From Nocardioides sp. Root190 (GTDB taxonomy: Bacteria; Actinomycetota; Actinomycetes; Propionibacteriales; Nocardioidaceae): a stretch of 64,000 nt of DNA. The stretch's first letter is position 1; every line of letters starts with the position of its first letter. The stretch spans positions 142 to 64,141 of the forward strand of contig NZ_LMIA01000011.1 of the NCBI RefSeq assembly GCF_001428565.1, in the 5' to 3' direction. Of the stretch, positions 1-64,000 are shown one piece after another. Both the position numbers and the translations under genes were made by a program. The notes under the pieces are model-generated. The model made no database searches. It was not told the origin of the DNA and was given only the letters and a program-made list of their open reading frames with translations.

Positions 1-511
1 CCACCTCATCGGTGCCGACCAGATCCTGGGTGGGGTGCCGGGCAAGGGCTTCTTCCAGATGATGGACGGTGTCGAGGTCGGCCGGGTGAACGTCGCGGCC
101 CGTGCGTGTGGTCTGGCGTGGCGTGGTTTCGAGCTGGGTGTGGCCTATGCCCAGCAGCGCAAGACGTTCGGCAAGATCATCGCCGAGCACCAGGCGGTGT
201 TGTTCCGTATCGCTGACATGGCGACCAAGGTCGAGACCGCGCACACGATGATGGTGCGCGCGGCACGGTTGAAGGACACCGGCAAGCGGATGGACGTCGA
301 GGCCGGGATGGCCAAGATGGTCGCTGCCGAGCTGGCCAACGAGGTCGTGGAGGACTCCTTCCGCATCCACGGTGGCTACGGCTACTCCAAGGAGTACGAG
401 ATCGAGCGCCTCATGCGCGAGGTCAAGTTCATGCTCATCGGTGAGGGCACCTCCGACATCCAGAAGATGATCATCGGCCGCTCCCTCCTCAAGGACTACA
501 AGCTCAAGTGA
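1..511 (+). CDS. acyl-CoA dehydrogenase, C-terminal part (5' end outside window)
   Basis: Reads open from base 2 to the TGA at 509-511, so the N-terminal and middle domains lie upstream of the window. What remains is the C-terminal helical domain of a FAD-dependent acyl-CoA dehydrogenase, which oxidises acyl-CoA to enoyl-CoA. Visible family marks are QRKTFGKIIAEHQ, the IHGGYGYSKEYEIERLMREVK stretch and the ending IGEGTSDIQKMIIGR, where the Glu of EGT is the usual catalytic-base position. A MaoC-type hydratase follows two genes later, so the pair may work on the same acyl-CoA route (inference). Substrate chain length cannot be read from this fragment. Confidence 0.93.
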   Translation, partial: HLIGADQILGGVPGKGFFQMMDGVEVGRVNVAARACGLAWRGFELGVAYAQQRKTFGKIIAEHQAVLFRIADMATKVETAHTMMVRAARLKDTGKRMDVEAGMAKMVAAELANEVVEDSFRIHGGYGYSKEYEIERLMREVKFMLIGEGTSDIQKMIIGRSLLKDYKLK

Positions 512-540
512 CCTGAGGGCCCGCTGGACCTCCAGCGGGC

Positions 541-690
541 AGGTGGGTGCATCGTGGCCAGGGGTCTCGAGACGGCCGCGGGCGGCCTCCTCGACCTCCG
601 CTGGTCGAGGAGGTCGCGCAGCGACCGTCTCGAGACCTGGTGACCCGGTGCCGGTGCTCGCCCGCGGGCGGCCTCCTCGATCAACGGTGC
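541..690. repeat. palindromic REP-like repeat pair (two cores plus a degenerate fragment)
   Basis: Two cores of the same palindromic element lie head to head at 563-596 (reverse orientation) and 602-637 (forward), followed by a partial, degenerate copy at about 661-689. Each core has a short GC hairpin next to the 10-bp palindrome GTCTCGAGAC. Flanks such as GGGTGCATCGTGGCC and GTGACCCGGTGCCGG are shared with the cluster at 40969-41178, so the repeated unit is longer than the core. It fills the 226-base space between the dehydrogenase and the glycosyltransferase. Confidence 0.85.
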
Positions 691-724
691 CGGCGGCATC
701 GACCGACGCCGAGGGTGGATGGCC

Positions 725-737
725 TAGGGTCGCTCGC
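725..737 (+). promoter_or_regulatory. probable -10 (TAGGGT) of a leaderless promoter for the glycosyltransferase
   Basis: TAGGGT at 725-730 sits 7 nt before the GTG at 738, so transcription would begin at the start codon. No good -35 is seen, which is common for actinobacterial promoters. Confidence 0.5.
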
Positions 738-1796
738 GTGATCGCGACCGTCAGCACCGTCAAGGACACGCTCGCCAACGTCCAGCGCTTCGTCCGCGGC
801 AATCTCGCCGGAGGAGTCGACCACATGGTCGTCTTCCTCGACGGGCCGGACGCCGAGGTCGAGGCCTGGCTCGCGAGCCAGGAGCACGTCACCCACGTCG
901 TCGCTGACGAGACGTGGTGGGGCAAGCGGCCGGCCGACCTGAACAACCGGCAGCGGCTCAACGCCAACATCGCCAAGGCGCTGCTGAGCGTCGTACCGGG
1001 CGTGGACTGGCTCTTCCACGTCGACGCCGACGAGATCTGCCAGATCGACCGCAGTGTCATCGACGCCGTCCCCGCGGAGTACGACGCCGTCCGGCTCGCG
1101 CCGCTGGAAGCCGTCAGCCGCAAGCAGTGGGATGCCGACCCGACCTGGTTCAAGCGGCTGCTCGACGAGCCGGACCTCAAGCTCCTCGAGGTCCTGGGCG
1201 TGATCGACAAGCCCGCCAACGGCCACCTCTTCCACGGACACGTCGAGGGCAAGACGGCCGTACGGCCCGGCCTCGATCGCTGGCTCACCATCCACCGCAC
1301 GGTCGACGAGAAGCGCGAGGAGGTGCCGCACTTCGCGGCGGCCGGTCTCCAGGTGCTGCACTACGAGTCGTACTCCGGTGAGGACTTCGTGCGGAAGTGG
1401 AGCGCGATGCTCGCTGCGGGACCCGAGATCAGCCTCCGGCCGGTCCGCGAGCGCACCAAGCAGGCCATCCAGGCGCTCATCGGCAAGCCGCTGACCCCTG
1501 AGCTGCGCGAGCAGTACCTCATGCGGATCTTCGAGCAGACGACCGAGGACGACTTCGACACGCTGCGCGAGCTGGGACTGCTCGTGGAGGCGGACCCGAC
1601 GCTCGGCACGCACACTCCTCAGCCGCTCGATGCGGACGCGCGCGAGCAGCTCGCAGGCCTGCTGGCCGCGCTCGCGGGTGAGCCCAAGGAGGCCTTCCGG
1701 GTCTGCGGTCCTGTGGGCCCGGCGCAGGAGGCGCTCTCACGACTCGGAGCCGGTGACGGCAAGAAGTCGTGGTGGCGGAAGAATGGTCGCTCGTGA
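738..1796 (+). CDS. glycosyltransferase, family 2-like
   Basis: A 352-residue soluble protein starting at GTG 738. The open frame extends upstream to 543, but that part is the translated palindromic repeat and is not family-like. The N-terminus (IATVSTVKDTLANVQRFVRGNL...VFLDG) looks like the nucleotide-binding half of a GT-A fold glycosyltransferase, and HVDADEI near residue 95 carries the DXD metal-binding motif. The second half has no recognised domain. It probably transfers a sugar to a cell-envelope acceptor (inference). No glycan cluster surrounds it, so donor and acceptor are unknown. Its stop overlaps the next start (GTGA). Confidence 0.7.
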   Translation: MIATVSTVKDTLANVQRFVRGNLAGGVDHMVVFLDGPDAEVEAWLASQEHVTHVVADETWWGKRPADLNNRQRLNANIAKALLSVVPGVDWLFHVDADEICQIDRSVIDAVPAEYDAVRLAPLEAVSRKQWDADPTWFKRLLDEPDLKLLEVLGVIDKPANGHLFHGHVEGKTAVRPGLDRWLTIHRTVDEKREEVPHFAAAGLQVLHYESYSGEDFVRKWSAMLAAGPEISLRPVRERTKQAIQALIGKPLTPELREQYLMRIFEQTTEDDFDTLRELGLLVEADPTLGTHTPQPLDADAREQLAGLLAALAGEPKEAFRVCGPVGPAQEALSRLGAGDGKKSWWRKNGRS

Positions 1797-2842
1797 CCAC
1801 GACACCTGCCACGAAGACCAACGCCGGCAACTTCTTCGAGGACTTCTCGATCGGGCAGCGCATCGTCCACGCGACGCCCCGCACCGTCACCGAGGGTGAC
1901 CGTGCGGTCTACGGCTCGATCTACCCGACCCGGTTCGCCATCCCCTCCTCCGCCGCGTTCGCTGCGTCCGTGGGCCTGGCAGCCCACCCGGTCGAGGACC
2001 TGATCGCCTTCCACATCGCCTTCGGCAAGACCGTCCCGGACGTCTCGCTCAACGCGATCGCCAACCTCGGCTACGCCGAGTGCCGCTTCCACCAGCCGGT
2101 CGTGCCGGGCGACACCCTCGCCACCACGTCCGAGGTGATCGGCCTCAAGCAGAACTCCAACGGCAGGAGCGGCGTGGTCTACGTCCGCTCGACCGCGACC
2201 AACCAGCGCGGCGAGGTGGCGCTGGAGTGGGCCCGCTGGGTCATGGTCCACAAGCGCGACGTCGACGCACCCGCGCCCGACCCCGTCGTGCCGGAGCTCG
2301 CGTCGGTCGTCGCTCCCGCGGACCTGGTGCTCCCGTCCGGCCTGGACTTCTCCGGCTACGACTTCGCCGCGGCGGGGGAGACCCACCGCTTCGAGGACTA
2401 CGCGGTCGGTGAGCGGATCGACCACGTCGACGGCGTGACGCTCACCGAGTCCGAGCACCAGCAGGCGACCCGGCTGTGGCAGAACACCGCCAAGGTCCAC
2501 TTCAACGTCGAGGCCCGCCCCGACGGCAACCGGCTCGTGTACGGCGGCCACGTGATCTCCCTGGCCCGCGCGTTGTCCTTCAACGGGCTCGCCAACGCCC
2601 AGCTGGTCGCGGCCATCAATGCCGGCGCCCACACGGCGCCGGCCTTCGCCGGCGACACGATCTATGCGTGGTCCGAGGTGCTGGACCGTGCGGAGACCTC
2701 CGCCCCCGGCGTCGGTGCGCTCCGGCTGCGGCTGGTTGCGACCAAGGGGCGCGACGAGTCGATGACCCTGCGCGGCGAGGACGGCAAGTACGCCCCGGGC
2801 GTCCTGCTCGACCTGGACTACTGGGCGCTCGTCCCGCGCTGA
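1793..2842 (+). CDS. MaoC-family acyl-CoA hydratase (mesaconyl-CoA hydratase-like)
   Basis: A 349-residue protein with two hot-dog units. The first (FFEDFSIGQRIVHATPRTVTEGD) and second (RFEDYAVGERIDHVDGVTLTESEHQQATRLWQNTAKVHFN) each open with the 'F-ED-xxG' signature of MaoC hydratases. This double form is typical of mesaconyl-CoA or beta-methylmalyl-CoA hydratases, which add water across a CoA-linked double bond. GTG 1793 gives a 4-bp overlap with the previous stop and is preferred to the ATG at 1769, which would overlap 28 bp. Exact substrate not determined. Confidence 0.8.
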   Translation: MTTTPATKTNAGNFFEDFSIGQRIVHATPRTVTEGDRAVYGSIYPTRFAIPSSAAFAASVGLAAHPVEDLIAFHIAFGKTVPDVSLNAIANLGYAECRFHQPVVPGDTLATTSEVIGLKQNSNGRSGVVYVRSTATNQRGEVALEWARWVMVHKRDVDAPAPDPVVPELASVVAPADLVLPSGLDFSGYDFAAAGETHRFEDYAVGERIDHVDGVTLTESEHQQATRLWQNTAKVHFNVEARPDGNRLVYGGHVISLARALSFNGLANAQLVAAINAGAHTAPAFAGDTIYAWSEVLDRAETSAPGVGALRLRLVATKGRDESMTLRGEDGKYAPGVLLDLDYWALVPR

Positions 2843-2860
2843 CCGGCTGACCCGGCGGCG

Positions 2861-3364
2861 TCACCTCACCTGCACGTCCCTGATCGTGTAGGTCACCTCG
2901 TCGTCGGTCGCCATCTCGATCTGGTCGATCACGACGCGGTCGGGGTGGTCCTGGCCGGCGGGCCACACGACCTCGACCGCGGCGACGCGAGCGTCGTTGG
3001 CACGCGCGATCACGTCGTTGATCGTGAGACGGGCGTACTCCGGCGCCTCCTCGCCCCTGGTCTCGCCCCCGATGCTCGTCGCGGTGGTGACGACGCCGTC
3101 GGCGACGGTGATCGCGAGCGGCCCGACGAGCGGGCAGAAGCAGAGCACCTCGAGCCGGTAGGTGTAGTTCTGCGGCGCGAACACCGGGTAGGACCTTGCG
3201 GCGGTCCCGGCCCCGTCGGAGGGCGCCTGGCTCGTCGGCGGGCTCGCGGAGGGGGTGGTGTCGCGCGCCTCGCCGTCGTCCTCGCGACTGCAGCCGGACA
3301 CGAGCAGCGCGGTCGTCAGGACGGCAGCGACGGGCAGGAACGACGGGGTGTGCACGAGCCTCAT
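2861..3364 (-). CDS. DUF6174-type lipoprotein
   Basis: A 167-residue predicted lipoprotein: a hydrophobic signal is followed by lipobox LLVSGC, then a Ser/Pro/Thr-rich linker and a domain beginning NYTYRLEVLCFCP. The Tyr-rich start, the Cys-x-Cys pair and the later TINDVIARAND resemble DUF6174 proteins of actinobacterial envelopes, whose function is unknown. It is transcribed away from the ABC operon across a 163-base gap and is not obviously linked to it. Confidence 0.7.
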   Translation of the reverse strand: MRLVHTPSFLPVAAVLTTALLVSGCSREDDGEARDTTPSASPPTSQAPSDGAGTAARSYPVFAPQNYTYRLEVLCFCPLVGPLAITVADGVVTTATSIGGETRGEEAPEYARLTINDVIARANDARVAAVEVVWPAGQDHPDRVVIDQIEMATDDEVTYTIRDVQVR

Positions 3365-3410
3365 GATCCATCGACGTCGGCGGCAGCGGATTGGTTCCGA
3401 GCACGAAAAC

Positions 3411-3424
3411 TGAAACTTGTTCCA
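3411..3424. promoter_or_regulatory. imperfect palindrome upstream of the ABC operon
   Basis: TGAAACTTGTTCCA is an imperfect inverted repeat (TGAAAC / GTTCCA around TT) resembling TetR-type operators of the TGGAAC-nn-GTTCCA kind. It lies about 100 bases upstream of the binding-protein gene in the divergent intergenic space. The cognate regulator is unknown. Confidence 0.3.
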
Positions 3425-3527
3425 CTTTTTGGGACGAGGCCATGACTTGGATCACAGTCGACCGTTACGTTGTGATAGAGGTCTCATCGAGACCTGATTC
3501 CCGGAGTGCTCCCTGAAGGGACGAAGT

Positions 3528-5018
3528 GTGTCTGTCGTTCGATGTGCCCGGCTGCTCGTCGCAGCGGTGATGGTGATTCTCCTGGCCGCCTGCGGCTCCC
3601 AGCTCGATCCGGACACGGTGGCCAAGGTCAACGACACCAATGGTGGTGGCGGCAACCCGGCGTCCGGTGACGGAGGCGGCTCGGCCGTCGACGGCGGTGC
3701 GGTCGACGGCGGCGCCGTGGACCCCGGTGCGGCCGACCCCGGCTCCGACGGCGCTGCCGCCGGCGGCGGGACGGGTGGCACCGGCTCTGGTGGTTCGGGT
3801 GGCTCCGGTGGTTCGGGTGGCTCTGGCGGGGGCTCCGGTGGTGGATCGGCCACGGGTGGCGTGAAGCCGGGCTCCTGCGCCGGGTTCAAGAACCAGAAGG
3901 GTGTCACCGACAAGACGATCACGATCGCCAACATCTCTGACATCTCCGGGCCGGTTCCGGGCATCTTCGAGTCCGCGCAGCAGGCGACGCGTGCCTACAT
4001 CAACTACTTCAACTCGCAGGGCTCGATCTGTGGCCGCAAGCTCGAGCTGATCAACCTCGACAGCCGCGCCGACGCCGGTTCCGACCAGCAGGCCTACGTC
4101 AAGGCGTGCGACCAGGCCTTCGCCGCCGTCGGATCCATGTCGGCCTTCGACAGCGGTGGTGCGGCCACCGCCAACAGCTGTGGCCTGCCCGACCTCCGCT
4201 CGGTCATCACCAGCCCCGAGCGCCAGGACTGCAAGAGCTGCTTCGCGGCGTACTCGATCCGGACCAACCTGATCCCTGACGCGGTGTCGAAGTACTTCGC
4301 CCAGAAGTTCCCCAACGCCGTCAAGAACGCCGCCTTCCTGTACGTCAACGCAGGTGCCGCGCCCGTCAACACCAAGAGCCAGGCGGCGGGCTACGAGAAG
4401 GGCGCCGGCTGGAAGGTGACCTACCTGCAGGGCATCGACGTCGCGGAGTTCAACTTCGCGCCGTACGTCCAGCAGATGAAGTCGAAGGGCGTCAAGATCG
4501 TCACCTACGTCGGTCCGTACCAGAACTCGGTCAAGCTCCAGCAGGCCATGCAGCAGCAGGGCTTCAAGCCGGACGCGTACTTCCAGGACCCGACGATCTA
4601 CGACCAGCGCTACATCCAGCAGGCCGGGAGCGTCGCCGAGGGCACCTACATCTGGGCGGCCAACGACCTCTTCGAGAACAAGAAGAACGCCGAGATCCAG
4701 CTGTACCTCTCCTACCTGCAGCAGGTGAAGCCCGGCGCCATCCCGAACTACTACGGCCTGTACGCCTGGTCGGCAGCCCGTCTGTTCGTGGAGAAGGCCA
4801 TCGCTCTCGGAGGCAAGCTCGACCGCGGTTCGCTCGTCCAGGCCGTGCGTGCGACGACCAGCTGGACCGGGAACGGTGCGCACACCCCGATGAACCTGGG
4901 CACTGCCAACACCCCGCCCTGCGCCAAGATCGCCCAGTACAAGGGCGGCAAGTGGCAGCAGGTCTCCTCCGGCACCTACCTGTGCGGTCGCACCGTGAAC
5001 TCCGGCATCGGCGGCTGA
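3528..5018 (+). CDS. ABC transporter substrate-binding lipoprotein (branched-chain amino acid type)
   Basis: A 496-residue binding protein exported as a lipoprotein (lipobox LLAAC near residue 21). After the Cys there is a long Gly/Ser/Asp-rich tether (about residues 35-115, many GGSGGS units), then a periplasmic-binding type I domain beginning TITIANISDISGPVPGIFESAQQ. This is the Leu/Ile/Val-binding (HAAT) fold. Cysteines in CKSCF and elsewhere suggest disulfides. It opens the operon with the fused permease and two ATPases 8-14 bases apart or overlapping. The ligand may be an amino acid, amide or aromatic acid; family members vary. GTG 3528 follows a GAAGGGA ribosome site. Confidence 0.9.
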   Translation: MSVVRCARLLVAAVMVILLAACGSQLDPDTVAKVNDTNGGGGNPASGDGGGSAVDGGAVDGGAVDPGAADPGSDGAAAGGGTGGTGSGGSGGSGGSGGSGGGSGGGSATGGVKPGSCAGFKNQKGVTDKTITIANISDISGPVPGIFESAQQATRAYINYFNSQGSICGRKLELINLDSRADAGSDQQAYVKACDQAFAAVGSMSAFDSGGAATANSCGLPDLRSVITSPERQDCKSCFAAYSIRTNLIPDAVSKYFAQKFPNAVKNAAFLYVNAGAAPVNTKSQAAGYEKGAGWKVTYLQGIDVAEFNFAPYVQQMKSKGVKIVTYVGPYQNSVKLQQAMQQQGFKPDAYFQDPTIYDQRYIQQAGSVAEGTYIWAANDLFENKKNAEIQLYLSYLQQVKPGAIPNYYGLYAWSAARLFVEKAIALGGKLDRGSLVQAVRATTSWTGNGAHTPMNLGTANTPPCAKIAQYKGGKWQQVSSGTYLCGRTVNSGIGG

Positions 5019-5025
5019 CCCACCG

Positions 5026-6984
5026 ATGAGTTCCCTGTTCGCCTTCACCCTGCTGGGGCTGTTCACCGGGGCCGCCTACGCGATCATGGCCAGCGGTCTG
5101 GTGCTGACCTACGCCACGACGCGGGTCTTCAACATCGCCCACGGCGCGTTCGGCATGGTGCTGGCCTTCACCTTCTGGGACTTCAGCCAGCGCCAGGGGC
5201 TGCCGACCCTGCTGTCGCTGTTCCTGGTGCTCGGGGTGGTCGCTCCGGCGATCGGCTGGGGCATCCAGCGGTTCGTCACCCGCGGCCTCGGCGAGGGCCC
5301 GGTGTCGGTCGCACTGGTCGTCACCGTCGGACTGCTGGTCGGCCTGATCGGCCTCGCGCAGTACATCTGGCCGCCCGAGCCGCGGGTGCTGCTGCCCTTC
5401 CACGCGGAGACCGGCTGGCAGGTGGGGGACACCTACATCACCGCCCACCAGCTGATCACGATCATCTGCTCGATCGTGGTGGCGGTGGGGCTCTACCTCC
5501 TGCTGAACCGCACCAGGGTCGGCACGGCGATGCGGGCCTCGGTGGACAACCCCGAGCTGCTCAAGTTCTTCGGAGGCAAGCCGGACACCGCCGCCGCCCT
5601 CGCGTGGGCGATCGGCATGTCGCTGGCCGCCCTCGCCGGGATCCTGCTCACGCCGGTGGTCGGGCTGGACTACTACGCGCTGACGCTCCTGGTCATCAAC
5701 GCCTACGCGGCGGCGATGCTCGGTCGGCTCAAGAGCCTGCCGCTGACCTTCGCCGGCGCGATGGGCCTGGGCATCCTGGAGTCCCTGGCGGTCGCCTACC
5801 TGCCCACGGACGGCTTCTGGTCCACGATCCGGCCGGTCATCCCCGCACTGTTCCTGTTCGTCGTGGTGGTCGCGATGCCGCAGACCCAGCTGCGCATCGG
5901 CCAGGTCAAGGGCATCATCGCCGCGCCCGTCCCGACGGTCCGCAAGAGCCTCGCCTCGGGTGGTGTCCTGCTCGCGTTCGCCTTCGTCCTGATCGGGATC
6001 GTGTCGCGGGCCGACGTGCTGCTGATCGGCGTCGCGGCGACGTACGCGATGGTGATGCTCTCGCTCGTGCTGCTGACCGGGTACGGCGGCCACGTCTCGC
6101 TGGCCCAGTTCACCTTCGCCGGCGTCGGGGCGCTCGCCTACGCCAAGCTCGACGAGCCCAACCTCCTGGGACTGGTGCTCGCGGCGCTGATCGCGGCCGC
6201 TGTCGGCGCGCTCGTGGCGCTGCCCGTGCTGCGACTGACGGGGCTCTACCTCGCGCTGTCGACCCTGGCGTTCGCGGTGCTGATGGACAAGGTGATCTTC
6301 CAGGCCGACTTCGCCTTCAAGTTCAACGGCACCCTCGCGACCGAGCGGCTCTCCGTCTTCGGCATCCAGATCGCCAGCGACACGGCGTACGTGTGGTTCA
6401 TGGTCCTGGCCTTCGTGCTGATGGGGCTCTTCCTGTTGTGGCTCCGACGCGGGGCTCTCGGCCGGATCCTCATCGCCACCCGCGACAGTCCGTCGGGCTG
6501 CGGCACGCTGGGCCTGGACCTGCGCTGGTTCCGGGTCGGACTGTTCTCGCTCTCGGCCGGCATGGCCGGCGTCGCGGGCGCGCTGTTCTCCGGACTGCGG
6601 GGGACCGTGGGCGCTGCGGACTTCCTGTACTTCCAGTCGCTCCTCGTGCTGCTCGCGGCCGTCGTCTTCGGCGTCACATCGGTGACCGGGTCGCTGCTGG
6701 GCGGCACGGCCCTGATGCTGCTGCGGTCCTCCTCCCCGGAGCTGACGGCAGTGCTCTTCGCCATCCTGGGATTCGGGGCGGTGCTGCTGGCGCGGGACCC
6801 GAACGGCACCGCGAACCACCTGTTCAAGCTCGGCCGCTGGAGCACGAACCGTGTCCTTCCCCGCTGGGAGGAACAGTTCCGCGAGCGGCTCGACGGCCTG
6901 TTGAAGGCGAACCGTCCGCAGCCGGCCCGGTCCGTCGACGTCCCCGTGGAAGCAGCGATCGAAGAGCCGAAGGGAGTGTCCTGA
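5026..6984 (+). CDS. fused LivH-LivM branched-chain amino acid ABC permease
   Basis: A 652-residue polytopic membrane protein in which both permease subunits of a HAAT transporter are joined. Residues about 1-290 match LivH (FNIAHGAFGMVLAF, AMRASVDNPELLKFFGG), and about 310-620 match LivM (TGYGGHVSLAQFTFAGVGALAYA, RDSPSGCGTLGLDLRWFRVGLFSLSAGMAGVAGALF). The two EAA-like coupling loops are AMRASVDNPEL and ATRDSPSGCGTLG. Fusion fixes a 1:1 ratio; separate livH and livM genes are the usual form. The C-terminal tail of about 50 residues is cytoplasmic and charged. Eight bases after the binding-protein gene. Confidence 0.93.
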   Translation: MSSLFAFTLLGLFTGAAYAIMASGLVLTYATTRVFNIAHGAFGMVLAFTFWDFSQRQGLPTLLSLFLVLGVVAPAIGWGIQRFVTRGLGEGPVSVALVVTVGLLVGLIGLAQYIWPPEPRVLLPFHAETGWQVGDTYITAHQLITIICSIVVAVGLYLLLNRTRVGTAMRASVDNPELLKFFGGKPDTAAALAWAIGMSLAALAGILLTPVVGLDYYALTLLVINAYAAAMLGRLKSLPLTFAGAMGLGILESLAVAYLPTDGFWSTIRPVIPALFLFVVVVAMPQTQLRIGQVKGIIAAPVPTVRKSLASGGVLLAFAFVLIGIVSRADVLLIGVAATYAMVMLSLVLLTGYGGHVSLAQFTFAGVGALAYAKLDEPNLLGLVLAALIAAAVGALVALPVLRLTGLYLALSTLAFAVLMDKVIFQADFAFKFNGTLATERLSVFGIQIASDTAYVWFMVLAFVLMGLFLLWLRRGALGRILIATRDSPSGCGTLGLDLRWFRVGLFSLSAGMAGVAGALFSGLRGTVGAADFLYFQSLLVLLAAVVFGVTSVTGSLLGGTALMLLRSSSPELTAVLFAILGFGAVLLARDPNGTANHLFKLGRWSTNRVLPRWEEQFRERLDGLLKANRPQPARSVDVPVEAAIEEPKGVS

Positions 6985-6987
6985 GCC

Positions 6988-7776
6988 ATGGCGTCCACCA
7001 CCCTCCTCGAGGTCGACGACGTGATCGTCCGCTTCGGCGGCGTCACCGCGGTCAACCACGCCGCCTTCACGGCCGAGCGCGGTCGGATCACCGGACTGAT
7101 CGGCCCCAACGGGGCCGGCAAGACGACCTGCTTCAACGTCATCACCGGACTGCAGAAGCCCACCTCCGGCCGGGTGCGCTACCGCGACCGTGACGTCACC
7201 CGCTGGGCCGTCAACCGGCGCGCCAAGCACGGCATCGGCCGCACCTTCCAGCGACTCGAGGCGTTCGGCTCCCTGTCGGTCCGGGACAACGTCCGCGTCG
7301 CCCAGGAGATCCACGGTGGCCCGCTGGCCTGGCTCCGACCCGGTGGGTCCCTGCTCGGCGTCGACATCCTCCTGGAGCGAGTCGGCATCGCCGACTACGC
7401 CGAGGAGCGTGCGGACTCGATCCCGACCGGAGCGGCCCGACTGCTCGAGCTCGCGCGGGCGCTGGCCTGCGAGCCGCAGCTGCTGCTGCTCGACGAGCCG
7501 TCCTCCGGCCTGGACGAGACCGAGACCGACGCCTTCGGCGACCTGCTCAAGGAGCTCGCCGACGAGGGCTGCGCGATCCTCATGGTCGAGCACGACATGG
7601 ACCTGGTGATGACCGTCTGCGACGAGATCCACGTCCTCGACTTCGGCGAGATCATCGCGTCGGGCACGCCTGCCGACATCCGCACCGACCGCAACGTCCA
7701 GCGCGCCTACCTCGGCTACTCCGAGGACGACCCCGCTGCCGGCCACACGAGCGAGATGGAGGTGGTCACGCCATGA
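6988..7776 (+). CDS. livG: ABC transporter ATP-binding protein, LivG type
   Basis: A 262-residue ATPase energising the fused permease. Walker A is GPNGAGKTT (about residue 43), the Q-loop region is GIGRTFQRLEAF, and Walker B is LLLLDEPSSGLD; the H-loop is VEHDMDLV. The ABC signature, normally LSYGQQR or similar, is replaced by SIPTGAARLLELARAL, so the C-loop looks degenerate while everything else is intact. It overlaps livF by ATGA. LivF supplies a normal signature, so only one of the two composite ATP sites is probably fully active (inference). Confidence 0.92.
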   Translation: MASTTLLEVDDVIVRFGGVTAVNHAAFTAERGRITGLIGPNGAGKTTCFNVITGLQKPTSGRVRYRDRDVTRWAVNRRAKHGIGRTFQRLEAFGSLSVRDNVRVAQEIHGGPLAWLRPGGSLLGVDILLERVGIADYAEERADSIPTGAARLLELARALACEPQLLLLDEPSSGLDETETDAFGDLLKELADEGCAILMVEHDMDLVMTVCDEIHVLDFGEIIASGTPADIRTDRNVQRAYLGYSEDDPAAGHTSEMEVVTP

Positions 7777-8480
7777 GCATCCCCATCCTCGAGGTCGTCG
7801 ACCTGCACGCCGCCTACGGGCGGATCGAGGTGCTGCGCGGGGTCGACCTCGCCGTGCCCAAGGGCGCCGTGATGGCCCTGCTCGGCCCCAACGGCGCCGG
7901 GAAGTCGACCCTGGTCAAGGTGATCAGCGGTCAGAAGGAAGCGACCTCCGGTGACATCCACCTCGCGGGGGTGCACGTGCGCGGCGCCCGCTCGGAGGAC
8001 CTGGCCCGGGTCGGGCTGTGCACCGTGCCCGAGGGGCGCTCGGTCTTCCCCAACCTCACGGTCGAGGAGAACCTCGTGCTGATGTCCTACGCCGGTGTCC
8101 CCAAGGGCGCGATCCTCGAGACGGCGTACAACTACTTCCCGCGCCTGCACGAGCGGCGCAACCAGCTCGCGGGGACGATGTCCGGCGGTGAGCAGCAGAT
8201 GCTCGCCATGTCGCGGGCGCTCACCTCGGACCCGGCGCTCCTCCTGCTCGACGAGCTGTCGATGGGCCTCGCGCCGCTGATCGTCGACGAGCTCTACGAC
8301 ACCGTGGCCCGCATCGCCGAGTCCGGCGTCTCGATCCTCTGCATCGAGCAGTTCGCCCGGACTGCGCTCCGGGTCTCCGACTACGCCGCCGTGATGAGCG
8401 GCGGAAGGATCGTCGCCACCGGAGAACCCGGCGAGATCCTCGACACCATGGCCGACGTCATCCTGGGGGGTGCCGCATGA
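7773..8480 (+). CDS. livF: ABC transporter ATP-binding protein, LivF type
   Basis: A 235-residue ATPase, the second nucleotide-binding subunit of the transporter. Walker A is GPNGAGKST, the family mark VPEGRSVFPNLTVEENL is present, the signature is canonical (MSGGEQQMLAMSRAL), and Walker B is LLLLDELSMGLAP with H-loop region CIEQF. The start overlaps livG (ATGA) and its stop overlaps the following secreted-protein gene (ATGA), indicating one translationally coupled operon. Confidence 0.94.
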   Translation: MSIPILEVVDLHAAYGRIEVLRGVDLAVPKGAVMALLGPNGAGKSTLVKVISGQKEATSGDIHLAGVHVRGARSEDLARVGLCTVPEGRSVFPNLTVEENLVLMSYAGVPKGAILETAYNYFPRLHERRNQLAGTMSGGEQQMLAMSRALTSDPALLLLDELSMGLAPLIVDELYDTVARIAESGVSILCIEQFARTALRVSDYAAVMSGGRIVATGEPGEILDTMADVILGGAA

Positions 8481-10045
8481 ACCGGAACCGACGTACCCGA
8501 CTCCTGCTGACCGGAGGTGTCCTGGCCTCGATGATGCCGATCGCCGCCGGGAGCGTCGGGACCGCCCACGCCGAGGGGGACCCGTCGTACGGCGGCTTCA
8601 CGACCTCTGCCTGGTCGAGCCCGATCCGGATCGAGATCTTCGAGCCGGCCCTGCCGATCCCGGTCGACGCAGGGATCGCCCAGCTGGAGTTCCTGCTGGG
8701 CTACAGCAAGGTCAAGGCCGACTCCGGCATGTCCACGGGTCGCTCCAGCCTGTTCTGGCCGGGCGACCCGGTCGGCGAGGGGCTCAAGACTTTCGCCGAG
8801 CAGCTCGGACTGCCCTCGACGCCGCTCACCGCGAACGGCTACCCGGTCCAGGCCAACTCGCAGTTCCCCGGCGACCAGACCACCGGCGCCGACACGAAGA
8901 TCCCCGGCTCCATCTCGCGCACCACCTCCGGCGACAGGACGGCGATCGCGGAGACCGGCTTCTCACCCGACGGCCAGCTGGTCGGTCCCGACGGTGAGGG
9001 CGCCGGTGGGGGAGCGAGCAACCCGCTCTCGCAGCTCACCGACCAGCTCAAGAACCTGCTCGGTGGCGGGCTCCCCGGTGTCGCGAAGACCGCCGCGCCG
9101 GCCAACCCCCTGGGTGTCCTGGTCGACGTCGACGGCTACGTGTCGGTGAGCCGCATGACGGCCGTCGACGGTCCCATCGTCGCGTCCTCGCGGTCCACGC
9201 TGGGCGAGGTCCGCCTCCTCGGCGGTCTGGTCACGCTCGGTGGGGTGGAGACGAGTGCCCGGGTCACCTCCGACGGCGCCAAGGCGACGAGCACCGGCAA
9301 GGCGACCTACGGGAAGATGTCGATCCTCGGCCAGCAGTTCGCCATCGGTCCCGACGGCATCGAGGCCGCCGGCACCACCTCGCCGATCCCGTTGCTGAAG
9401 GACCTGCCTGCCGCAGCGCTGAAGCAGCTCGGCCTCACGATCACCGTCCCGAAGCAGGGCCGTACGGTCGAGGGCGATCTCGCGAAGTCCGTGTCGGCGG
9501 GACTGGAGATCACCATCGACACCAAGATCCTCGCCCCACTCCTGAAGGCACTCCCGGCCGGCGCGCTCGCCGAGCTCATCCCGGCCCAGGCCGGACCGCT
9601 CAAGGGCGTGGTCGCCGGACTGTCGACGCTCGCGCCGAGGGTGGTCATCACCCTGGGGGCGGCGCAGGCGAGCGTCGACACCGTGCCGCCGATCGATGTC
9701 GTCGCGCCCGCCCCGGTGGCCGAGCAGCCGCCGGCCGCCGCGGCGGCCCCGCAGGCGCCGGCAGCAGGTTCCGTCGGCGTCCCGCCGGTGGCCGGAGCCC
9801 CGGCTCCTTCCGGTGCGGCCCCTGCCGGTGGCGGGGTCCCCGTGACTGATCTGGTCGACGCTGCGCCGGCCAGTGCCGGACTGCCCAACCTGTTCTCCAT
9901 CCCCGGTTTCCTGTTGATCGCCGCCTTCGCCGCGGCGGCCGTCGCCGGCAGCGCGTTCCGACGCATCGGAGCCGCTGCCCTCGGTGGCGGCGCTCCCTGC
10001 GCCCACGGCCTCGACAGTGGCCTTCCCGACCTCCGAAAGGCGTGA
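8477..10045 (+). CDS. secreted, C-terminally membrane-anchored protein of unknown function in the LIV operon
   Basis: A 522-residue protein with a signal peptide ending AHA (about residue 32). A mature domain rich in Gly, Thr and Ser, with repeated short beta-like segments (VSRMTAVDGPIVASSRSTLGEV; KATSTGKATYGKMSILG), runs to about residue 400. A Pro/Ala-rich spacer follows, then a transmembrane helix (IPGFLLIAAFAAAAVAGSAF) and a short basic tail. The layout suggests a surface domain held on the membrane by its C-terminus. No catalytic motif is recognised. It starts inside the livF stop (ATGA), so co-expression with the transporter is likely; a role in capturing or presenting ligand is inference. 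Confidence 0.75.
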   Translation: MNRNRRTRLLLTGGVLASMMPIAAGSVGTAHAEGDPSYGGFTTSAWSSPIRIEIFEPALPIPVDAGIAQLEFLLGYSKVKADSGMSTGRSSLFWPGDPVGEGLKTFAEQLGLPSTPLTANGYPVQANSQFPGDQTTGADTKIPGSISRTTSGDRTAIAETGFSPDGQLVGPDGEGAGGGASNPLSQLTDQLKNLLGGGLPGVAKTAAPANPLGVLVDVDGYVSVSRMTAVDGPIVASSRSTLGEVRLLGGLVTLGGVETSARVTSDGAKATSTGKATYGKMSILGQQFAIGPDGIEAAGTTSPIPLLKDLPAAALKQLGLTITVPKQGRTVEGDLAKSVSAGLEITIDTKILAPLLKALPAGALAELIPAQAGPLKGVVAGLSTLAPRVVITLGAAQASVDTVPPIDVVAPAPVAEQPPAAAAAPQAPAAGSVGVPPVAGAPAPSGAAPAGGGVPVTDLVDAAPASAGLPNLFSIPGFLLIAAFAAAAVAGSAFRRIGAAALGGGAPCAHGLDSGLPDLRKA

Positions 10046-10052
10046 TCCCGAG

Positions 10053-10586
10053 ATGACCAGTACTGCTCTGCCCCGGGCCGGGGAGTCCTCGCGCTCCGGC
10101 ATCGCTCCGCTGAAGAACGACCACGCCGCCCTGCTCCAGCTGATCCTCTTCTGGGCGGGAGCGATCCTGCTCCCGCTGGGCCTGGTCGTGATCGTGCTGG
10201 GGTGGTACGGCGCCGCCAACACCCCGTACCAGTACGACCAGCTGTCCTACCTCGTCTCCGGCGGCCTGCTCGGCCTCGGGCTGACCTTCATGGGCGGCTT
10301 CCTCTACTTCGGTGCCTGGCTCGCCCGGATCGCTGCCGACGAGCGTGAGTCCTCCAAGCGCCTCGCCGACACGCTGCTGCTGCTCGCGGAGGTGACCGCC
10401 GGAGCGGCGACCACCGACGCCCGCGGTGCCGACCTCGGCGCGATCCCGGTCGTGGCCGGCAGCGGGACGACGATGCACCGTCGCGACTGCTCGCTGATCA
10501 CGCACCGCGACGACCTCGTCGCCGTCGGTGAGGACAACGCGCATCTCACAGTGTGTCGGGTGTGCCGTCCCGGCGGCCGTGGCTGA
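10053..10586 (+). CDS. small membrane protein with cytoplasmic Cys/His tail, last gene of LIV operon
   Basis: A 177-residue protein with two transmembrane helices (about residues 25-50 and 65-90), then a charged helix and a C-terminal segment (HRRDCSLITHRD...HLTVCRVCRP) whose spaced His and Cys residues could bind a metal. ATG 10053 lies 7 bases after the previous stop. No family recognised with certainty. Its place at the end of the coupled transporter operon suggests it serves the same uptake or surface system (inference). Confidence 0.7.
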   Translation: MTSTALPRAGESSRSGIAPLKNDHAALLQLILFWAGAILLPLGLVVIVLGWYGAANTPYQYDQLSYLVSGGLLGLGLTFMGGFLYFGAWLARIAADERESSKRLADTLLLLAEVTAGAATTDARGADLGAIPVVAGSGTTMHRRDCSLITHRDDLVAVGEDNAHLTVCRVCRPGGRG

Positions 10587-10598
10587 CACCGTGCTGTC

Positions 10599-11243
10599 GT
10601 GAGACTCGGGACCGAACGACTGCCGGCCACGACACTGAGCGCGAAGGGCACGCGGCTCAACCGCAAGGGCCTGGAGACCCGCGGTCTCCTGCTGCGCGAG
10701 GCGGTCCACTGCCTGGCCGAGGGTGGGCCCGAGGCGGTCAGCGCCAACGCGATCGCACGTCGGGCCGGCGCCACCTGGGGCACCATCCAGCACCAGTTCG
10801 GTGATGCCGACGGCCTGTGGGCCGCCGTCCTCGAGCACATCGGCACCGAGGCGGACTTCGGCGCTCTGCGGGCACCGACACAACCCGACCTCGCGGAGCG
10901 GGTGCGGGCGGTCATCGACCTGATGTGGGCCGCGGTCCAGGTGCCCGAGGCGCTGGCCTTCTACCAGCTGCGCTCCGCCCTGCCGCACCAGCGCGAGCAG
11001 CTCGAGGAGGCCTATCCGAGCACCGCGCGGGCCATCGCCCGCTGGGACGAGGGTTGGGCGGCGCTGTGCGAGCGCTCGTTCGCCGGTCTCGGCGTCGACG
11101 CCGGCAAGCTGATGCGCCTGCGGCACCTGTTGCCGGGGGCGATGCGGGGCTTGTACGCCGAGGGCGACCTCGGTGGCTATGTCGATGTCGAGGAAGCCCG
11201 ACAGGGCCTCGTCGACGCGCTCACGGCCTACCTGGGGAGCTGA
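10599..11243 (+). CDS. TetR/AcrR-family transcriptional regulator
   Basis: A 214-residue regulator. The N-terminal HTH (residues about 22-65: TRGLLLREAVHCLAEGGPEAVSANAIARRAGATWGTIQHQFGD) has the TetR pattern, and the rest is an all-helical ligand domain with no recognised specificity. It sits 12 bases downstream of the membrane-protein gene and could be read from the transporter operon. It converges with the MFS gene, their 3' ends overlapping by 23 bases. Targets unknown. Confidence 0.88.
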   Translation: MRLGTERLPATTLSAKGTRLNRKGLETRGLLLREAVHCLAEGGPEAVSANAIARRAGATWGTIQHQFGDADGLWAAVLEHIGTEADFGALRAPTQPDLAERVRAVIDLMWAAVQVPEALAFYQLRSALPHQREQLEEAYPSTARAIARWDEGWAALCERSFAGLGVDAGKLMRLRHLLPGAMRGLYAEGDLGGYVDVEEARQGLVDALTAYLGS

Positions 11244-12363
11244 ACCACCGCGCCAGCGGCAGCAGTGCGAGGACCAGCAGCATCGGTACCACGAAGCCGT
11301 ACCTCAGCTGGTCCTGTCCCACGACGCCGGTGAGGACGGCGCCCAGCAGGCCGCCCACGTAGTTGAACTGGTTGAAGCGCGCGATCACGGCGTCCACCCG
11401 TTCGGTCGAACCGCCCGCGATCCGCGCCGCCGCAGAGAAGCTCAGCGGCGCCACGACCGAGATCCCGGCGCCGACGATCGTGAAGCCCAGCACCGCGACC
11501 GGCCAGGTCGGCGCGAAGGTGACCACGGCGAGGCCGCCGCAGCTGATGACTGCACCGGTGCGCAGGACCAGCTCGGCGCCGTACCTCGCGACGAGGTGGT
11601 CGCCCGCCAGCCGCACGGCCAGGCTGGCGACGAGATAGGGCAGCGTCGCCAACGCGACCCACCGCGACGGCGCGTCGAGCACCTCGTCGACGTAGACCGC
11701 GCCCCAGGTCTGTGCGGCGGTGTCGACCATGTAGAAGACGACCATGCCGAGGCCGACCATCATGATCGGGCGCCACGGAACGGCCGGGCCGGGCGAGGTG
11801 GCGGCCTGGTCGGCGCTCACGCTCTGCTCCCGCGGAAGGAAGGCGCTGCACGCCATGGCCAGGGGTACGAGGGCGACGAACGCCGCCCAGCGGAGGTCGA
11901 GGTCGGCGGTGGCCAGGGTGGTCGCGGCCCCGACCAGGCCGCCGAAGGTCCAGCCGCCGTGGAAGCTCGGCAGGATCGGCCGCTCGTAGCGCCGCTCGAT
12001 CGCGACGGCCTGCATGTTGGTCGCGGCGTCGACGACACCGAGCCCGACGCCGTACACGCCGACTCCGGCGAGGAAGGCGGCCCAGGCGGGTGCGGCCAGC
12101 ATCAGGGCGCTGCCGAGGGCGACGAGGACGAGGCCCGCCCGGAGCAGCTGGGCGCTCGAGGTGCGGGGAGCGAGCCTCTCGGCGAGCACCGAACCGAGGC
12201 CGGCGAGCAGCACGATCGCCAGGAGCACCCCCGAGACGCCGAGCTCGCCGAGGTCCCAGCGGTCCTTGATCTCGGGCAGCCGCGTGGTGAGGCCGATGAA
12301 CACGAAGCCCTGCGTGGCGAAGGCCGCAGCGACGGCGGCCCGACGTCGGGCGAGCGGGATCAT
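11221..12363 (-). CDS. MFS transporter
   Basis: A 380-residue integral membrane protein of the major facilitator superfamily with about 11-12 hydrophobic helices. Marks include FATQGFVFIGLTTRLPEIKDRW at the first helix/loop and RYERPILPSFHGGWTFGGLVGA in the middle. This sub-type resembles small, YbjJ-like carriers often listed as sugar or drug transporters; substrate unknown. It is divergent from the histidine-phosphatase gene, each having a CAGGAT -10-like box 6 nt from its start, in mirror-image arrangement. The stop lies inside the end of the tetR gene. Confidence 0.85.
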   Translation of the reverse strand: MIPLARRRAAVAAAFATQGFVFIGLTTRLPEIKDRWDLGELGVSGVLLAIVLLAGLGSVLAERLAPRTSSAQLLRAGLVLVALGSALMLAAPAWAAFLAGVGVYGVGLGVVDAATNMQAVAIERRYERPILPSFHGGWTFGGLVGAATTLATADLDLRWAAFVALVPLAMACSAFLPREQSVSADQAATSPGPAVPWRPIMMVGLGMVVFYMVDTAAQTWGAVYVDEVLDAPSRWVALATLPYLVASLAVRLAGDHLVARYGAELVLRTGAVISCGGLAVVTFAPTWPVAVLGFTIVGAGISVVAPLSFSAAARIAGGSTERVDAVIARFNQFNYVGGLLGAVLTGVVGQDQLRYGFVVPMLLVLALLPLARWFSSPGRP

Positions 12364-12419
12364 GCGCGGATCCTGCCACCGCGAAGGCGTCCGGGGGCCG
12401 CGACTGGCAGGATTGCGCC
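12364..12419. promoter_or_regulatory. mirror-image divergent leaderless promoters (MFS / phosphatase)
   Basis: ATCCTG at 12370-12375 (CAGGAT on the minus strand) and CAGGAT at 12408-12413 each stand 6 nt from the ATG of their gene. The 56-base space is an imperfect inverted repeat around its centre, so the two promoters share their upstream DNA. Confidence 0.4.
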
Positions 12420-12980
12420 ATGGCAGAGTCCGCGACCATCGTCCGCCACGGTGCCACCGAGTGGAGCGTGTCCGGGCAGCACACGTCGACGACCGACCTC
12501 CCGTTGCTCCCGGCAGGGGAGCAGGGCGCCCGCGACGTCGCCACCCGCCTCGCCGGGGAGTCCTTCGCCGAGGTGCTGACCAGCCCGCTGCGACGGGCGC
12601 GGCACACGGCCGAGCTGGTGGGCTACCCGGCCGCGGAGCTGTGCGACGACCTCATCGAATGGCGCTACGGCGACTACGAGGGGCGGACCACTGCGGAGAT
12701 CCGCGAGAGCATCCCCGGCTGGACCCTCTGGACGCACGGCGCCCCGGGCGGCGAGCGCGCCGAGGAGGTCGCGGCCCGTTGTGACCGCGTGATCGAACGG
12801 ATCCGTCAGGCGCCCGCGCCGGTGCTGCTGTTCGCCCACGGTCACGTCCTGCGCGTCCTCACGGCCCGGTGGCTCGGCCTCGAGCCGAACGAGGGGCGGC
12901 TGTTCCGGCTCGACACGTCCACGGTCTCCGTGCTCGGCCACGAGCGGGAGACGCCCGCGCTGCTGCGCTGGAACGCTTGA
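12420..12980 (+). CDS. histidine phosphatase family protein (phosphoglycerate mutase-like)
   Basis: A 186-residue soluble phosphatase. The catalytic RHG motif is at residues 9-11 (TIVRHGATEWS), with SPLRRARHTAEL giving the second arginine, IEWRYGDYEGR the acidic/proton-donor region, and LFAHGHVLRVLTAR the second catalytic His near residue 140. The family removes phosphate from small molecules or proteins; the precise substrate is unknown. A short hairpin with seven T residues follows the stop. Confidence 0.88.
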   Translation: MAESATIVRHGATEWSVSGQHTSTTDLPLLPAGEQGARDVATRLAGESFAEVLTSPLRRARHTAELVGYPAAELCDDLIEWRYGDYEGRTTAEIRESIPGWTLWTHGAPGGERAEEVAARCDRVIERIRQAPAPVLLFAHGHVLRVLTARWLGLEPNEGRLFRLDTSTVSVLGHERETPALLRWNA

Positions 12981-12989
12981 CGTGGACCG

Positions 12990-13012
12990 CCTGCGCGCAG
13001 CAGGGTTTTTTT
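12990..13012 (+). terminator. candidate intrinsic terminator after the phosphatase gene
   Basis: CCTGC (12990-12994), a 5-nt loop, GCAGG (13000-13004), then G and seven T (13006-13012). The stem is short, but the T-run is exceptional for this GC-rich DNA. It ends two bases before the ATG at 13014. Confidence 0.45.
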
Positions 13013-13013
13013 C

Positions 13014-13682
13014 ATGACCTCCGACCAGCAGTCCCGGGTGGAGTGCCCGCGCTGCCCGGCGCCGGTGGCCGAGGTCGGTGACGGCCGTTGGTCGTGCCCG
13101 GAGCACGGCGTCGTCGTACCCCTCTGGCGGCCGACGGTGTCGTCGTACGACAGCTTCGCCGAGCACCTGCAGCGGGTGGAGGCGTTCCCGACGTATCTTC
13201 CGTGGCCCCTCGGTCCCGGCTGGAGCGTGAGTGACTTCGCAGCGGTCACCCAGGCCGAGGGCGGCACCCGGGCCACGATGACCTGTGTCTCCGGCTCGAG
13301 CCAGCTGGACGGTCCGGTCGACGTCATCGTGATCAGCGAGGAGCCGGGCACCGGCTTCGGCGCCCGGGTGGCCGGTCTGGCGGACGGCGACGGCACTCCC
13401 CGTCTGGATCCCGGGCACGAGGTCGGCGAGGGACCGCCGCCGGTCCGGGTCCGGGTCGAGCAGCACCCCGTCGGTCTGTGGCCGGTCTCGGTGAGTGCCT
13501 CGCCGGGGGAGTGGGATCGCTCGGTGCTCGCCGGCGAGGCCGGTGGCCGCTGGCTCTGGCTGGTCCTGCGACCCGCCTCGGCGATCCTGCTGCTCCGCGA
13601 CGACTGGATCCTGCGCGACGTCTCCGCCACCGGGCCGCAGCTGGTCGCGTTGCCCTTCGGGGGCGCTGCACCGTCCTGGTGA
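13014..13682 (+). CDS. DUF6758-like conserved actinobacterial protein
   Basis: A 222-residue soluble protein. It starts with a zinc-ribbon-like segment (VECPRCPAPVAEVGDGRWSCPEHG, cysteines near residues 10, 13 and 26 plus His), then VPLWRPTVSSYDSFAEHLQRVEAFPTYLPWPLGPGWSVSDFA, a highly conserved-looking block. The domain fits DUF6758, which in actinobacteria commonly precedes a PHP-domain gene, as here. Function unknown; DNA or RNA binding by the ribbon is possible. The ATG directly follows the T-run of a putative terminator. Confidence 0.7.
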   Translation: MTSDQQSRVECPRCPAPVAEVGDGRWSCPEHGVVVPLWRPTVSSYDSFAEHLQRVEAFPTYLPWPLGPGWSVSDFAAVTQAEGGTRATMTCVSGSSQLDGPVDVIVISEEPGTGFGARVAGLADGDGTPRLDPGHEVGEGPPPVRVRVEQHPVGLWPVSVSASPGEWDRSVLAGEAGGRWLWLVLRPASAILLLRDDWILRDVSATGPQLVALPFGGAAPSW

Positions 13683-13754
13683 GGCGGGATCGGTGCCGGC
13701 CGGGGTGACGGCGCTCACCGCGCCGTCAGGTCGTTGTCTGACAATCCGGGGCAC

Positions 13755-13766
13755 TAGCCTCTACTG
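13755..13766 (+). promoter_or_regulatory. probable leaderless promoter of the PHP gene
   Basis: TAGCCT (13755-13760) ends 6 nt before GTG 13767. TTGTCT at 13734-13739 could be a -35, although the spacing (15) is short. Confidence 0.5.
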
Positions 13767-14657
13767 GTGACGATCGACCTCCACACCCACTCCCGCGTCA
13801 GCGACGGCACCGCCTCGCCCGGCGACGTGGTGCGCGCCGCTGCGGCGGCCGGGCTCGACGTCCTCGCCCTGACCGACCACGACACCACCGGTGGCTGGGA
13901 CGAGGCGGCAGCGGCGGCCCGGGAGACAGGTGTCGGGCTGGTCCGGGGGATCGAGGTCAGCACCCGCTTCCGGGGGACCGGTGTCCACCTGCTGGCCTAC
14001 CTGCCGGATCCCGACGACGCCGCACTGCAGGCCGAGCTCGGACGCATCGTGGCCGGCCGCGAGGACCGCGTCCCCGCGATGCTCGCTCGCCTCCGCGACC
14101 TGGGGATCCCCGCGACGGACGCGGCGCTCGCCGAGGTCTCGGGGGGCAACGAGGTCACCGGGCGGCCCCACATCGCCGACCTGCTGGTCCACCTCGGCGT
14201 CGTCGCCGACCGGGACCAGGCCTTCACCGACTACCTCTCGGACGGCGGACCCGCCTTCATCGACCGGTACGCCGCCGACCTGGTCGAGATGGTCCGGCTG
14301 GTCCGGGCTGCTCGCGGCGTCTCCGTGATCGCCCACCCGTGGGGGCGCGGCTCGGCCCACGTGCTCGACGAGGACGGCTTCGCCGAGCTCCAGGACGCCG
14401 GGCTGGCGGGCATCGAGGTCGACCACCTCGACCACGACCCGCAGGCGCGCCACCGGCTCCGCGAGATCGCAGGCCGTCTCGACCTGGTCGTCACCGGGGC
14501 CAGTGACCACCACGGCACCGGCAAGACCGGGCACGACCTGGGGTGCGAGACCACCGCGCCCGACCAGCTCGATCGTCTCCTCGACCTGGCCTCTGCTCTC
14601 GACTCACCGACGACCCTCGTCGGGCCACGTTCGTGGCGAAAGGGGCCGTCGTCGTGA
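13767..14657 (+). CDS. PHP-domain phosphoesterase (RNase AM / 3',5'-nucleoside bisphosphate phosphatase type)
   Basis: A 296-residue metal-dependent phosphoesterase. The four PHP metal motifs are visible: IDLHTHS at the N-terminus, LTDHDT (about residue 35), VIAHPWGRG (about 185) and GASDHHG (about 248). Length and motif set match the YciV/RnaAM group, which trims 5' RNA ends or dephosphorylates nucleoside 3',5'-bisphosphates; which activity applies here is inference. The stop overlaps the start of marC (GTGA). Confidence 0.88.
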   Translation: MTIDLHTHSRVSDGTASPGDVVRAAAAAGLDVLALTDHDTTGGWDEAAAAARETGVGLVRGIEVSTRFRGTGVHLLAYLPDPDDAALQAELGRIVAGREDRVPAMLARLRDLGIPATDAALAEVSGGNEVTGRPHIADLLVHLGVVADRDQAFTDYLSDGGPAFIDRYAADLVEMVRLVRAARGVSVIAHPWGRGSAHVLDEDGFAELQDAGLAGIEVDHLDHDPQARHRLREIAGRLDLVVTGASDHHGTGKTGHDLGCETTAPDQLDRLLDLASALDSPTTLVGPRSWRKGPSS

Positions 14658-15262
14658 TCGAGTACGTCCTGCTCGTCGAGGTCTTCGTGACCCTCTTCGT
14701 CATCATGGACCCGGTCGGCACGGTGCCGATCTTCCTGTCCCTCACCGCCGGTCGCAGCCGCGAGACCGCACGCCGGGCCGCGTGGCAGGCCGTCGCCGTC
14801 TCCTTCCTGGTGATCACGCTGTTCGCGTTGTTCGGACGCCAGATCTTCCACTACCTGCACATCTCGCTGCCCGCTCTCCAGTGCGCCGGTGGTCTGCTGC
14901 TCCTGCTCGTCGCCCTGGAGCTCTTGACGGGCAACGAGAAGGAGCAGACCGCCAGCGGTGACGCCAACATCGCGCTGGTCCCGCTCGGGACACCGCTGCT
15001 CGCGGGTCCCGGTGCGATCGTCGCGACGATGCTGTTCGTCCAGGAGATCGACGGCTGGGCCAGCGGCACCGCAGTCGCGCTGGGCATCGTTGCCGTGCAC
15101 CTCGCCCTGTGGCTGGCGATGCGCTACTCGCTGCCGATCCTCCGGCTCATCCGGGAGGGCGGGGTCCTCCTCGTCACCCGGATCGCCGGTCTGCTGCTCT
15201 CGGCCATCGCCGTCCAGCTCGTCGCCGACGCCGTCCGGGCGTTCATCGCAGGCGAGGGCTGA
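14654..15262 (+). CDS. MarC-family integral membrane protein
   Basis: A 202-residue membrane protein with six predicted helices. Family marks are VVTLFVIMDPVGTVPIFLSLTAGRS-like sequence near the N-terminus (here FVTLFVIMDPVG), LVPLGTPLLAGPGAI in the middle, and RIAGLLLSAIAVQLVADAVRAF at the end. MarC/YhgN proteins are conserved but have no firm transport function. GTG 14654 is chosen because it overlaps the PHP stop (GTGA) and follows an AAAGGGG ribosome site; an upstream ATG at 14543 would bury the start in the PHP gene. Confidence 0.9.
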   Translation: MIEYVLLVEVFVTLFVIMDPVGTVPIFLSLTAGRSRETARRAAWQAVAVSFLVITLFALFGRQIFHYLHISLPALQCAGGLLLLLVALELLTGNEKEQTASGDANIALVPLGTPLLAGPGAIVATMLFVQEIDGWASGTAVALGIVAVHLALWLAMRYSLPILRLIREGGVLLVTRIAGLLLSAIAVQLVADAVRAFIAGEG

Positions 15263-15265
15263 GGC

Positions 15266-16039
15266 CTACTTCCGCCCGAGTGACTGGAGCCGCTGCAGGC
15301 CGCTGCGCGGCACCAGCCGGGTCAGCACCACGATCGCCTTGTAGCGCTTCGACGGGATCGACATCCCCTTGCCCCGGTCGAAGTCGGCGAGCGCGTCACG
15401 GACCAGCCGGTCCGCCTCGAGCCAGAGCGGCCGGGGGGCCGAGGAGTCGCGGTCGACCCCCAGACGCTGGTGGAACTCGGTCCTCACGAAGCCGGGACAC
15501 AGCGCCATCACGGTGACTCCCTGGGCGGCGTACTCGCCGTGTGCCCAGGCGCTGAACGAGTTCACCCAGGCCTTGGCCGCGCTGTAGGTCCCGCGGGGCA
15601 GGAACGCCGCCACGCTCGACACGTTGATCACGCCGCCGCGTCCACGCTCGGTCATCGGGCCGAGTGCTGCATGGGTGAGGCGGAGCACGGCCCGCACGAG
15701 CACGTCCTGCTGCGCCTGCTCGACCTCGATCGGATTGACGAGGAAGCTCTCCTTGAGCCCGAAGCCGGCGTTGTTGACGAGGAGGTCGACCGGGCGGGTG
15801 CGATCGGCCAGCCGCTCCTCGACGCGCGCGAGCTGGTCGAGATCGGTGAGGTCGGCGGACAACACCTCGACCTCGACGGGGTACGCCGCCCGGAGCTCCC
15901 CGGCGACCACCTCCAGCCGCGTCGAGTCCCGCGCGACCAGGACCAGGTCCTCGCCGCGCGCCGCGAGCTGGCGGGCGAACTCGAGGCCGATACCGGCGGT
16001 CGCGCCGGTCACGAGGGCAGTGGTACGTGCGGTCGACAT
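15266..16039 (-). CDS. short-chain dehydrogenase/reductase
   Basis: A 257-residue classical SDR. The Rossmann motif TGATAGIG is at about residues 10-17, NNAG follows near 88, and the catalytic pair is in SSVAAF...TYSAAKAWVNSF (Tyr-xxx-Lys). Such enzymes reduce or oxidise alcohols and ketones with NAD(P)H, and the C-terminal extension (KGMSIPSKRYKAIVVLTRLVPRSGLQRL) resembles the group labelled YdfG/DltE-like. Substrate unknown. ATG 16039 is preferred; an in-frame start at 16171 would add residues unlike the family. Converges with marC, 3 bases apart. Confidence 0.9.
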   Translation of the reverse strand: MSTARTTALVTGATAGIGLEFARQLAARGEDLVLVARDSTRLEVVAGELRAAYPVEVEVLSADLTDLDQLARVEERLADRTRPVDLLVNNAGFGLKESFLVNPIEVEQAQQDVLVRAVLRLTHAALGPMTERGRGGVINVSSVAAFLPRGTYSAAKAWVNSFSAWAHGEYAAQGVTVMALCPGFVRTEFHQRLGVDRDSSAPRPLWLEADRLVRDALADFDRGKGMSIPSKRYKAIVVLTRLVPRSGLQRLQSLGRK

Positions 16040-16118
16040 GGCGCCAGTCAAGCATTCGGCGGCACGAGGTGCCCGCCTTGCGCCCACGACGCGGGGATGT
16101 CCGGCATGATGGACCCCG

Positions 16119-16919
16119 ATGAACAGCGTGAAGGCTCCCGGCTCCCCCGTCACGATCCTCGCTGTCGCCAACCAGAAGGGTGGCGTCGCGAAGACGACCA
16201 GTGTCGCGTCGATCGGTGCTGCCCTGGCGGAGCGCGGTCAGTCGGTCCTGCTCGTCGACCTCGACCCACAGGCCTGTCTGACCTTCTCGCTCGGCATCGA
16301 CCCGGAGGACCTCGACCTCTCGGTGCACCACGTGCTGACGAAGGGGACCGACCCCTCCGAGGTCATCATCGCCACCGAGGACGGCGTCGACCTCCTGCCC
16401 GCCACGATCGAGCTCGCCCGTGCCGAGGCCGACCTGCTGACCCGCACCGGCCGCGAGCACGTCCTGCGCACGGTGATGGAGGACCTCGCCGCCGCGGGCA
16501 CCCACTACGACTGGGTGATCCTCGACTGCCCGCCGTCCCTCGGGGTGCTGACGGTCGCGGCTCTCACGGCCGCCCAGGGCGTCCTCATCCCGCTGCAGTG
16601 CGAGACCTTGTCGCACCGCGGGGTGGGCCAGCTGCTCGACACCGTGCACGACGTACGCCGCTTCACCAACCGCGACCTCGCGGTGTGGGGCGTCCTGCCG
16701 ACCTTGTACGACGGCCGGACCAACCACGCGAGGGCGGTGCTGGACACCATCTCGGAGACCTACGACCTCGAGGTCATCGAGCCGCCGATCCCCAAGACGA
16801 TCAAGTTCGCCGAGGCCCCGGCCGCCGGCCGTTCGATCCTGGCGACCAGCCGCACCAGCAAGGGCGCACAGGCCTACCGCGAGGTCGCCGGTGCGCTCAT
16901 CTCCCGGGCGGCGCGCTGA
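16119..16919 (+). CDS. ParA/Soj-family ATPase (orphan)
   Basis: A 266-residue ATPase with the deviant Walker A QKGGVAKTTS (about residue 20; Ala replaces the usual Gly before KTT), switch I VLLVDLDPQACLTFSLG, and Walker B WVILDCPPSLGVLT. These are hallmarks of ParA partition proteins, which form ATP-dependent dimers on DNA to position cargo. No parB or parS is visible nearby, so it is likely an orphan ParA. An L,D-transpeptidase gene follows 3 bases later. A CATGAT box at 16105-16110 lies 8 nt before the ATG. Confidence 0.9.
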   Translation: MNSVKAPGSPVTILAVANQKGGVAKTTSVASIGAALAERGQSVLLVDLDPQACLTFSLGIDPEDLDLSVHHVLTKGTDPSEVIIATEDGVDLLPATIELARAEADLLTRTGREHVLRTVMEDLAAAGTHYDWVILDCPPSLGVLTVAALTAAQGVLIPLQCETLSHRGVGQLLDTVHDVRRFTNRDLAVWGVLPTLYDGRTNHARAVLDTISETYDLEVIEPPIPKTIKFAEAPAAGRSILATSRTSKGAQAYREVAGALISRAAR

Positions 16920-16922
16920 GTC

Positions 16923-17663
16923 GTGGCACAGGCAGGCAAGCGGGCGGCTCCCCGCCGATCGAGCGGAAGGCACCGGAATCCGGTCGCCGGCAAGCGCCGC
17001 GCGAGCGCGGTGCGACCGCGCTACGGCCGGATCACGGTGCTGGGCGCCTCCCTCTCGGTCACGGCCATCGCCGTCGCCGGCGGGTTCGGGCTGCTGCCGT
17101 CGGGGCCTGACCGTTCGGATGCGGCGAGCTCGATCACCGCACCCACCCAGCGCACCGACGACACCCCCGCGACCCGCACCGATGCCCGCACGGGTGCGAC
17201 CCCCGGGCTCGCCGACGCCGACGGCAGCAGCAGGATCGCCGCACTGACGGAGTCGACCGGGCTGCCCGCCGACTCGGGGGAGGGGCGGCGCATCGTGTTC
17301 AGCGAGAGCCTGCAGCGCGTCTGGCTCGTCGACGACGACGAGGACGTCACCCGCACCTACCTCGTCTCGGGCAGCGTCACCGACAACCTCAGGACCGGGA
17401 CGTTCGCGGTGTTCTCCCGCAGCCGCAACGCGGTGGGCATCGACGACTCCGGGACGATGGAGTACTTCGTCCGGTTCACCTACGGCACCGGCGGCTCGGC
17501 GATCGGCTTCCACACGATCCCCGTCGACGACGGCAAGCCGGTCCAGACGCTGAAGCAGCTGGGCACTCCGCTCTCGCACGGGTGCATCCGCCAGGAGCGC
17601 ACGAACGCGATCGCGCTCTGGGACTTCGCTCCGGTCGGCACGACGGTCGTCGTCACGGCCTGA
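16923..17663 (+). CDS. L,D-transpeptidase (YkuD domain), membrane-anchored
   Basis: A 246-residue protein: a basic N-terminus, one transmembrane helix (ITVLGASLSVTAIAVAGGFGLLP, about residues 38-60), a Ser/Thr/Asp linker, and a C-terminal YkuD domain. The catalytic motif is LSHGCIRQER near residue 221, with the upstream His in IGFHTIPVDDG. Such enzymes make 3-3 cross-links in peptidoglycan or attach proteins to it outside the membrane. Starts at GTG 3 bases after the parA-like gene, so the two are probably co-transcribed. Confidence 0.88.
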   Translation: MAQAGKRAAPRRSSGRHRNPVAGKRRASAVRPRYGRITVLGASLSVTAIAVAGGFGLLPSGPDRSDAASSITAPTQRTDDTPATRTDARTGATPGLADADGSSRIAALTESTGLPADSGEGRRIVFSESLQRVWLVDDDEDVTRTYLVSGSVTDNLRTGTFAVFSRSRNAVGIDDSGTMEYFVRFTYGTGGSAIGFHTIPVDDGKPVQTLKQLGTPLSHGCIRQERTNAIALWDFAPVGTTVVVTA

Positions 17664-17700
17664 GCCCCGACGGGGTGGATGGGTCGGCTGCGGCGGCTTT

Positions 17701-17900
17701 CATCACGGTATGTAGGTGAGTGGGCTCGGGCTGCGGCGGCTTCATCACGGTATGTAGGTGAGTGGGCTCGGGCTGCGGCGGCTTCATCACGGTATGTAGG
17801 TGAGCGGTCGCCTCCCTGGCGGAACTCCGCTACAGAACCGCACGGTCGTCTACATACCGTGATGAAGCGCCATCGCTTCGCCTACATCCCGTGATGAAGC
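17701..17900. repeat. 42-bp tandem repeat (three copies) with two inverted partner motifs
   Basis: CATCACGGTATGTAG occurs at 17701, 17743 and 17785, an exact 42-bp period, with GTGAGTGGGCTCGGGCTG and GCGGCGGCTT between copies. Two inverted motifs follow at 17850-17867 (perfect) and 17882-17899 (one mismatch). The third direct copy and the first inverted copy form 18-bp perfect arms (CTTCATCACGGTATGTAG) around a 50-nt loop that itself has a GCGGT/ACCGC pair. The array fills the gap between the transpeptidase and helicase genes. There are no unique spacers, so it is not a CRISPR array. Confidence 0.9.
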
Positions 17901-17903
17901 CGA

Positions 17904-17938
17904 AACGGCCCGGACCGACAGCGTCGATCCGGGCCGTT
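17904..17938 (-). terminator. hairpin terminator downstream of the DEAD-box helicase gene
   Basis: Perfect 11-bp arms AACGGCCCGGA (17904-17914) and TCCGGGCCGTT (17928-17938) enclose a 13-nt loop. It lies 17 bases past the helicase stop on the minus strand and has only a short T-rich tail. It could also stop transcription from the left. Confidence 0.75.
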
Positions 17939-17954
17939 CAGGAGAGAGCCGTGC

Positions 17955-19685
17955 TCAGGCGGTCTGCGACTCCGCAGTGCCTGCGTTGTCCGAGCCGCTC
18001 GGGGTGCCCTCGCCCTGGCCGCCACCACTGGGGCGACGACGGCGACGACGGTTGCGGCTGGCGCCAGCGGGACGCTCGGCGCCCTCGGTCGCCGGGGCTG
18101 CGCCCGCGTCGGGGGCAGCCGTGGCGGCCTCGCCCTCGACCGGCTGGCCCGATCGGGTCCGGGTGCGGGTGCGGTCGCGGTTGCGGTCGCCGCCACCGGT
18201 GCGACGCTCGCCGCCGCCCTCGCGACGGTCACGGCCACCACGGTCGCCACCGCGGTCGCCACCACGGTCACGGTCGGCGCGGGGCGCCTGCGGGGCCGGG
18301 GGAACGATCCGTCCCTTGGTGCCGGGGGCGATGCCCTGGTCGTGGAAGAGGTGCTCGGAGGTCGAGTAGGTCTCCAGCGGCTCCTCGAACGGCAGGTCGA
18401 GCGCCTTGTTGATCATCTTCCAGCGGTGCACGTCGGTCGCGTCGACCAGCGTGATCGCGATGCCGGAGGCGCCGGCGCGGCCGGTGCGGCCGATCCGGTG
18501 GACGTAGGTCTTGTCATCCTCGGGGCACGTGTAGTTCACGACGTGGCTGACACCGGCGACGTCGATGCCACGAGCGGCGACGTCGGTCGCGACGAGGACC
18601 TGGATCTTGTCCTCGCGGAACTTGGTCAGCGCCTTCTCGCGCGCGACCTGCGCCATGTCGCCGTGCAACGGGCTGGCCTTGAAGCCACGCTCGACGAGGT
18701 CGTCGGCAATCCGCTGTGCCTGGCGCTTGGTGCGGGTGAAGACGATCATCTTGTCGGCGTCCTCGGCCTGCAGCAGGCGACCGATGATCTCCGGCTTGTC
18801 GAGGTCGTGGGCCAGGTAGATGAACTGGGCCGTGGCGGGCACGGTGGAGTTCTCGTAGGACGACTCCGCCCTGATGTTCATCGGGTGGCGCATGTGGGTG
18901 CGGGCCAGCGACACGATCGCTGCCGGCATCGTGGCCGAGAACAGCATCGTCTGGCGCGTCTCGGGGGTGAGCTTCAGGAGCTTCTCGACGTCGGGGAGGA
19001 AGCCGAGGTCGAGCATCTCGTCGGCCTCGTCCAGGACGAGCGCATGCACGTGGGAGAGGTCCAGGACCCTGCGGTTGGCCAGGTCGATCAGGCGCCCGGG
19101 CGTCCCGACGACGATGTCGACCCCTGCCTCGAGGGCATCGATCTGGACGTCGTAGCCGACGCCGCCGTAGATGGTCAGGACACGCAGGCCGCGATCCTTG
19201 GCGGCCAGCTGGAGGTCGCTGGAGACCTGGAGTGCGAGCTCGCGGGTGGGCGCGACGACCAACGCCTGCGGCTTGCCCTGCGGCAGCTCGGCGTAGTCGG
19301 GGTCGCTCGGGGCGACGCTGCGCTGGAGCAGCGGGATGCCGAAGGCAAGGGTCTTGCCGGTGCCCGTGCGTGCCTGGCCGATCAGGTCGGTGCCCAGCAG
19401 CGCGACGGAGAGGGTCATCTCCTGGATCGCGAAGGGGTGGGTGATGCCGGCGCGGTCGAGGGCGTCGCAGATCAGGGGCATCACGCCCATCTCGCGGAAG
19501 GAGGGGATGACCTTCTCCGCACGCGTCTCGTTGGCACCGTCGTCATCGACCGCGGGGGTCTCGTCGGAGGGCGCAGCAGTGGTGTCGTCGATGGAAGTCA
19601 GGGTTCTTGTCGCTTTCGTGAGTGTCGTCGGCCGGTCGGCAGGCGCCAGAATCAAAGCGGCCGATTCACACTCAGCCGCGCACAT
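17955..19685 (-). CDS. DEAD/DEAH-box RNA helicase with basic RG-rich tail
   Basis: A helicase of up to 576 residues. Motifs in order: Q motif (FAIQEMTL), I ARTGTGKT, Ia PTRELALQ, Ib TPGRL, II DEAD, III SAT, IV VFTRTK, V ATDVAARGIDVAG and VI HRIGRTGRAG. The last 130 residues are a low-complexity Arg/Gly/Asp tail (many DRGGDRGG and RTRTRT units, ending RNRRRRRRPSGGG), a likely RNA-binding and condensate-forming extension. It resembles cold- and ribosome-assembly helicases. The first 40-60 residues are poorly conserved in character, so the true start may lie downstream of 19685. Confidence 0.92.
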   Translation of the reverse strand: MCAAECESAALILAPADRPTTLTKATRTLTSIDDTTAAPSDETPAVDDDGANETRAEKVIPSFREMGVMPLICDALDRAGITHPFAIQEMTLSVALLGTDLIGQARTGTGKTLAFGIPLLQRSVAPSDPDYAELPQGKPQALVVAPTRELALQVSSDLQLAAKDRGLRVLTIYGGVGYDVQIDALEAGVDIVVGTPGRLIDLANRRVLDLSHVHALVLDEADEMLDLGFLPDVEKLLKLTPETRQTMLFSATMPAAIVSLARTHMRHPMNIRAESSYENSTVPATAQFIYLAHDLDKPEIIGRLLQAEDADKMIVFTRTKRQAQRIADDLVERGFKASPLHGDMAQVAREKALTKFREDKIQVLVATDVAARGIDVAGVSHVVNYTCPEDDKTYVHRIGRTGRAGASGIAITLVDATDVHRWKMINKALDLPFEEPLETYSTSEHLFHDQGIAPGTKGRIVPPAPQAPRADRDRGGDRGGDRGGRDRREGGGERRTGGGDRNRDRTRTRTRSGQPVEGEAATAAPDAGAAPATEGAERPAGASRNRRRRRRPSGGGQGEGTPSGSDNAGTAESQTA

Positions 19686-19761
19686 ACGTGGGCGGGTGCC
19701 CGGGCGGGCCGTCGCGCTCCGTGAGGGGCGGACAGGCTCTCGCTGTGACCCAGTCTACTTG

Positions 19762-19773
19762 TAGCCTGCACGC
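19762..19773 (+). promoter_or_regulatory. probable -10 of a leaderless promoter (ferritin-like gene)
   Basis: TAGCCT at 19762-19767, 6 nt before ATG 19774; same hexamer and spacing as at 13755. No clear -35. Confidence 0.5.
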
Positions 19774-20475
19774 ATGGCTGAATCCGCCGGAGCGAGCTCC
19801 CTCACCGCTGATGCCGACCCGGCCTACCGCGAGGCCGTGATCGATCTGCTCGCGGCGATCTCCTACGGGGAGATCTCGGCCTTCGAGCGCCTCGCCGAGG
19901 ACGCCAAGCTCGCGCCGAGCCTGGCCGACAAGGTCGACCTCGCGACGATGGCCAGCGCCGAGCTCACCAAGGTCCATGCACTGCACGACCGGATCCGGTC
20001 CTTCGGTACCGACCCGTTCGTCGCGATGGCGCCGTTCCGCGAGCCGCTGGACGCCTTCCACCTCCACACGGCTCCGGCGGACTGGTACGAGGGACTCGTC
20101 AAGGCCTACGTCGGCGACGGCCTGGCCAACGACTTCTACCGCGAGATCGCGGCCTACCTGGACCCCGAGACCCGGGACCTGGTCGTCTCCTCGATGGAGG
20201 AGGGCACCCACGCGGCCTTCGTCGTCGACCGCGTCCGCGCGGCCATCGTCCAGGACCCGCGCCTCGGCGGGCGGCTGGCCCTGTGGGGTCGCCGACTGAT
20301 GGGGGAGGCCCTCACCCAGGCGCAGCGCGTCGCCGCCGAGCGGGACGCCCTGACCGCACTCCTCGCCGGGGGCGTGGACCGCCCCGGCCTCGACCTGGCC
20401 GCGATGGGCCGGATGTTCACCCGCCTCACCGAGCGCCACATGGCGCGGATGAGCGAGCTCGGCCTCGACTCGTGA
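19774..20475 (+). CDS. ferritin-like fold protein (MiaE-like diiron candidate)
   Basis: A 233-residue, mostly helical protein. EISAFERLAEDA (about residue 32) and MASAELTKVHALHDRI (about 55) give Glu and ExxH ligands, and MEEGTHAAFVVD and TERHMARM supply later ones, a pattern of the ferritin-like diiron fold related to tRNA-(ms2io6A) hydroxylase. In actinobacteria this gene is a conserved single copy, but its reaction is unproved, so the tRNA role is only a homology-based guess. The stop overlaps the next start (GTGA). Confidence 0.75.
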   Translation: MAESAGASSLTADADPAYREAVIDLLAAISYGEISAFERLAEDAKLAPSLADKVDLATMASAELTKVHALHDRIRSFGTDPFVAMAPFREPLDAFHLHTAPADWYEGLVKAYVGDGLANDFYREIAAYLDPETRDLVVSSMEEGTHAAFVVDRVRAAIVQDPRLGGRLALWGRRLMGEALTQAQRVAAERDALTALLAGGVDRPGLDLAAMGRMFTRLTERHMARMSELGLDS

Positions 20476-20915
20476 GCGACGCCCACCGGGCCGTCGAACG
20501 CCTGCTGTACGCCTACGCCGATGCGGTCGACGCCGGCGACCTCGCCGGGGTCGGGACGCTCTTCGGTGACGGTCGCGTCTGCGCCGGGACGCCCGATGGC
20601 CCGGTGACCCTCGCCGAGGGGAGCACCGCGGTCGAGGCGTTCTACCGCTCGATGGTCCGCTTGTACGACGACGGCACGCCCCACACGCGCCACGTGACCA
20701 CCAACCTCACCCTCGATGTGGACGAGGCGGGCGGGACGGCGAGCGCCTCGTCGACGTACACCGTCTTCCAGGCGACCGAGAGCCTCGCGCTCCAGCCGAT
20801 CATCGTGGGCCGCTATCGCGACACGTTCCGGCGCCGCGAGGGCGCGTGGACGTTCGAGTCGCGCACGATGACCACGGACCTGACCGGCGACCTCAGTCAG
20901 CACCTGCTGGGCTGA
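20472..20915 (+). CDS. SnoaL-like / NTF2-fold small protein
   Basis: A 147-residue protein starting at GTG 20472, which overlaps the previous stop. The pattern AVERLLYAYADAVDAGDLAGVGTLFGDG, then EAFYRSMVRLYDDGTPHTRHVTTNL and a final RRREGAWTFESRTM, is that of SnoaL-like (NTF2 superfamily) proteins, which form small alpha+beta cones acting as isomerases, hydrolases or binding proteins. Specific function unknown. Its 3' end overlaps the convergent sterol-desaturase gene by 23 bases. Confidence 0.82.
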   Translation: MSDAHRAVERLLYAYADAVDAGDLAGVGTLFGDGRVCAGTPDGPVTLAEGSTAVEAFYRSMVRLYDDGTPHTRHVTTNLTLDVDEAGGTASASSTYTVFQATESLALQPIIVGRYRDTFRRREGAWTFESRTMTTDLTGDLSQHLLG

Positions 20916-21807
20916 GCGCGCCCGGCGACGCCGCCGGCGCCTCGGGCTCCCAGCCGGGAGGCCCGAACAGGTAGCCCAAGCGGTCGCGCCAGGATCCGGC
21001 GTTGCGCACGTTGCGGCTGATCTGCGCGTAGTCGCCGTACTGCAGCTTCAGCAGGTTGTACGTCTCGACCTTCTTGGTCAGGCCGTACGTCGGGCGGTGC
21101 AGCTCGGGCTGGAAGGTGCCGAACATCCGGTCCCACACGATGAGCATCCCGGCGTAGTTCTTGTCGAGGTACTCCGGGTCCGAGCCGTGGTGCACCCGGT
21201 GGTGGGACGGGGTGTTGAAGACGAGCTCGACGGGCCTCGGGAGCTTGCCGATCGTCTCGGTGTGGACGAAGAACTGGAAGATCAGGTTGAAGCCGAAGGC
21301 GACGTAGATCGTCCACGGGGAGAAGCCGAGGAAGGGCAGCGGCAGCCAGAAGAAGAACTCGAACCACGGGTTCCACTTCTGGCGCAGCGCGGTCCCGAAG
21401 TTCATGTACTCGCTCGAGTGGTGCGCCTGGTGGGCGGCCCAGCCGACGTTGACCCGGTGCACGAAGCGGTGCGAGCCGTAGAAGCCGAGGTCGACGGCGA
21501 CGATCACGAGCGGCCAGTACCACCACGCGTCGGTCGACAGGTGGAACGGCGCGAGGTGCACGAAGACCAGGGAGTAGACGAGGAAGGACCCGACCTTGAA
21601 GGCCAGGGTGAAGACCAGCGAGATCGCGCCCATGCCGAGGCTGGCGCGGGTGTCCTTGCCGAGGTAGCCGGTGGGCGGTCGTCCGGTGTGCGGGTCGTCC
21701 TCGTGGTCGAGCCACTTCAGGGCGGCGAGCTCGATGAGCAGGGTCAGGACGAAGAACGGGATCGCGTAGGTCACCGGGTTCTTCAGCGGGTCGAGCAGGT
21801 CCTGCAC
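20893..21807 (-). CDS. sterol desaturase / fatty acid hydroxylase family membrane enzyme
   Basis: A 304-residue di-iron membrane oxygenase with about five hydrophobic helices. The three histidine clusters are HRFVHRVN (about residue 112), HQAHHSSEYMN (about 127) and HHRVHHGSD (about 205), as in the ERG3/fatty-acid-hydroxylase family. It should hydroxylate or desaturate a lipid or sterol-like substrate; the substrate is unknown. GTG 21807 follows an AAGGAG ribosome site. The adjacent divergent TetR gene and the palindrome between them suggest local control. Confidence 0.88.
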   Translation of the reverse strand: MQDLLDPLKNPVTYAIPFFVLTLLIELAALKWLDHEDDPHTGRPPTGYLGKDTRASLGMGAISLVFTLAFKVGSFLVYSLVFVHLAPFHLSTDAWWYWPLVIVAVDLGFYGSHRFVHRVNVGWAAHQAHHSSEYMNFGTALRQKWNPWFEFFFWLPLPFLGFSPWTIYVAFGFNLIFQFFVHTETIGKLPRPVELVFNTPSHHRVHHGSDPEYLDKNYAGMLIVWDRMFGTFQPELHRPTYGLTKKVETYNLLKLQYGDYAQISRNVRNAGSWRDRLGYLFGPPGWEPEAPAASPGALSPAGAD

Positions 21808-21825
21808 GGGGGCTCCTTCGATATG

Positions 21826-21835
21826 ACTCGCGAGT
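21826..21835. promoter_or_regulatory. candidate TetR operator ACTCGCGAGT between divergent genes
   Basis: A perfect 10-bp palindrome lies 19 bases upstream of the desaturase start and 40 bases upstream of the tetR start. Its place in the 68-base divergent spacer fits autoregulation by the TetR protein plus control of the desaturase (inference). Confidence 0.5.
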
Positions 21836-21875
21836 AAGTTACCACGGGGTCAATTCGTCCGCTAGGGTTTCTCCC

Positions 21876-22496
21876 ATGACCTCGGCGACCCGCACCGGCA
21901 CGAAGGGCGTGGCGCGCGCCGACCGCGAGCAGCAGATCCTCGACGTGGCCGGAGGGGTCTTCGCCGAGCAGGGCTTCGCGGCCACCTCCGTGGCCGACAT
22001 CGCTCGCGAGGCCGGCATCTCCAAGCCGCTCATCTACAACTACTTCGGCTCGAAGGAAGGTCTCTTCGAGCGGTGCCTCCTCGAGGCGTCCTCGCTGCTG
22101 ATCGGGGAGATCGAGCGGTCTGCCCGGCTCGGAGCGGTCGGCCTGCGGCGGGCGCTGGTCACGCTGGAGGGCGTGTTCGCGGCGCTCGACGGGCGAGCGT
22201 GGGTCTGGGCCGTGGCCAACGACCCGACAGCGCCGGTCAGCGACGCGGCCGGCGACGTGCTCGGCTCCTACCGCCGCCGGCTGGAGGAGCTGGCGACCGA
22301 GGGGGTCGGGGAGCTGCTCGCCCTCGCCGGGGACGACGACGCCCTCGACCTCGATGCGATGACGACGGTGTGGAGCAACGTGTTCACCTCGCTCGTCACC
22401 TGGTGGTGCGAGCACCCCGGGGTGACACCGGACCAGATGAGCGCACGGTGCGAGCGCCTGTTCGGTGCCGTCTTCGGGATGTCCGTCAGCGGGTGA
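21876..22496 (+). CDS. TetR/AcrR-family regulator, divergent from sterol desaturase
   Basis: A 206-residue regulator. The HTH (residues about 10-60: EQQILDVAGGVFAEQGFAATSVADIAREAGISKPLIYNYFGSKEGLF) is a textbook TetR type, followed by a helical ligand domain. A TAGGGT box at 21863-21868, 7 nt before the ATG, suggests leaderless transcription. The likely target is the divergent desaturase gene through the palindrome at 21826; the effector may be a lipid or acyl-CoA (inference). Confidence 0.9.
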   Translation: MTSATRTGTKGVARADREQQILDVAGGVFAEQGFAATSVADIAREAGISKPLIYNYFGSKEGLFERCLLEASSLLIGEIERSARLGAVGLRRALVTLEGVFAALDGRAWVWAVANDPTAPVSDAAGDVLGSYRRRLEELATEGVGELLALAGDDDALDLDAMTTVWSNVFTSLVTWWCEHPGVTPDQMSARCERLFGAVFGMSVSG

Positions 22497-22581
22497 CCCC
22501 AGAAGCTTCCGAACGCGCGGTGGGCGCTGCCGGGAGTGGACCCCCCGGCGGACTAGTCTGGGCGAACGTCAGCCGTCTTGA

Positions 22582-23895
<1,314 letters not shown>

Positions 23896-23916
23896 TCGGC
23901 CCACCGGAGACCCACC

Positions 23917-24516
23917 ATGGCTGACGAGCGCCGCACGTCCCGCAAACCGGGCCGCCCCGCATCGGGGCGGTCCGGACCGCGGTACGCCGAGCGACTGAAG
24001 GCCGAGCGCAAGCAGGCCGCGCGCGACCGGGAGGCTGCTCTCCTGCGTGCGCGCGCCGAGCACCAGCGCAAGTCCCGGCTCACCGGCCGGGCCGCGATCC
24101 TGGTGCTCGTGCTCGCGGTGCTCGCGGTCTCCTACGCCTCCTCGCTGCGGGCCTACCTGCAGCAGCGTGGCCAGATCGAACAGCTCGAGGCGCAGATCTT
24201 CGAGCGCGAGGGCAACATCGCCGACCTCAAGCGCGAGAAGGAGCGCTGGGAGGACCCGTCGTACGTCGCCCAGCAGGCCCGCGCCCGCTTCGGCTACGTC
24301 ATGCGGGGCGAGACGCCGTACGTCGTCGTGGACGAGAACGGCGACCCGCTCGACGCCTCTGCCGAGCTCGGCGACCCGGCGTCGGTCGACGACCCCGATG
24401 TGCGGGCCTGGTACGAGGACGCGTGGGACTCCATGAAGATCGCCGGCAACCCTCCCACCAGGGTGCGGGCGCCCAAGGACGAGATCCAAGCACCGGAGGA
24501 GGACCTGTCGGAGTGA
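23917..24516 (+). CDS. FtsB/DivIC-type septum formation initiator
   Basis: A 199-residue single-pass membrane protein. A basic cytoplasmic tail (residues 1-55, Arg/Lys-rich) precedes one helix (AAILVLVLAVLAVSYASSL), then a coiled coil (QRGQIEQLEAQIFEREGNIADLKREKERWEDPSYVAQQARARFGYVMRGE) ending in the conserved FtsB/DivIC knot, and a disordered tail. It should join FtsL and FtsQ in the divisome. The long N-terminal tail is typical of actinobacterial forms. 21 bases after eno. Confidence 0.88.
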   Translation: MADERRTSRKPGRPASGRSGPRYAERLKAERKQAARDREAALLRARAEHQRKSRLTGRAAILVLVLAVLAVSYASSLRAYLQQRGQIEQLEAQIFEREGNIADLKREKERWEDPSYVAQQARARFGYVMRGETPYVVVDENGDPLDASAELGDPASVDDPDVRAWYEDAWDSMKIAGNPPTRVRAPKDEIQAPEEDLSE

Positions 24517-25031
24517 GCACCGAGCGCGAGAAGGACGAGGCGGTCATCGCCGCCCAGCTCGGCAGGCCGCCCCGGGGGATCCACGCCATCGGGCACCGCT
24601 GCCCCTGCGGCAACCCCGACGTGGTGACGACCGAGCCGCGGCTGCCCAACGGCACCCCGTTCCCGACGACGTACTACCTCACCTGCCCGCGGGCGAGCTC
24701 CCGCATCGGGACCCTCGAGGGCACCCACGTGATGAAGGAGATGCAGGACCGGCTGGGCACCGATCCCGAGCTGGCCGCGTCCTACCGAGCGGCCCACGAG
24801 GCCTATCTCGCCGACCGTGCGGCGGTCGGGGAGGCCGGCGGCTTCGACGTCCCCGAGATCGAGGGCATCTCCGCCGGCGGCATGCCGAACCGGGTCAAGT
24901 GCCTCCACGTGCTGGCGGGCCACGCGCTGGCCGCCGGCCCCGGGGTGAACCCGCTCGGCGACGAGGTCCTCGAGATGCTCGGCGAGTGGTGGGCCACGGG
25001 TCCGTGTGTCACCGTCCCCACGGATGACTGA
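24513..25031 (+). CDS. DUF501 protein
   Basis: A 172-residue cytosolic protein, function unknown, starting at GTG 24513 which overlaps the ftsB stop. Core: QLGRPPRGIHAIGHRCPCGNPDVVTTEPRLPNGTPFPTTYYLTCPRA, then SRIGTLEGTHVMKEMQDRL and GMPNRVKCLHVLAGHALAAGPGVNPLGDE. The Cys-x-Cys, later Cys and two His residues suggest metal binding. The domain is found almost always between ftsB and ppx in actinobacteria, so a role in division or polyphosphate/ppGpp metabolism is often guessed but unproved. Confidence 0.88.
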   Translation: MSTEREKDEAVIAAQLGRPPRGIHAIGHRCPCGNPDVVTTEPRLPNGTPFPTTYYLTCPRASSRIGTLEGTHVMKEMQDRLGTDPELAASYRAAHEAYLADRAAVGEAGGFDVPEIEGISAGGMPNRVKCLHVLAGHALAAGPGVNPLGDEVLEMLGEWWATGPCVTVPTDD

Positions 25032-25102
25032 GCTCCCGCGAATGCCTGGGCTCCCGCGAATGCCTGGGCTCCCACGAATGACTGGCTCCCACGAATGACT
25101 GG
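25032..25102 (+). repeat. four-copy 17-18-bp tandem repeat over the ppx start
   Basis: Units GCTCCCGCGAATGCCTGG (25032-25049 and 25050-25067), GCTCCCACGAATGACTG (25068-25084) and GCTCCCACGAATGACTGG (25085-25102). The ppx ATG at 25095 is inside the last unit, so slippage here would alter spacing to the upstream gene but not the protein. Confidence 0.85.
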
Positions 25103-26021
25103 GCCGATCGCCGCGATCGACTGCGGCACCAACACCATCAAGCTGCTCGTCGGCGATCCTGCCGGCGACCCGGCCGGAGTGCGCCGCGAGAGCAGGATGA
25201 TCCGGCTCGGCCAGGGCGTCGACGCCACCGGTGTGCTCGCCCCCGAGGCGCTCGAACGGGCGTGGGTGGCGATCGAGGAGTTCGCGGCGATCATCCGTGA
25301 CGCCGGGGCCGAGCGGATCCGTTTCTGCGCGACCTCCGCGACCCGTGACGCGGCCAACGCCGCCGAGTTCGCCGACGGGGTCCTGGCTCGCCTGGGCCTG
25401 CGCCCCGAGGTTCTCTCGGGTGAGGAGGAGGCGCGCCTCGCGTTCGACGGCGCCGTGCGCGGCGTGAGCGCGGTGCGCCCGCTCGCGGGACCGGTCCTGG
25501 TCATCGACATCGGCGGCGGGTCCACCGAGCTGATCCTCGGCGACCCGGCGACGGGGCCGACCGCGGCGCACTCGATGGACATCGGCTCGGTCCGTCTCCA
25601 CGAGCGGCACGTGCGCAGTGACCCGATCAGCGAGCTCGAGATCGCGGCGACCGTGGCCGACATCGATGCCGCGCTGGACGCCTCTCCGGTCGATCCGGCC
25701 GCTGCCGCCACCGTGCTCGCCGTCGCGGGCACGAACACCACGATGGCCGCAGGAACCCTCGGTCTGGCCGCCTACGACCGCGACCTCATCCATGGCCAGG
25801 AGCTCGCCGTCCTCGACGTGCAGCGCCTGGTCGGGTCCCTGCTGGCACTGACGACGGCGCAGCGACGCGCGCTCGGCTGGATGCATCCCGGTCGCGCGGA
25901 CGTCATCGACGCCGGTGCCCTGATCGTCTCGCGGGTCCTGGGCCGCGTCGAGGTGGCGACCGTGACGGTCGCGGAGACCGACATCCTCGACGGCATCGCC
26001 TGGAGTCTGCTCACCTCCTGA
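25095..26021 (+). CDS. ppx: Ppx/GppA-family exopolyphosphatase
   Basis: A 308-residue ASKHA-fold phosphatase, the short actinobacterial form. Phosphate-1 motif IDCGTNTIKLLV, phosphate-2 motif VLVIDIGGGSTELI (about residue 135), and the ATCSATRDAANAAEF-like segment near residue 75 are present. It should remove terminal phosphate from polyphosphate or pppGpp. ATG 25095 lies within a tandem repeat, and no clear ribosome site precedes it, so the start is less certain than the identity. Confidence 0.9.
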   Translation: MTGPIAAIDCGTNTIKLLVGDPAGDPAGVRRESRMIRLGQGVDATGVLAPEALERAWVAIEEFAAIIRDAGAERIRFCATSATRDAANAAEFADGVLARLGLRPEVLSGEEEARLAFDGAVRGVSAVRPLAGPVLVIDIGGGSTELILGDPATGPTAAHSMDIGSVRLHERHVRSDPISELEIAATVADIDAALDASPVDPAAAATVLAVAGTNTTMAAGTLGLAAYDRDLIHGQELAVLDVQRLVGSLLALTTAQRRALGWMHPGRADVIDAGALIVSRVLGRVEVATVTVAETDILDGIAWSLLTS

Positions 26022-26033
26022 CGCCCGTGCTGG

Positions 26034-26045
26034 GATGATGGCCCG
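26034..26045 (+). promoter_or_regulatory. probable leaderless -10 (GATGAT) of the ACT gene
   Basis: GATGAT at 26034-26039 ends 6 nt before GTG 26046. Confidence 0.4.
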
Positions 26046-26570
26046 GTGAGCAACGACCTGTACGCCGTCACCGTCATCGGACACGACCGCCCCGGCATCA
26101 TCGCCGCCACCACGAACGGGCTGGCCGGTCTGGGTCTCAACATCGAGGACTCGACGATGACCCTGCTCCGCGGGCACTTCGCGATGATGCTGCTCTGCCG
26201 CGGTGCCGTCGACGGTGCCCAGGTGGAGAGCGCGCTGGCGTCGCTCGCAGGCGGGGGCGACCTCGACGTCGCCGTACGCCCCGTCACCGACGAGCCCACG
26301 CCCGCCGCCGGGGGCAGTGCCTGGGTGCTGACCGTCCACGGCGGTGACCGTCCCGGGATCGTGTCCGAGGTCGTCGGACAGGTCGCCGCGGCCGGCGGCA
26401 ACATCACCGACCTGACCACGCGGCTGGCCGGTGAGCTCTACCTGCTCGTCGCCGAGCTCGACCTGCCGGTCGGTGCCGACGTCGAGGCGGTCGATGGTGC
26501 GATCCGTGCTGCGGCCGAGCGGGTCGGCGTGAGGGCGACCCTGCGCCCCGCCGAGGCCGACGAGCTGTGA
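26046..26570 (+). CDS. two-ACT-domain protein (GcvR-like)
   Basis: A 174-residue protein made of two ACT domains: residues 1-80 (YAVTVIGHDRPGIIAATTNGLAGLGLNIEDSTMTLLRGHFAMMLLC) and 95-170 (WVLTVHGGDRPGIVSEVVGQVAAAGGNITDLTTRLAGELYLLVAEL). Each has the DRPGI loop that binds amino acids. The layout matches GcvR-type regulators or small amino-acid sensors that act through a partner protein. No DNA-binding domain is present. Starts at GTG; stop overlaps def (GTGA). Confidence 0.85.
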   Translation: MSNDLYAVTVIGHDRPGIIAATTNGLAGLGLNIEDSTMTLLRGHFAMMLLCRGAVDGAQVESALASLAGGGDLDVAVRPVTDEPTPAAGGSAWVLTVHGGDRPGIVSEVVGQVAAAGGNITDLTTRLAGELYLLVAELDLPVGADVEAVDGAIRAAAERVGVRATLRPAEADEL

Positions 26571-27133
26571 CCGCAGCGGAGGGGAGCGTGCGGGTCGCGG
26601 CCTGGACGGAGGCCGAGCTGGGCGTCGAGGGTGCGGTCCGCGAGGTCGTGCGCGCGCCCGAGGGCGTGCTCTCGGCGCGTGGTGCCGACATCGACCCGAC
26701 CTCGCCCGAGATGGTGCAGCTCGCCGCCGACCTCGTCGCCACGATGCGGGTGAGTCCCGGCTGCGTGGGCCTGGCCGCCAACCAGGTCGGCGTGGGCGTG
26801 CGGATGTTCTGCGTGGACGTGACCGAGCACCCCAAGGCGCGGACCCTGCACGGCACCTTCGTCCTGTGCAATGCGGAGGTCGTCGAGTCCAGTCGCAACG
26901 AGAAGGCCCGCGAGGGCTGCATGAGCGTGCCCGACTTCACCGGCGACGTGAAGCGGGCCTCCCGCCTGACCGTGCGGGGCCGGATCCCCGGCACCGGTGA
27001 GGAGGTCGAGTTCGCGACCGATGCCTTCGAGGCACGGGCGCTGCAGCACGAGATCGACCACACCGACGGCCTGTTGTTCCTGGACCGCGTCGCCGGCGCC
27101 CACGCGATCTATCCTCGCCAGACCTACCTGTGA
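26567..27133 (+). CDS. def: peptide deformylase
   Basis: A 188-residue metallo-enzyme that removes the formyl group from nascent N-terminal Met. Motif I is CVGLAANQVG (usual G-x-G-x-AA-x-Q with Cys before Val), motif II EGCMSVP supplies the metal Cys, and motif III QHEIDH the two His and catalytic Glu. The first 30 residues precede the core and are not family-like. Starts at GTG 26567 inside the ACT stop. A short GGGCC/GGCCC hairpin lies at 27149-27159 before the tRNA. Confidence 0.94.
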   Translation: MTAAEGSVRVAAWTEAELGVEGAVREVVRAPEGVLSARGADIDPTSPEMVQLAADLVATMRVSPGCVGLAANQVGVGVRMFCVDVTEHPKARTLHGTFVLCNAEVVESSRNEKAREGCMSVPDFTGDVKRASRLTVRGRIPGTGEEVEFATDAFEARALQHEIDHTDGLLFLDRVAGAHAIYPRQTYL

Positions 27134-27162
27134 CCTTCCCGTCGACCGGGCCGCAGGCCCAC

Positions 27163-27236
27163 GCCCCCGTATCCCAACCGGTAGAGGAAGCCGCCTTAAA
27201 AGCGGTCCAGTCTGGGTTCGAACCCCAGCGGGGGCA
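27163..27236 (+). tRNA. tRNA-like gene with anticodon UAA and short variable loop
   Basis: A 74-nt cloverleaf. Acceptor arm GCCCCCG/CGGGGGC is a perfect 7 bp, with discriminator A 27236 and no encoded CCA. The anticodon arm GCCGC/GCGGT encloses CTTAAAA, giving TAA at 27197-27199. The T arm CTGGG-TTCGAAC-CCCAG is perfect. T8, A14, G18-G19 and the 15-48 pair (A-T) are present. The variable loop is only CCAGT. UAA reads the leucine codon UUA, but bacterial tRNA-Leu should have a long variable arm. The D stem is irregular: C-G, a bulged A, then C-G, C-G, T-A. Which amino acid it receives is uncertain. Confidence 0.85.
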
Positions 27237-27269
27237 CGTGCCCGATGTGGGCGCCAGGACGCGCATCGC

Positions 27270-27306
27270 TTGACTTCAGGTCCACCTGAACCGGGAGAGT
27301 GGGGGC
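27270..27306 (+). promoter_or_regulatory. MerR-type promoter/operator, leaderless, for the methyltransferase
   Basis: A -35 TTGACT (27270-27275), a 19-bp spacer holding the inverted repeat TTCAGGT-CC-ACCTGAA (27275-27290), and a -10-like GAGAGT (27295-27300) 6 nt before ATG 27307. The over-long spacer with a centred dyad is the hallmark of promoters untwisted by MerR-family activators. No merR gene is found in this window, so the regulator is elsewhere. Confidence 0.75.
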
Positions 27307-27990
27307 ATGTCCCGTCACCACAGCGACCACGACCACTCCCTCGAAGCGCTCCGTGAGGCGCTCACCCCCGAGTTCTGGGACGAGCGCTACGCCGGCAGCG
27401 ACCGGGTCTGGAGCGGCAACCCCAACCAGCGACTCGTCGAGCAGGTCGCCGACCTGACGCCCGGGACCGCACTCGACGTGGCCTGTGGGGAGGGCGGCGA
27501 CGCGATCTGGCTCGCCGGTCAGGGCTGGGAGGTCACCGCCGTCGACGTCTCGGAGGTCGCGCTGGCGCGCGTCGCGGCGCACGCCGAGGAGGCCGGTGTC
27601 GGCGACCACCTGAAGCTCGGCTTCTACGACGCGCTGGCCGATCCGCGACCGGCCCACCGGCACACCTTCGACCTGGTCACCGTCAGCTTCCTGCACGTCC
27701 CGGTCGAGGACTTCCCGGCGATCTACCAGGGCATCGCGGAGGCCGTGGCGCCCGGTGGCCGGCTCCTCGTCACCGCCCACCACCCCCACGACGTCACCTC
27801 CGGTGCCCGCCACGACCACGGCCCCGGCCTCCTCTTCGAGCCCGACCGCGTGCTCGACGTGCTGGGTGCCGAGGCGCCCGACTCGGCCTGGGAGATCGAG
27901 GTCACCGACACCCCGACCCGGGTGCAGGCGAGTGACGATGGCCCGTTCGAGGTGCGGGACACGATCGTGCGCCTGCGTCGTCGGGCGTGA
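27307..27990 (+). CDS. class I SAM-dependent methyltransferase (TehB/thiopurine type)
   Basis: A 227-residue cytosolic methyltransferase. After a His-rich start (MSRHHSDHDHS), FWDERYAGSDRVWSGNPNQRLVEQV leads into motif I ALDVACGEGGDAIWLAGQGW, with EVTAVDVSEVAL as the acidic motif binding SAM. This layout is common in TehB-like and small-molecule-detoxifying methyltransferases. The MerR-type promoter in front suggests induction by a metal, redox or drug signal (inference). Substrate unknown. Confidence 0.88.
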   Translation: MSRHHSDHDHSLEALREALTPEFWDERYAGSDRVWSGNPNQRLVEQVADLTPGTALDVACGEGGDAIWLAGQGWEVTAVDVSEVALARVAAHAEEAGVGDHLKLGFYDALADPRPAHRHTFDLVTVSFLHVPVEDFPAIYQGIAEAVAPGGRLLVTAHHPHDVTSGARHDHGPGLLFEPDRVLDVLGAEAPDSAWEIEVTDTPTRVQASDDGPFEVRDTIVRLRRRA

Positions 27991-28028
27991 CCTGAGTCAC
28001 CTTCTGGCGGCAGGCTCGTTGAAGGGCC

Positions 28029-29537
28029 ATGAGTCGTAGAACACGTTCTACCGTCCTGCTCGCGCTCGCGGGCCTCGCCGTCACCACGGTGGCGGGTCTG
28101 GGGCCGGCGCGCGCCGCGGAGCCCGAGGTGCGCTCGGCGGTGGTGGCCGCCGTACCCGATGACGACGCGCCGCAGCTGCGCCGCGAGGGCCGCTGGCTGG
28201 TCGACGAGCAGGGCCGGGTCGTGATCGTGCACGGCTTCAACCTGGTGTGGAAGCTCGACCCCTACGTCCCGCCCGACACCGCGGAGGGCTTCACCGAGGC
28301 CGACGCCGAGTGGCTGGCGAGGTACGGCTTCAACGGCATGCGGCTCGGCACGCTGTGGGCCGGCCTGACTCCCGACGCGCCCGGCGTGGGGGACCCCGCC
28401 TATCGCGACGGCTGGCAGCGGGTCATGGACCTGCTCTCCGACCGCGGGATCTGGATGCAGCTCGACATGCACCAGGACCAGTGGCACGAGACGTACGGCG
28501 GCGAGGGGGTCCCGGACTGGGCCCAGCACCGTCCGGTCGTGCTCGGACTGCTGCCGCCCCTCAACCTGCCGTTCCCGATGGGCTACTGGACGCCCGAGAA
28601 CTCGCTCGTCTTCGACCACTTCTGGGCCAACCGCCACCGCGGGATCGATCACTGGGCCGCTGCCTGGCAGGTCGCAGCCGGATGGTGGAAGGACCAGCCC
28701 CACCTGATGGGCTACGACCTCATCAACGAGCCGTGGATGGGCCTGGAGTGGCTCACCTGCTTCACCTCCGGCTGCAAGGCGTCCTACACCAACGAGCTCC
28801 AGCCCGCCTACGAGAAGGTCACCCGCGCGATCCGCCAGGTCGACCCGGACAACCTCGTCTGGTGGGAGCCGCAGCAGCTCGCCGCCGGTCGCCAGGTGCC
28901 GACCTTCCTCGAGCCGATGGCCGGGGAGGACCAGCTGGGCTACTCGTGGCACAACTACTGCCAGGACGTCTTCCTCGAGTCCCAGGGCATTCCGCTCGGG
29001 AACGTCGAGAACTGCTGGAAGTTCAGCCAGGAACGCACCGACACCGCGCTCGCCCAGGCCAGGAAGATCAACGCCGCGGCGATGATGAGCGAGTGGGGCG
29101 CCACCGACAACATCCGTGCCGTCGAGATCGATGCCGCCGTCGCGGACCGCAACCTGATGGGCTGGAGCCACTGGGCCTACAAGCAGTGGAAGGACCCGAC
29201 GACCGCCGACGACGCCCAGGGGATGTTCCACGACGACACGGACTTCGACTCGGTGAAGACCGACAAGCTCCGGGTGCTCGTGCGCACCTATGCCCAGGCG
29301 ACGGCAGGGACCCCGCTCGCGATGAGCTTCGACGCGGCGAACGGCGACTTCGCCTACCGCTACCGCTCCAACGCCATCGACGCACCCACCGAGATCTTCG
29401 TCAGCCCGCTGCACTACCCGGGCGGCCACCGGGTCGAGGTGAGCGGCGGGACCTGGACCGAGGGCACCGACGGCAGGATCCTGGTGCGTCCGGACGTCCC
29501 CGGCACGGAGGTCGCGGTCGCGATCGTGCGGCGCTGA
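28029..29537 (+). CDS. secreted glycoside hydrolase family 5, endoglycoceramidase-like
   Basis: A 502-residue enzyme with signal peptide (RR pair, cut near ARA, residue 29). The GH5 (beta/alpha)8 barrel covers about residues 60-400. Acid/base Glu lies in LINEPWMG (about residue 236) and the nucleophile in MSEWGATDN (about 347); GFNLVWK and DMHQDQWHE fit the endoglycosylceramidase branch. A beta-rich C-terminal domain (about 410-502) follows, as in Rhodococcus EGCase II. It would cleave the oligosaccharide from ceramide or a related glycolipid outside the cell; the exact lipid is inferred. AAGGG ribosome site precedes ATG. Confidence 0.85.
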   Translation: MSRRTRSTVLLALAGLAVTTVAGLGPARAAEPEVRSAVVAAVPDDDAPQLRREGRWLVDEQGRVVIVHGFNLVWKLDPYVPPDTAEGFTEADAEWLARYGFNGMRLGTLWAGLTPDAPGVGDPAYRDGWQRVMDLLSDRGIWMQLDMHQDQWHETYGGEGVPDWAQHRPVVLGLLPPLNLPFPMGYWTPENSLVFDHFWANRHRGIDHWAAAWQVAAGWWKDQPHLMGYDLINEPWMGLEWLTCFTSGCKASYTNELQPAYEKVTRAIRQVDPDNLVWWEPQQLAAGRQVPTFLEPMAGEDQLGYSWHNYCQDVFLESQGIPLGNVENCWKFSQERTDTALAQARKINAAAMMSEWGATDNIRAVEIDAAVADRNLMGWSHWAYKQWKDPTTADDAQGMFHDDTDFDSVKTDKLRVLVRTYAQATAGTPLAMSFDAANGDFAYRYRSNAIDAPTEIFVSPLHYPGGHRVEVSGGTWTEGTDGRILVRPDVPGTEVAVAIVRR

Positions 29538-29652
29538 CAGGAGGGCGGGACGGCATCGAATCGGGAACGTTTCGCCCACGCCGGGCGTTTCCCCATCATC
29601 AGGCCGCCTAGACTGGGTGGCCAGAACGACTCGCTGTCCTGCGGAGGAGATC

Positions 29653-30549
29653 ATGCAGAGCAACAACCCGGTGTTCCGTCGCTCGGAAGAGTTCAACCGG
29701 AACGCGCCCGGCAACCAGACCTACCAGGGCAACGGTGCCCCCTACCAGGGCTACGGCCAGGACCAGCCCCGCGGCTACGGCGAGCCCGGTCGCGGCCTGC
29801 CCGGCTACGGCCAGCCCGGCGGTCAGCCGCCGGCACCCCAGGGCCAGCGCGGCCAGGGCCGGATGACCATCGACTCGGTCGTCCAGACCACCGCGATCAC
29901 CCTCGGCGTGGTGCTCGTCGTCGCTGCTGCGACCTGGATCCTCACGCCCGGCCTCGACGAGGTCGCGGCCAACCAGAGCCTCGGCCCGCTGTACGCCGCC
30001 GCCGTCATCGGTGGTGGCCTGGCGTTCGTCCTGTCGCTGGTCAACTCGTTCAAGCGGGTCATCTCGCCCGCCCTGGTGCTCGCCTTCGCGGCGGCCGAGG
30101 GTCTGGCGCTCGGCGCGCTGAGCAAGTCCTTCGACATGGCCTTCGGTGGCGGCATCGTCATCCAGGCTGTGCTCGGCACCTTCGCCGCCTTCGGCGGCAC
30201 CCTCGCGGCGTACAAGTTCTTCGACATCAAGGTCGGCAACAAGTTCCGCACCTTCGTCGTCGCCGCGATGTTCGGCATGGTCGGCCTGAGCCTGCTCGAG
30301 GTCGTCCTCGGCATGTTCACCTCCGGCCTGGGCCTGTTCGAGCTCGGCGCGGTCGGCCTGCTGTTCTCCATCGCCGGTCTGGTGCTCGGTGTGTTCATGC
30401 TGATCATGGACTTCGACTTCGTCGAGCGGGGCGTCGCCAACGGCCTCCCCGAGCGCGAGTCGTGGCGGGCCTCGTTCGGCCTGCTCGTGAGCCTGGTCTG
30501 GATCTACACCAACCTGCTCCGGATCCTCGCGATCCTGCAGAACGACTGA
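29653..30549 (+). CDS. Bax inhibitor-1/YccA-like membrane protein
   Basis: A 298-residue membrane protein with a hydrophilic N-terminus rich in Gln, Gly, Tyr and Pro (about residues 20-75: QGNGAPYQGYGQDQPRGYGEP), then seven predicted helices. The BI-1-like core ends NLLRILAIL. MTIDSVVQTTAITLGVVLV opens the core, and LIMDFDFVERGV contains the acidic pair thought to gate proton/calcium leak in this superfamily. ATG 29653 follows GGAGGAGA. Role unknown in actinobacteria; stress or membrane quality control is inferred from homologues. Confidence 0.85.
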   Translation: MQSNNPVFRRSEEFNRNAPGNQTYQGNGAPYQGYGQDQPRGYGEPGRGLPGYGQPGGQPPAPQGQRGQGRMTIDSVVQTTAITLGVVLVVAAATWILTPGLDEVAANQSLGPLYAAAVIGGGLAFVLSLVNSFKRVISPALVLAFAAAEGLALGALSKSFDMAFGGGIVIQAVLGTFAAFGGTLAAYKFFDIKVGNKFRTFVVAAMFGMVGLSLLEVVLGMFTSGLGLFELGAVGLLFSIAGLVLGVFMLIMDFDFVERGVANGLPERESWRASFGLLVSLVWIYTNLLRILAILQND

Positions 30550-30554
30550 CCCAG

Positions 30555-31607
30555 TCAGCCGACGGCCTCCGGCCCACCCTCGGTGGGCACGGGGGCCGTT
30601 GCGTTCTCCTGGGACTCCGGCGCCTCGCCGGGCACGTCCTTGCGACTGCGGCGGTGCCGCAGCTCGACCCACAGACCGCGAACGCCGGTACGACGCCCGC
30701 CGATCTCGGTGCCGTCGAGCTCGGTCCCGGGCTCGTTGACCGCGCGGATGGCGGCGCGGGTGACGGGCAGCACGCCCTCGCCGCGGAACGCCTCGAGGCC
30801 GATCTCCTCGGCCGGGACCCGCTGCAGGGCGGCGAGGACCGACGGAACCAGGACACCGGCCAGCGCGCGGTAGCCCTCGACGGACGGGTGGAACTGGTCC
30901 GGGCCGAAGAGCAGCGCAGGTGCGGCCGCGAACTCGGGGCCCAGGACGTCGCCCAGGGAGACGGTCCGGCCGCCCTCGCCGATGACGGCGATGGTCTGCG
31001 CGGCAGCGAGCCGTCGTGACCAGGCGCGCGCGACCTGGCGCAGCGGGGGAGCGATCGGCTGGACGGTGCCGAGGTCGGGGCAGGTGCCCACGACGACCTG
31101 GGCGTCGGCCGAGATCAGCCGGCGTACTCCCTCGGAGAGGTAGCGCACCGACTGGGACGGCCGCATCGTGTGCGTGACGTCGTTGCCGCCGATGAGGATC
31201 ACGGTGGCGTCGGGTTCGATCGGCAGCGCCCGGTCGACCTGGGCCGCGAGGTCGGACGACTTCGCGCCGACGACGCAGAACTCCTTGAGGTAGACCCGTC
31301 GGTCCGCGAACTCGGCGATGGCGGAGGCGATCAGAGCGCCGGGCGTCTCCTCGACCCGGTCGGCGCCGTAGCCAGCGGCGCTGGAGTCGCCCAGCAGGGC
31401 GATCTTGATGGCGGGACCGGGACGCCCGCGGCCGTACCAGCCCGAGGCGTCCGGCGGCGGCTCGTCGCGGGCGGGGCCGATCGTCTTGCGGGCGAGCTTG
31501 GCCTCCGCGGTCAGGACGCCGTACAGACCCGCGCCCAGGGCAGACAGCCCACCGCCGCCGTACAGGGCGGCGGCGGCGAGTTTGCGGGCAGCGGAGGCTT
31601 TGCTCAC
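30555..31607 (-). CDS. SGNH/GDSL hydrolase
   Basis: A 350-residue lipase/esterase. Block I is ALLGDSSAAGYG (about residue 72, catalytic Ser), block III is ILIGGNDVTH (about 140), and block V is FGPDQFHPSVEGY (about 245, Asp/His). An N-terminal hydrophobic stretch (AAALYGGGGLSALGAGLYGVLTAE) is a signal-anchor. A basic, low-complexity tail of about 65 residues follows the domain. It converges on the Bax-inhibitor gene 5 bases away. Substrate unknown, possibly a cell-wall ester. Confidence 0.88.
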   Translation of the reverse strand: MSKASAARKLAAAALYGGGGLSALGAGLYGVLTAEAKLARKTIGPARDEPPPDASGWYGRGRPGPAIKIALLGDSSAAGYGADRVEETPGALIASAIAEFADRRVYLKEFCVVGAKSSDLAAQVDRALPIEPDATVILIGGNDVTHTMRPSQSVRYLSEGVRRLISADAQVVVGTCPDLGTVQPIAPPLRQVARAWSRRLAAAQTIAVIGEGGRTVSLGDVLGPEFAAAPALLFGPDQFHPSVEGYRALAGVLVPSVLAALQRVPAEEIGLEAFRGEGVLPVTRAAIRAVNEPGTELDGTEIGGRRTGVRGLWVELRHRRSRKDVPGEAPESQENATAPVPTEGGPEAVG

Positions 31608-31631
31608 GCGCCAACTCTACGGAGACACCGA

Positions 31632-31643
31632 TACGGTGAGGAC
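31632..31643 (+). promoter_or_regulatory. -10-like TACGGT before cystathionine beta-synthase
   Basis: TACGGT (31632-31637) is 6 nt from ATG 31644; a GAGGA also lies between them, so leaderless and ribosome-site readings both fit. Confidence 0.35.
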
Positions 31644-33029
31644 ATGGAGTACGTCGAGTCCCTGCTGCAGCTGATCGGCAACACCCCGCTGGTCCGGCTG
31701 AACCGTTCCCTCGACCTGCCCGCCGACGGACCGTTGGTGCTGGCGAAGGTCGAATACCTCAACCCCGGTGGGTCCGTGAAGGACCGGATCGCGACCCGGA
31801 TGATCGAAGCCGCCGAGGAGTCCGGTGCGCTCCTCCCGGGAGGCACGATCGTCGAGCCGACCTCGGGCAACACCGGAGTCGGGCTGGCGATGGTGGCGCA
31901 GCAGAAGGGCTACAAGTGCATCTTCGTGTGCCCCGACAAGGTCAGTGAGGACAAGCGCAACGTCCTCAAGGCGTACGGCGCCGAGGTGGTCGTCTGCCCG
32001 ACCGCCGTCGCTCCGGAGCACCCCGACTCCTACTACAACGTCAGTGACCGGCTCGCCTCGCAGCCGGGTGCCTGGAAGCCCGACCAGTACTCCAACCCGC
32101 ACAACCCGCGCTCGCACTACGAGGAGACCGGACCCGAGATCTGGCGCCAGACCGACGGGCGGATCACGCACTTCGTCGCCGGCGTGGGCACCGGCGGCAC
32201 GATCTCCGGCATCGGCCGCTACATCAAGGAGCAGAGTGCCGAGGTGGAGGTGGTCGGCGCCGACCCGGCCGGCTCGGTCTACTCGGGAGGCACCGGGCGC
32301 CCCTACCTCGTCGAGGGCGTCGGTGAGGACTTCTGGCCCGAGACCTACGACCGCGACATCGCCGACCGCATCATCGAGGTCTCCGACGCGGACTCCTTCT
32401 CCTTCACGCGGCGCCTCGCCCGCGAGGAGGCCATGCTGGTGGGTGGTTCGTCCGGCATGGCGGCCTTCGCCGCACGCCAGCTCGCCCACGAGCTCGCAGC
32501 CGAGGGGCGCAACGACGCGGTGATCGTGGTGCTGCTGCCCGACTCCGGGCGCGGCTACCTCAGCAAGGTCTTCAACGACGACTGGCTGGCGCAGTACGGC
32601 TTCAGCAACGGCCAGCAGGCGCCCACGCGCACGATCGGCGAGGTCCTGCGGGGCAAGACCGGCGCCCTGCCGGCCCTGGTCCACACCCACCCCAACGAGA
32701 CCATCGCCGAGGCGATCGGCATCCTGCAGGAGTACGCCGTCTCGCAGATGCCCGTCGTGCGGGCGGAGCCGCCGATCGTGGCGGCCGAAGTGGCCGGTTC
32801 GGTGTCGGAGCGGGCACTCCTCGACGCCCTGTTCACCGGCAACGCACGGTTGAGCGACGCCGTCGAGCAGCACCTGTCCCCGGCGCTGCCGACGATCGGC
32901 TCGACCGAGGACGCCACGGCCGCGGTGCCCCTGCTCGAGGGGGCCGACGCAGTGCTCGTGCACGAGGACGGCAAGCCGATCGGGGTGCTGACCCGGCACG
33001 ACCTGCTGCTGTTCCTCGCGAAGGGCTGA
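31644..33029 (+). CDS. cbs: cystathionine beta-synthase
   Basis: A 461-residue PLP enzyme joining serine and homocysteine in transsulfuration. PLP Lys is in PGGSVKDRIA (about residue 43), phosphate-binding SGNTG follows near 74, and GTGGTISGIGRY near 180. Residues about 330-461 form the C-terminal pair of CBS domains (LPALVHTHPNETIAEAIGILQEY; GADAVLVHEDGKPIGVLTRHDLL). No heme-binding N-terminus, as usual in bacteria. Close homologues are sometimes called cysteine synthases; the CBS tail favours this name. Confidence 0.93.
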   Translation: MEYVESLLQLIGNTPLVRLNRSLDLPADGPLVLAKVEYLNPGGSVKDRIATRMIEAAEESGALLPGGTIVEPTSGNTGVGLAMVAQQKGYKCIFVCPDKVSEDKRNVLKAYGAEVVVCPTAVAPEHPDSYYNVSDRLASQPGAWKPDQYSNPHNPRSHYEETGPEIWRQTDGRITHFVAGVGTGGTISGIGRYIKEQSAEVEVVGADPAGSVYSGGTGRPYLVEGVGEDFWPETYDRDIADRIIEVSDADSFSFTRRLAREEAMLVGGSSGMAAFAARQLAHELAAEGRNDAVIVVLLPDSGRGYLSKVFNDDWLAQYGFSNGQQAPTRTIGEVLRGKTGALPALVHTHPNETIAEAIGILQEYAVSQMPVVRAEPPIVAAEVAGSVSERALLDALFTGNARLSDAVEQHLSPALPTIGSTEDATAAVPLLEGADAVLVHEDGKPIGVLTRHDLLLFLAKG

Positions 33030-33035
33030 CCCCGC

Positions 33036-33980
33036 TCAGGCGGGTGGCGCGTAGTAGCGGCAGGTGTGGTGCGGGCTGATGCCCGCGGCGTCCCAGAAGG
33101 CCCTGCCGCCGACGTTGGCGGTCTCGACGTGCAGCCAGACCGTGAGTGCGCCCTGCTCCGAGCCCCAGTCCAGGAGCTCGGCCAGGACGGCGCGCGCGAG
33201 CCCGCGGCGCTGGTGTGCGGGGTCCACGGCCAGGCCGTGGATGCCGAGCCAGTCGTCATCGAGGGTGGCGTGAGCCTCGGCGAGGGGGTCGCAGGCCGTG
33301 CCGATGGAGGCGACCGCACGAGGTCCGGTGGCCTCGCGCTCGACCGGCGGGTGCTGCCTTCCCAGGGCACGGCGCACCTGTGAGGTGCCGGCGAGACGGA
33401 GCTCGGACTCGCCGTGCTCCAGGGCGTGCCAGCCGGTCGCGATCAGCTCCCGCTCCACTTCGGAGTCGGCCTCGACCTGGAGCAACGGGTCGCGCGACCT
33501 CTCGGCGTAGAACGCCTCGACGGCCGTGAGGGCCGTGACGAGGGGGACGCCGGGGTCGCCGATCGCGAGACAGGAGTTGGCGCGTTTGCGGAGGCGACCG
33601 GTCGGCGCGGCCTCGCTGCGCAGCTCCCACTCGCCCAGGGCGATGCGTTCGATGCCGGGCCAGAGGGAAGACGTGCGGACCTCGGACTCGCGCACCCCGA
33701 CCCGGTGGCGCACCGAGGGGCGCGGCGGCACCGGTTTGCCCGACACGATGTCCGCGAGCGCGATCGTGACGGCCGGTCCGGACTCCGGCTGCACCACGCA
33801 CCGACCCTCCGCCCAGGCCGTGCAGACACCCAGCAGGTCGGTGAAGGCAGGCCCGCCGGTCGGGCCGCTCTCGCCCCGGACGAGGCGGCGGATGACGACG
33901 CGCTGCCCGATCACATGGGGACCGAGGGTGTGGCCAGCATCATGCTGTCCCGAAATGGGGGGTCTGCGCGCATCAGCCAC
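33036..33980 (-). CDS. GNAT N-acetyltransferase with N-terminal extension
   Basis: A 314-residue protein. Residues about 220-314 carry the GNAT fold: WLGIHGLAVDPAHQRRGLARAVLAELL includes the acetyl-CoA loop (Q/R-x-x-G-x-A/G), and VETANVGGRAFWDAAGISPHHTCRYY ends the domain. The first 70 residues resemble an SH3-like unit (GPHVIGQRVVIRRLV). GTG 33980 is chosen because TAGTAT (33988-33993 on the minus strand) stands 7 nt upstream; an ATG at 34022 would place this box inside the gene. Acceptor unknown. Divergent from fdxA. Confidence 0.83.
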   Translation of the reverse strand: MADARRPPISGQHDAGHTLGPHVIGQRVVIRRLVRGESGPTGGPAFTDLLGVCTAWAEGRCVVQPESGPAVTIALADIVSGKPVPPRPSVRHRVGVRESEVRTSSLWPGIERIALGEWELRSEAAPTGRLRKRANSCLAIGDPGVPLVTALTAVEAFYAERSRDPLLQVEADSEVERELIATGWHALEHGESELRLAGTSQVRRALGRQHPPVEREATGPRAVASIGTACDPLAEAHATLDDDWLGIHGLAVDPAHQRRGLARAVLAELLDWGSEQGALTVWLHVETANVGGRAFWDAAGISPHHTCRYYAPPA

Positions 33981-33993
33981 CCTCGGGATACTA
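33981..33993 (-). promoter_or_regulatory. leaderless -10 (TAGTAT) of the GNAT gene
   Basis: ATACTA at 33988-33993 reads TAGTAT on the minus strand and stands 7 nt before GTG 33980. Confidence 0.5.
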
Positions 33994-34083
33994 GGGTGAG
34001 GACCGACACGAAACCCATTCATATTGGGCCTGCCGTGTCAGCCCGAAGTCTCCGTAGTTGAAGTGCTGGTCCAGGAGGAACCG

Positions 34084-34410
34084 ATGACCTACATCATCTC
34101 GCAGCCGTGCGTCGATGTTAAGGACCGTGCGTGCGTCGATGAGTGCCCGGTCGACTGCATCTACGAAGGCAAGCGGATGCTCTACATCCACCCCGACGAG
34201 TGCGTGGACTGTGGTGCCTGCGAGCCGGTCTGCCCGGTCGAGGCGATCTTCTACGAGGACGACGTCCCGGAGGAGTGGAAGGACTACTACGACGCCAACG
34301 TCAAGTTCTTCGACGACCTCGGCTCGCCCGGCGGTGCCGCCAAGATGGGTGAGATCGACAAGGACGCCGTGTACGTCGCTGGTCTCGAGCCGCAGAACCA
34401 GGACCACTGA
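34084..34410 (+). CDS. fdxA: 7Fe ferredoxin
   Basis: A 108-residue electron carrier. [17 protein letters not shown] gives the first cluster ligands, and [12 protein letters not shown] the second, the arrangement of [3Fe-4S][4Fe-4S] ferredoxins. The C-terminal half ([27 protein letters not shown]) is the usual FdxA/FdxC tail. ATG 34084 follows GGAGGA. Directly upstream of dapC, as in mycobacteria (fdxC-dapC), so co-transcription is likely though the link to lysine synthesis is not explained. Confidence 0.95.
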
Positions 34411-34416
34411 GCAGCC

Positions 34417-35532
34417 TTGAGCGCTCCGGTCTCGGGCCGGCTTCCCGACTTCCCCTGGGACAAGCTGACGCAGTACGCCGCCACGGCGCGCGCACACGCT
34501 GACGGCATCGTCGACCTCTCGATCGGCACCCCGGTCGACCCGACGCCCGAGGTCGCCCGTGCCGCGTTGACCGCTGCCGCGGACTGGCCGGGCTACCCGG
34601 TCACGGTCGGCGTCCCCGAGGCTCGCCAGGCCGTCGTCGACTGGCTCACGGGGACCCACGGGACGATCGAGCTGGACCTCGACCAGGTCCTCCCGCTGAT
34701 CGGCTCCAAGGAGTTCATCGCGACGCTGCCGTCGTACCTCGGCCTCGGTCCGGGCGACGTGATCGGCTTCCCGGCACTCGCCTACCCGACCTACGAGGTC
34801 GGGGCGGCGCTGGTCGGCGCGACGGCCGTCGCCACGGACTCGCTGACGTCCTTCGGGCCCGAGACGCCGAAGCTGCTCTGGCTGAACTCGCCCTCGAACC
34901 CGAGTGGCCGCGTGCTCCCCACGGCGCACCTCAAGAAGGTCGTCGACTGGTGCCGCGAGCGCGGCGTCCTGCTGGTCTCCGACGAGTGCTACCTCGACTG
35001 TGTCTGGGAGGGCGAGGCGGTCTCCGTCCTGCACCCGGACGTCTGTGGCGGCTCCTCCGAGGGCATCCTGGTCGTGCACTCGCTCTCGAAGCGCTCCAAC
35101 CTCGCTGGCTACCGCTGCGCCTTCGTGGCCGGCGACCGGTCCGTCATCGCCGAGCTCCTCGCGGTCCGCAAGAACCTCGGACTGATGATGCCCGGCCCGC
35201 AGCAGCTGGCGATGGCAGCCGTCCTCGGGGACGAGGCGCACGTCGCCGAGCAGCACGAGCGCTACCGCGCCCGTCGCACCCGGTTGCGTGCCGCACTCGA
35301 GGGCGCCGGCTACACGATCGACCACTCCGAGGCGTCGCTCTACCTCTGGACCACGAAGGGACCGGACGGTCCCGACTGCTGGCAGATCGTCGCCGACCTC
35401 GCCGAGCAGGGGATCCTGGTCGCCCCGGGTGCGTTCTACGGCGCCGCGGGCTCGCACCACGTGCGGGTCGCGCTCACGGCGAGCGACGAGCGGATCGATG
35501 CCGCCGTCGCCCGCCTCGCTCCTCGCAGCTGA
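34417..35532 (+). CDS. dapC: N-succinyldiaminopimelate aminotransferase
   Basis: A 371-residue PLP class I aminotransferase. Motifs: SKEFIATLPSYL, LNSPSNPSGRVL (Asn-Pro substrate loop), SDECYLDCVWEG (PLP Asp/Tyr), and SLSKRSNLAGYRCAF with the PLP lysine (about residue 224). It transfers the amino group to N-succinyl-2-amino-6-ketopimelate in DAP/lysine synthesis. Start is TTG 34417, 6 bases after the fdxA stop, with no strong ribosome site. Partner genes dapD (38.9 kb) and dapE (48.4 kb) are nearby. Confidence 0.92.
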   Translation: MSAPVSGRLPDFPWDKLTQYAATARAHADGIVDLSIGTPVDPTPEVARAALTAAADWPGYPVTVGVPEARQAVVDWLTGTHGTIELDLDQVLPLIGSKEFIATLPSYLGLGPGDVIGFPALAYPTYEVGAALVGATAVATDSLTSFGPETPKLLWLNSPSNPSGRVLPTAHLKKVVDWCRERGVLLVSDECYLDCVWEGEAVSVLHPDVCGGSSEGILVVHSLSKRSNLAGYRCAFVAGDRSVIAELLAVRKNLGLMMPGPQQLAMAAVLGDEAHVAEQHERYRARRTRLRAALEGAGYTIDHSEASLYLWTTKGPDGPDCWQIVADLAEQGILVAPGAFYGAAGSHHVRVALTASDERIDAAVARLAPRS

Positions 35533-35922
35533 TCAGGCGGGGATCGTCGCCAGCACGCCGAGCATGTGGTTCATGACCGCGTGGTGCTCGGCGGCCGGAC
35601 TGAACATCACGATCTCGGCCTCGTCCTCCACCCGCACGGTGTGACCGGCCGGCCAGTGCACGCACTGGCCCGCGTCGCACACCTCGGTGGAGCCGTCGCC
35701 GTAGGTCACCACGACCCGGCCCCGGATGAGATAGCCCCAGTGGGGCGCGAAGCACAGCCCGTCGTCGAGCCCCGCGAGCAGCGGTGCGACGTCGACGCCG
35801 GTCGCGAGGACGAGGTGCTCGGCGGCCAGGGTCCCGAACGCCGTACCGAAGTCCCCCTGGTGGCGGGCGACGGCGCCGAGGGCGTTCATCTTGATCGGTA
35901 GGTCGGAGGTGGAGACGTGCAT
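35533..35922 (-). CDS. cupin-domain protein
   Basis: A 129-residue small beta-barrel. HWGYLIRGRVVVTYGDGSTEVCDAGQCVHWPAGHTVRVEDEAEIVMFSPA is the core with both cupin motifs reduced (G-x5-H-x-H is weak; a His remains in PAGH). It is divergent from a TPR-protein gene, the spacer holding a GTGACA-n5-TGTCAC palindrome. Ligand or enzyme role unknown. Converges directly on dapC, abutting its stop. Confidence 0.8.
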   Translation of the reverse strand: MHVSTSDLPIKMNALGAVARHQGDFGTAFGTLAAEHLVLATGVDVAPLLAGLDDGLCFAPHWGYLIRGRVVVTYGDGSTEVCDAGQCVHWPAGHTVRVEDEAEIVMFSPAAEHHAVMNHMLGVLATIPA

Positions 35923-35959
35923 GGCGGTGTCCTTTCGTGGGTCAGTTCACCCCGAAGGC

Positions 35960-35976
35960 GTGACAAGCGGTGTCAC
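35960..35976. promoter_or_regulatory. 17-bp operator-like palindrome GTGACA-n5-TGTCAC
   Basis: Perfect 6-bp arms spaced by AGCGG lie between divergent cupin and TPR genes. The right arm overlaps the -10-like CACAAT (35974-35979) of the TPR gene, so a bound protein would block transcription (inference). Confidence 0.6.
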
Positions 35977-35985
35977 AATGCGACA

Positions 35986-37926
35986 GTGACGGCCACCGAC
36001 GCCGAGCAGCTCGAACAGCAGGCCGCCGCGGCCTACGCCGCGGGGGAGATCGACGCGTCGATCGCCGCCTGGGAGCGCTTGTACGACGTCGAGCTCGCCG
36101 CTGGTCGCCCGGTGCTCGCCGCGCGGGCGGCGGCCCTGGTGGCGCTCAACCTGCTCTGCGAGACCGGGCTGCTGGCGCCCGTCCGCGGCTGGCTCGCCCG
36201 ATCCCGTCGGCTGGTCGCCGACGGGGAGCCGGGTCCCGTGCACGCGCTGCTCGCGGTCATCACGACCTACGAGCGGTTCCTCTCCGGCGATCCTGCCGCC
36301 GCCCTGGCCCCCGCCCGCGAGGCGGTGGCGCTCGGCGACGCGTTCGGGGTGGACCCCGCCCGCGGGCTGGGACGCGTCGCACTCGCCAGGCTGGCCGTCC
36401 ACGCGGGCCGGGTCGAGGAGGGCGTCGCGCTGCTCGACGAGCTGGCGCTGGACCTGGGTGCCGGGCAGTTCGACCCCCTCACGACCGGCAACGTCTACTG
36501 CGAGCTGATCTGCGCTGCCCTCTGGCTCGGACAGCACGACCGGGCGCGGGAGTGGACCGAGGTGATGGAGAACTGGCGGCACGGACCGGCATTCGGCGCC
36601 ACCCACGGCCGGTGCCGCGTGCACCGCGCCGAGCTGCTCCGGATCTCGGGACCGGCGGAGGCGGCCGAGCGCGAGGCACTCGCCGCCTGTGCGGAGCTCC
36701 GACCGTGGCTGCGCCGGGAGTTCGGCTGGCCGCTCGTCGAGCTCGGCAACATCCGGCTGCGCCGGGGTGACCTCGCCGGAGCCGAGGAGGCTTTCGAGCA
36801 GGCGCACGAGCGTGCGTGGTCGGCGCAGCCGGGCTGGGCGCTGCTGCGTCTGGAGCACGGTGACCTCGACGCCGCCGCGGTGATGGTGCGCGACGAGATC
36901 GACCATCCGATGGCCGTGCCGTGGAAGGAGCGCCCGCCGTTCGGCGACCTCCGACTGGTGCCCCTGCTGGCCGCGCAGGCCGAGATCGCCCAGGCCGCCG
37001 GTGACGAGGCGACGGCACGTACGGCCGCGGACCAGCTCGCAGCCGTGGCCGAGCGCTACCCCACGGCCATGGTGCGCGCCGAGGCCGCGCTGGCCGGCGC
37101 CCGGGCGGCGCTGCTGTCCGGAACCCCAGGATCCAGCGGGGACGCGATCACGGCCGCCGCGTGCGCCGTCGGGGAGTGGGTCGAGATCGGTGCGCCGTAC
37201 GACGTCGCCTCGGCCCGGCTGGTCCTCGCCGAAGCCCACCGGGTGGCGGGCAGCGAGGACCTCGCCCGGACCGAGTGGAAGGCTGCAGCGGCCGGCTTCG
37301 CCGCGTTCGGCGCGCCGGCCCGTTCCGCCGCCGTGCAGGCCCTGCTCGACGGACCGCTTCCCGTGGAGGTGCTGGCTCCGGCCGGAGCAGTCGTCGTGAC
37401 GGTGACCCGGGACGGCGACCGGTGGCGGATCGGTCACGCCGGCAGGTCGGCTGCCGTGGCGGACCTCAAGGGCATCCAGCTGCTGATCCGGCTCCTGGCC
37501 GAACCGGGGCGTGAGTTCGCCGCGACCGACCTGGCCGGGGCAATGGTCGCCGAGACCGGGCTGCCCGTCCTCGACGCGGAGGCCGTGGCGTCGTACCGGC
37601 GGCGGCTGGCGGAGGTCGAGGAGGACCTCGCGGAGGCCGAGCGAGACCACGACGACGCCCGACGCTTCCTCGCCGAGCGCGACCGTGACTACCTCCTGGC
37701 CGAGCTCGGCGGCGGCCTCGGGCTCGGGGGTCGCGAACGCCGCAGCGGTGGTGCGTCCGAGCGGGCTCGCACCAGCGTGACCCGCTCGGTCCGCTACGGC
37801 CTCGCGCGCGTGCGCGAGCAGCTCCCCGACCTCGGCGCCCACCTCGACCGGGCGGTACGCACGGGCACGTACTGCTCCTACCTGCCCGACCCCACCGCGC
37901 CGATCGAGTGGCGGATCACCCGCTGA
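35986..37926 (+). CDS. TPR-like protein with conserved C-terminal domain of regulator type
   Basis: A 646-residue protein. Residues about 1-470 are alpha-helical repeats rich in Ala, Leu and Glu, with TPR-like periodicity. Then a beta-rich stretch (VVTVTRDGDRWRIGHAGRSAAVADLKGIQLLIRLLAEPGREFAATDLAG, about 480-535), a coiled coil (SYRRRLAEVEEDLAEAERDHDDARRFLAERD) and a helical end (TSVTRSVRYGLARVREQLPDLGAHLDRAVRTGTYCSYLPDP). This C-terminus is also seen attached to large ATPase or LuxR-like regulators, hinting at a winged-helix DNA-binding unit. GTG 35986 is 6 nt after CACAAT. Function otherwise unknown. Confidence 0.75.
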   Translation: MTATDAEQLEQQAAAAYAAGEIDASIAAWERLYDVELAAGRPVLAARAAALVALNLLCETGLLAPVRGWLARSRRLVADGEPGPVHALLAVITTYERFLSGDPAAALAPAREAVALGDAFGVDPARGLGRVALARLAVHAGRVEEGVALLDELALDLGAGQFDPLTTGNVYCELICAALWLGQHDRAREWTEVMENWRHGPAFGATHGRCRVHRAELLRISGPAEAAEREALAACAELRPWLRREFGWPLVELGNIRLRRGDLAGAEEAFEQAHERAWSAQPGWALLRLEHGDLDAAAVMVRDEIDHPMAVPWKERPPFGDLRLVPLLAAQAEIAQAAGDEATARTAADQLAAVAERYPTAMVRAEAALAGARAALLSGTPGSSGDAITAAACAVGEWVEIGAPYDVASARLVLAEAHRVAGSEDLARTEWKAAAAGFAAFGAPARSAAVQALLDGPLPVEVLAPAGAVVVTVTRDGDRWRIGHAGRSAAVADLKGIQLLIRLLAEPGREFAATDLAGAMVAETGLPVLDAEAVASYRRRLAEVEEDLAEAERDHDDARRFLAERDRDYLLAELGGGLGLGGRERRSGGASERARTSVTRSVRYGLARVREQLPDLGAHLDRAVRTGTYCSYLPDPTAPIEWRITR

Positions 37927-37943
37927 GGTGGGGCGCTCGGAAT

Positions 37944-38903
37944 CTACGAGAACACGTCGATGTGGATGTGGTCGCGGTGCTCGAGGATCTTGATGTCGCC
38001 GGAGGACGACGGCGGGTCGTAGTCGCGCCAGCCCTGCCGGCCTGAGGTCCAGATCCGGTCGTCGAAGATGACGGTGCGGATGTCGAGGCGGGACGCGTTG
38101 GCCACGGCCCAGTGGGCCATCGCCCAGCCCTTGGTCTTGTTGGGCTTGCTGATCGGCCGCACGAAGACGTCGATGGCGCGGCCGTCGTAGTGCGCGGAGC
38201 CCTCCATGTGGCCGGTGCCGACGCCGCCCGGTGCGTAGCCGCCGAGGGAGAGCCGGCCGAACCTGGTGAGCAGCTCCTTGCGGATCGCCTCGGCACGCGG
38301 GGTGAGGCCGCTGGCGACGAGCTCGGTGTCGGCCGACGGTGCTCCGCCGGACAGGTCGCAGCTGAACGTGGCGGGGGAGAAGCCCGTGAAGGCGGAGGCG
38401 AGCGCGCGACCGTCGGCCTCGTGGTCGGCGTACGCGTCGGGGAAGGCCGAGCGCTGGACGCGTTGCGCAGCGACGGTGATCTCCATGCCTTCGTAGCCGT
38501 CGACCTTCTCGAGGGCGTCGTAGAACGCGTTGGTCGAGTAGACGGGGTCGAGGATCTGTTCGGGCGTGCCCCAGCCCTGGGAGGGGCGCTGCTGGAACAG
38601 GCCGAGCGAGTCACGGTCGCCGTAGTCGATGTTCTCGAGCTTCGACTCCTGGTAGGCCGTCGCCAGCGCGATGGAGACCGCCCGTGCGGGCAGGCGGCGT
38701 CGTACGGCGATCGCCGAGATCAGGGAGGCGTTCTCCGCCTGCTCGCCGCTGACCGTCACCTCGTGGCCCGAGACGGTGACCTCGCAGTCACCGTCGGGAC
38801 CGTTGATGATGTCGTCGGTCACCTTGAGCACGGCGATGCCGACGCCCGCGACGGTCGCCAGGACGGCGACTCCCACGACGACTGCCGCTGCCCTGTTCCT
38901 CAC
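37944..38903 (-). CDS. secreted M15-type (VanY-like) peptidase candidate
   Basis: A 319-residue protein with an N-terminal signal-anchor (RAAAVVVGVAVLATVAGVGIAVL). The middle (ISAIAVRRRLPARAVSIALATAYQESKLENIDYGDRDSLGLFQQRPSQGWG) is a lysozyme-like/SLT-like helical stretch with YQES. The last 120 residues (GHMEGSAHYDGRAIDVFVRP...EHRDHIHIDVFS) carry the SxHxxGxAID and HxHxD zinc pattern of M15/ARB-07466-like peptidases. Together it suggests a peptidoglycan-remodelling enzyme outside the membrane. GTG 38903 removes antisense of dapD. Next to dapD on the same strand. Confidence 0.75.
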   Translation of the reverse strand: MRNRAAAVVVGVAVLATVAGVGIAVLKVTDDIINGPDGDCEVTVSGHEVTVSGEQAENASLISAIAVRRRLPARAVSIALATAYQESKLENIDYGDRDSLGLFQQRPSQGWGTPEQILDPVYSTNAFYDALEKVDGYEGMEITVAAQRVQRSAFPDAYADHEADGRALASAFTGFSPATFSCDLSGGAPSADTELVASGLTPRAEAIRKELLTRFGRLSLGGYAPGGVGTGHMEGSAHYDGRAIDVFVRPISKPNKTKGWAMAHWAVANASRLDIRTVIFDDRIWTSGRQGWRDYDPPSSSGDIKILEHRDHIHIDVFS

Positions 38904-38937
38904 GGAACCCAGTGTCCGGGGTGGCAAAAACCCGGAA

Positions 38938-39879
38938 TCAGTTGGCGTGCAGGGCGGCGTTGAGAGCGATGCCCTCGCCCTGCCACGGAACGGCCTCGAT
39001 GGCGCCCGTGACGGAGTTGCGGCGGAACAGCACGTTGCTGGCGCCGGACAGCTCGCGCGCCTTGAGGACCTGCGGGTCCTTGCCGGGCTCGAGGACGGTG
39101 ACCTTCGTGCCGGCGGTGACGTAGCAACCGGCCTCCACGACGCAGTCGTCGCCGAGGGAGATGCCGATGCCGGCGTTCGCGCCCAGCAGGCAGCGCTCTC
39201 CCACCGACACGGTCTCCTTGCCGCCGCCGGAGAGGGTGCCCATGATCGAGGCACCGCCGCCGATGTCGGACCCGTCGCCCACGACGACGCCGGCCGAGAT
39301 CCGGCCCTCGACCATCGAGGTGCCGAGCGTGCCGGCGTTGAAGTTCACGAAGCCCTCGTGCATGACCGTCGTGCCCTCGGCGAGGTGCGCACCGAGGCGC
39401 ACCCGGTCGGCGTCGGCGATCCGCACGCCAGCCGGGATGACGTAGTCGACCAGCCGCGGGAACTTGTCGACGCCGTACACGGTGACGTGCTGGCCGGCAG
39501 CCTGCAGGCGCGCGCGGGTGATCTCGAAGCCCTCGATGGAGCACGGACCTGCGGAGGTCCACACGACGTTGGTGAGCAGACCGAACACGCCGTCGAGGTT
39601 CTGGCCGTGCGGAGCGACCAGGCGGTGGGACAGCAGGTGCAGGCGCAGCCACACCTCGACGGTCGACGCGGGCGCGGTGGCGAGGTCGGCGATCTCGACG
39701 AGGTTGACCTTGCGGCTCACCCCGCGAGCGTCGTCCGCGCCCTCCAGTGCGACGAGATCGGCCGGCGCCGACGCGTCGGCGGGCGTGGCGCCCAGCGAAG
39801 GCGCGGGGAACCAGGTGTCGAGGACGGTCTCACCGTCGGCGGCGTACGTCGTCAGGCCGAAGCCCCATGCGGCAGTCAC
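38938..39879 (-). CDS. dapD: tetrahydrodipicolinate N-succinyltransferase
   Basis: A 313-residue trimeric left-handed beta-helix enzyme, actinobacterial DapD type. Hexapeptide-repeat region is about residues 165-290 ([101 protein letters not shown]); the N-terminal part binds substrate. It uses succinyl-CoA in DAP/lysine synthesis. GTG 39879 has TAGACT (39888-39893) 8 nt upstream on the minus strand. dapC and dapE are in this window too. Confidence 0.94.
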
Positions 39880-39936
39880 GTGACCAGAGTCTAGGTGGCG
39901 TGGAACCAGATGCCCGCCCGTCCCGTCGGTACGGAC

Positions 39937-40386
39937 ATGACTCTCGGTGTGAAGTTGCCCGCAATCGCCCTCGCGGCGCTCCTCCTGCCGCTGCTCGTCG
40001 CGTGCGGTGGCGGTGCGGGCGAGGGGGACGGTGACGGCCTGCGGCTCGGCGGCGCGCCGGTCGAGCTGGAGGTCACCGTGCAGGACTGGTCGGGTTGGCA
40101 GCGAGAGCAGCCCGAGCCCGAGACCCGTTCGGTCACGGTCGGTCAGGGCGAGACCTTCACGGTCGACACGATCGGCGACGAGGTCACGGTCACCGTCCTG
40201 GCCCTGCACGCCGACCGGATCGAGCTCGGCACCAGCGACGACCTCGCGCCCGTGGGCGGGCTGGGCGGCGCGGACCACAACGACCTGAGCACGACCTTCG
40301 AGCTCCGGCGCGGCGGATCGGTCGAGTTCAGCACCCCGACGCTGGACGCGGGGACGTCGGTGCGGATCGTCGAGATCGTGGGGTGA
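39937..40386 (+). CDS. small lipoprotein of unknown function
   Basis: A 149-residue exported protein: hydrophobic signal, lipobox LLVACGG (about residue 23), Gly/Asp-rich linker, then a beta-rich domain ([49 protein letters not shown]) with no recognised family, possibly cupredoxin- or immunoglobulin-like. An ATG at 39910 is an alternative start. Divergent from dapD. Confidence 0.65.
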
Positions 40387-40393
40387 GCGGTTG

Positions 40394-40890
40394 TCAGGGC
40401 TCGATTGCTCGGGGTGGGTCGAGTGCTCTGGTGCCGCCGGGGCCGACGAGGAAGAGCCTGCCGTGGGGGCTGGTCCAGAGGAAGTGGCCGGGTGCGAGGG
40501 GGCGGGTTCAAAGGGCTAGCGCCATTGGCTGAAGGTCTTGGCGCGGTGGTGCCTGCGGCAGAGGGGGTCGAGGTTGCAGGGGCAGGTAGGTCCGCCCGTG
40601 TGGTGGGGGATCTCGTGGTCGATGTCGCACTTGACGGCGGTGATGAGGGCGTTGCCGTGCTCATCGACCTCGGACACCTCACAGAACCGATGCTCCCGCG
40701 CCTTCTGGAGCTCGGCCTCGGCCCGGTCGGGGTCGAACCGGATGATGGCTTCGGCGATGAGTCGGTCGAGCTGGCGGTCCACGAACGCGGCCGCGTCTGG
40801 TGTCAGTGACTTGGTCTGGTCGGCGATGCGGTGGGCCTTGTACGGCATCACCCGCCCCGCGATCACGGAGGCGTTGCGGCCGATCAGTGC
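40394..40890 (-). pseudogene. decayed DUF222/HNH endonuclease (13E12-family) remnant
   Basis: The minus strand encodes the C-terminal part of a DUF222/HNH protein: RVMPYKAHRIADQTKSLTPDAAAFVDRQ, then DIDHEIPHHTGGPTCPCNLDPLCRRHHRAKTF, the HNH nuclease core. That frame stops at 40516. The family's normal ending ([19 protein letters not shown]...) continues in another frame down to 40394, so a frameshift separates the two. The N-terminal 200 or more residues are missing; upstream lies a palindromic repeat cluster. Full-length members have about 400-500 residues. It is thus a broken gene, either truncated by recombination at the repeats or simply eroding. Confidence 0.85.
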
Positions 40891-40968
40891 GGTGGATGCG
40901 GTCCCGAGATCCGTACCCATATTGGATAACGAAACCACCGACACAACCACCGGCAGGCGGAAACCCGG

Positions 40969-41178
40969 TGGTCGAGGAGGTCGCGCAGCGACCGTCTCGA
41001 GACCTGGTGAGTCGATGCCGGAACCTGTCCATGGGCAGGCGGGTGCATCGTGGCCGGGGGTCTCGAGACGGCCGCGGGCGGCCTCCTCGACCAACGGTGT
41101 CTGTCCGGCGTACCCATTCGTTGTTGTCGGCGGCGTCCCCGTTGGTCGAGGAGGTCGCGCAGCGACCGTCTCGAGACC
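40969..41178. repeat. cluster of three palindromic REP-like repeats
   Basis: Cores at 40969-41004 (forward), 41059-41093 (reverse) and 41143-41178 (forward), the same family as at 563-637. Forward cores contain hairpin GGTCGC-GCA-GCGACC; reverse-oriented ones carry GGCCGC-CC-GCGGCC when read the same way, a paired T-A to C-G change that keeps the stem. Both end in palindrome GTCTCGAGAC. The remaining bases to 41238 hold only further flank (GTGACCCGGTGCCGG). Confidence 0.88.
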
Positions 41179-41238
41179 CGGTGACCCGGTGCCGGAACCT
41201 GCCGACGGGCAAGCGGTGGACTCCTCAACCAGCAGTGG

Positions 41239-42033
41239 TCACCCGTTGGTGAGGATGGCGAGCTGGCGCGACTGTGCGATCAGCCGACCCTGCTCGTCCC
41301 ACAGCTCGACGTCCTCGTCGTGGTAGCCGGCGATGACGTGGCGGCTGGTGACGTGGCCGAGGGCCCACAGGGTCTCGGGGCGGCGTCGGTAGTGGACGGT
41401 CAGCTGGATGGTCGCGGACGCCAGGTGGCCGATCTCCGCAGTCACCGGCGCGAACGCATCGGTCATGGCGCCGGCGAGCAGTGCGTCGACGGGACGGCCG
41501 TCGGCGGCGCGGATCCAGCCGAGGGACTCGGTGACGCCGCTCGGCTTGCCGGACAGCCAGCCCGGGACCTCGGGGGAGCGGTAGGCGTACCGGTCCAGGA
41601 CCGGGACCATCCCCGTGGGCACCAGGGCACCGAAGTCCTCGCAGTCCTCGGGGCGCGGGATGACGGGCGCCGCGTGGGGCGTGTGCTCGACGGTGCCGGC
41701 GGCCTCCCAGTCGTGGGTGCTCACGACGGCGTGTGCGATCTCCTTGTCCGCCTGCACCAGCACGGCGTCGTACGTCGACACCCGGCGTCCCCTGCGGACC
41801 TCGCGGACCCGGATCTCGCCCGGACCGGGCAGGGCGGGGCGGAAGTAGGTGATCGAGATGCTCAGTGCGTCCGGGTGGGCGGACTCCTGCAGGACGGCGT
41901 GCTGCAGGAGCGCGAGGACGTAGCCGCCGTTGGGCGTCTGGTTGGCGGTGTTCCAGTCGGCAGTGATCCGGACGCGGGACAGCCCGCCGCCCAGGGGCTC
42001 GGCTGCGACCGCGTCGTCGAGGAGGTAGCTCAC
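41239..42033 (-). CDS. acyl-CoA thioesterase-like, double hot-dog
   Basis: A 264-residue cytosolic protein with two hot-dog units (TesB-like). N-terminal unit: DWNTANQTPNGGYVLALLQHAVLQE and ISITYFRPALPGPGEIRVREVRRGRRVSTYDAVLVQ; C-terminal unit: SLGWIRAADGRPVDALLAGAMTDAFAPVTAEIG and TVHYRRRPETLWALGHVTSRHVIAGYHDEDVELWDEQGRLIAQSRQLA. The family hydrolyses acyl-CoA esters; chain-length preference unknown. An alternative is a non-catalytic acyl binding role. Divergent DinB gene nearby is not clearly related. Confidence 0.83.
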   Translation of the reverse strand: MSYLLDDAVAAEPLGGGLSRVRITADWNTANQTPNGGYVLALLQHAVLQESAHPDALSISITYFRPALPGPGEIRVREVRRGRRVSTYDAVLVQADKEIAHAVVSTHDWEAAGTVEHTPHAAPVIPRPEDCEDFGALVPTGMVPVLDRYAYRSPEVPGWLSGKPSGVTESLGWIRAADGRPVDALLAGAMTDAFAPVTAEIGHLASATIQLTVHYRRRPETLWALGHVTSRHVIAGYHDEDVELWDEQGRLIAQSRQLAILTNG

Positions 42034-42079
42034 CTGCCCATCCTGCCGGAGCGGGGCGGGTCGTTCGACGTGGCCGTGG

Positions 42080-42562
42080 TCACTCTCCCGTCGTGCCGTC
42101 GATGCACTCCCGGAGCAGGTCGGCGTGTCCGCAGTGACGTGCGTACTCCTCGATCATGTGGACGAGGATGTCGCGCACACTGCTGGTCTCGGTCCCCTTG
42201 CGGAAGGTGACGACGGTGCCGAGGTCGTCGTCGGAACAGGCGTCCAGCCAGGCGTCAGCCGACGCGACCTGGGACCGCCACTGCGCCCAGGCCCGGTCCA
42301 CGGCCTCCTGTGTGGGATCGACGTCCGCGAACCCGGCGTCCCCGTCGTCGTACAAGCGCTCGCCACCGACCTCCACCAGCGCGCGTTGGAACCAGAAGTG
42401 CTCCACGCGCGCCAGGTGCCGGACCATCCCGAGCAGGCTCATCGAGCTCGGCGGCACGGATCTCGTCGCCATCTGGGCCGGGGAGAGGCCGTCGCACTTG
42501 CGCTCGAGCGTCGCGCGGTGGTGGGTGAGGTAGTCGCGGTAGTTCGCCAGCTCTCCGGTCAT
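42080..42562 (-). CDS. DinB-family (DUF664) protein
   Basis: A 160-residue four-helix protein of the DinB/YfiT superfamily, DUF664 branch: TLERKCDGLSPAQMATRSVPPSSMSLLGMVRHLARVEHFWFQRAL has the first metal-ligand His, and MIEEYARHCGHADLLREC the later His pair. Many members are bacillithiol/mycothiol-dependent transferases or hydrolases; function here unproved. ATG 42562 is used, but the frame is open a little upstream with TTG codons. Divergent from the kinase gene. Confidence 0.83.
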   Translation of the reverse strand: MTGELANYRDYLTHHRATLERKCDGLSPAQMATRSVPPSSMSLLGMVRHLARVEHFWFQRALVEVGGERLYDDGDAGFADVDPTQEAVDRAWAQWRSQVASADAWLDACSDDDLGTVVTFRKGTETSSVRDILVHMIEEYARHCGHADLLRECIDGTTGE

Positions 42563-42640
42563 TGCGACAGCCAACGCGAGGCGGAGGGGTTCGAGCAAGT
42601 AGCCTCGGCGGTGCAGCCACGGATCGGGACGGGGGAGCGC

Positions 42641-44794
42641 ATGATCGGACATCTTGCTCCGGGCACCATGCTCGGCCGCTACCGCGTCGACCGGCTCCTC
42701 GGCCGCGGTGGGATGGGCAGCGTGTACGCCGCCACGGACACCGACCTCGGACGGTCGGTCGCGGTGAAGGTGATCAGCGCCGCCCACGCCGACGATGCCG
42801 AGCTCGTCGCGCGGTTCCGGCGCGAGGCCGAGGTCCTGGCGCGGCTGGACTCGCCCCACATCATCGCGATCTTCGACCACGGGGTCGCGGACGGGACGCC
42901 GTACCTCGTCACCCAGCTGGTTCGTGGGGGTGACCTGGAGGCGCTGGTCGAGCAACGGGGTCCGCTTCCGACCGATCTCGCCGTCGGCTGCGTCGCGCAG
43001 GTCGCCACGGCGCTGGACGACGCCCACCGTGCCGGGATCCTGCACCGCGACATCAAGCCGAGCAACGTGCTGCTGCGCGATCCGGACGACCGGCCCCTCT
43101 TCGCCTATCTCTGCGACTTCGGCATCGCCCAGCCCGACAGCGGCACCCGGCACACGGAACCCGGCGGGTTGGTGGGCACCTTCGCCTACCTGGCCCCCGA
43201 GCGCGCCGATGCGCAACCCGCCACTGCGGCCAGCGACGTCTACGCCCTCGGCTGCCTGCTCTGGTACGTCCTGACCGGCTGGGCGCCCTACGAGGGAAGC
43301 CCTGCTGCCCTGGTGCAGGCCCACGCGAGCGCGCCGGTGCCGCAGCTCCCGTCCGAGGACCCCGCGGCGACCACGATCAACGCCGCCCTCCGTTCGGCCA
43401 TGGCCAAGGACCCGCGCCACCGTTTCGCCAGCGCCGGCGACTTCGCCCGGGCACTGACGGCGCCGGGCACGCGCCCCGCTCCGGCCGCCCCCACCGTCGC
43501 CGGCCCCGTGCAGGTCGCGGCCGGTCCTGGACCTGCACCGAGCCGCCGGAGGCTGCGAGCCTCGGCCGTGGCCGTGTCGGTCCTCGCCGTCCTCGTCGCC
43601 CTGACGCTGGTCCTGGTGCTCCGTCCCTGGGCGGACGACGACGTCGACCCGAGCGCTGCGCCGGACACCGACCCGTCGACCGTGCCGACCGATCCGTCGT
43701 CGGGACCCACTGCCGCGCCGTACGACGGGCCGGTCGCCTTCGACCTGGACGGCAACGGCTTCGGTGACCTCGTCGTGTTCGACGGGGACAGCCCGCCGGG
43801 CTTCGGCATCAACTACTACTCGGACGGCTCGTCCCTGACGCCCGAGAAGCGCACGGACCCGGACCGGCGGGCGGCATCGGTGTGGGGTGACGTCGCGCCG
43901 GGGACCAAGGGCCTCGAGCAGGTGTCGCTCGTCTACCGCGGCAGCTCGCAGGAGATCGTCGTCCTGGTGACCGACGACACCGGCCGCGAGCTGAGCAGCC
44001 TGCGCTCCGACATCGAGCTGGACACGGCGAGCACCCCTGACCTGGTCACCGGCGACTTCGACGGCGACGACCGCGACGACGTGGCGATGCTCCACCTCGA
44101 CGCCGACGGGACCACCCGCCTCAGCGTCCTCCGGGCGGGGGAGAACGGCCGCCTCGAGGCACCCGCGGACTGGGGCACGCCTGCGGACGCACCGCCCGAC
44201 GCCAGTGCGATGTGGGCGGCGGACGCGGACCGCGACGGCCTCGACGACCTGCTCCTCGGCGCGCCGACCGAGGCAGTCGCGCCGGGCGAGGACGCGGCCC
44301 GCTACGACGGTCCGACCGGCTTCCAGGTGCTCCTCTCGACCGGCACCTCCTTCGACGTGGAGGGCGACCGGGTGGTGGAGCCCCTCATCGACCTCGGCGT
44401 CAGTGTCATCGACGACTTCCTCGCCACCGACGGCGTCTCCGGCGTCACCGTCGTGATCCGGGACGGCAGGGTGCAGGTGCGCCTCTTCGAGTACGACGGC
44501 CAGCGCTTCGCCGCTCGCGGCACCCCCCAGGCGTTCGACTGGGAGGGCGGTGACGTGAGCGACCACGAGTCGGAGCCCGGGGTGGCGGCGCCACGCGTCA
44601 CCCGGGCCGACTTCGACGGTGACGGCTACATCGACCTTGCCTTCGCGTTCACCGCGACGAGTGCGGGCGAGGAGTCGATCTGGGTGATGCGCAACGAGGC
44701 GGGCACCTTCGCCGCTCCCGAGAAGTGGGGGGTCCTCGACGACTGCGAGACCTCGGGGTTCTGCATCACCGCGATCGACGACCAGCGCGCCTGA
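42641..44794 (+). CDS. Ser/Thr protein kinase with extracellular FG-GAP/VCBS-type repeats
   Basis: A 717-residue transmembrane kinase. Residues 1-265 are a Hanks-type kinase: GRGGMGSVYAATD loop, VAVKVI lysine, HRDIKPSNVLL catalytic loop, DFGIAQ, and APE. A Pro/Ala linker and one helix (about 308-330, AVAVSVLAVLVALTLVLVL) follow. The external part (about 360-717) has at least four acidic repeats: DLDGNGFGDLVVFD, DFDGDDRDDVAML, DADRDGLDDLLLG, DFDGDGYIDLAFAF, the calcium-binding marks of FG-GAP/VCBS propellers. Thus it looks like a sensor kinase with an adhesin-like receptor in place of the usual PASTA domains. ATG 42641 follows GGGGGAG. Confidence 0.92.
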   Translation: MIGHLAPGTMLGRYRVDRLLGRGGMGSVYAATDTDLGRSVAVKVISAAHADDAELVARFRREAEVLARLDSPHIIAIFDHGVADGTPYLVTQLVRGGDLEALVEQRGPLPTDLAVGCVAQVATALDDAHRAGILHRDIKPSNVLLRDPDDRPLFAYLCDFGIAQPDSGTRHTEPGGLVGTFAYLAPERADAQPATAASDVYALGCLLWYVLTGWAPYEGSPAALVQAHASAPVPQLPSEDPAATTINAALRSAMAKDPRHRFASAGDFARALTAPGTRPAPAAPTVAGPVQVAAGPGPAPSRRRLRASAVAVSVLAVLVALTLVLVLRPWADDDVDPSAAPDTDPSTVPTDPSSGPTAAPYDGPVAFDLDGNGFGDLVVFDGDSPPGFGINYYSDGSSLTPEKRTDPDRRAASVWGDVAPGTKGLEQVSLVYRGSSQEIVVLVTDDTGRELSSLRSDIELDTASTPDLVTGDFDGDDRDDVAMLHLDADGTTRLSVLRAGENGRLEAPADWGTPADAPPDASAMWAADADRDGLDDLLLGAPTEAVAPGEDAARYDGPTGFQVLLSTGTSFDVEGDRVVEPLIDLGVSVIDDFLATDGVSGVTVVIRDGRVQVRLFEYDGQRFAARGTPQAFDWEGGDVSDHESEPGVAAPRVTRADFDGDGYIDLAFAFTATSAGEESIWVMRNEAGTFAAPEKWGVLDDCETSGFCITAIDDQRA

Positions 44795-44848
44795 CGGGCG
44801 CCCACTGCGCCGGACGGGTCCGATTGGCGGGCGCTGTCCGCGGCGCCG

Positions 44849-45052
44849 TACGCTGTGTCCCACAGGCGCTCGAGCCGTCATCAGCGGTGAGCCCCGGGAA
44901 GAACAGCGCAAGCCCAGTAGACCCCGGCGGGTAGGCCCGTCACAGCCCCAATGAGCGGTCGTTCCCGCGCCACACGGCGGGAACGGCAATCGAGGTGGTA
45001 CCGCGGCACACGTCGTCCTCGTCCCGGAGCAACGACGACGCAGGAGACCACA
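44849..45052 (+). promoter_or_regulatory. ileS T-box riboswitch (ultrashort stem I, translational type)
   Basis: Upstream of ileS. -10-like TACGCT (44849-44854) would start RNA near 44861. A very short stem (CCG 44875-44877 / CGG 44885-44887) exposes ATC at 44880-44882, the isoleucine specifier. The T-box core AGGTGGTACCGCGG is at 44993-45006, with GGTA pairing region for tRNA 3' NCCA. Downstream, CGTCGT/ACGACG arms precede the GGAG ribosome site (45043-45046), consistent with control of translation and not termination. Uncharged tRNA-Ile should free the site. Confidence 0.9.
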
Positions 45053-45057
45053 GGCCG

Positions 45058-48000
45058 ATGACCTATCCGAAGGTCAGCACCGACCCCGCCAGCGACAAGG
45101 GCACCGTCCCGGGTTCCCCGAGGTTCCCCGAGATCGAGGAGCGCGTCCTGGCCTACTGGGCCGAGGACGACACCTTCCGCGCGTCGGTGGCCCAGCGAGA
45201 CCCGGGTGCGGGGGGCGAGAACGAGTTCGTCTTCTACGACGGCCCGCCGTTCGCGAACGGTCTGCCGCACTACGGGCACCTGCTGACCGGCTACGTCAAG
45301 GACATCGTGCCGCGCTACCAGACGATGCGCGGCAAGCGGGTCGAGCGCCGCTTCGGCTGGGACACCCACGGCCTGCCCGCCGAGCTCGAGGCGATGCGCC
45401 TCAACGGCATCAAGACCACCGACGAGATCGTCGAGATGGGCATCGACAAGTTCAACGACGCCTGCCGCGCCTCGGTGCTGAAGTACACCGGCGAGTGGCG
45501 CGACTACGTCACCCGCCAGGCGCGCTGGGTCGACTTCGACAACGACTACCGCACGATGAACCCCGAGTTCATGGAGTCGGTGCTCTGGGCGTTCAAGGGA
45601 CTCTTCGACAAGGGCCTGGTCTACGAGGGCTTCCGCGTCCTGCCCTACTGCTGGAACGACGAGACGCCGCTCTCCAACCACGAGCTGCGGATGGACGACG
45701 ACGTCTACAAGATCCGCCAGGACCCGGCCGTCACCGTCGGTTTCGACATCACCACCGAGGGTCCGTTCCGGGGCGCCAAGCTGCTCATCTGGACCACCAC
45801 GCCGTGGACCCTGCCGAGCAACCTCGCCGTGATGGTGGGATCCGACATCGACTACGTCGTCGTCGAGCACGAGGGCACCCGCTACGTCCTCGCCGAGGCC
45901 CGCGTCGCGTCGTACGCCCGCGAGCTCGGGGACGAGCCCACCGTGACCTGGCAGGGCAAGGGAGCCGACCTGCTCGGCCTCACCTATGCGCCGCCGTTCT
46001 CCTACTTCGCCGGCCACGAGAACGCCTTCCGGGTCGTCGCCGCCGACGACGCCGTCACGACCACCGACGGAACCGGCATGGTCCACAGTGCCGGTGCCTT
46101 CGGTGAGGTCGACAAGGAGGTCACCGACCGCGAGGGCATCGAGCCCGTGATGCCCGTCGGCAAGGACGGCCGGTTCACCCACCCCGTCGCCGAGTACGCC
46201 GGCATGCTGGTCTTCGACGCCAACCCGCACATCATCGACGACCTCAAGGCCGTCACCCAGGGTGGTGAGGGCGGTGCGGTCACCCCCGGCACGGTCCTGC
46301 TGCGACGCGAGACCTACGACCACTCCTACCCGCACTGCTGGCGTTGCCGCGAGCCCCTGATCTACAAGGGCGTGAGCAGCTGGTTCGTCGAGGTGACGGC
46401 CATCAAGGCCCGGATGGCCGAGCTCAACCAGGGCATCCGCTGGGTGCCCGAGCACATCAAGGACGGCCAGTTCGGCAAGTGGGTCGACAATGCCCGCGAC
46501 TGGTCGATCACCCGCAACCGCTTCTGGGGAAGCCCGGTGCCGGTGTGGAAGTCGGACAGCGAGGAGTACCCGCGGATCGACGTCTACGGCTCCTTCGCCG
46601 AGATCGAGCGCGACTTCGGCAGGCTGCCCCGCAACGCCCAGGGTGAGCCAGACCTCCACCGTCCGTGGGTCGACGACCTGACGCGCCCCAACCCCGACGA
46701 CCCGACGGGCGCCTCCACGATGCGCCGCGTCAGCGACGTGCTCGACGTGTGGTTCGACTCGGGCTCGATGAGCTTCGCCCAGGTGCACTACCCGTTCGAG
46801 AACGCCGAGTGGTTCGAGCAGCACTTCCCGGCCGACTTCATCGTCGAGTACATCGGCCAGACCCGCGGCTGGTTCTACACGCTCCACATCCTGGCCACCG
46901 CGCTCTTCGACAAGCCGGCCTTCTCGTCGTGCATCAGCCACGGCATCGTGCTCGGCTCCGACGGCAACAAGATGTCGAAGTCGCTGCGCAACTACCCCGA
47001 CGTCTCCGAGGTCTTCAACCGCGACGGTGCCGACGCGATGCGCTGGTTCCTGATGGCCAGCCCGATCCTGCGCGGCGGCAACCTGGTCGTCACCGAGCAG
47101 GGCATCCGTGACGCCGTACGCCAGGTGATGATCCCGCTCTGGAACACGTGGTACTTCTTCGCGCTCTACGCCAACGCCGAGGACTACGAGGCCAGCGTCG
47201 GCCGCTCCGAGTCGCTGGGCTCCACGGACCCTCTCGACCGGTACCTCCTGGCCAAGACCCGCCAGTTCGTGGAGAAGCTGACCGTCGAGCTCGACGACTA
47301 CGCCATCGCGGATGCGTGCGAGACGACGCGTTCGTTCCTCGACGTGCTCACCAACTGGTACGTCCGCCGTTCCCGCGAGCGGTTCTGGGAGGGCAAGCCG
47401 GAGGCCTTCGAGACCCTCGCAGCCGTCCTCGACGTGGTGTGCCGGGCCGTGGCCCCGCTGCTCCCGCTCACCACCGAGGAGATCTGGCGCGGACTGACCG
47501 GTGGCCGTTCGGTGCACCTGGCTGACTGGCCCGACGCGTCGGAGCTGCCGGCCGACGACCTGCTCGTCGCCGCGATGGACCAGGTCCGCGAGGTCTGCTC
47601 GGCCTCCTCGGCGCTGCGCAAGGCAGCGCGCCTGCGCAACCGGCTCCCGCTGGCCGATCTCACCGTCGTCGTGGGTGACCCGGCACAGCTCGAGCCCTTC
47701 GCCTCCATCATCGCCGACGAGCTGAACGTGAAGTCGGTGCGGCTGGTCGCCACCACGTCCGACGAGGCGGCCGGGTACGGCGTCGAGCAGAAGCTCAGCG
47801 TCAACGCCCGGGCCGCCGGTCCGCGCCTGGGCAAGGAGGTCCAGGTCGCGATCAAGGGCTCGAAGTCCGGCGACTGGTCCGTCGCCGAGGACGGCACTGT
47901 CACCGCGGGGGGACTGGCGCTCGTCGAGGGCGAGTACACGCTCGAGACCGTCGCGGGCGATGCCGCCGAGGGCGCGGCCACCGGCATGCTCCCCGCGGGC

Positions 48001-48300
48001 GGCTTCGTCGTGCTCGACACCGTCGTCACGCCGGACCTCGCGCAGGAGGGCCTGGCCCGCGACGTGGTCCGGGCCGTCCAGCAGCTGCGCCGTGACTCGG
48101 GCCTCGAGGTGACCGACCGGATCGAGCTGACCCTCAGCGGCAGCGCCGGCGCCCTGGAGGCGGTCCGGGCCCACGAGGCCCTGATCGCGGGGGAGACTCT
48201 GGCGACGTCGTACGACGTGGTCGAGGAGCTCGCCGGGGAGACGACCACGGTCGAGGTCGGCGACGACCAGCTCGTCCGGCTGGTCCTCGAGCGCGCCTGA
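45058..48300 (+). CDS. ileS: isoleucyl-tRNA synthetase
   Basis: A 1080-residue class I synthetase, the long actinobacterial/eukaryote-like type. Motifs: HYGH form of HIGH (GLPHYGHLL, about residue 66), editing-domain [11 protein letters not shown] (about 245), and KMSKS (about 640, [10 protein letters not shown]). The C-terminal helical anticodon-binding part is complete. ATG 45058 follows GGAGACC under T-box control. A strong hairpin lies after the stop. Confidence 0.97.
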
Positions 48301-48303
48301 GCA

Positions 48304-48337
48304 CCCGTGAGGCATCGCCACGGCGGTGCCTCACGGG
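48304..48337 (+). terminator. hairpin after ileS
   Basis: Perfect 11-bp arms CCCGTGAGGCA (48304-48314) and TGCCTCACGGG (48327-48337) around a 12-nt loop that can pair further (CGCC/GGCG). No T-run follows, as is common for actinobacterial terminators. Confidence 0.75.
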
Positions 48338-48369
48338 CCTCGTGGTGGTGCGCCTGATTGACTGGTCCC

Positions 48370-49491
48370 GTGCCGCCCGCCCTTGATCTGAGCGCCGACG
48401 TCGTGACCCTGACCCGCCAGCTGGTCGACATCGAGTCGGTCAGCCGTGACGAGCAGGTGATCGCCGACGCCGTGGAGCTGGCGCTGCGCGCGCTGCCGCA
48501 CCTGTCCGTCGTACGACGCGGCCACACGGTCGTGGCACGGACCGACCTCGGCCGCCCGTCGCGGGTCGTGATCGCCGGGCACCTCGACACGGTGCCGGTC
48601 AACGCCAACATGCCCAGCCGCCTCGACGAGGCGGCCGGGATCCTGCACGGACTGGGCACCTGCGACATGAAGGGTGGCGACGCGGTCATCCTCAAGCTGG
48701 CTGCCACCCTCACCGAGCCGGTCCATGACGTCACCTACGTCCTCTACGAGGCCGAGGAGATCGCTTCGGAGTTCAACGGTCTGCGGCTGCTGGGGGAGTC
48801 CGATCCCGCGCTGCTCGAGGCCGACTTCGCGATCCTGATGGAGCCGTCCAACGCAGGCGTCGAGGCGGGCTGCCAGGGCACCTTGCGGGTCGAGGTCCGC
48901 ACCCGTGGCGAGCGGGCCCACTCCGCACGCAGCTGGCGCGGGGTCAACGCGATCCACGGTGCCGGGGAGATCCTGGCGCGGCTCAACGCCTACGAGGCGC
49001 GGCGACCGGTGATCGACGGACTGGAGTACCACGAGGGACTCAACGCGGTCGGGATCAGCGGCGGGGTCGCGGGCAACGTGATCCCGGACGAGTGCGTCGT
49101 CACCGTCAACTTCCGCTTCGCCCCGGACCGCAGCGAGGCCGAGGCGCTGGCCTTCGTGGAGGACTTCTTCGCGGGCTTCGAGACGACGCTGACCGACTCG
49201 GCTCCCGGGGCGCTCCCGGGTCTGGACCGGCCGGCCGCGGCAGCGTTCATCGAGGCCGTCGGAGGTGACGTGCACCCGAAGTTCGGATGGACGGATGTCG
49301 CCAGGTTCACGGTCCTCGGCGTGCCTGCGGTCAACTACGGCCCCGGCGACCCGATGCTGGCCCACAAGCAGGACGAACACGTCGAGGTCGCCCAGGTCGA
49401 GCGGTGCGAGCAGCAGCTCACCGCCTGGCTGCATGGCCGGACCACCACCCCCCAGCACCCCCAGCACCCCCAGCAGGAGGACGACTCATGA
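48370..49491 (+). CDS. dapE: succinyl-diaminopimelate desuccinylase
   Basis: A 373-residue M20 zinc peptidase-like amidohydrolase. Metal and catalytic motifs: GHLDTVPVN (His, Asp; about residue 74), GTCDMKGG (bridging Asp), YEAEEIASEFNG (catalytic and metal Glu), and DVARFTVLGVPAVNYGPGDPMLAHKQDEHVE (last His). It releases succinate from N-succinyl-LL-DAP. Tail ends with a Gln/Pro/His run (TTTPQHPQHPQQEDDS). GTG 48370 chosen; TTG 48358 is possible. Overlaps the next gene (ATGA). Confidence 0.93.
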   Translation: MPPALDLSADVVTLTRQLVDIESVSRDEQVIADAVELALRALPHLSVVRRGHTVVARTDLGRPSRVVIAGHLDTVPVNANMPSRLDEAAGILHGLGTCDMKGGDAVILKLAATLTEPVHDVTYVLYEAEEIASEFNGLRLLGESDPALLEADFAILMEPSNAGVEAGCQGTLRVEVRTRGERAHSARSWRGVNAIHGAGEILARLNAYEARRPVIDGLEYHEGLNAVGISGGVAGNVIPDECVVTVNFRFAPDRSEAEALAFVEDFFAGFETTLTDSAPGALPGLDRPAAAAFIEAVGGDVHPKFGWTDVARFTVLGVPAVNYGPGDPMLAHKQDEHVEVAQVERCEQQLTAWLHGRTTTPQHPQHPQQEDDS

Positions 49492-50216
49492 CGAGGCGCA
49501 ACGGACCCGGCCCCCGACCCAGCAAGGGCAGGCCCGAGGGCTCGACCACCGACCAGCGGCTGCTGGACAACCGCGGTGACAGCAACTGGGTCCACTCCGA
49601 CACCTGGCGGGTGCTCAAGATCCAGGCCGAGTTCGTCGAGGGCTTCAACGACCTCGCCGAGGTGGGCCCGGCGATCTCGGTGTTCGGTTCGGCCCGGATC
49701 CCGGACACGCACCCGGCGTACGACATCGGTGTCCGCGTCGGCAGGGCGCTCGCCGAAGCCGGCTTCGCAGTGATCACCGGCGGCGGACCCGGCGCGATGG
49801 AGGCTGCGAACAGGGGCGCCGTCGAAGCCGGTGGCGAGAGCATCGGCCTCGGCATCGAGCTGCCGTGGGAGGCCAAGCTCAACGACTACGTCGGGTTCGG
49901 TCTCAACTTCCGCTACTTCTTCGTGCGCAAGATGATGTTCGTGAAGTACTCCCAGGGCTACATCGTCCTCCCGGGCGGCCTCGGCACGCTCGACGAGCTG
50001 TTCGAGGCGATGACCCTCGCGCAGACCCTGAAGATCACCCAGTTCCCCATCGTGCTGATGGGCGTCGAGCACTGGCAGGGCCTGATCGACTGGATGCAGG
50101 GATCGATGCTCGAGGACGCACGGATCAAGCAGACCGATCTCGACATGCTCACCCTGACCGACGACGTCGACGAGGCGGTCGCGCTCATGGTGGCTGCCCG
50201 CGAACGGCACGCCTGA
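49488..50216 (+). CDS. LOG-family (TIGR00730) nucleotide-ribose hydrolase-like protein
   Basis: A 242-residue Rossmann-like protein. Motifs SVFGSARIPDTHPAY, ITGGGPGAMEAANRGA (about residue 105), and LPGGLGTLDELFEA (PGGxGTxxE, about 165). The LOG/lysine-decarboxylase-like family cleaves cytokinin or other nucleoside 5'-monophosphates. ATG 49488 overlaps dapE, and mycobacteria have the same dapE-LOG neighbourhood. True substrate unknown; not a lysine decarboxylase despite older naming. Confidence 0.9.
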   Translation: MTRRNGPGPRPSKGRPEGSTTDQRLLDNRGDSNWVHSDTWRVLKIQAEFVEGFNDLAEVGPAISVFGSARIPDTHPAYDIGVRVGRALAEAGFAVITGGGPGAMEAANRGAVEAGGESIGLGIELPWEAKLNDYVGFGLNFRYFFVRKMMFVKYSQGYIVLPGGLGTLDELFEAMTLAQTLKITQFPIVLMGVEHWQGLIDWMQGSMLEDARIKQTDLDMLTLTDDVDEAVALMVAARERHA

Positions 50217-50223
50217 GGACGTC

Positions 50224-50910
50224 ATGTCGCATCCGATGATGTGGGTCTTCGCCGTCCTGATCGTGCTGGCGATGGGTGGTGTGGCCATGCTCGCGGCGGG
50301 CCACGGCGAGCCCATGGCGCCGGCGTACGACGACCGGCCCGACGCCCTCGTGCCCGCGCACCGACCGGTCAGCCCTGCCGACCTGCGCAAGGTGCGCTTC
50401 TCGCTGACCTTCCGTGGCTACCGGATGGCCGAGGTGGACGCGCTGCTCGCGCGACTGGCCGGCCAGCTGGAGGATGCGGCGCCGCTCGCGCGTGAGGCCG
50501 AGGCCGTTCCGGGGCCGGCCGCCGAGGTGCGCCGGATCGCCGAGCAGTGGGCGGCCGGGCATCCGATCGGCAGCGACATCCTCGACTTCTCCACCGACAG
50601 CGTCGACCAGGTCGAGTCGCTCCTGGACCAGTGGTCCCTCAAGCGCGAGGGACGCAGCGCCGAGGAGAACGACGAGGTCTGGGCGGCCGGCGCCTACGTC
50701 GGCGAGATCCTGGTGCGTGCGGTGCCCGGTGCGGACTGGGGCAGGCACTCGGTCTTCGGCGATCTCCCGGTGGTGGCGATGCCCTCGGGGCGCTTCGAGA
50801 ACCCCATCGGCAAGGCGATGAGCCGCTACGAGGGCGACGAGAGCGACAGCATCGCGTTCTTCCTCCAGGCGGCGCTGGCGGCCGCGGACGCGGACGCGGG
50901 CTCGCGGTAG
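50224..50910 (+). CDS. DivIVA-like membrane protein
   Basis: A 228-residue protein. N-terminal helix (MMWVFAVLIVLAMGGVAMLAAG) anchors it, then LRKVRFSLTFRGYRMAEVDALLARLAGQLEDA matches the DivIVA-type lipid-sensing/coiled-coil start. The rest (EIGxQWAAGHPIGSDI-like helices and GAYVGEILVRAVPGADWGRHSVFGDLPVVAMPSGRFENPIGKAMSRYEGDESDSIAFFLQ) is a separate conserved domain. It probably scaffolds at poles or septum. Follows LOG by 7 bases; resembles the M. tuberculosis Rv1209 position. Confidence 0.78.
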   Translation: MSHPMMWVFAVLIVLAMGGVAMLAAGHGEPMAPAYDDRPDALVPAHRPVSPADLRKVRFSLTFRGYRMAEVDALLARLAGQLEDAAPLAREAEAVPGPAAEVRRIAEQWAAGHPIGSDILDFSTDSVDQVESLLDQWSLKREGRSAEENDEVWAAGAYVGEILVRAVPGADWGRHSVFGDLPVVAMPSGRFENPIGKAMSRYEGDESDSIAFFLQAALAAADADAGSR

Positions 50911-50919
50911 TTTCCCGCC
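50908..50919 (+). promoter_or_regulatory. possible leaderless promoter inside the DivIVA stop
   Basis: TAGTTT (50908-50913) begins at the stop codon and stands 6 nt before GTG 50920. Confidence 0.3.
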
Positions 50920-51024
50920 GTGCGCCTCCTTCTCGGGACCTTCGCTGTCCGCGCCCGCCGGGGCGCCTCGGGCGTCGCGATGACGCCCCTGCCGGGGCCC
51001 GACGACGCGCCCGGCGCGCCCTAG
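50920..51024 (+). CDS. possible 34-residue small protein
   Basis: GTG 50920 to TAG 51022-51024 encodes a basic, partly hydrophobic peptide (starts MRLLLGTFAVRARR). It has no recognised family and no ribosome site. Its only support is the -10-like hexamer 6 nt upstream, the spacing shared with many genes here. It might be a chance frame in a 224-base gap; the rest of that gap (51025-51134) holds only a GATAAT box at 51061 that may serve the DUF3117 gene. Confidence 0.35.
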   Translation: MRLLLGTFAVRARRGASGVAMTPLPGPDDAPGAP

Positions 51025-51134
51025 GTGAGGTCTGGGCTGCGCTCGTTGCGAGGCATAGGCGATAATGGTCGAGCGCACAGCCGGGTGCACAGGGCGCCCG
51101 GCAGCTCGCAGAGCTAGTGGAAGAGGGGTGCCGC

Positions 51135-51302
51135 ATGGCGGCGATGAAGCCTCGGACCGGTGACGGTCCGCTCGAGGTCACCAAGGAGGGTCGCGCGTAC
51201 GTCATGCGCGTCCCGCTCGAGGGCGGTGGCAGGCTCGTGGTCGAGCTCAAGGCCGAGGAGGCATCCGCGCTCGGCGACGCGCTCAAGACCGTGGTCGGGT
51301 GA
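51135..51302 (+). CDS. DUF3117 small protein
   Basis: A 55-residue protein (MAAMKPRTGDGPLEVTKEGR...VMRVPLEGGGRLVVELKAEEASALGDALKTVVG), a nearly invariant actinobacterial small protein of unknown function, equal to Rv1211-type. A compact beta structure is likely. ATG 51135 follows GAGGGGTG. Its stop overlaps the pepA start (GTGA). Confidence 0.9.
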   Translation: MAAMKPRTGDGPLEVTKEGRAYVMRVPLEGGGRLVVELKAEEASALGDALKTVVG

Positions 51303-52885
51303 CGTCGCCCGGCACCAGTGCCCCACCGGTCCCGGTTCTGCCGGGCCAGGTCTCGCCCCCGGAGTTCGCGGTCAGCGATCTCCTGCCGGGCTCCATCAAG
51401 GGCGTCGACGTCGTCGCTCTTCCTGTCCTGCCCGGCGATGACGGCGGCCCGGTCCTGCTCGGACCGGGTGCTGCCGAGCTCGCCGACCAGCTGGGTCTCG
51501 ACCTGGTCGGTGTCGCCGAGATCCACGGGTTGAGTGGTGCGACCGCCGAGGTCGCCACCGTTCCCGTCCCCGGTGGGACCGAGGACAACCCCGAGCTCCG
51601 GCTCGTGGTGCTGGTCGGCGTGGGCGGTGCCCGCGACACGGACCTGCGCCGGGCCGGCGCCGCGCTCGCACGGGCGACCCGCGACCGGGGCGCCGTGGCG
51701 ACCTCGATCCCGGCCGTCCAGGACGACACGGCCTCGGCGATCGAGGCGTTCGTGGTCGGCGCGATGCTGGGCGGCTTCGTCTTCCACTGGCGCTCGGACG
51801 GACCGGAGCACCAGCCGGTGCGTCGCATCGTGCTCGCCGCTCCGACACTGACCTCGGACCGGGCCGTCATCGAGCGGGCCGTCGCGATCGGGGGCGCCGG
51901 CTGGCGCTCTCGCCTGTTGGCGACCGTGCCCTCGAACCTGAAGAACCCCGCGTGGCTGGCCGGCCAGGCCGAGGAGATCGCCCGTGCTGCCGGGCTCGAC
52001 CTCGAGGTGTGGGACGAGAAGCGCCTGGCGAAGGAAGGCTTCGGTGGTCTCCTCGCGGTCGGCGCCGCGTCAGCCACACCGCCTCGTCTGATCCGCCTGG
52101 ACTACACCCCGGCAGGCGTGTCCTCCCGTGCGGCGAAGAAGCTCCCGGTCGTGGTGCTCGTCGGCAAGGGCATCACCTTCGACTCCGGCGGTCTCTCGAT
52201 CAAGCCGAGTGCCTCGATGGGCTCGATGAAGCGGGACATGACCGGTGGCGCCGTCGTGATGGCCACGATGGCCGCACTGGCCGACGTCGACTGCCCGGTC
52301 CGGGTGATCGGTCTGGTCGCCGCGGCCGAGAACGCCATCTCGGGCACCGCCCTGCGTCCCGGTGACGTCATCCGGCACTGGGGAGGGCGCACCACCGAGG
52401 TCGGCAACACCGACGCCGAGGGGCGCCTGGTCCTCGCCGACGCCCTCGCGTACGCCGTCAGCGAGCTCTCACCGACGCTGGTCGTCGACGTCGCCACGCT
52501 CACCGGCGCGGTCAAGGTCGCGCTGGGCCAGCAGGTGGGTGGCCTCTTCGCCAACGACGACGTCCTCGCGACCGCGCTGGCCGAGGCCGGCGATCGTGCA
52601 GGGGAGCCGTTGTGGCGTTTCCCGCTGTACGCCGGCTACGAGGACAAGCTGGCCTCGAAGGTCGCGGACGCCAGCAACGACCCCGGCGGTGCCGGCGCGA
52701 TCACGGCAGCGCTGTTCCTGCAGCACTTCGTGGGCACGGTGCCGTGGGCCCACCTCGACATCGCCTCGGTGGGTGACGTCGAGAAGGAGTGGCACGAGTG
52801 GACCGTGGGTCCCTCAGGCTTCGGCGCGCGCCTCCTGCTGCACTGGCTGGGCACCCCCGAGCCCGTCGCGGGCATCGGCGACTGA
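51299..52885 (+). CDS. pepA: leucyl aminopeptidase (M17)
   Basis: A 528-residue cytosolic aminopeptidase. N-terminal macro-like domain (about residues 1-190) and catalytic C-terminal domain: VGKGITFDSGGLSIKPSASMGSMKRDMTGGA holds two metal ligands and the catalytic Lys region, NTDAEGRLVLADAL the family signature (Asp, Glu, Arg; about 370), and SNDPGGAGAITAALFLQHF the later part. Removes N-terminal residues from peptides as a hexamer. GTG 51299 overlaps DUF3117. Confidence 0.95.
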   Translation: MTSPGTSAPPVPVLPGQVSPPEFAVSDLLPGSIKGVDVVALPVLPGDDGGPVLLGPGAAELADQLGLDLVGVAEIHGLSGATAEVATVPVPGGTEDNPELRLVVLVGVGGARDTDLRRAGAALARATRDRGAVATSIPAVQDDTASAIEAFVVGAMLGGFVFHWRSDGPEHQPVRRIVLAAPTLTSDRAVIERAVAIGGAGWRSRLLATVPSNLKNPAWLAGQAEEIARAAGLDLEVWDEKRLAKEGFGGLLAVGAASATPPRLIRLDYTPAGVSSRAAKKLPVVVLVGKGITFDSGGLSIKPSASMGSMKRDMTGGAVVMATMAALADVDCPVRVIGLVAAAENAISGTALRPGDVIRHWGGRTTEVGNTDAEGRLVLADALAYAVSELSPTLVVDVATLTGAVKVALGQQVGGLFANDDVLATALAEAGDRAGEPLWRFPLYAGYEDKLASKVADASNDPGGAGAITAALFLQHFVGTVPWAHLDIASVGDVEKEWHEWTVGPSGFGARLLLHWLGTPEPVAGIGD

Positions 52886-52895
52886 GCCGACCCGG

Positions 52896-53552
52896 TCAGT
52901 CAGCCTCGGGGATCCATTCCTTCTTGGCCACGAGCAGTCCGTCGCCGACCGGCAGGAGCACGGGCACCAGGCCCTCGGTCTCCGCGACCCGCTGGACCAG
53001 GTCGCGCACGGCGACGGTCTCCTCGTCGCGCTGGGACGGGTCGGCGACACGGCCGTGCCACAGGGCGTTGTCGAACGCCACCACGCCGCCCGGGCGCAGC
53101 AGACGCAGCGCCTCGTCGAGGTAGGCGCCGTACTCGCGCTTGTCGCCGTCGGCGAACACCAGGTCGTAGTGGCCGTCGGTCAGCCGGGGGAGCACGTCGA
53201 GTGCTGCGCCGGCGATCGTGCGGGCCCGCTGCGGAGCGATGCCCGCCTCCTTGAAGGACTCGCGGGCCAGACGCTGGTGCTCCGCCTCGACGTCGACGGT
53301 CGTCAGGACGCCGTCGGAGCGCATTCCGCGCAGGATCCAGACGCCCGAGACACCGGTACCGGTGCCGATCTCGACCGCTGCTCGCGCCTCGATGACCGAG
53401 GCGAGGAAACGGAGCGCGGCGCCGCTGCCGGAGCCGATCGGAGTGACGCCGACCTCCTCGGCGCGAGCCCGGGCCGCAGCCAGGACGTCGTCCTCGTCGA
53501 CATAGGTGTCGGCGAAGGTCCAGCTGGTCGCATTGATCGGTGTCGGAGCCAC
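52896..53552 (-). CDS. class I O-methyltransferase (caffeoyl-CoA type)
   Basis: A 218-residue SAM enzyme of the cation-dependent O-methyltransferase fold: VEIGTGTGVSGVWILRG is the SAM motif, DVEAEHQ the acidic one, and FADGDKREYGAYLDEALRLLRPGGVVAFDNALWHG the metal-binding DxxK..N region. It lies divergent to sigE, exactly as Rv1220c next to sigE in mycobacteria. Substrate unknown. GTG 53552 has TAGGGT (53559-53564, minus strand) 6 nt upstream. Confidence 0.92.
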   Translation of the reverse strand: MAPTPINATSWTFADTYVDEDDVLAAARARAEEVGVTPIGSGSGAALRFLASVIEARAAVEIGTGTGVSGVWILRGMRSDGVLTTVDVEAEHQRLARESFKEAGIAPQRARTIAGAALDVLPRLTDGHYDLVFADGDKREYGAYLDEALRLLRPGGVVAFDNALWHGRVADPSQRDEETVAVRDLVQRVAETEGLVPVLLPVGDGLLVAKKEWIPEAD

Positions 53553-53564
53553 GACGCCACCCTA
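53553..53564 (-). promoter_or_regulatory. leaderless -10 (TAGGGT) of the O-methyltransferase gene
   Basis: ACCCTA on the plus strand at 53559-53564; six bases to GTG 53552. Confidence 0.5.
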
Positions 53565-53593
53565 TGCCCGGCGTCGCCGCGGACGTCGGAGGC

Positions 53594-53620
53594 GGGAACA
53601 GTGCGTCCCTGCCGTTCGTT
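53594..53620 (+). promoter_or_regulatory. ECF-type promoter in front of sigE
   Basis: GGGAACA (53594-53600), 17 bases, then GTT (53618-53620; CGTT from 53617) matches the GGGAAYA-N17-GTT type used by SigE/SigH in actinobacteria, so sigE is probably autoregulated. Confidence 0.65.
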
Positions 53621-53692
53621 GTCGGCAATGATTGAGGTTGTTCACAGGGAACACTCAGGACCGAGCCCTACCGTGAGAGGAGCCAGGAGACC

Positions 53693-54346
53693 TTGGCACT
53701 GATCCAGTGGAAGAAGGCCACCATGAGGGAGCCCGTCGATGCCCAGGTCCCGCCCACCGCGGGTCCCCAGGACCCGGCCGCGGCCGGGTTGTCCTGGGAG
53801 AACATCGTCGAGGATCACTCCGACCGCGTCTACCGCCTTGCGCTGCGCCTGACGGGCAACCGTCATGACGCCGAGGACCTGACCCAGGAAGTGTTCGTCC
53901 GGGTCTTCCGTTCGCTGCACACCTACACGCCGGGGACCTTCGAGGGCTGGCTGCACCGGATCACCACGAACCTCTTCCTGGACCAGGCGCGTCGCAAGCA
54001 GCGGATCCGCTTCGACGCCCTCTCCGACGAGCGCGCCGCCCGCATCGCGAGCGCCTCGCCGGCTCCCGAGACGGCCTACTCCGAGCGCACCTTCGACGAC
54101 GACGTCGAGGCCGCCCTCTCCGCCCTGCCCCCGGACTTCCGGGCGGCGGTGGTCCTCTGCGACATCGAGGGACTGACCTACGAGGAGATCGCCGAGATCC
54201 TCGGCGCCAAGCTCGGCACCGTCCGTTCCCGCATCCACCGCGGCCGCGCGCTGCTGCGGACCGCCCTGGCCCACCGGGCGCCGACCGAGGGCCGGACCCA
54301 GTACGCCGGTCCTGCGCCGGTGACGGTGGCCGGGGGCGCAACGTGA
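53693..54346 (+). CDS. sigE: ECF sigma factor SigE
   Basis: A 217-residue sigma factor. Region 2: [58 protein letters not shown]; region 4: [49 protein letters not shown]. It directs RNA polymerase to envelope-stress genes. TTG 53693 follows AGGAGA; a shorter start at ATG 53723 is possible. It overlaps the anti-sigma gene (GTGA). Neighbours O-methyltransferase and htrA match the mycobacterial sigE locus. Confidence 0.94.
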
Positions 54347-54828
54347 TCGGACACCTCGGCACGCGCGTCAGCGCCCTCCTCGACGGTCAGCTCAGCGCCC
54401 GCGACACCGAGGAGGCCTGGGAGCACGTCTACGCGTGCCATGCCTGCCGGGACCTCGTCGAGCGCGAGGGCTGGGTCAAGACCCGCCTGGCCGGCCTGTG
54501 CACGGGCGAGCGCGAGGCGCCGTCGGGGCTCAAGGGCTCGCTGATGAGCATGCCGCCCGGGGAGGCGCTCCTCGCCGGTGGCGGGCACGCCCAGCGTCGT
54601 ACGACGGGCGCCGTCATGCTCGGGGGCGGTGCTGTCGGCGCTGCGCTCCTCGGGGTCGTCGCACTCGGCTTCGCGGGCAGCACGCCTGCCCCTGACCGCC
54701 GACCGCCGGTCACGCAGATCAGCACCTCCGTGCCCTCTGCCCCGGCGAGCCCCTCGACGGGGGGATCGGTTCCCGGCACGAGCCACGTCCCGGGCGCTCC
54801 CGTCCCGATCAGCCGCATGCTTCCCTGA
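54343..54828 (+). CDS. rseA: zinc-finger anti-sigma factor (RseA-like)
   Basis: A 161-residue single-pass protein. The ZAS motif [13 protein letters not shown] (H-x3-C-x2-C, about residues 27-34) marks an anti-sigma domain. A helix ([21 protein letters not shown], about 90-110) and a short Pro/Ser-rich outer tail follow. It should hold SigE until envelope stress triggers release. The order sigE-rseA-htrA is conserved. Confidence 0.9.
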
Positions 54829-54859
54829 GGCCTGAACCACTCCCGCTGGGGTGATCGGC

Positions 54860-54871
54860 AATGATGTGCAG
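54860..54871 (+). promoter_or_regulatory. -10-like AATGAT before htrA
   Basis: AATGAT (54860-54865) is 6 nt from GTG 54872, suggesting an additional leaderless start for htrA within the sigE locus. Confidence 0.35.
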
Positions 54872-56338
54872 GTGAACGACGAGCAGGACGCGGACCGCGA
54901 ACCGACGCAACCGATCGACCAGGGGACTCCGGCCGAGCCGGTGCCGCCGGTCGAGCCGGAGCCGATCGAGCCCGATCCGTTCGTCGAGCCGGACCCCACG
55001 GCGCAGTGGGCACCGCCCGCCGCCGGGGTGCACCGCCTCCCGGCCACGCCGGTTGCGCCGGGCACGCCTGCTGTCCCGGTCGGTCAGCCGACGCCGCCCT
55101 CCGGTCCGGAGGCAACGGCGATCCTGCCGACCGACGCGCTCGCGCCCTCCCTCATGCCGCCGGTCCCTCCGGGACCGCCGCCGGCCGATCTCAGCGTGCA
55201 CCGTCCCGCCCCCGGCGCCGCCGGGTCCGGCACCGTCTGGCGCTGGCCGCTCGTGGCGCTGCTCGCCCTCGTCGTCGGTCTCGGCGGCGGCTTCCTCGGC
55301 GCGCTGGGCTACGACAAGATCGCTGACGACACCGACGGCCCCGGCTTCGTCGACGGGGGGCTCGCCGACGTCGACCTCGAGGACTCCGCGCCCCTGGCCG
55401 CACCGGACTCGGTCGCTGCCGTGGCGAAGGCCGTGCTCCCGAGCACCGTCCAGATCATCGCCGAGTACGACGGCCAGGAGGCCGGCGCGACCGGCTCGGG
55501 CTGGGTGATGGACGGCAACGGCCACATCGTCACCAACAACCACGTCGTCGCCGACGCGGCCAAGGACAAGGGTCCCATCGTCGTCGTCGACAACGAGCGC
55601 AACCGCTACGACGCCACCGTGGTGGGCCGCAGCCCGGTCTACGACCTGGCGATCCTGTACGTCAAGGACTTCGAGGACCTCGTCCCCGCCAAGCTCGGCT
55701 ACTCCGCGAAGCTCCAGGTGGGTGAGCCGGTCGTCGCGATCGGGTCCCCGCTCAGCCTGCCGAGCACGGTGACCTCGGGCATCGTCAGCTACCTCCACCG
55801 TCCGGTCACGACCGGCTCCTCGGCCGACGACTCGTCGTTCATCGACGCCGTGCAGACCGACGCCGCGATCAACCCCGGCAACTCCGGCGGCCCGCTGGTC
55901 AACCAGAAGGGCGAGGTGATCGGCGTCAACTCTGCGATCGCCACGGCCGGGGGCGGCTCGGTCGACAAGGAGGCCGGCAACATCGGGGTCGGCTTCGCGA
56001 TCCCGGTCGAGCAGGTGCGGGTCACCGCCGACCAGATCCTGAAGACCGGCAAGTCGCAGTACCCCGTCATCGGCGCGAAGGTGAAGACCGGCGGCATCCC
56101 CACCGGCGAGGGCGCCGAGCTGGACGAGATCATCGCGAAGAGCCCTGCTCAGGAAGCCGGTCTGCGCAAGGGCGACCTGATCACCCACGTGAACGGATCG
56201 CGCGTCGTCGACGGCATCGCGCTGATCGTCGCCATCCGCACCTACCAGCCCGGACAGACGATCGAGTTCACCGTCGAACGCGGCTCTGACGAGCAGAAGA
56301 TCGAGGTCACGCTGGACGGCGAGACCGAGACGGGCTGA
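54872..56338 (+). CDS. htrA: HtrA-type serine protease
   Basis: A 488-residue membrane protease. Residues 1-120 are a cytoplasmic Pro/Glu/Asp-rich region, then one helix (WPLVALLALVVGLGGGFLGAL). The trypsin-like domain has the triad His in NGHIVTNNHVVAD, Asp in VYDLAILYV, and Ser in NPGNSGGPLVN. A PDZ domain fills about 390-485 (ELDEIIAKSPAQEAGLRKGDLITHVNGSRVVDG). It degrades or refolds misfolded exported proteins. GTG 54872 preferred; the in-frame GTG 54851 is possible. Confidence 0.93.
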   Translation: MNDEQDADREPTQPIDQGTPAEPVPPVEPEPIEPDPFVEPDPTAQWAPPAAGVHRLPATPVAPGTPAVPVGQPTPPSGPEATAILPTDALAPSLMPPVPPGPPPADLSVHRPAPGAAGSGTVWRWPLVALLALVVGLGGGFLGALGYDKIADDTDGPGFVDGGLADVDLEDSAPLAAPDSVAAVAKAVLPSTVQIIAEYDGQEAGATGSGWVMDGNGHIVTNNHVVADAAKDKGPIVVVDNERNRYDATVVGRSPVYDLAILYVKDFEDLVPAKLGYSAKLQVGEPVVAIGSPLSLPSTVTSGIVSYLHRPVTTGSSADDSSFIDAVQTDAAINPGNSGGPLVNQKGEVIGVNSAIATAGGGSVDKEAGNIGVGFAIPVEQVRVTADQILKTGKSQYPVIGAKVKTGGIPTGEGAELDEIIAKSPAQEAGLRKGDLITHVNGSRVVDGIALIVAIRTYQPGQTIEFTVERGSDEQKIEVTLDGETETG

Positions 56339-56352
56339 GGACCGCCCGGTCC

Positions 56353-56589
56353 TCAGGCCTCGGCGTCGGAGTCCTCGAAGGGGTGCTCGACGACGTACTG
56401 CTCAGCGCGGCGGTACTGGTCGGCGATGTACTCCTCGAGGCGTGATCCCTCGACGCGCCACTGGCCCCGGCCACCGATCTTGATCGCGGCGAGCTCCCCG
56501 CGCCGGACCAGCGCGTAGACCTGGGCGCTGGAGGTGTTCAGCACCTCGGCCACGTCGGCGAGGGTCAGGAACCGGGGGGAGTCGGCCAT
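56353..56589 (-). CDS. BldC-like small HTH (excisionase/MerR-type) DNA-binding protein
   Basis: A 78-residue protein: FLTLADVAEVLNTSSAQVYALVRRGELAAIKIGGRGQWRVEGSRLEEYIADQYRRAEQYV is a winged HTH of the HTH_17/excisionase-like type, as in BldC and Rv0500A. Such proteins bind DNA cooperatively and control development or regulon tuning. No phage genes are near, so it is not an excisionase. Converges with htrA. Confidence 0.88.
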   Translation of the reverse strand: MADSPRFLTLADVAEVLNTSSAQVYALVRRGELAAIKIGGRGQWRVEGSRLEEYIADQYRRAEQYVVEHPFEDSDAEA

Positions 56590-56679
56590 GGGCACATCGT
56601 TGCATCCACGGCCCCGGTCGTGACCCTCCGGCCCGCGCCAGCTGTGGAGGAGCAGGTGACGGGGCGGGCCCGTGGCCTG

Positions 56680-56691
56680 CATGATGACCCC
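56680..56691 (+). promoter_or_regulatory. leaderless -10 (CATGAT) of the SAF-domain gene
   Basis: CATGAT (56680-56685), 6 nt from GTG 56692. Confidence 0.5.
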
Positions 56692-57381
56692 GTGCGAAGA
56701 GATCTCGGGATTTCTCCGGGCACGTCCGTCCCGCCGCAGGCCACGCGAGTGGCCCGGCCGGGCTGGCGTGACCCGAGGTTGTGGATCGGCGTCCTGCTGG
56801 TCGCCGGCTCCGTCGTGCTGGGCGCGCGCCTGATGGCCGCCGCTGACGACACGGTCGCGGTGTGGGCCGTCGAGTCGGAGCGTGGCAGCGGGACGCCCCT
56901 GACCGGCGACGACCTGGTCGTGGAGCGGGTGCGCTTCGCCGCCGGTGACTCGGTCGAGCGCTACTTCGCCGCCGACGAGCCCGTGCCCGACGGGTTGGTG
57001 CTGACCCGCGGTGTGGGGGCCGGTGAGCTGCTGGCGCGATCGGCGGTCGGGGAGGCCACGGAGGACCCCATGCTCCAGGTCCCGCTGGCCGTCGACCCGC
57101 AACGGGTGCCGCCCGACGTGGGGACCGGCTCGGTGGTCGACGTCTGGGTGGCGGACGGTGCCGGCGCCGCGGATCGTGAGCCGGGGGCCGCCGACGAGGC
57201 GCCGGACGGCCCGGCGCTGAGCCGGGTGACCGTCGTGGCCGCGCCCGCCTTCGACGACACCTTCGCGGTCTCCGGGACCCGGCAGATCGTCGTGGCCGTG
57301 GCCGAGGAGGGTGCTGCCGACTTCGAACGACTCCTCGGGTCCCTGCACGATCCGGTCATCCGGATCCTGAAGCGCTCGTGA
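56692..57381 (+). CDS. SAF-domain protein, CpaB/RcpC-like
   Basis: A 229-residue single-pass protein. One helix (LWIGVLLVAGSVVLGARLMAAAD, about 27-48), then an SAF-type domain: TVAVWAVESERGSGTPLTGDDLVVERVRFAAGDSVERYFAADEPVPDGLVLTRGVGAGELLARSAV. This resembles CpaB/RcpC, periplasmic parts of Flp pilus machines that resemble antifreeze-type domains. GTG 56692 is selected on a CATGAT box 6 nt upstream. It overlaps the next gene (GTGA). No TadA/CpaF or pilin gene is close. Confidence 0.75.
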   Translation: MRRDLGISPGTSVPPQATRVARPGWRDPRLWIGVLLVAGSVVLGARLMAAADDTVAVWAVESERGSGTPLTGDDLVVERVRFAAGDSVERYFAADEPVPDGLVLTRGVGAGELLARSAVGEATEDPMLQVPLAVDPQRVPPDVGTGSVVDVWVADGAGAADREPGAADEAPDGPALSRVTVVAAPAFDDTFAVSGTRQIVVAVAEEGAADFERLLGSLHDPVIRILKRS

Positions 57382-58574
57382 GCGCCGTGCACGTCGTCCT
57401 CCTGGTCTCGACGGGCGCTGCCTGGGAGGCGACGGCGCTGGCCGTGCTCCGGTCGCACCCATCGACCGTGGTGCTCAAGCGTTGCGTCGACGTGGCCGAC
57501 CTGATCGCGGCGGCGAGCACCGGTCAGGCCGACGTGGCGGTCCTGGGCGTCGAGCTCGCCGGCCTCGACCACGACGTCGTCGAGGAGCTCGGGCGGTACG
57601 CCGTGCGGGTGATCGGCGTGGCTGCCGACCCGGGCGCCGCCCAACCCCGCGCACAGCAGACCGGCGTCCGCACCGTGCTGGACGCGGCCCGGATCGAGGA
57701 GCTCGCAGAGGTGGTGGCGGCGTTGCCGGCCGGGACGACCGTCCCGGCTCCGCTGGAGGTCGCCCACGTGCCGCTGGGAGCTTCTGCGGGGCAGCCGGGG
57801 CGGGTGATCGCGGTCTGGGGCCCCGGGGGAGCGCCCGGCCGGACGACAGTGGCCTCGGGGCTCGCCGGTGAGCTGGCCCGACGGGGCCTGGACGCACTCC
57901 TGGTCGACGCCGACCCGCACGGCGGGGCGGTGGCCCAGCAGCTCGGGATCCTCGACGAGGTGTCCGGACTGCTGGCCGGCGCCCGACTCGTCGCTGCCGG
58001 CAGCCACGACGAGCGCTTCTCGACGATCCAGCGACGGCTCTCGGACCGCTTGCGCGTCATCACCGGGCTGCCGCGGCCCGACCGGTGGACCGAGGTCCGC
58101 CCGGGTGTGCTCGCGGCGTTGGCCGATCGCGGGCGCCGCGACTCCCAGGTGGTGCTCGACACCGGCTTCAGCATCGAGCCGGACCCGGCCACCGACCTGG
58201 GCCGACCGGGCCGCAACGACCTCACCCGCGAGGCGCTGGAGTCCTCCGACGAGCTGGTCCTCGTCGGGTCCGCCGACCCGGTCGGACTCGCCCGGCTCGC
58301 CCGGGCCGTCACCGAGGCCCACGACCTCGCCCCGGATCTCGTCCCGTGGATCGTGGTCAACCGGATGCGCCCGACCCTGGGCTGGCGGGAGGCCGACGTG
58401 GTCGCGATGCTCGCGGGGTTCGGGCCCAGCCGCGGCGTGTTCTTCCTGCCCGACGACCAACCGGCCGTCGACCGGGCCCTGGTCAGCGGTCGCCTGCTGG
58501 TGGAGTCGGGGGACGGCGCGCTGACGCGGGCGATCGGCGTCCTGCTCGACGCGATGGCCGGGTCTACGCGCTGA
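57378..58574 (+). CDS. CpaE/MinD-like protein with degenerate P-loop
   Basis: A 398-residue protein. Residues 1-115 are a CheY/receiver-like fold as in CpaE. The ATPase-like part (about 140-390) has WGPGGAPGRTTVASGLAGELARRGLDALLVDADPHGGAVAQQLG. Here the deviant Walker A reads PGGAPGRTT, with Arg for the catalytic Lys and one extra residue, so ATP hydrolysis may be impaired. Later WIVVNRMRP and LPDDQPAVDRAL are typical MinD-like. Likely a partner of the SAF protein in a surface or localisation system. Starts by overlapping the previous stop. Confidence 0.75.
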   Translation: MSAVHVVLLVSTGAAWEATALAVLRSHPSTVVLKRCVDVADLIAAASTGQADVAVLGVELAGLDHDVVEELGRYAVRVIGVAADPGAAQPRAQQTGVRTVLDAARIEELAEVVAALPAGTTVPAPLEVAHVPLGASAGQPGRVIAVWGPGGAPGRTTVASGLAGELARRGLDALLVDADPHGGAVAQQLGILDEVSGLLAGARLVAAGSHDERFSTIQRRLSDRLRVITGLPRPDRWTEVRPGVLAALADRGRRDSQVVLDTGFSIEPDPATDLGRPGRNDLTREALESSDELVLVGSADPVGLARLARAVTEAHDLAPDLVPWIVVNRMRPTLGWREADVVAMLAGFGPSRGVFFLPDDQPAVDRALVSGRLLVESGDGALTRAIGVLLDAMAGSTR

Positions 58575-59904
58575 ACAACAGCATCAGGCCGCCCGCGGTG
58601 AAGGACACCATCACGACCAGCAGGGGCAGCTGGCCGGTGATCTGGTCCCGCTTGGGCAGCAGCATCAGGGCGCGGTCGTGGGCGGCGACAGCGGCGACGA
58701 CATGGCCGATCACGACCGCGAGCACCTTGATCGAGGCGAGCACCGACGGGTGGTAGGAGAACCAGTACGACGGCTCGACGGCAGCCGTGCCGAACAGGTC
58801 CCACCCCTTGCCCAGAGGGTCGCTCGCCCGGGCCAGGGTCTGGGTGCCGACGTCGATGAAGAGCGTCAGGTAGTGGGCGAGGATGTAGCCGAGGATGATC
58901 GGCACGATCGAGTGGGCGAAGCGGCGCGGCAGCTCCTTGCGCGGCACCTCCCCGGCCGACGGCGTCAGCGCACTCCCCGCGGCGAACAGGAGGCCGGCGA
59001 TGAGCACGAAGGCCAGCAGGGCTCCGTTGTCGAGCCAGACCTTGCTGATGCTCGCGTCCTGGTAGGTCTTCACCCAGAAGGTCGACTCCCGGAACGAGTC
59101 GAAGGCGGTGCTGCCGAACAGCACGGCGACCACGGCGACCATGCCCGGCCGCGGCTCGATCGTCGCGAGGTTCGCGAGCGGGCTGCGCAGCACGAGTGCG
59201 CCCTCGTCGTTGCGCGCCCACGGCGACAGCTTCGCGATCAGCGACGAGTAGACCTCGAACGGGTCGGCGCGTTCATAGAAGCGGTTGCCGAACACGGCGC
59301 CACCCACGAGCATCACGCCGAGGTAGGCCGCGCACCAGAACCGGACCGAGCCGAGCTCGGTCGGGTAGGCGTAGGCGAGCTCGAGCCACACGAAGGCGTA
59401 GAGCCCCAGTGCCGCGGGCCAGTGGCCCAGGCGCTCGGGGTAGGCCACCAGGCCGACGTCGGGATCGCTGCCGGCGAGCCTGGCGATCGCGGCGTTCAGC
59501 GTGCGGACCGGGCTGATCGCGCGCCACACCGGGCCGAGCAGGGCGGAGGCGAAGACGAGTCCCACCCACCACCAGACGTAGAAGATCCCGAAGAAGGGGT
59601 TCGTGAGCGTGTCCTGGCCGGCCACGGCACACAGGATGGTGAAGCCCGCGAGCAGGACGCCGACGGTGCGCAGCACGACCGGGAACCATGCCGAGCGGGT
59701 CAGGCCGTCCAGCAGCGCGGGCGCCAGCCGCTCGCGGCGCGGGCCGTCGTCGTACCTCGGACGCTGCCAGGCCAGAACCAGGACGGTGAAGGAGATGACC
59801 AGCGCCGCCACGGCGCCGGAGACGGCGAGTCCGAGCGAGATGGGCAGGTCGGCCTGGCCGCCGATGCCGTGCGCCTCGACGGTGCCGTTCACGCCGGGGA
59901 TCAC
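58564..59904 (-). CDS. large polytopic membrane protein (fenitrothion-hydrolase-like annotation group)
   Basis: A 446-residue protein with about ten hydrophobic helices (GLAVSGAVAALVISFTVLVLAW, VLRTVGVLLAGFTILCAVAG, FGIFYVWWWVGLVFASALLGP...). No standard transporter signature is present. Similar actinobacterial proteins carry the name fenitrothion hydrolase, from a membrane enzyme reported elsewhere; that function is unproved here. Its start overlaps the lipoprotein gene (4-base ATGA), so the two are co-translated. The C-terminal stop overlaps the CpaE-like gene by 11 bases. Confidence 0.7.
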   Translation of the reverse strand: MIPGVNGTVEAHGIGGQADLPISLGLAVSGAVAALVISFTVLVLAWQRPRYDDGPRRERLAPALLDGLTRSAWFPVVLRTVGVLLAGFTILCAVAGQDTLTNPFFGIFYVWWWVGLVFASALLGPVWRAISPVRTLNAAIARLAGSDPDVGLVAYPERLGHWPAALGLYAFVWLELAYAYPTELGSVRFWCAAYLGVMLVGGAVFGNRFYERADPFEVYSSLIAKLSPWARNDEGALVLRSPLANLATIEPRPGMVAVVAVLFGSTAFDSFRESTFWVKTYQDASISKVWLDNGALLAFVLIAGLLFAAGSALTPSAGEVPRKELPRRFAHSIVPIILGYILAHYLTLFIDVGTQTLARASDPLGKGWDLFGTAAVEPSYWFSYHPSVLASIKVLAVVIGHVVAAVAAHDRALMLLPKRDQITGQLPLLVVMVSFTAGGLMLLFSA

Positions 59905-60254
59905 CGGACTTCGAGCTGGACGATGACCTGGTCGAGCTCGTGGGACTCCACGGCCACCACCCCGGGTCGGTCGATCGCGATCGGGATCGTCGTGGTTCCC
60001 GCGTCGTAGGGGAGCTCCTGCTCCGGGTCCGAGTGGATGTGCAGGGTGCCTGCGACGTCCGCCGTCACGACCAGGTCCACCGGCTGCCCGGCGCCCACGT
60101 CGACCCGATCGCCGCTCGGGTCGACCTCGCCGTCCTTGATCGCGATGTCGATCACGACGGGCTCGTCCGTGCTCGTCCTGTCGTCCCCGCCGCCGCAGGC
60201 CGTGGTGGCCAGCAGGGCGAAGCTGATGAGTACGGCGCCGGCTGCGCGTCGCAT
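59901..60254 (-). CDS. cupredoxin-like small lipoprotein
   Basis: A 117-residue lipoprotein: signal and lipobox LATTACGG (about residue 20), then a beta-sandwich domain (VVIDIAIKDGEVDPSGDRVDVGAGQPVDLVVTADVAGTLHIHSDPEQELPYDAGTTTIPIAIDRPGVVAVESHELDQVIVQLEVR). The fold and ESHEL end resemble cupredoxins, with HIHSD and ESHE as possible copper ligands, although the blue-copper Cys is missing. Translationally coupled with the downstream polytopic protein, so the pair probably forms one system (inference). Confidence 0.75.
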   Translation of the reverse strand: MRRAAGAVLISFALLATTACGGGDDRTSTDEPVVIDIAIKDGEVDPSGDRVDVGAGQPVDLVVTADVAGTLHIHSDPEQELPYDAGTTTIPIAIDRPGVVAVESHELDQVIVQLEVR

Positions 60255-60348
60255 GGATCCTCCTCGGTCGCGGAGCGCGGTTCGTGGACCTTGCAGGCCC
60301 TGCTCCTGGTTGTCTGCCAGAATCTCACGGTGACCCCAAGGCGTCCGG

Positions 60349-61869
60349 ATGGGGCCGGACGTCGATCCGCCGGAGGGGTCCGCGCACAGGCTGGAGATCG
60401 ACGTGGTGGATCGGGTTCATCCGCGTGACTTGGCGTTCCTCGAGGAGGAGACGCCGGAGACTCCGCTGCACAACGCCACCATCGAGATCTTCGAGCCCGG
60501 TGACGGCGACAACGCCTTCGACCACGCCCGCCTGGTCGCACTGATCCGCGACCGGATCGCGTTCGTTCCCCGCTACCGCCAGCGCATCCAGGGCGTGCCC
60601 GGTCACCTCGCGAACCCGGTGTGGGTCGACGACGAGAAGTTCGACCTCGGCTTCCACGTCCGGCGCTCGGCCCTGCCCCGCCCCGGCACGCCCGCCCAGC
60701 TCCTCGAGCTGGTCTCGCGGATCGTGTCCCGCCCCCTGGACCGCACCCGCCCACTGTGGGAGACCTACTTCGTCGAGGGTCTCGAGGGAGGCCGCGTGGC
60801 CGTCCTGACCAAGACCCATCAGGCGCTCGTCGACGGCGTCCACACCGTCGATCTCGGCCAGCTCCTCCTCGACCTGCACCCCGAGGCCCGCGAGCTCGAC
60901 CCCGACGACTGGACGCCGCGCCGTGCGCCGAACCCGGGCCGCCTGCTCAGCACAGCGGTCCGCGACAACCTCACCGACCCGTCCTCCCTGCTCGACACGG
61001 TCCGGACCGGCTCGCGCGCGCTCGCCCGCACCGCCGACCGGCGCAGCACCCGCGCGAGGTCGTTCGTCACCGCCGCCACCGGACGCCGAACCAAGTCCCG
61101 GGGCGTGATCAACGGCCCCCTCTCGCAGCAGCGTCGCATCGTCACCGTCGAGACCCGGCTCTCCGACTACCGCAAGGTGCGCGAGGCCCACGGGGGCACC
61201 GTCAACGACGTGATCCTGGCGACCGTGACCGGTGCCCTGCGAGCCTGGCTGATGGCCCGCTCCGAGTCGATGGGCGGGCTGCGACAGGTTCGTGCCGTCG
61301 TCCCCGTGTCGGTGATCGACGAGGAGCTCGAGGCCACGTCACTGGGCAGCCAGATCGCGGCCCACTTCGTCGACCTCCCGATCGGCGAGCCGAGCCCGGT
61401 GGTGCGACTCCACCAGGTGTCGTACTCCTTCCAGGCGCACAAGGACACCGGCCGCAGCGTCGCGGCCAACCGCCTCGCGGGGGTGGCCGGCTTCGCCCCG
61501 ACGACCTTCCACGCCATCGGCTCGAGGGTCGCCTCGACCGAGCTCCGCCGTGGTTACCAGCTCTCGGTGACCAACGTGCCCGGTCCACAGGCGCCGTTGT
61601 ACGCCGCGGGCGCCCGCATGCTCGCCAGCTATCCCGTGCCGCCGCTCACGGCCGGCCACCCGCTCGCGATCAGCGTCACGTCGTACGACGGAGGGGTCTA
61701 CTACGGACTCACCGCCGACCGCGACTGGATCCCGGACGCCGACCTGCTGGGCGTGTGCCTCGGTGAGGCGCTGGACGAGCTGCTCGAGCTGTCCTCCGCG
61801 ACCCGTCAGCGGGCACCGCGTGGGCGCCGCGCCACCAAGCCGAGGTCCGGGGGCAAGGGCGGCGCCTGA
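60349..61869 (+). CDS. wax ester synthase/diacylglycerol acyltransferase (WS/DGAT)
   Basis: A 506-residue acyltransferase that makes triacylglycerol or wax esters from acyl-CoA. Family marks: PLHNATIEIF near the start, DRTRPLWETYFVEG, the condensation-like active site KTHQALVDGVH (about residue 155), NDVILATVTGALRAWL, and PVSVIDEE. The usual HHxxxDG reads HQALVDG, so the second His, generally taken as catalytic, is Gln. The C-terminus is Arg/Lys-rich. ATG 60349 used; in-frame ATGs are few. Confidence 0.88.
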   Translation: MGPDVDPPEGSAHRLEIDVVDRVHPRDLAFLEEETPETPLHNATIEIFEPGDGDNAFDHARLVALIRDRIAFVPRYRQRIQGVPGHLANPVWVDDEKFDLGFHVRRSALPRPGTPAQLLELVSRIVSRPLDRTRPLWETYFVEGLEGGRVAVLTKTHQALVDGVHTVDLGQLLLDLHPEARELDPDDWTPRRAPNPGRLLSTAVRDNLTDPSSLLDTVRTGSRALARTADRRSTRARSFVTAATGRRTKSRGVINGPLSQQRRIVTVETRLSDYRKVREAHGGTVNDVILATVTGALRAWLMARSESMGGLRQVRAVVPVSVIDEELEATSLGSQIAAHFVDLPIGEPSPVVRLHQVSYSFQAHKDTGRSVAANRLAGVAGFAPTTFHAIGSRVASTELRRGYQLSVTNVPGPQAPLYAAGARMLASYPVPPLTAGHPLAISVTSYDGGVYYGLTADRDWIPDADLLGVCLGEALDELLELSSATRQRAPRGRRATKPRSGGKGGA

Positions 61870-61887
61870 ACGGACCTGCGGAAATGC

Positions 61888-61899
61888 GACGATGACACC
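61888..61899 (+). promoter_or_regulatory. possible leaderless -10 (GACGAT) for the small membrane protein
   Basis: GACGAT (61888-61893), 6 nt before GTG 61900. Confidence 0.3.
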
Positions 61900-62082
61900 G
61901 TGATTCCGCAGCACCTCGGCGCCCTGCACCCCGTGGAGCAGATCGCCACGATCGTCCTGGCCTTCGGCCCGTTCGTGGTGCTCGGCATCGTGATCGCGAT
62001 TCGTCGACGCGCCGAGGTCGCCGACGAGCGTCGACTCGCCGAGCACCAGGCGGAACACGACTCCTCGGGAGACGCGCCCTAG
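61900..62082 (+). CDS. 60-residue single-pass membrane protein
   Basis: A short protein (MIPQHLGALHPVEQ...) with one helix, IATIVLAFGPFVVLGIVIAI, and a charged tail rich in Arg, Glu and His. No family recognised. GTG 61900 stands 6 nt from GACGAT. It follows the WS/DGAT gene by 30 bases and might belong to the lipid system (inference). Confidence 0.6.
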   Translation: MIPQHLGALHPVEQIATIVLAFGPFVVLGIVIAIRRRAEVADERRLAEHQAEHDSSGDAP

Positions 62083-62113
62083 TCAGGTGTGGGTGATGCC
62101 GTCCGGGTGGGCC

Positions 62114-62602
62114 TCACCCCTGGCGTGCGAGCCAGGCCTTGCCGGTGCGCTCCTCGGCCCGCATGGCACTGCCCAGCAGCTTGGCGAGCAGCTCCTCGAT
62201 CTTGCCGGAGACCAGCGGGATCTTGACGCTGACGTCGAGAGTGACGGTCTCGGTCGTGATCCCGTCCTTCTCGACGAGGACCGCGGTGCCCTTCATCTCG
62301 CCGGGCTTGCCGGGGATGGTGACGTGGATGTCTCCCTGGGAGGCGCTCCGCCAGGTCTCGGTCTGCACGATCGTGGTCGAGCTCCCGACGATCTTCTTGG
62401 CGAAGGACGGCACCCGGTCGGTGGGCTGGTCCATCTCGACGCGGACCTCCAGGTCGCCCACGGCGCCCGTGATCTCCACGGCGTGGCGGGTCGCACGCTG
62501 GTTGCGGCAGACCTCCTCCCGGAACTCCGGGGCGGCCAGCATCGCTGCCACCTCGTCCAGCGGGGCCTCGTAGACCATCTCGTGCACAAGTCGCGTTGCC
62601 AT
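62114..62602 (-). CDS. DUF2505 protein, copy 1
   Basis: A 162-residue START/Bet-v1-like (SRPBCC) protein: HEMVYEAPLDEVAAMLAAPEFREEVCRNQRATRHAVEITG, GDLEVRVEMDQPTDRVPSFAKKIVGSSTTIVQTETW, and VSVKIPLVSGKIEELLAKLLGSAMRAEERTGKAWL. This matches DUF2505, actinobacterial, function unknown. A hydrophobic cavity could bind lipid. One base separates it from copy 2. Confidence 0.9.
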   Translation of the reverse strand: MATRLVHEMVYEAPLDEVAAMLAAPEFREEVCRNQRATRHAVEITGAVGDLEVRVEMDQPTDRVPSFAKKIVGSSTTIVQTETWRSASQGDIHVTIPGKPGEMKGTAVLVEKDGITTETVTLDVSVKIPLVSGKIEELLAKLLGSAMRAEERTGKAWLARQG

Positions 62603-62603
62603 C

Positions 62604-63086
62604 TCAGCGCTCTCCCTTCAGCCAGGCGATGCCCGTGGAGTGCTCCACGGACAGGCCGTTGTCGATGTTGTCAGCCATGACCTTCTCCAGCTTGCCGCCG
62701 ACGAGCGGCACCTTCACGGTCACGTCGAGCTCCTGGACGTACGTCGTGCCCGCCCCGGCGGCCTGCAGGCGGATCGTGCCGACGGCCCTGGTGGGCTTGC
62801 CCGGGGCCGTGATCTCGATCGTCCCGGACCGCGGCCCGGCCCAGTCCTCGCGCACGATCGCCTGGGTGCTGTCGCCGGCGATCTTCTTGGCGATCGCCGG
62901 GAGGCCCGCCGTGTTCTGGAGCTGGTCGCTCACGAGGGCGAAGCCCTCACCCCGCGGGGTGATCGTCACCTCGATCGACACGACCTGCTGGGCGGCCCCG
63001 ACCTTCTCCCGGAAGGCAGGATCGGCCAGCATCGCGAACACCTCGTCGGGCCCCGCCTCGTAGGCGAGCTCACGTCGGAACTTCAT
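62604..63086 (-). CDS. DUF2505 protein, copy 2
   Basis: A 160-residue paralogue of the adjacent gene: ELAYEAGPDEVFAMLADPAFREKVGAAQQVVSIEVTITP, LPAIAKKIAGDSTQAIVREDW, VTVKVPLVGGKLEKVMADNIDNGLSVEHSTGIAWL. The two align along their length at perhaps 35-40% identity by eye. ATG 63086; the frame is open further upstream but lacks family sequence. Same-strand pairing suggests a tandem duplication. Confidence 0.9.
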   Translation of the reverse strand: MKFRRELAYEAGPDEVFAMLADPAFREKVGAAQQVVSIEVTITPRGEGFALVSDQLQNTAGLPAIAKKIAGDSTQAIVREDWAGPRSGTIEITAPGKPTRAVGTIRLQAAGAGTTYVQELDVTVKVPLVGGKLEKVMADNIDNGLSVEHSTGIAWLKGER

Positions 63087-63148
63087 GGGCGACATCATGG
63101 CGCACCCGTCCCGATGTCCGAGGTTGACCGGCGGGTAACCGGCTGATG

Positions 63149-63184
63149 TTGTCCAGGTCACCCGGACGGGCCTACGTTGAGGGC
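63149..63184 (+). promoter_or_regulatory. leaderless promoter of glutamate dehydrogenase
   Basis: -35 TTGTCC (63149-63154), 18 bp, -10 TACGTT (63173-63178), then 6 nt to GTG 63185. Confidence 0.55.
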
Positions 63185-64000
63185 GTGTCAATGACGACAT
63201 TGCCGCCCTCGGTGCCTGGGGCTGACCGCGACCGCATCTTCGAGCAGGCCGCGGCTGCGGCCCGACCCGCGAAGGGATCCGGTGGTCCGCCACGTGAGGC
63301 GCTCCCCGCGATGCTCCCTGCCTACTACCGCCACGTCGCGACCGAGGAGCTCGAGGCCCGCAGCGACGTCGACCTCTACGGCGCCTTCGCCTCGCACCAC
63401 CACCTCGCGCTGGACCGCGCTCCGGGGACGGCCAAGGTCCGCGTCTTCACCCCCACGGTCGCCGAGCACGGCTGGTCGGCGGCGGGTCACTCCGTCGTCG
63501 AGGTGGTCGTCGACGACATGCCGTTCCTCGTCGACTCGCTGACGATGGAGCTGGGGCGCCTGGTCCACGACGTGCGCACCGTCATCCACCCGACCTTCGA
63601 GGTCCGCCGTGACGACCGGGGCCGCCTGCAGTCCGTGGAGCCGGCCGCACCGGGTTCGGTGACCGACACCGACGGTGTGGTGCGCGAGTCGTGGATGCAC
63701 ATCGAGATCGGTCGCCTGGGCGGCGAGGGCGACGACGACCCCGACCGCGTCGCCGCCGAGTGCCGCCGGGTCTTGGCCGACGTGCGGGCCGCGGTGGAGG
63801 ACTGGCCGCAGATGCAGGTCCAGGTCGCCGACGTGGTCGCCGGCCTCGAGTCCGACCCGCCGCCCCTCGACGCCGAGGAGGTACGCCGCGCCGGCGCCCT
63901 CCTGGAATGGCTCGCCGACGAGCACTTCACCTTCCTGGGCTACCGCGAGTACGTCCTCGAGAAGCACGCGCTGCCCGACTCCGACGCCGAGGAGGACGTG
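63185..64000 (+). CDS. NAD-specific glutamate dehydrogenase, large type (N-terminal part)
   Basis: The first 272 residues of a much larger protein that runs off the window (family length about 1600). Seen: ALPAMLPAYYRHVATEELEARSDVDLYGAFASHHHLALDRAPGTAKVRVFTP, VVDDMPFLVDSLTMELGRL, IHPTFEVRRD, SWMHIEIGRL and EWLADEHFTFLGYREY, all N-terminal marks of the 180-kDa GdhB/GDH_N family. The catalytic domain is beyond the window. It deaminates glutamate to 2-oxoglutarate with NAD. GTG 63185 chosen from promoter spacing; ATG 63191 possible. Confidence 0.93.
   Translation, partial: MSMTTLPPSVPGADRDRIFEQAAAAARPAKGSGGPPREALPAMLPAYYRHVATEELEARSDVDLYGAFASHHHLALDRAPGTAKVRVFTPTVAEHGWSAAGHSVVEVVVDDMPFLVDSLTMELGRLVHDVRTVIHPTFEVRRDDRGRLQSVEPAAPGSVTDTDGVVRESWMHIEIGRLGGEGDDDPDRVAAECRRVLADVRAAVEDWPQMQVQVADVVAGLESDPPPLDAEEVRRAGALLEWLADEHFTFLGYREYVLEKHALPDSDAEEDV

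What the first reader, a model, noticed from the sequence alone, without database searches (positions are those of the whole stretch)
27163..27236. Class I-shaped tRNA with a UAA anticodon
The sequence shows a near-perfect cloverleaf with anticodon UAA and a 5-nt variable loop. Known bacterial tRNA-Leu (UAA), including the Streptomyces bldA type, has a long variable arm that LeuRS recognises. UUA codons are very rare in such GC-rich genomes and act as switches in Streptomyces. A second, differently shaped UAA tRNA could read UUA, be charged with another amino acid, or work outside translation. The D stem with a bulged A is also odd. It abuts def and a MerR-type promoter.
Basis: partly seen in the sequence, partly recalled or inferred. 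Interest (0 to 1): 0.68.

Follow-up and report, generated by a model that had tools for sequence, protein, structure and literature searches.

The report
Short-armed leucine tRNA for UUA
This is the bacterium's own leucine tRNA for its rarest codon, UUA, built without the long arm that textbooks give bacterial leucine tRNAs; the same short form is common in related bacteria and also occurs in phages.

Summary
In detail: window 27163-27236 is an intact cloverleaf with anticodon UAA and a 5-nt variable loop. It is not a second or odd-job UAA tRNA. Among the genome's 53 distinct tRNAs it is the only UAA; the CAA (UUG) tRNA is equally short, the other leucine tRNAs are long-armed, and one full-length LeuRS was found. 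The "bulged A" is A22 of the normal tRNA-Leu D-arm. A73, A15-U48, G18G19 and A20a, the E. coli leucine identity set, are present.

The gene is conserved: 90 of 98 same-genus genomes (probably Nocardioides) have one short UAA match, none a long one. Across the class, 268 of 394 genomes match the short pattern and 66 the long-gap one, 51 of these in one Streptomyces-like family. In a complete low-GC relative whose only UAA tRNAs are short, well-conserved UUA columns align with Leu (22 of 24). UUA is the rarest codon in the genes sampled here (6 of 131,634).

Best explanation: the sole, ordinary tRNA-Leu(UAA), charged by the single LeuRS through A73 and D-loop contacts, the long arm being dispensable. 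Leucylation is inferred, not measured. The shape is scarcely discussed in papers I could search.

The parts
27163..27236 (+). tRNA-Leu(UAA), class I-shaped; G1 to A73, CCA not encoded (CGT follows)
27197..27199 (+). anticodon UAA (34-36)
27207..27211 (+). 5-nt variable loop CCAGU; U48 at 27211
27172..27188 (+). D-arm of tRNA-Leu type: 3-bp stem 27172-27174 with 27186-27188, A14 27176, A15 27177, G18G19 27180-27181, A20a 27183, unpaired C13 27175 and A22 27185
27236..27236 (+). discriminator A73, leucine identity element
   Evidence: role from PMC9976931 section 12
26567..27133 (+). def, peptide deformylase, immediate upstream neighbour; linked to the tRNA in part of the relatives

Best explanation
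It is the genome's only tRNA-Leu(UAA). It reads UUA, and by ordinary wobble can also read UUG, as leucine. Shown: intact cloverleaf, leucine identity nucleotides, sole UAA tRNA found, conservation with compensatory changes, a single full-length LeuRS. Inferred: that the LeuRS charges both its long-armed tRNA-Leu (GAG, CAG, UAG) and the two short ones (UAA, CAA) by contacting A73 and the D-loop/T-loop corner (A15-U48, G18G19, A20a) and not the variable arm; and that UUA supply matters for only a small set of auxiliary genes. In this lineage the long arm is a dispensable feature of tRNA-Leu.
For: Own genome: 53 distinct tRNAs called around all 51 Rfam hits, one UAA; a looser TTAA pattern adds none. 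One LeuRS over the family cut-off, 842 aa; the 5 other matches are below it. A15-U48 with A73 and a non-pairing 13-22: 7 of 7 own tRNA-Leu, 0 of 46 others; A15-U48 with A73 alone also occurs in 4 of the 46. U48 and A73, which no search pattern imposed: 30 of 30 in the genus BLAST set, 10 of 10 short and 19 of 19 long in the phylum set, 122 of 122 in named contigs. Genus: 90 of 98 genomes with one short match and no long one. Covariation: 99.4% of cells paired, 15 of 21 pairs changed on both sides, 141 two-sided cells against 34.6 in shuffles and at most 27 when slid. Class: 268 of 394 short, 66 of 394 long-gap. Codon meaning in the complete genome of Actinobacteria bacterium IMCC26103, whose 38 Rfam tRNAs include UAA short x2, CAA short, UAG and GAG long: 24 well-conserved UUA columns are Leu 22, Met 2. 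Literature: A73, A15-U48, G18G19, A20a essential and the long arm not correlated with leucylation in E. coli; human mt-tRNA-Leu(UUR) is charged without a long arm (PMC9976931, section 12 and passages).
Against: No charging, expression or proteomic datum exists for this tRNA. The codon test is in a relative, since own UUA codons are too few and in poorly conserved genes; over all 179 UUA columns there Leu is the majority residue in 89, not in all. By whole-tRNA identity (anticodon and D-loop left out) its nearest own tRNA is Lys(CUU) at 0.69, above Leu(CAA) at 0.66, so descent from another class I tRNA is possible. 5 of the 8 same-genus genomes without it use another UAA tRNA, and in the other 3 (84-89% complete) none was found.
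Confidence: 0.9

Rival explanations
1. It is a bldA-like developmental switch: a leucine tRNA whose late or limited supply gates the few UUA-containing genes.
For: UUA is the rarest sense codon sampled: 6 of 131,634 codons, in 5 of 383 ORFs; of these 5 proteins 3 have no Pfam family, one is a FAD-dependent oxidoreductase and one a PASTA protein. Conserved in the genus despite that rarity.
Against: It lies 29 nt behind def in what looks like one transcription unit, not at a dedicated regulated locus; no expression data; in low-GC relatives the same tRNA serves many UUA codons. Rarity follows from GC content alone.
Confidence: 0.2
2. It is charged with an amino acid other than leucine (missense or recoding tRNA).
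For: Class I shape; nearest own tRNA over the compared core is Lys(CUU).
Against: A73, A15-U48, A20a and the A22 D-arm are those of tRNA-Leu; no other UAA tRNA would then read UUA as Leu; UUA aligns with Leu in IMCC26103.
Confidence: 0.03
3. It is a tRNA pseudogene or a relic of a phage or integrative element.
For: Similar short tRNAs occur in phages; in relatives the gene is flanked by a partial 3' copy, as at an element's attachment site.
Against: Fully paired, conserved in 90 of 98 genus genomes with compensatory changes, def-linked in 13 of 30 and 21 of 30 fetched loci; no other UAA tRNA.
Confidence: 0.02

Closest known systems
Class II bacterial tRNA-Leu, including Streptomyces bldA tRNA-Leu(UAA)
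   Same: Anticodon UAA, A73, A14, A15-U48, G18G19, A20a, G21, A22, 3-bp D stem; same codon
   Different: 5-nt variable loop instead of 14-17 nt in the 19 long UAA tRNAs parsed; position 13 is C in all short ones, G or A in all 19 long UAA ones
Human mitochondrial tRNA-Leu(UUR) (PMC9976931, passage)
   Same: UUR leucine tRNA without a long variable arm; identity rests on A73 and A14
   Different: Mitochondrial, with a weak anticodon branch and its own LeuRS; here a well-paired bacterial tRNA that shares one LeuRS with long-armed tRNAs
Cluster-encoded tRNA-Leu(UAG) with short variable loop in Mycobacterium mucogenicum and M. phocaicum (PMC6582537, passages)
   Same: Short-armed bacterial tRNA-Leu
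   Different: There a second copy in a tRNA gene cluster beside a normal long UAG tRNA; here the only UAA tRNA, at a def locus shared by many relatives
Short tRNA-Leu of phages (Corynebacterium phage StAB CAA; Pseudomonas phage PE09 and Enterococcus phage 21C1 UAG; Microbacterium phage Big4 CAG, CAA, GAG)
   Same: Short variable loop in all six; StAB CAA, 21C1 UAG and Big4 CAA also share the CCCAA..AGAGG D-arm
   Different: Phage genes, other anticodons; PE09 UAG and Big4 CAG and GAG have differing D-arms

Membership tests
tRNA-Leu isoacceptor (functional sense) | Leucine identity nucleotides A73, A15-U48, G18G19, A20a | tested here: met
   list of elements from PMC9976931 section 12
tRNA-Leu isoacceptor (functional sense) | Reads a codon that means leucine | tested here: met
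   Anticodon UAA; UUA columns Leu 22 of 24 in IMCC26103, a relative, not the own genome
tRNA-Leu isoacceptor (functional sense) | Leucylated by LeuRS | not testable with these tools
   Single full-length LeuRS present; no charging data
Class II tRNA (long variable arm) | Variable region of 10 nt or more forming an arm | tested here: not met
   5 nt
Class II tRNA-Leu D-arm | 3-bp D stem with non-pairing 13-22 and A22 | tested here: met
   7 of 7 own Leu tRNAs
bldA-type regulatory tRNA | Sole reader of a very rare UUA codon | tested here: met
bldA-type regulatory tRNA | Growth-phase control of supply that gates UUA genes | not testable with these tools
   No expression data
bldA-type regulatory tRNA | Long-armed tRNA as in the Streptomyces-like family | tested here: not met
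tRNA pseudogene | Decayed stems, patchy conservation | tested here: not met

The most novel reading that the evidence does not exclude
Short-armed tRNA-Leu is an exchangeable module, shared with phages, that has repeatedly displaced class II tRNA-Leu in Actinomycetota: UUA and UUG in most sampled Actinomycetes, UAG in some members of this genus, and UAG, CAG and GAG in phages. Cellular LeuRS has come to ignore the arm. A short arm may protect these tRNAs from host or phage factors that grip the long arm, or give a separately tunable UUA supply.
Probability: 0.25. Interest if true: 0.65.

Novelty: new variant of a known kind. Interest (0 to 1): 0.45.

Why it matters
Textbooks and a 2023 identity review give all cytosolic tRNA-Leu a long variable arm. 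Here a whole bacterial class mostly reads UUA with a class I-shaped tRNA while the same LeuRS must charge long-armed ones. That is a natural experiment on what LeuRS recognises, warns against using variable-arm length to assign isotype or to call pseudogenes, and shows that the much-studied bldA tRNA has the minority shape in its own class.

Tried and rejected
A second, long-armed UAA tRNA in the own genome: looked for and not found. Loss of UUA decoding in the 8 same-genus genomes without a short UAA tRNA: 5 carry another UAA tRNA (L425 G011, L436 G071 and L438 G041 folded; G027 and G080 by the same matched string); in the other 3 (84-89% complete) none was found. Codon meaning in the own genome through PDB homologues of UUA-bearing proteins gave nothing usable: two had no hit and the third's hits did not cover the UUA site. 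One search's parser misplaced the 5' ends; its table was discarded and replaced. One search kept 29 of 30 phylum loci, 118 of 118 named, 114 of 120 viral and 7 of 8 CAA loci; the rest failed its stem filters. In one search I classified 146 rows of the capped listing after dropping 4 listed rows that looked like chance (G186 C15, G262 C2, G321 C1, G170 C66). In one search I judged 7 genomes as chance-only by eye (G382, G659, G592, G574, G445, G609, G503). Promoter and terminator scans found nothing.

Papers: 9 searches were answered. I found no paper that describes short tRNA-Leu(UAA) as the norm in Actinobacteria; closest are passages in PMC6582537 and PMC11541572. The library lacks most subscription papers, and tRNA databases were not searchable, so this is weak evidence of novelty. 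A paper on novel cloverleaf tRNAs (10.1093/nar/gkw898) was not held.

Full report
Observation. The tRNA at 27163-27236 is real. Its variable loop is CCAGU, five bases; A73 is followed by CGT, so CCA is added after transcription. ARAGORN made one call in 20 Markov shuffles of the window.

The own genome (5.01 Mb, 14 contigs, 100% complete). Rfam gives 51 tRNA hits. ARAGORN around all of them gives 53 distinct sequences. Leucine tRNAs are GAG x2, CAG x2 and UAG with variable regions of 13-17 nt, and CAA and UAA with 5 nt. There is no second UAA; a looser pattern (TTAA, 14-44 bases, GTTCRANYC) gave 6 matches, of which only this one is a UAA tRNA (read). LeuRS: one match over the cut-off, 842 aa, covering 1-842 of 843 profile positions; five further partial matches lie below it.

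The bulged A. The D-arm is U10 C11 C12 C13 A14 A15 CC G18 G19 U A20a G21 A22 G G A. Read with a 3-bp stem 10-25, 11-24, 12-23 and a non-pairing 13-22 it is the D-arm of tRNA-Leu: all 7 own Leu tRNAs have it, as do some Ser, Tyr, Cys and Arg tRNAs. The combination of non-pairing 13-22, A15-U48 and A73 is found in 7 of 7 Leu and 0 of 46 others; A15-U48 with A73 alone occurs in 4 of the 46 (Ala UGC, one Arg ACG, two Lys CUU). So the molecule has a class II-type D-arm with a class I variable loop.

Identity elements. A review of tRNA identity names A73, A15-U48, G18G19 and A20a as essential in E. coli tRNA-Leu and says that sequence and folding of the long arm did not correlate with leucylation; human mt-tRNA-Leu(UUR) is charged without a long arm (PMC9976931, section 12 read in full, other passages). 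The patterns used imposed 20a-22 (and 14-15 for the named and viral sets), but never U48 or A73. U48 and A73 are present in 30 of 30 short tRNAs of the genus BLAST set, 10 of 10 short and 19 of 19 long of the phylum set, 122 of 122 of the named set; in the viral set 117 of 121 short have A15-U48 and 121 of 121 A73.

Conservation. DNA search: 86 of 98 same-genus genomes. Pattern search: 90 of 98, one match each, all short. On 33 diverse sequences 99.4% of cells pair, 15 of 21 pairs change on both sides, 141 two-sided cells against 34.6 in shuffles. def lies within about 1.5 kb in 13 of 30 and 21 of 30 fetched genus loci (the two sets share some genomes) and in 4 named Nocardioides contigs (L174, L177, L191, L196), which is why I take the genus to be Nocardioides. 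In 36 of 38 such loci the gap between the end of the def alignment and the tRNA is at most 205 nt.

The genus genomes without it. A covariance model built from the short family was run on the 8. All 8 carry short-family Leu tRNAs with other anticodons: CAA in G004 (two), G011, G027, G041, G071, G075, and UAG in G004, G027, G041, G069, G080. Five of them (G011, G027, G041, G071, G080) have a different UAA tRNA with a 9-nt variable region (three folded, two by the same matched string). In G004, G069 and G075 (84-89% complete) no UAA tRNA was found. So even here the classical long UAA tRNA was not seen.

Class and phylum. Same order and nearer: 50 of 51 genomes short, 0 of 51 long. Class: 268 of 394 match the short pattern, 66 of 394 the long-gap pattern; 5 genomes match both, and in those the long-gap match looks like chance; 65 match neither, so their UAA tRNAs were not seen by these patterns. 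Of the 66, 7 look like chance only, 51 are one family (51 of 51 of its genomes, none short; Streptomyces-like by size and by my recall of bldA), and 8 lie elsewhere. In the phylum sample 181 of 248 genomes match; of 146 listed rows that I classified 57 are short (42-43 nt) and 89 long (50-54 nt), with nothing between. CAA tRNAs are also of both shapes: short in the own genome, long in the one same-family genome of that sample, and among 11 Streptomyces-like genomes 5 short and 2 long by eye, the rest without a clear match. Named genera with the short UAA form include Mycobacterium, Mycolicibacterium, Corynebacterium, Nocardia, Rhodococcus, Gordonia, Microbacterium, Brachybacterium, Amycolatopsis and Streptosporangium, plus a few non-actinobacterial contigs such as Cylindrospermum and a Rokubacteria MAG (capped at 118 stretches). 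The Rokubacteria MAG has a long UAA tRNA too.

What UUA means. In the own genome UUA is the rarest sense codon sampled: 6 of 131,634 codons, in 5 of 383 ORFs from 464 kb, with a simple ORF caller. These proteins were too poorly conserved to test. I therefore used Actinobacteria bacterium IMCC26103, a complete 1.46-Mb genome. Its 38 Rfam tRNAs include Leu UAA short x2, CAA short, UAG and GAG long, and no long UAA. With UUA masked, ORFs from 208 kb were aligned with high-GC actinobacterial loci: 24 well-conserved UUA columns are Leu 22 and Met 2; over all aligned residues UUA gives Leu 57.5%, against 50-70% for the CUN codons; over all 179 columns Leu is the majority residue in 89.

Mechanism. 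Shown: sole UAA tRNA found, leucine identity set, one LeuRS, conservation. Inferred: LeuRS charges short and long tRNA-Leu alike through A73 and the D-loop/T-loop corner; the tRNA is probably cotranscribed with def, since no promoter-like site was found between them (a consensus scan only). Not measured: charging, expression, decoding.

Phages. Short tRNA-Leu occur in at least 120 viral stretches (capped) and in deposited phages: StAB CAA, PE09 UAG, 21C1 UAG, an unverified faecal phage record UAA, Big4 CAG, CAA and GAG. Direction of transfer was not tested.

Known or not. PMC6582537 (passages) reports a cluster-borne tRNA-Leu(UAG) with a short variable loop in two mycobacteria as an exception. 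PMC11541572 (passages) says that M. tuberculosis tRNA-Leu-2, -3 and -5 have a long variable loop, which fits two short ones but does not say so. Nine answered paper searches found no fuller account. I rate it a new variant of a known kind.

Noticed in passing
L396 (G041), L398 (G027), L394 (G080), L389 (G069), L404 (G004): Short class I-shaped tRNA-Leu(UAG) of the same family in five same-genus genomes without a short UAA tRNA. Looks like anticodon change within the family; whether a long UAG tRNA remains was not checked.
   Followed up: partly
L425 (G011), L436 (G071), L438 (G041): Alternative tRNA-Leu(UAA) with a 9-nt variable region, between class I and class II.
   Followed up: partly
L521 251-324 and 13883-13930; L522 12180-12107 and 585-544: In two relatives the tRNA's 3' part is repeated 12-14 kb away. 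L521 holds a tyrosine integrase between the copies (PF00589, 1.1e-9); L522 holds an EcoRI-type methylase and a GmrSD-like gene, no integrase among the 4 ORFs tested. The tRNA seems to serve as an attachment site.
   Followed up: partly
G000:C1:688502-689800 (L064): Cluster of 7 divergent tRNAs near a contig end, among them tRNA-His with a 15-nt variable region and a 70-nt tRNA-Met; resembles the mobile tRNA arrays described in mycobacteria.
   Followed up: no
window 59433-59514: ARAGORN calls a tRNA-Gly(gcc) of 82 nt on the + strand that Rfam does not support; it lies inside a predicted minus-strand ORF (58564-59904) and is probably a false call.
   Followed up: partly
window 27275-27290: Inverted repeat TTCAGGT-N2-ACCTGAA after TTGAC, upstream of a methyltransferase gene (27307-27990, PF13649); a possible MerR-family operator.
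   Followed up: no
L530 401-478 (Mycobacterium riyadhense plasmid): tRNA resembling the short Leu family with an 8-nt anticodon loop, called tRNA-??? (caaa) by ARAGORN; perhaps a decayed or frameshift-type tRNA.
   Followed up: no
L528 (Microbacterium phage Big4, ON637770.1 83725-84594): Four consecutive tRNA-Leu genes (CAG, UAG, CAA, GAG), three of them short-armed.
   Followed up: partly
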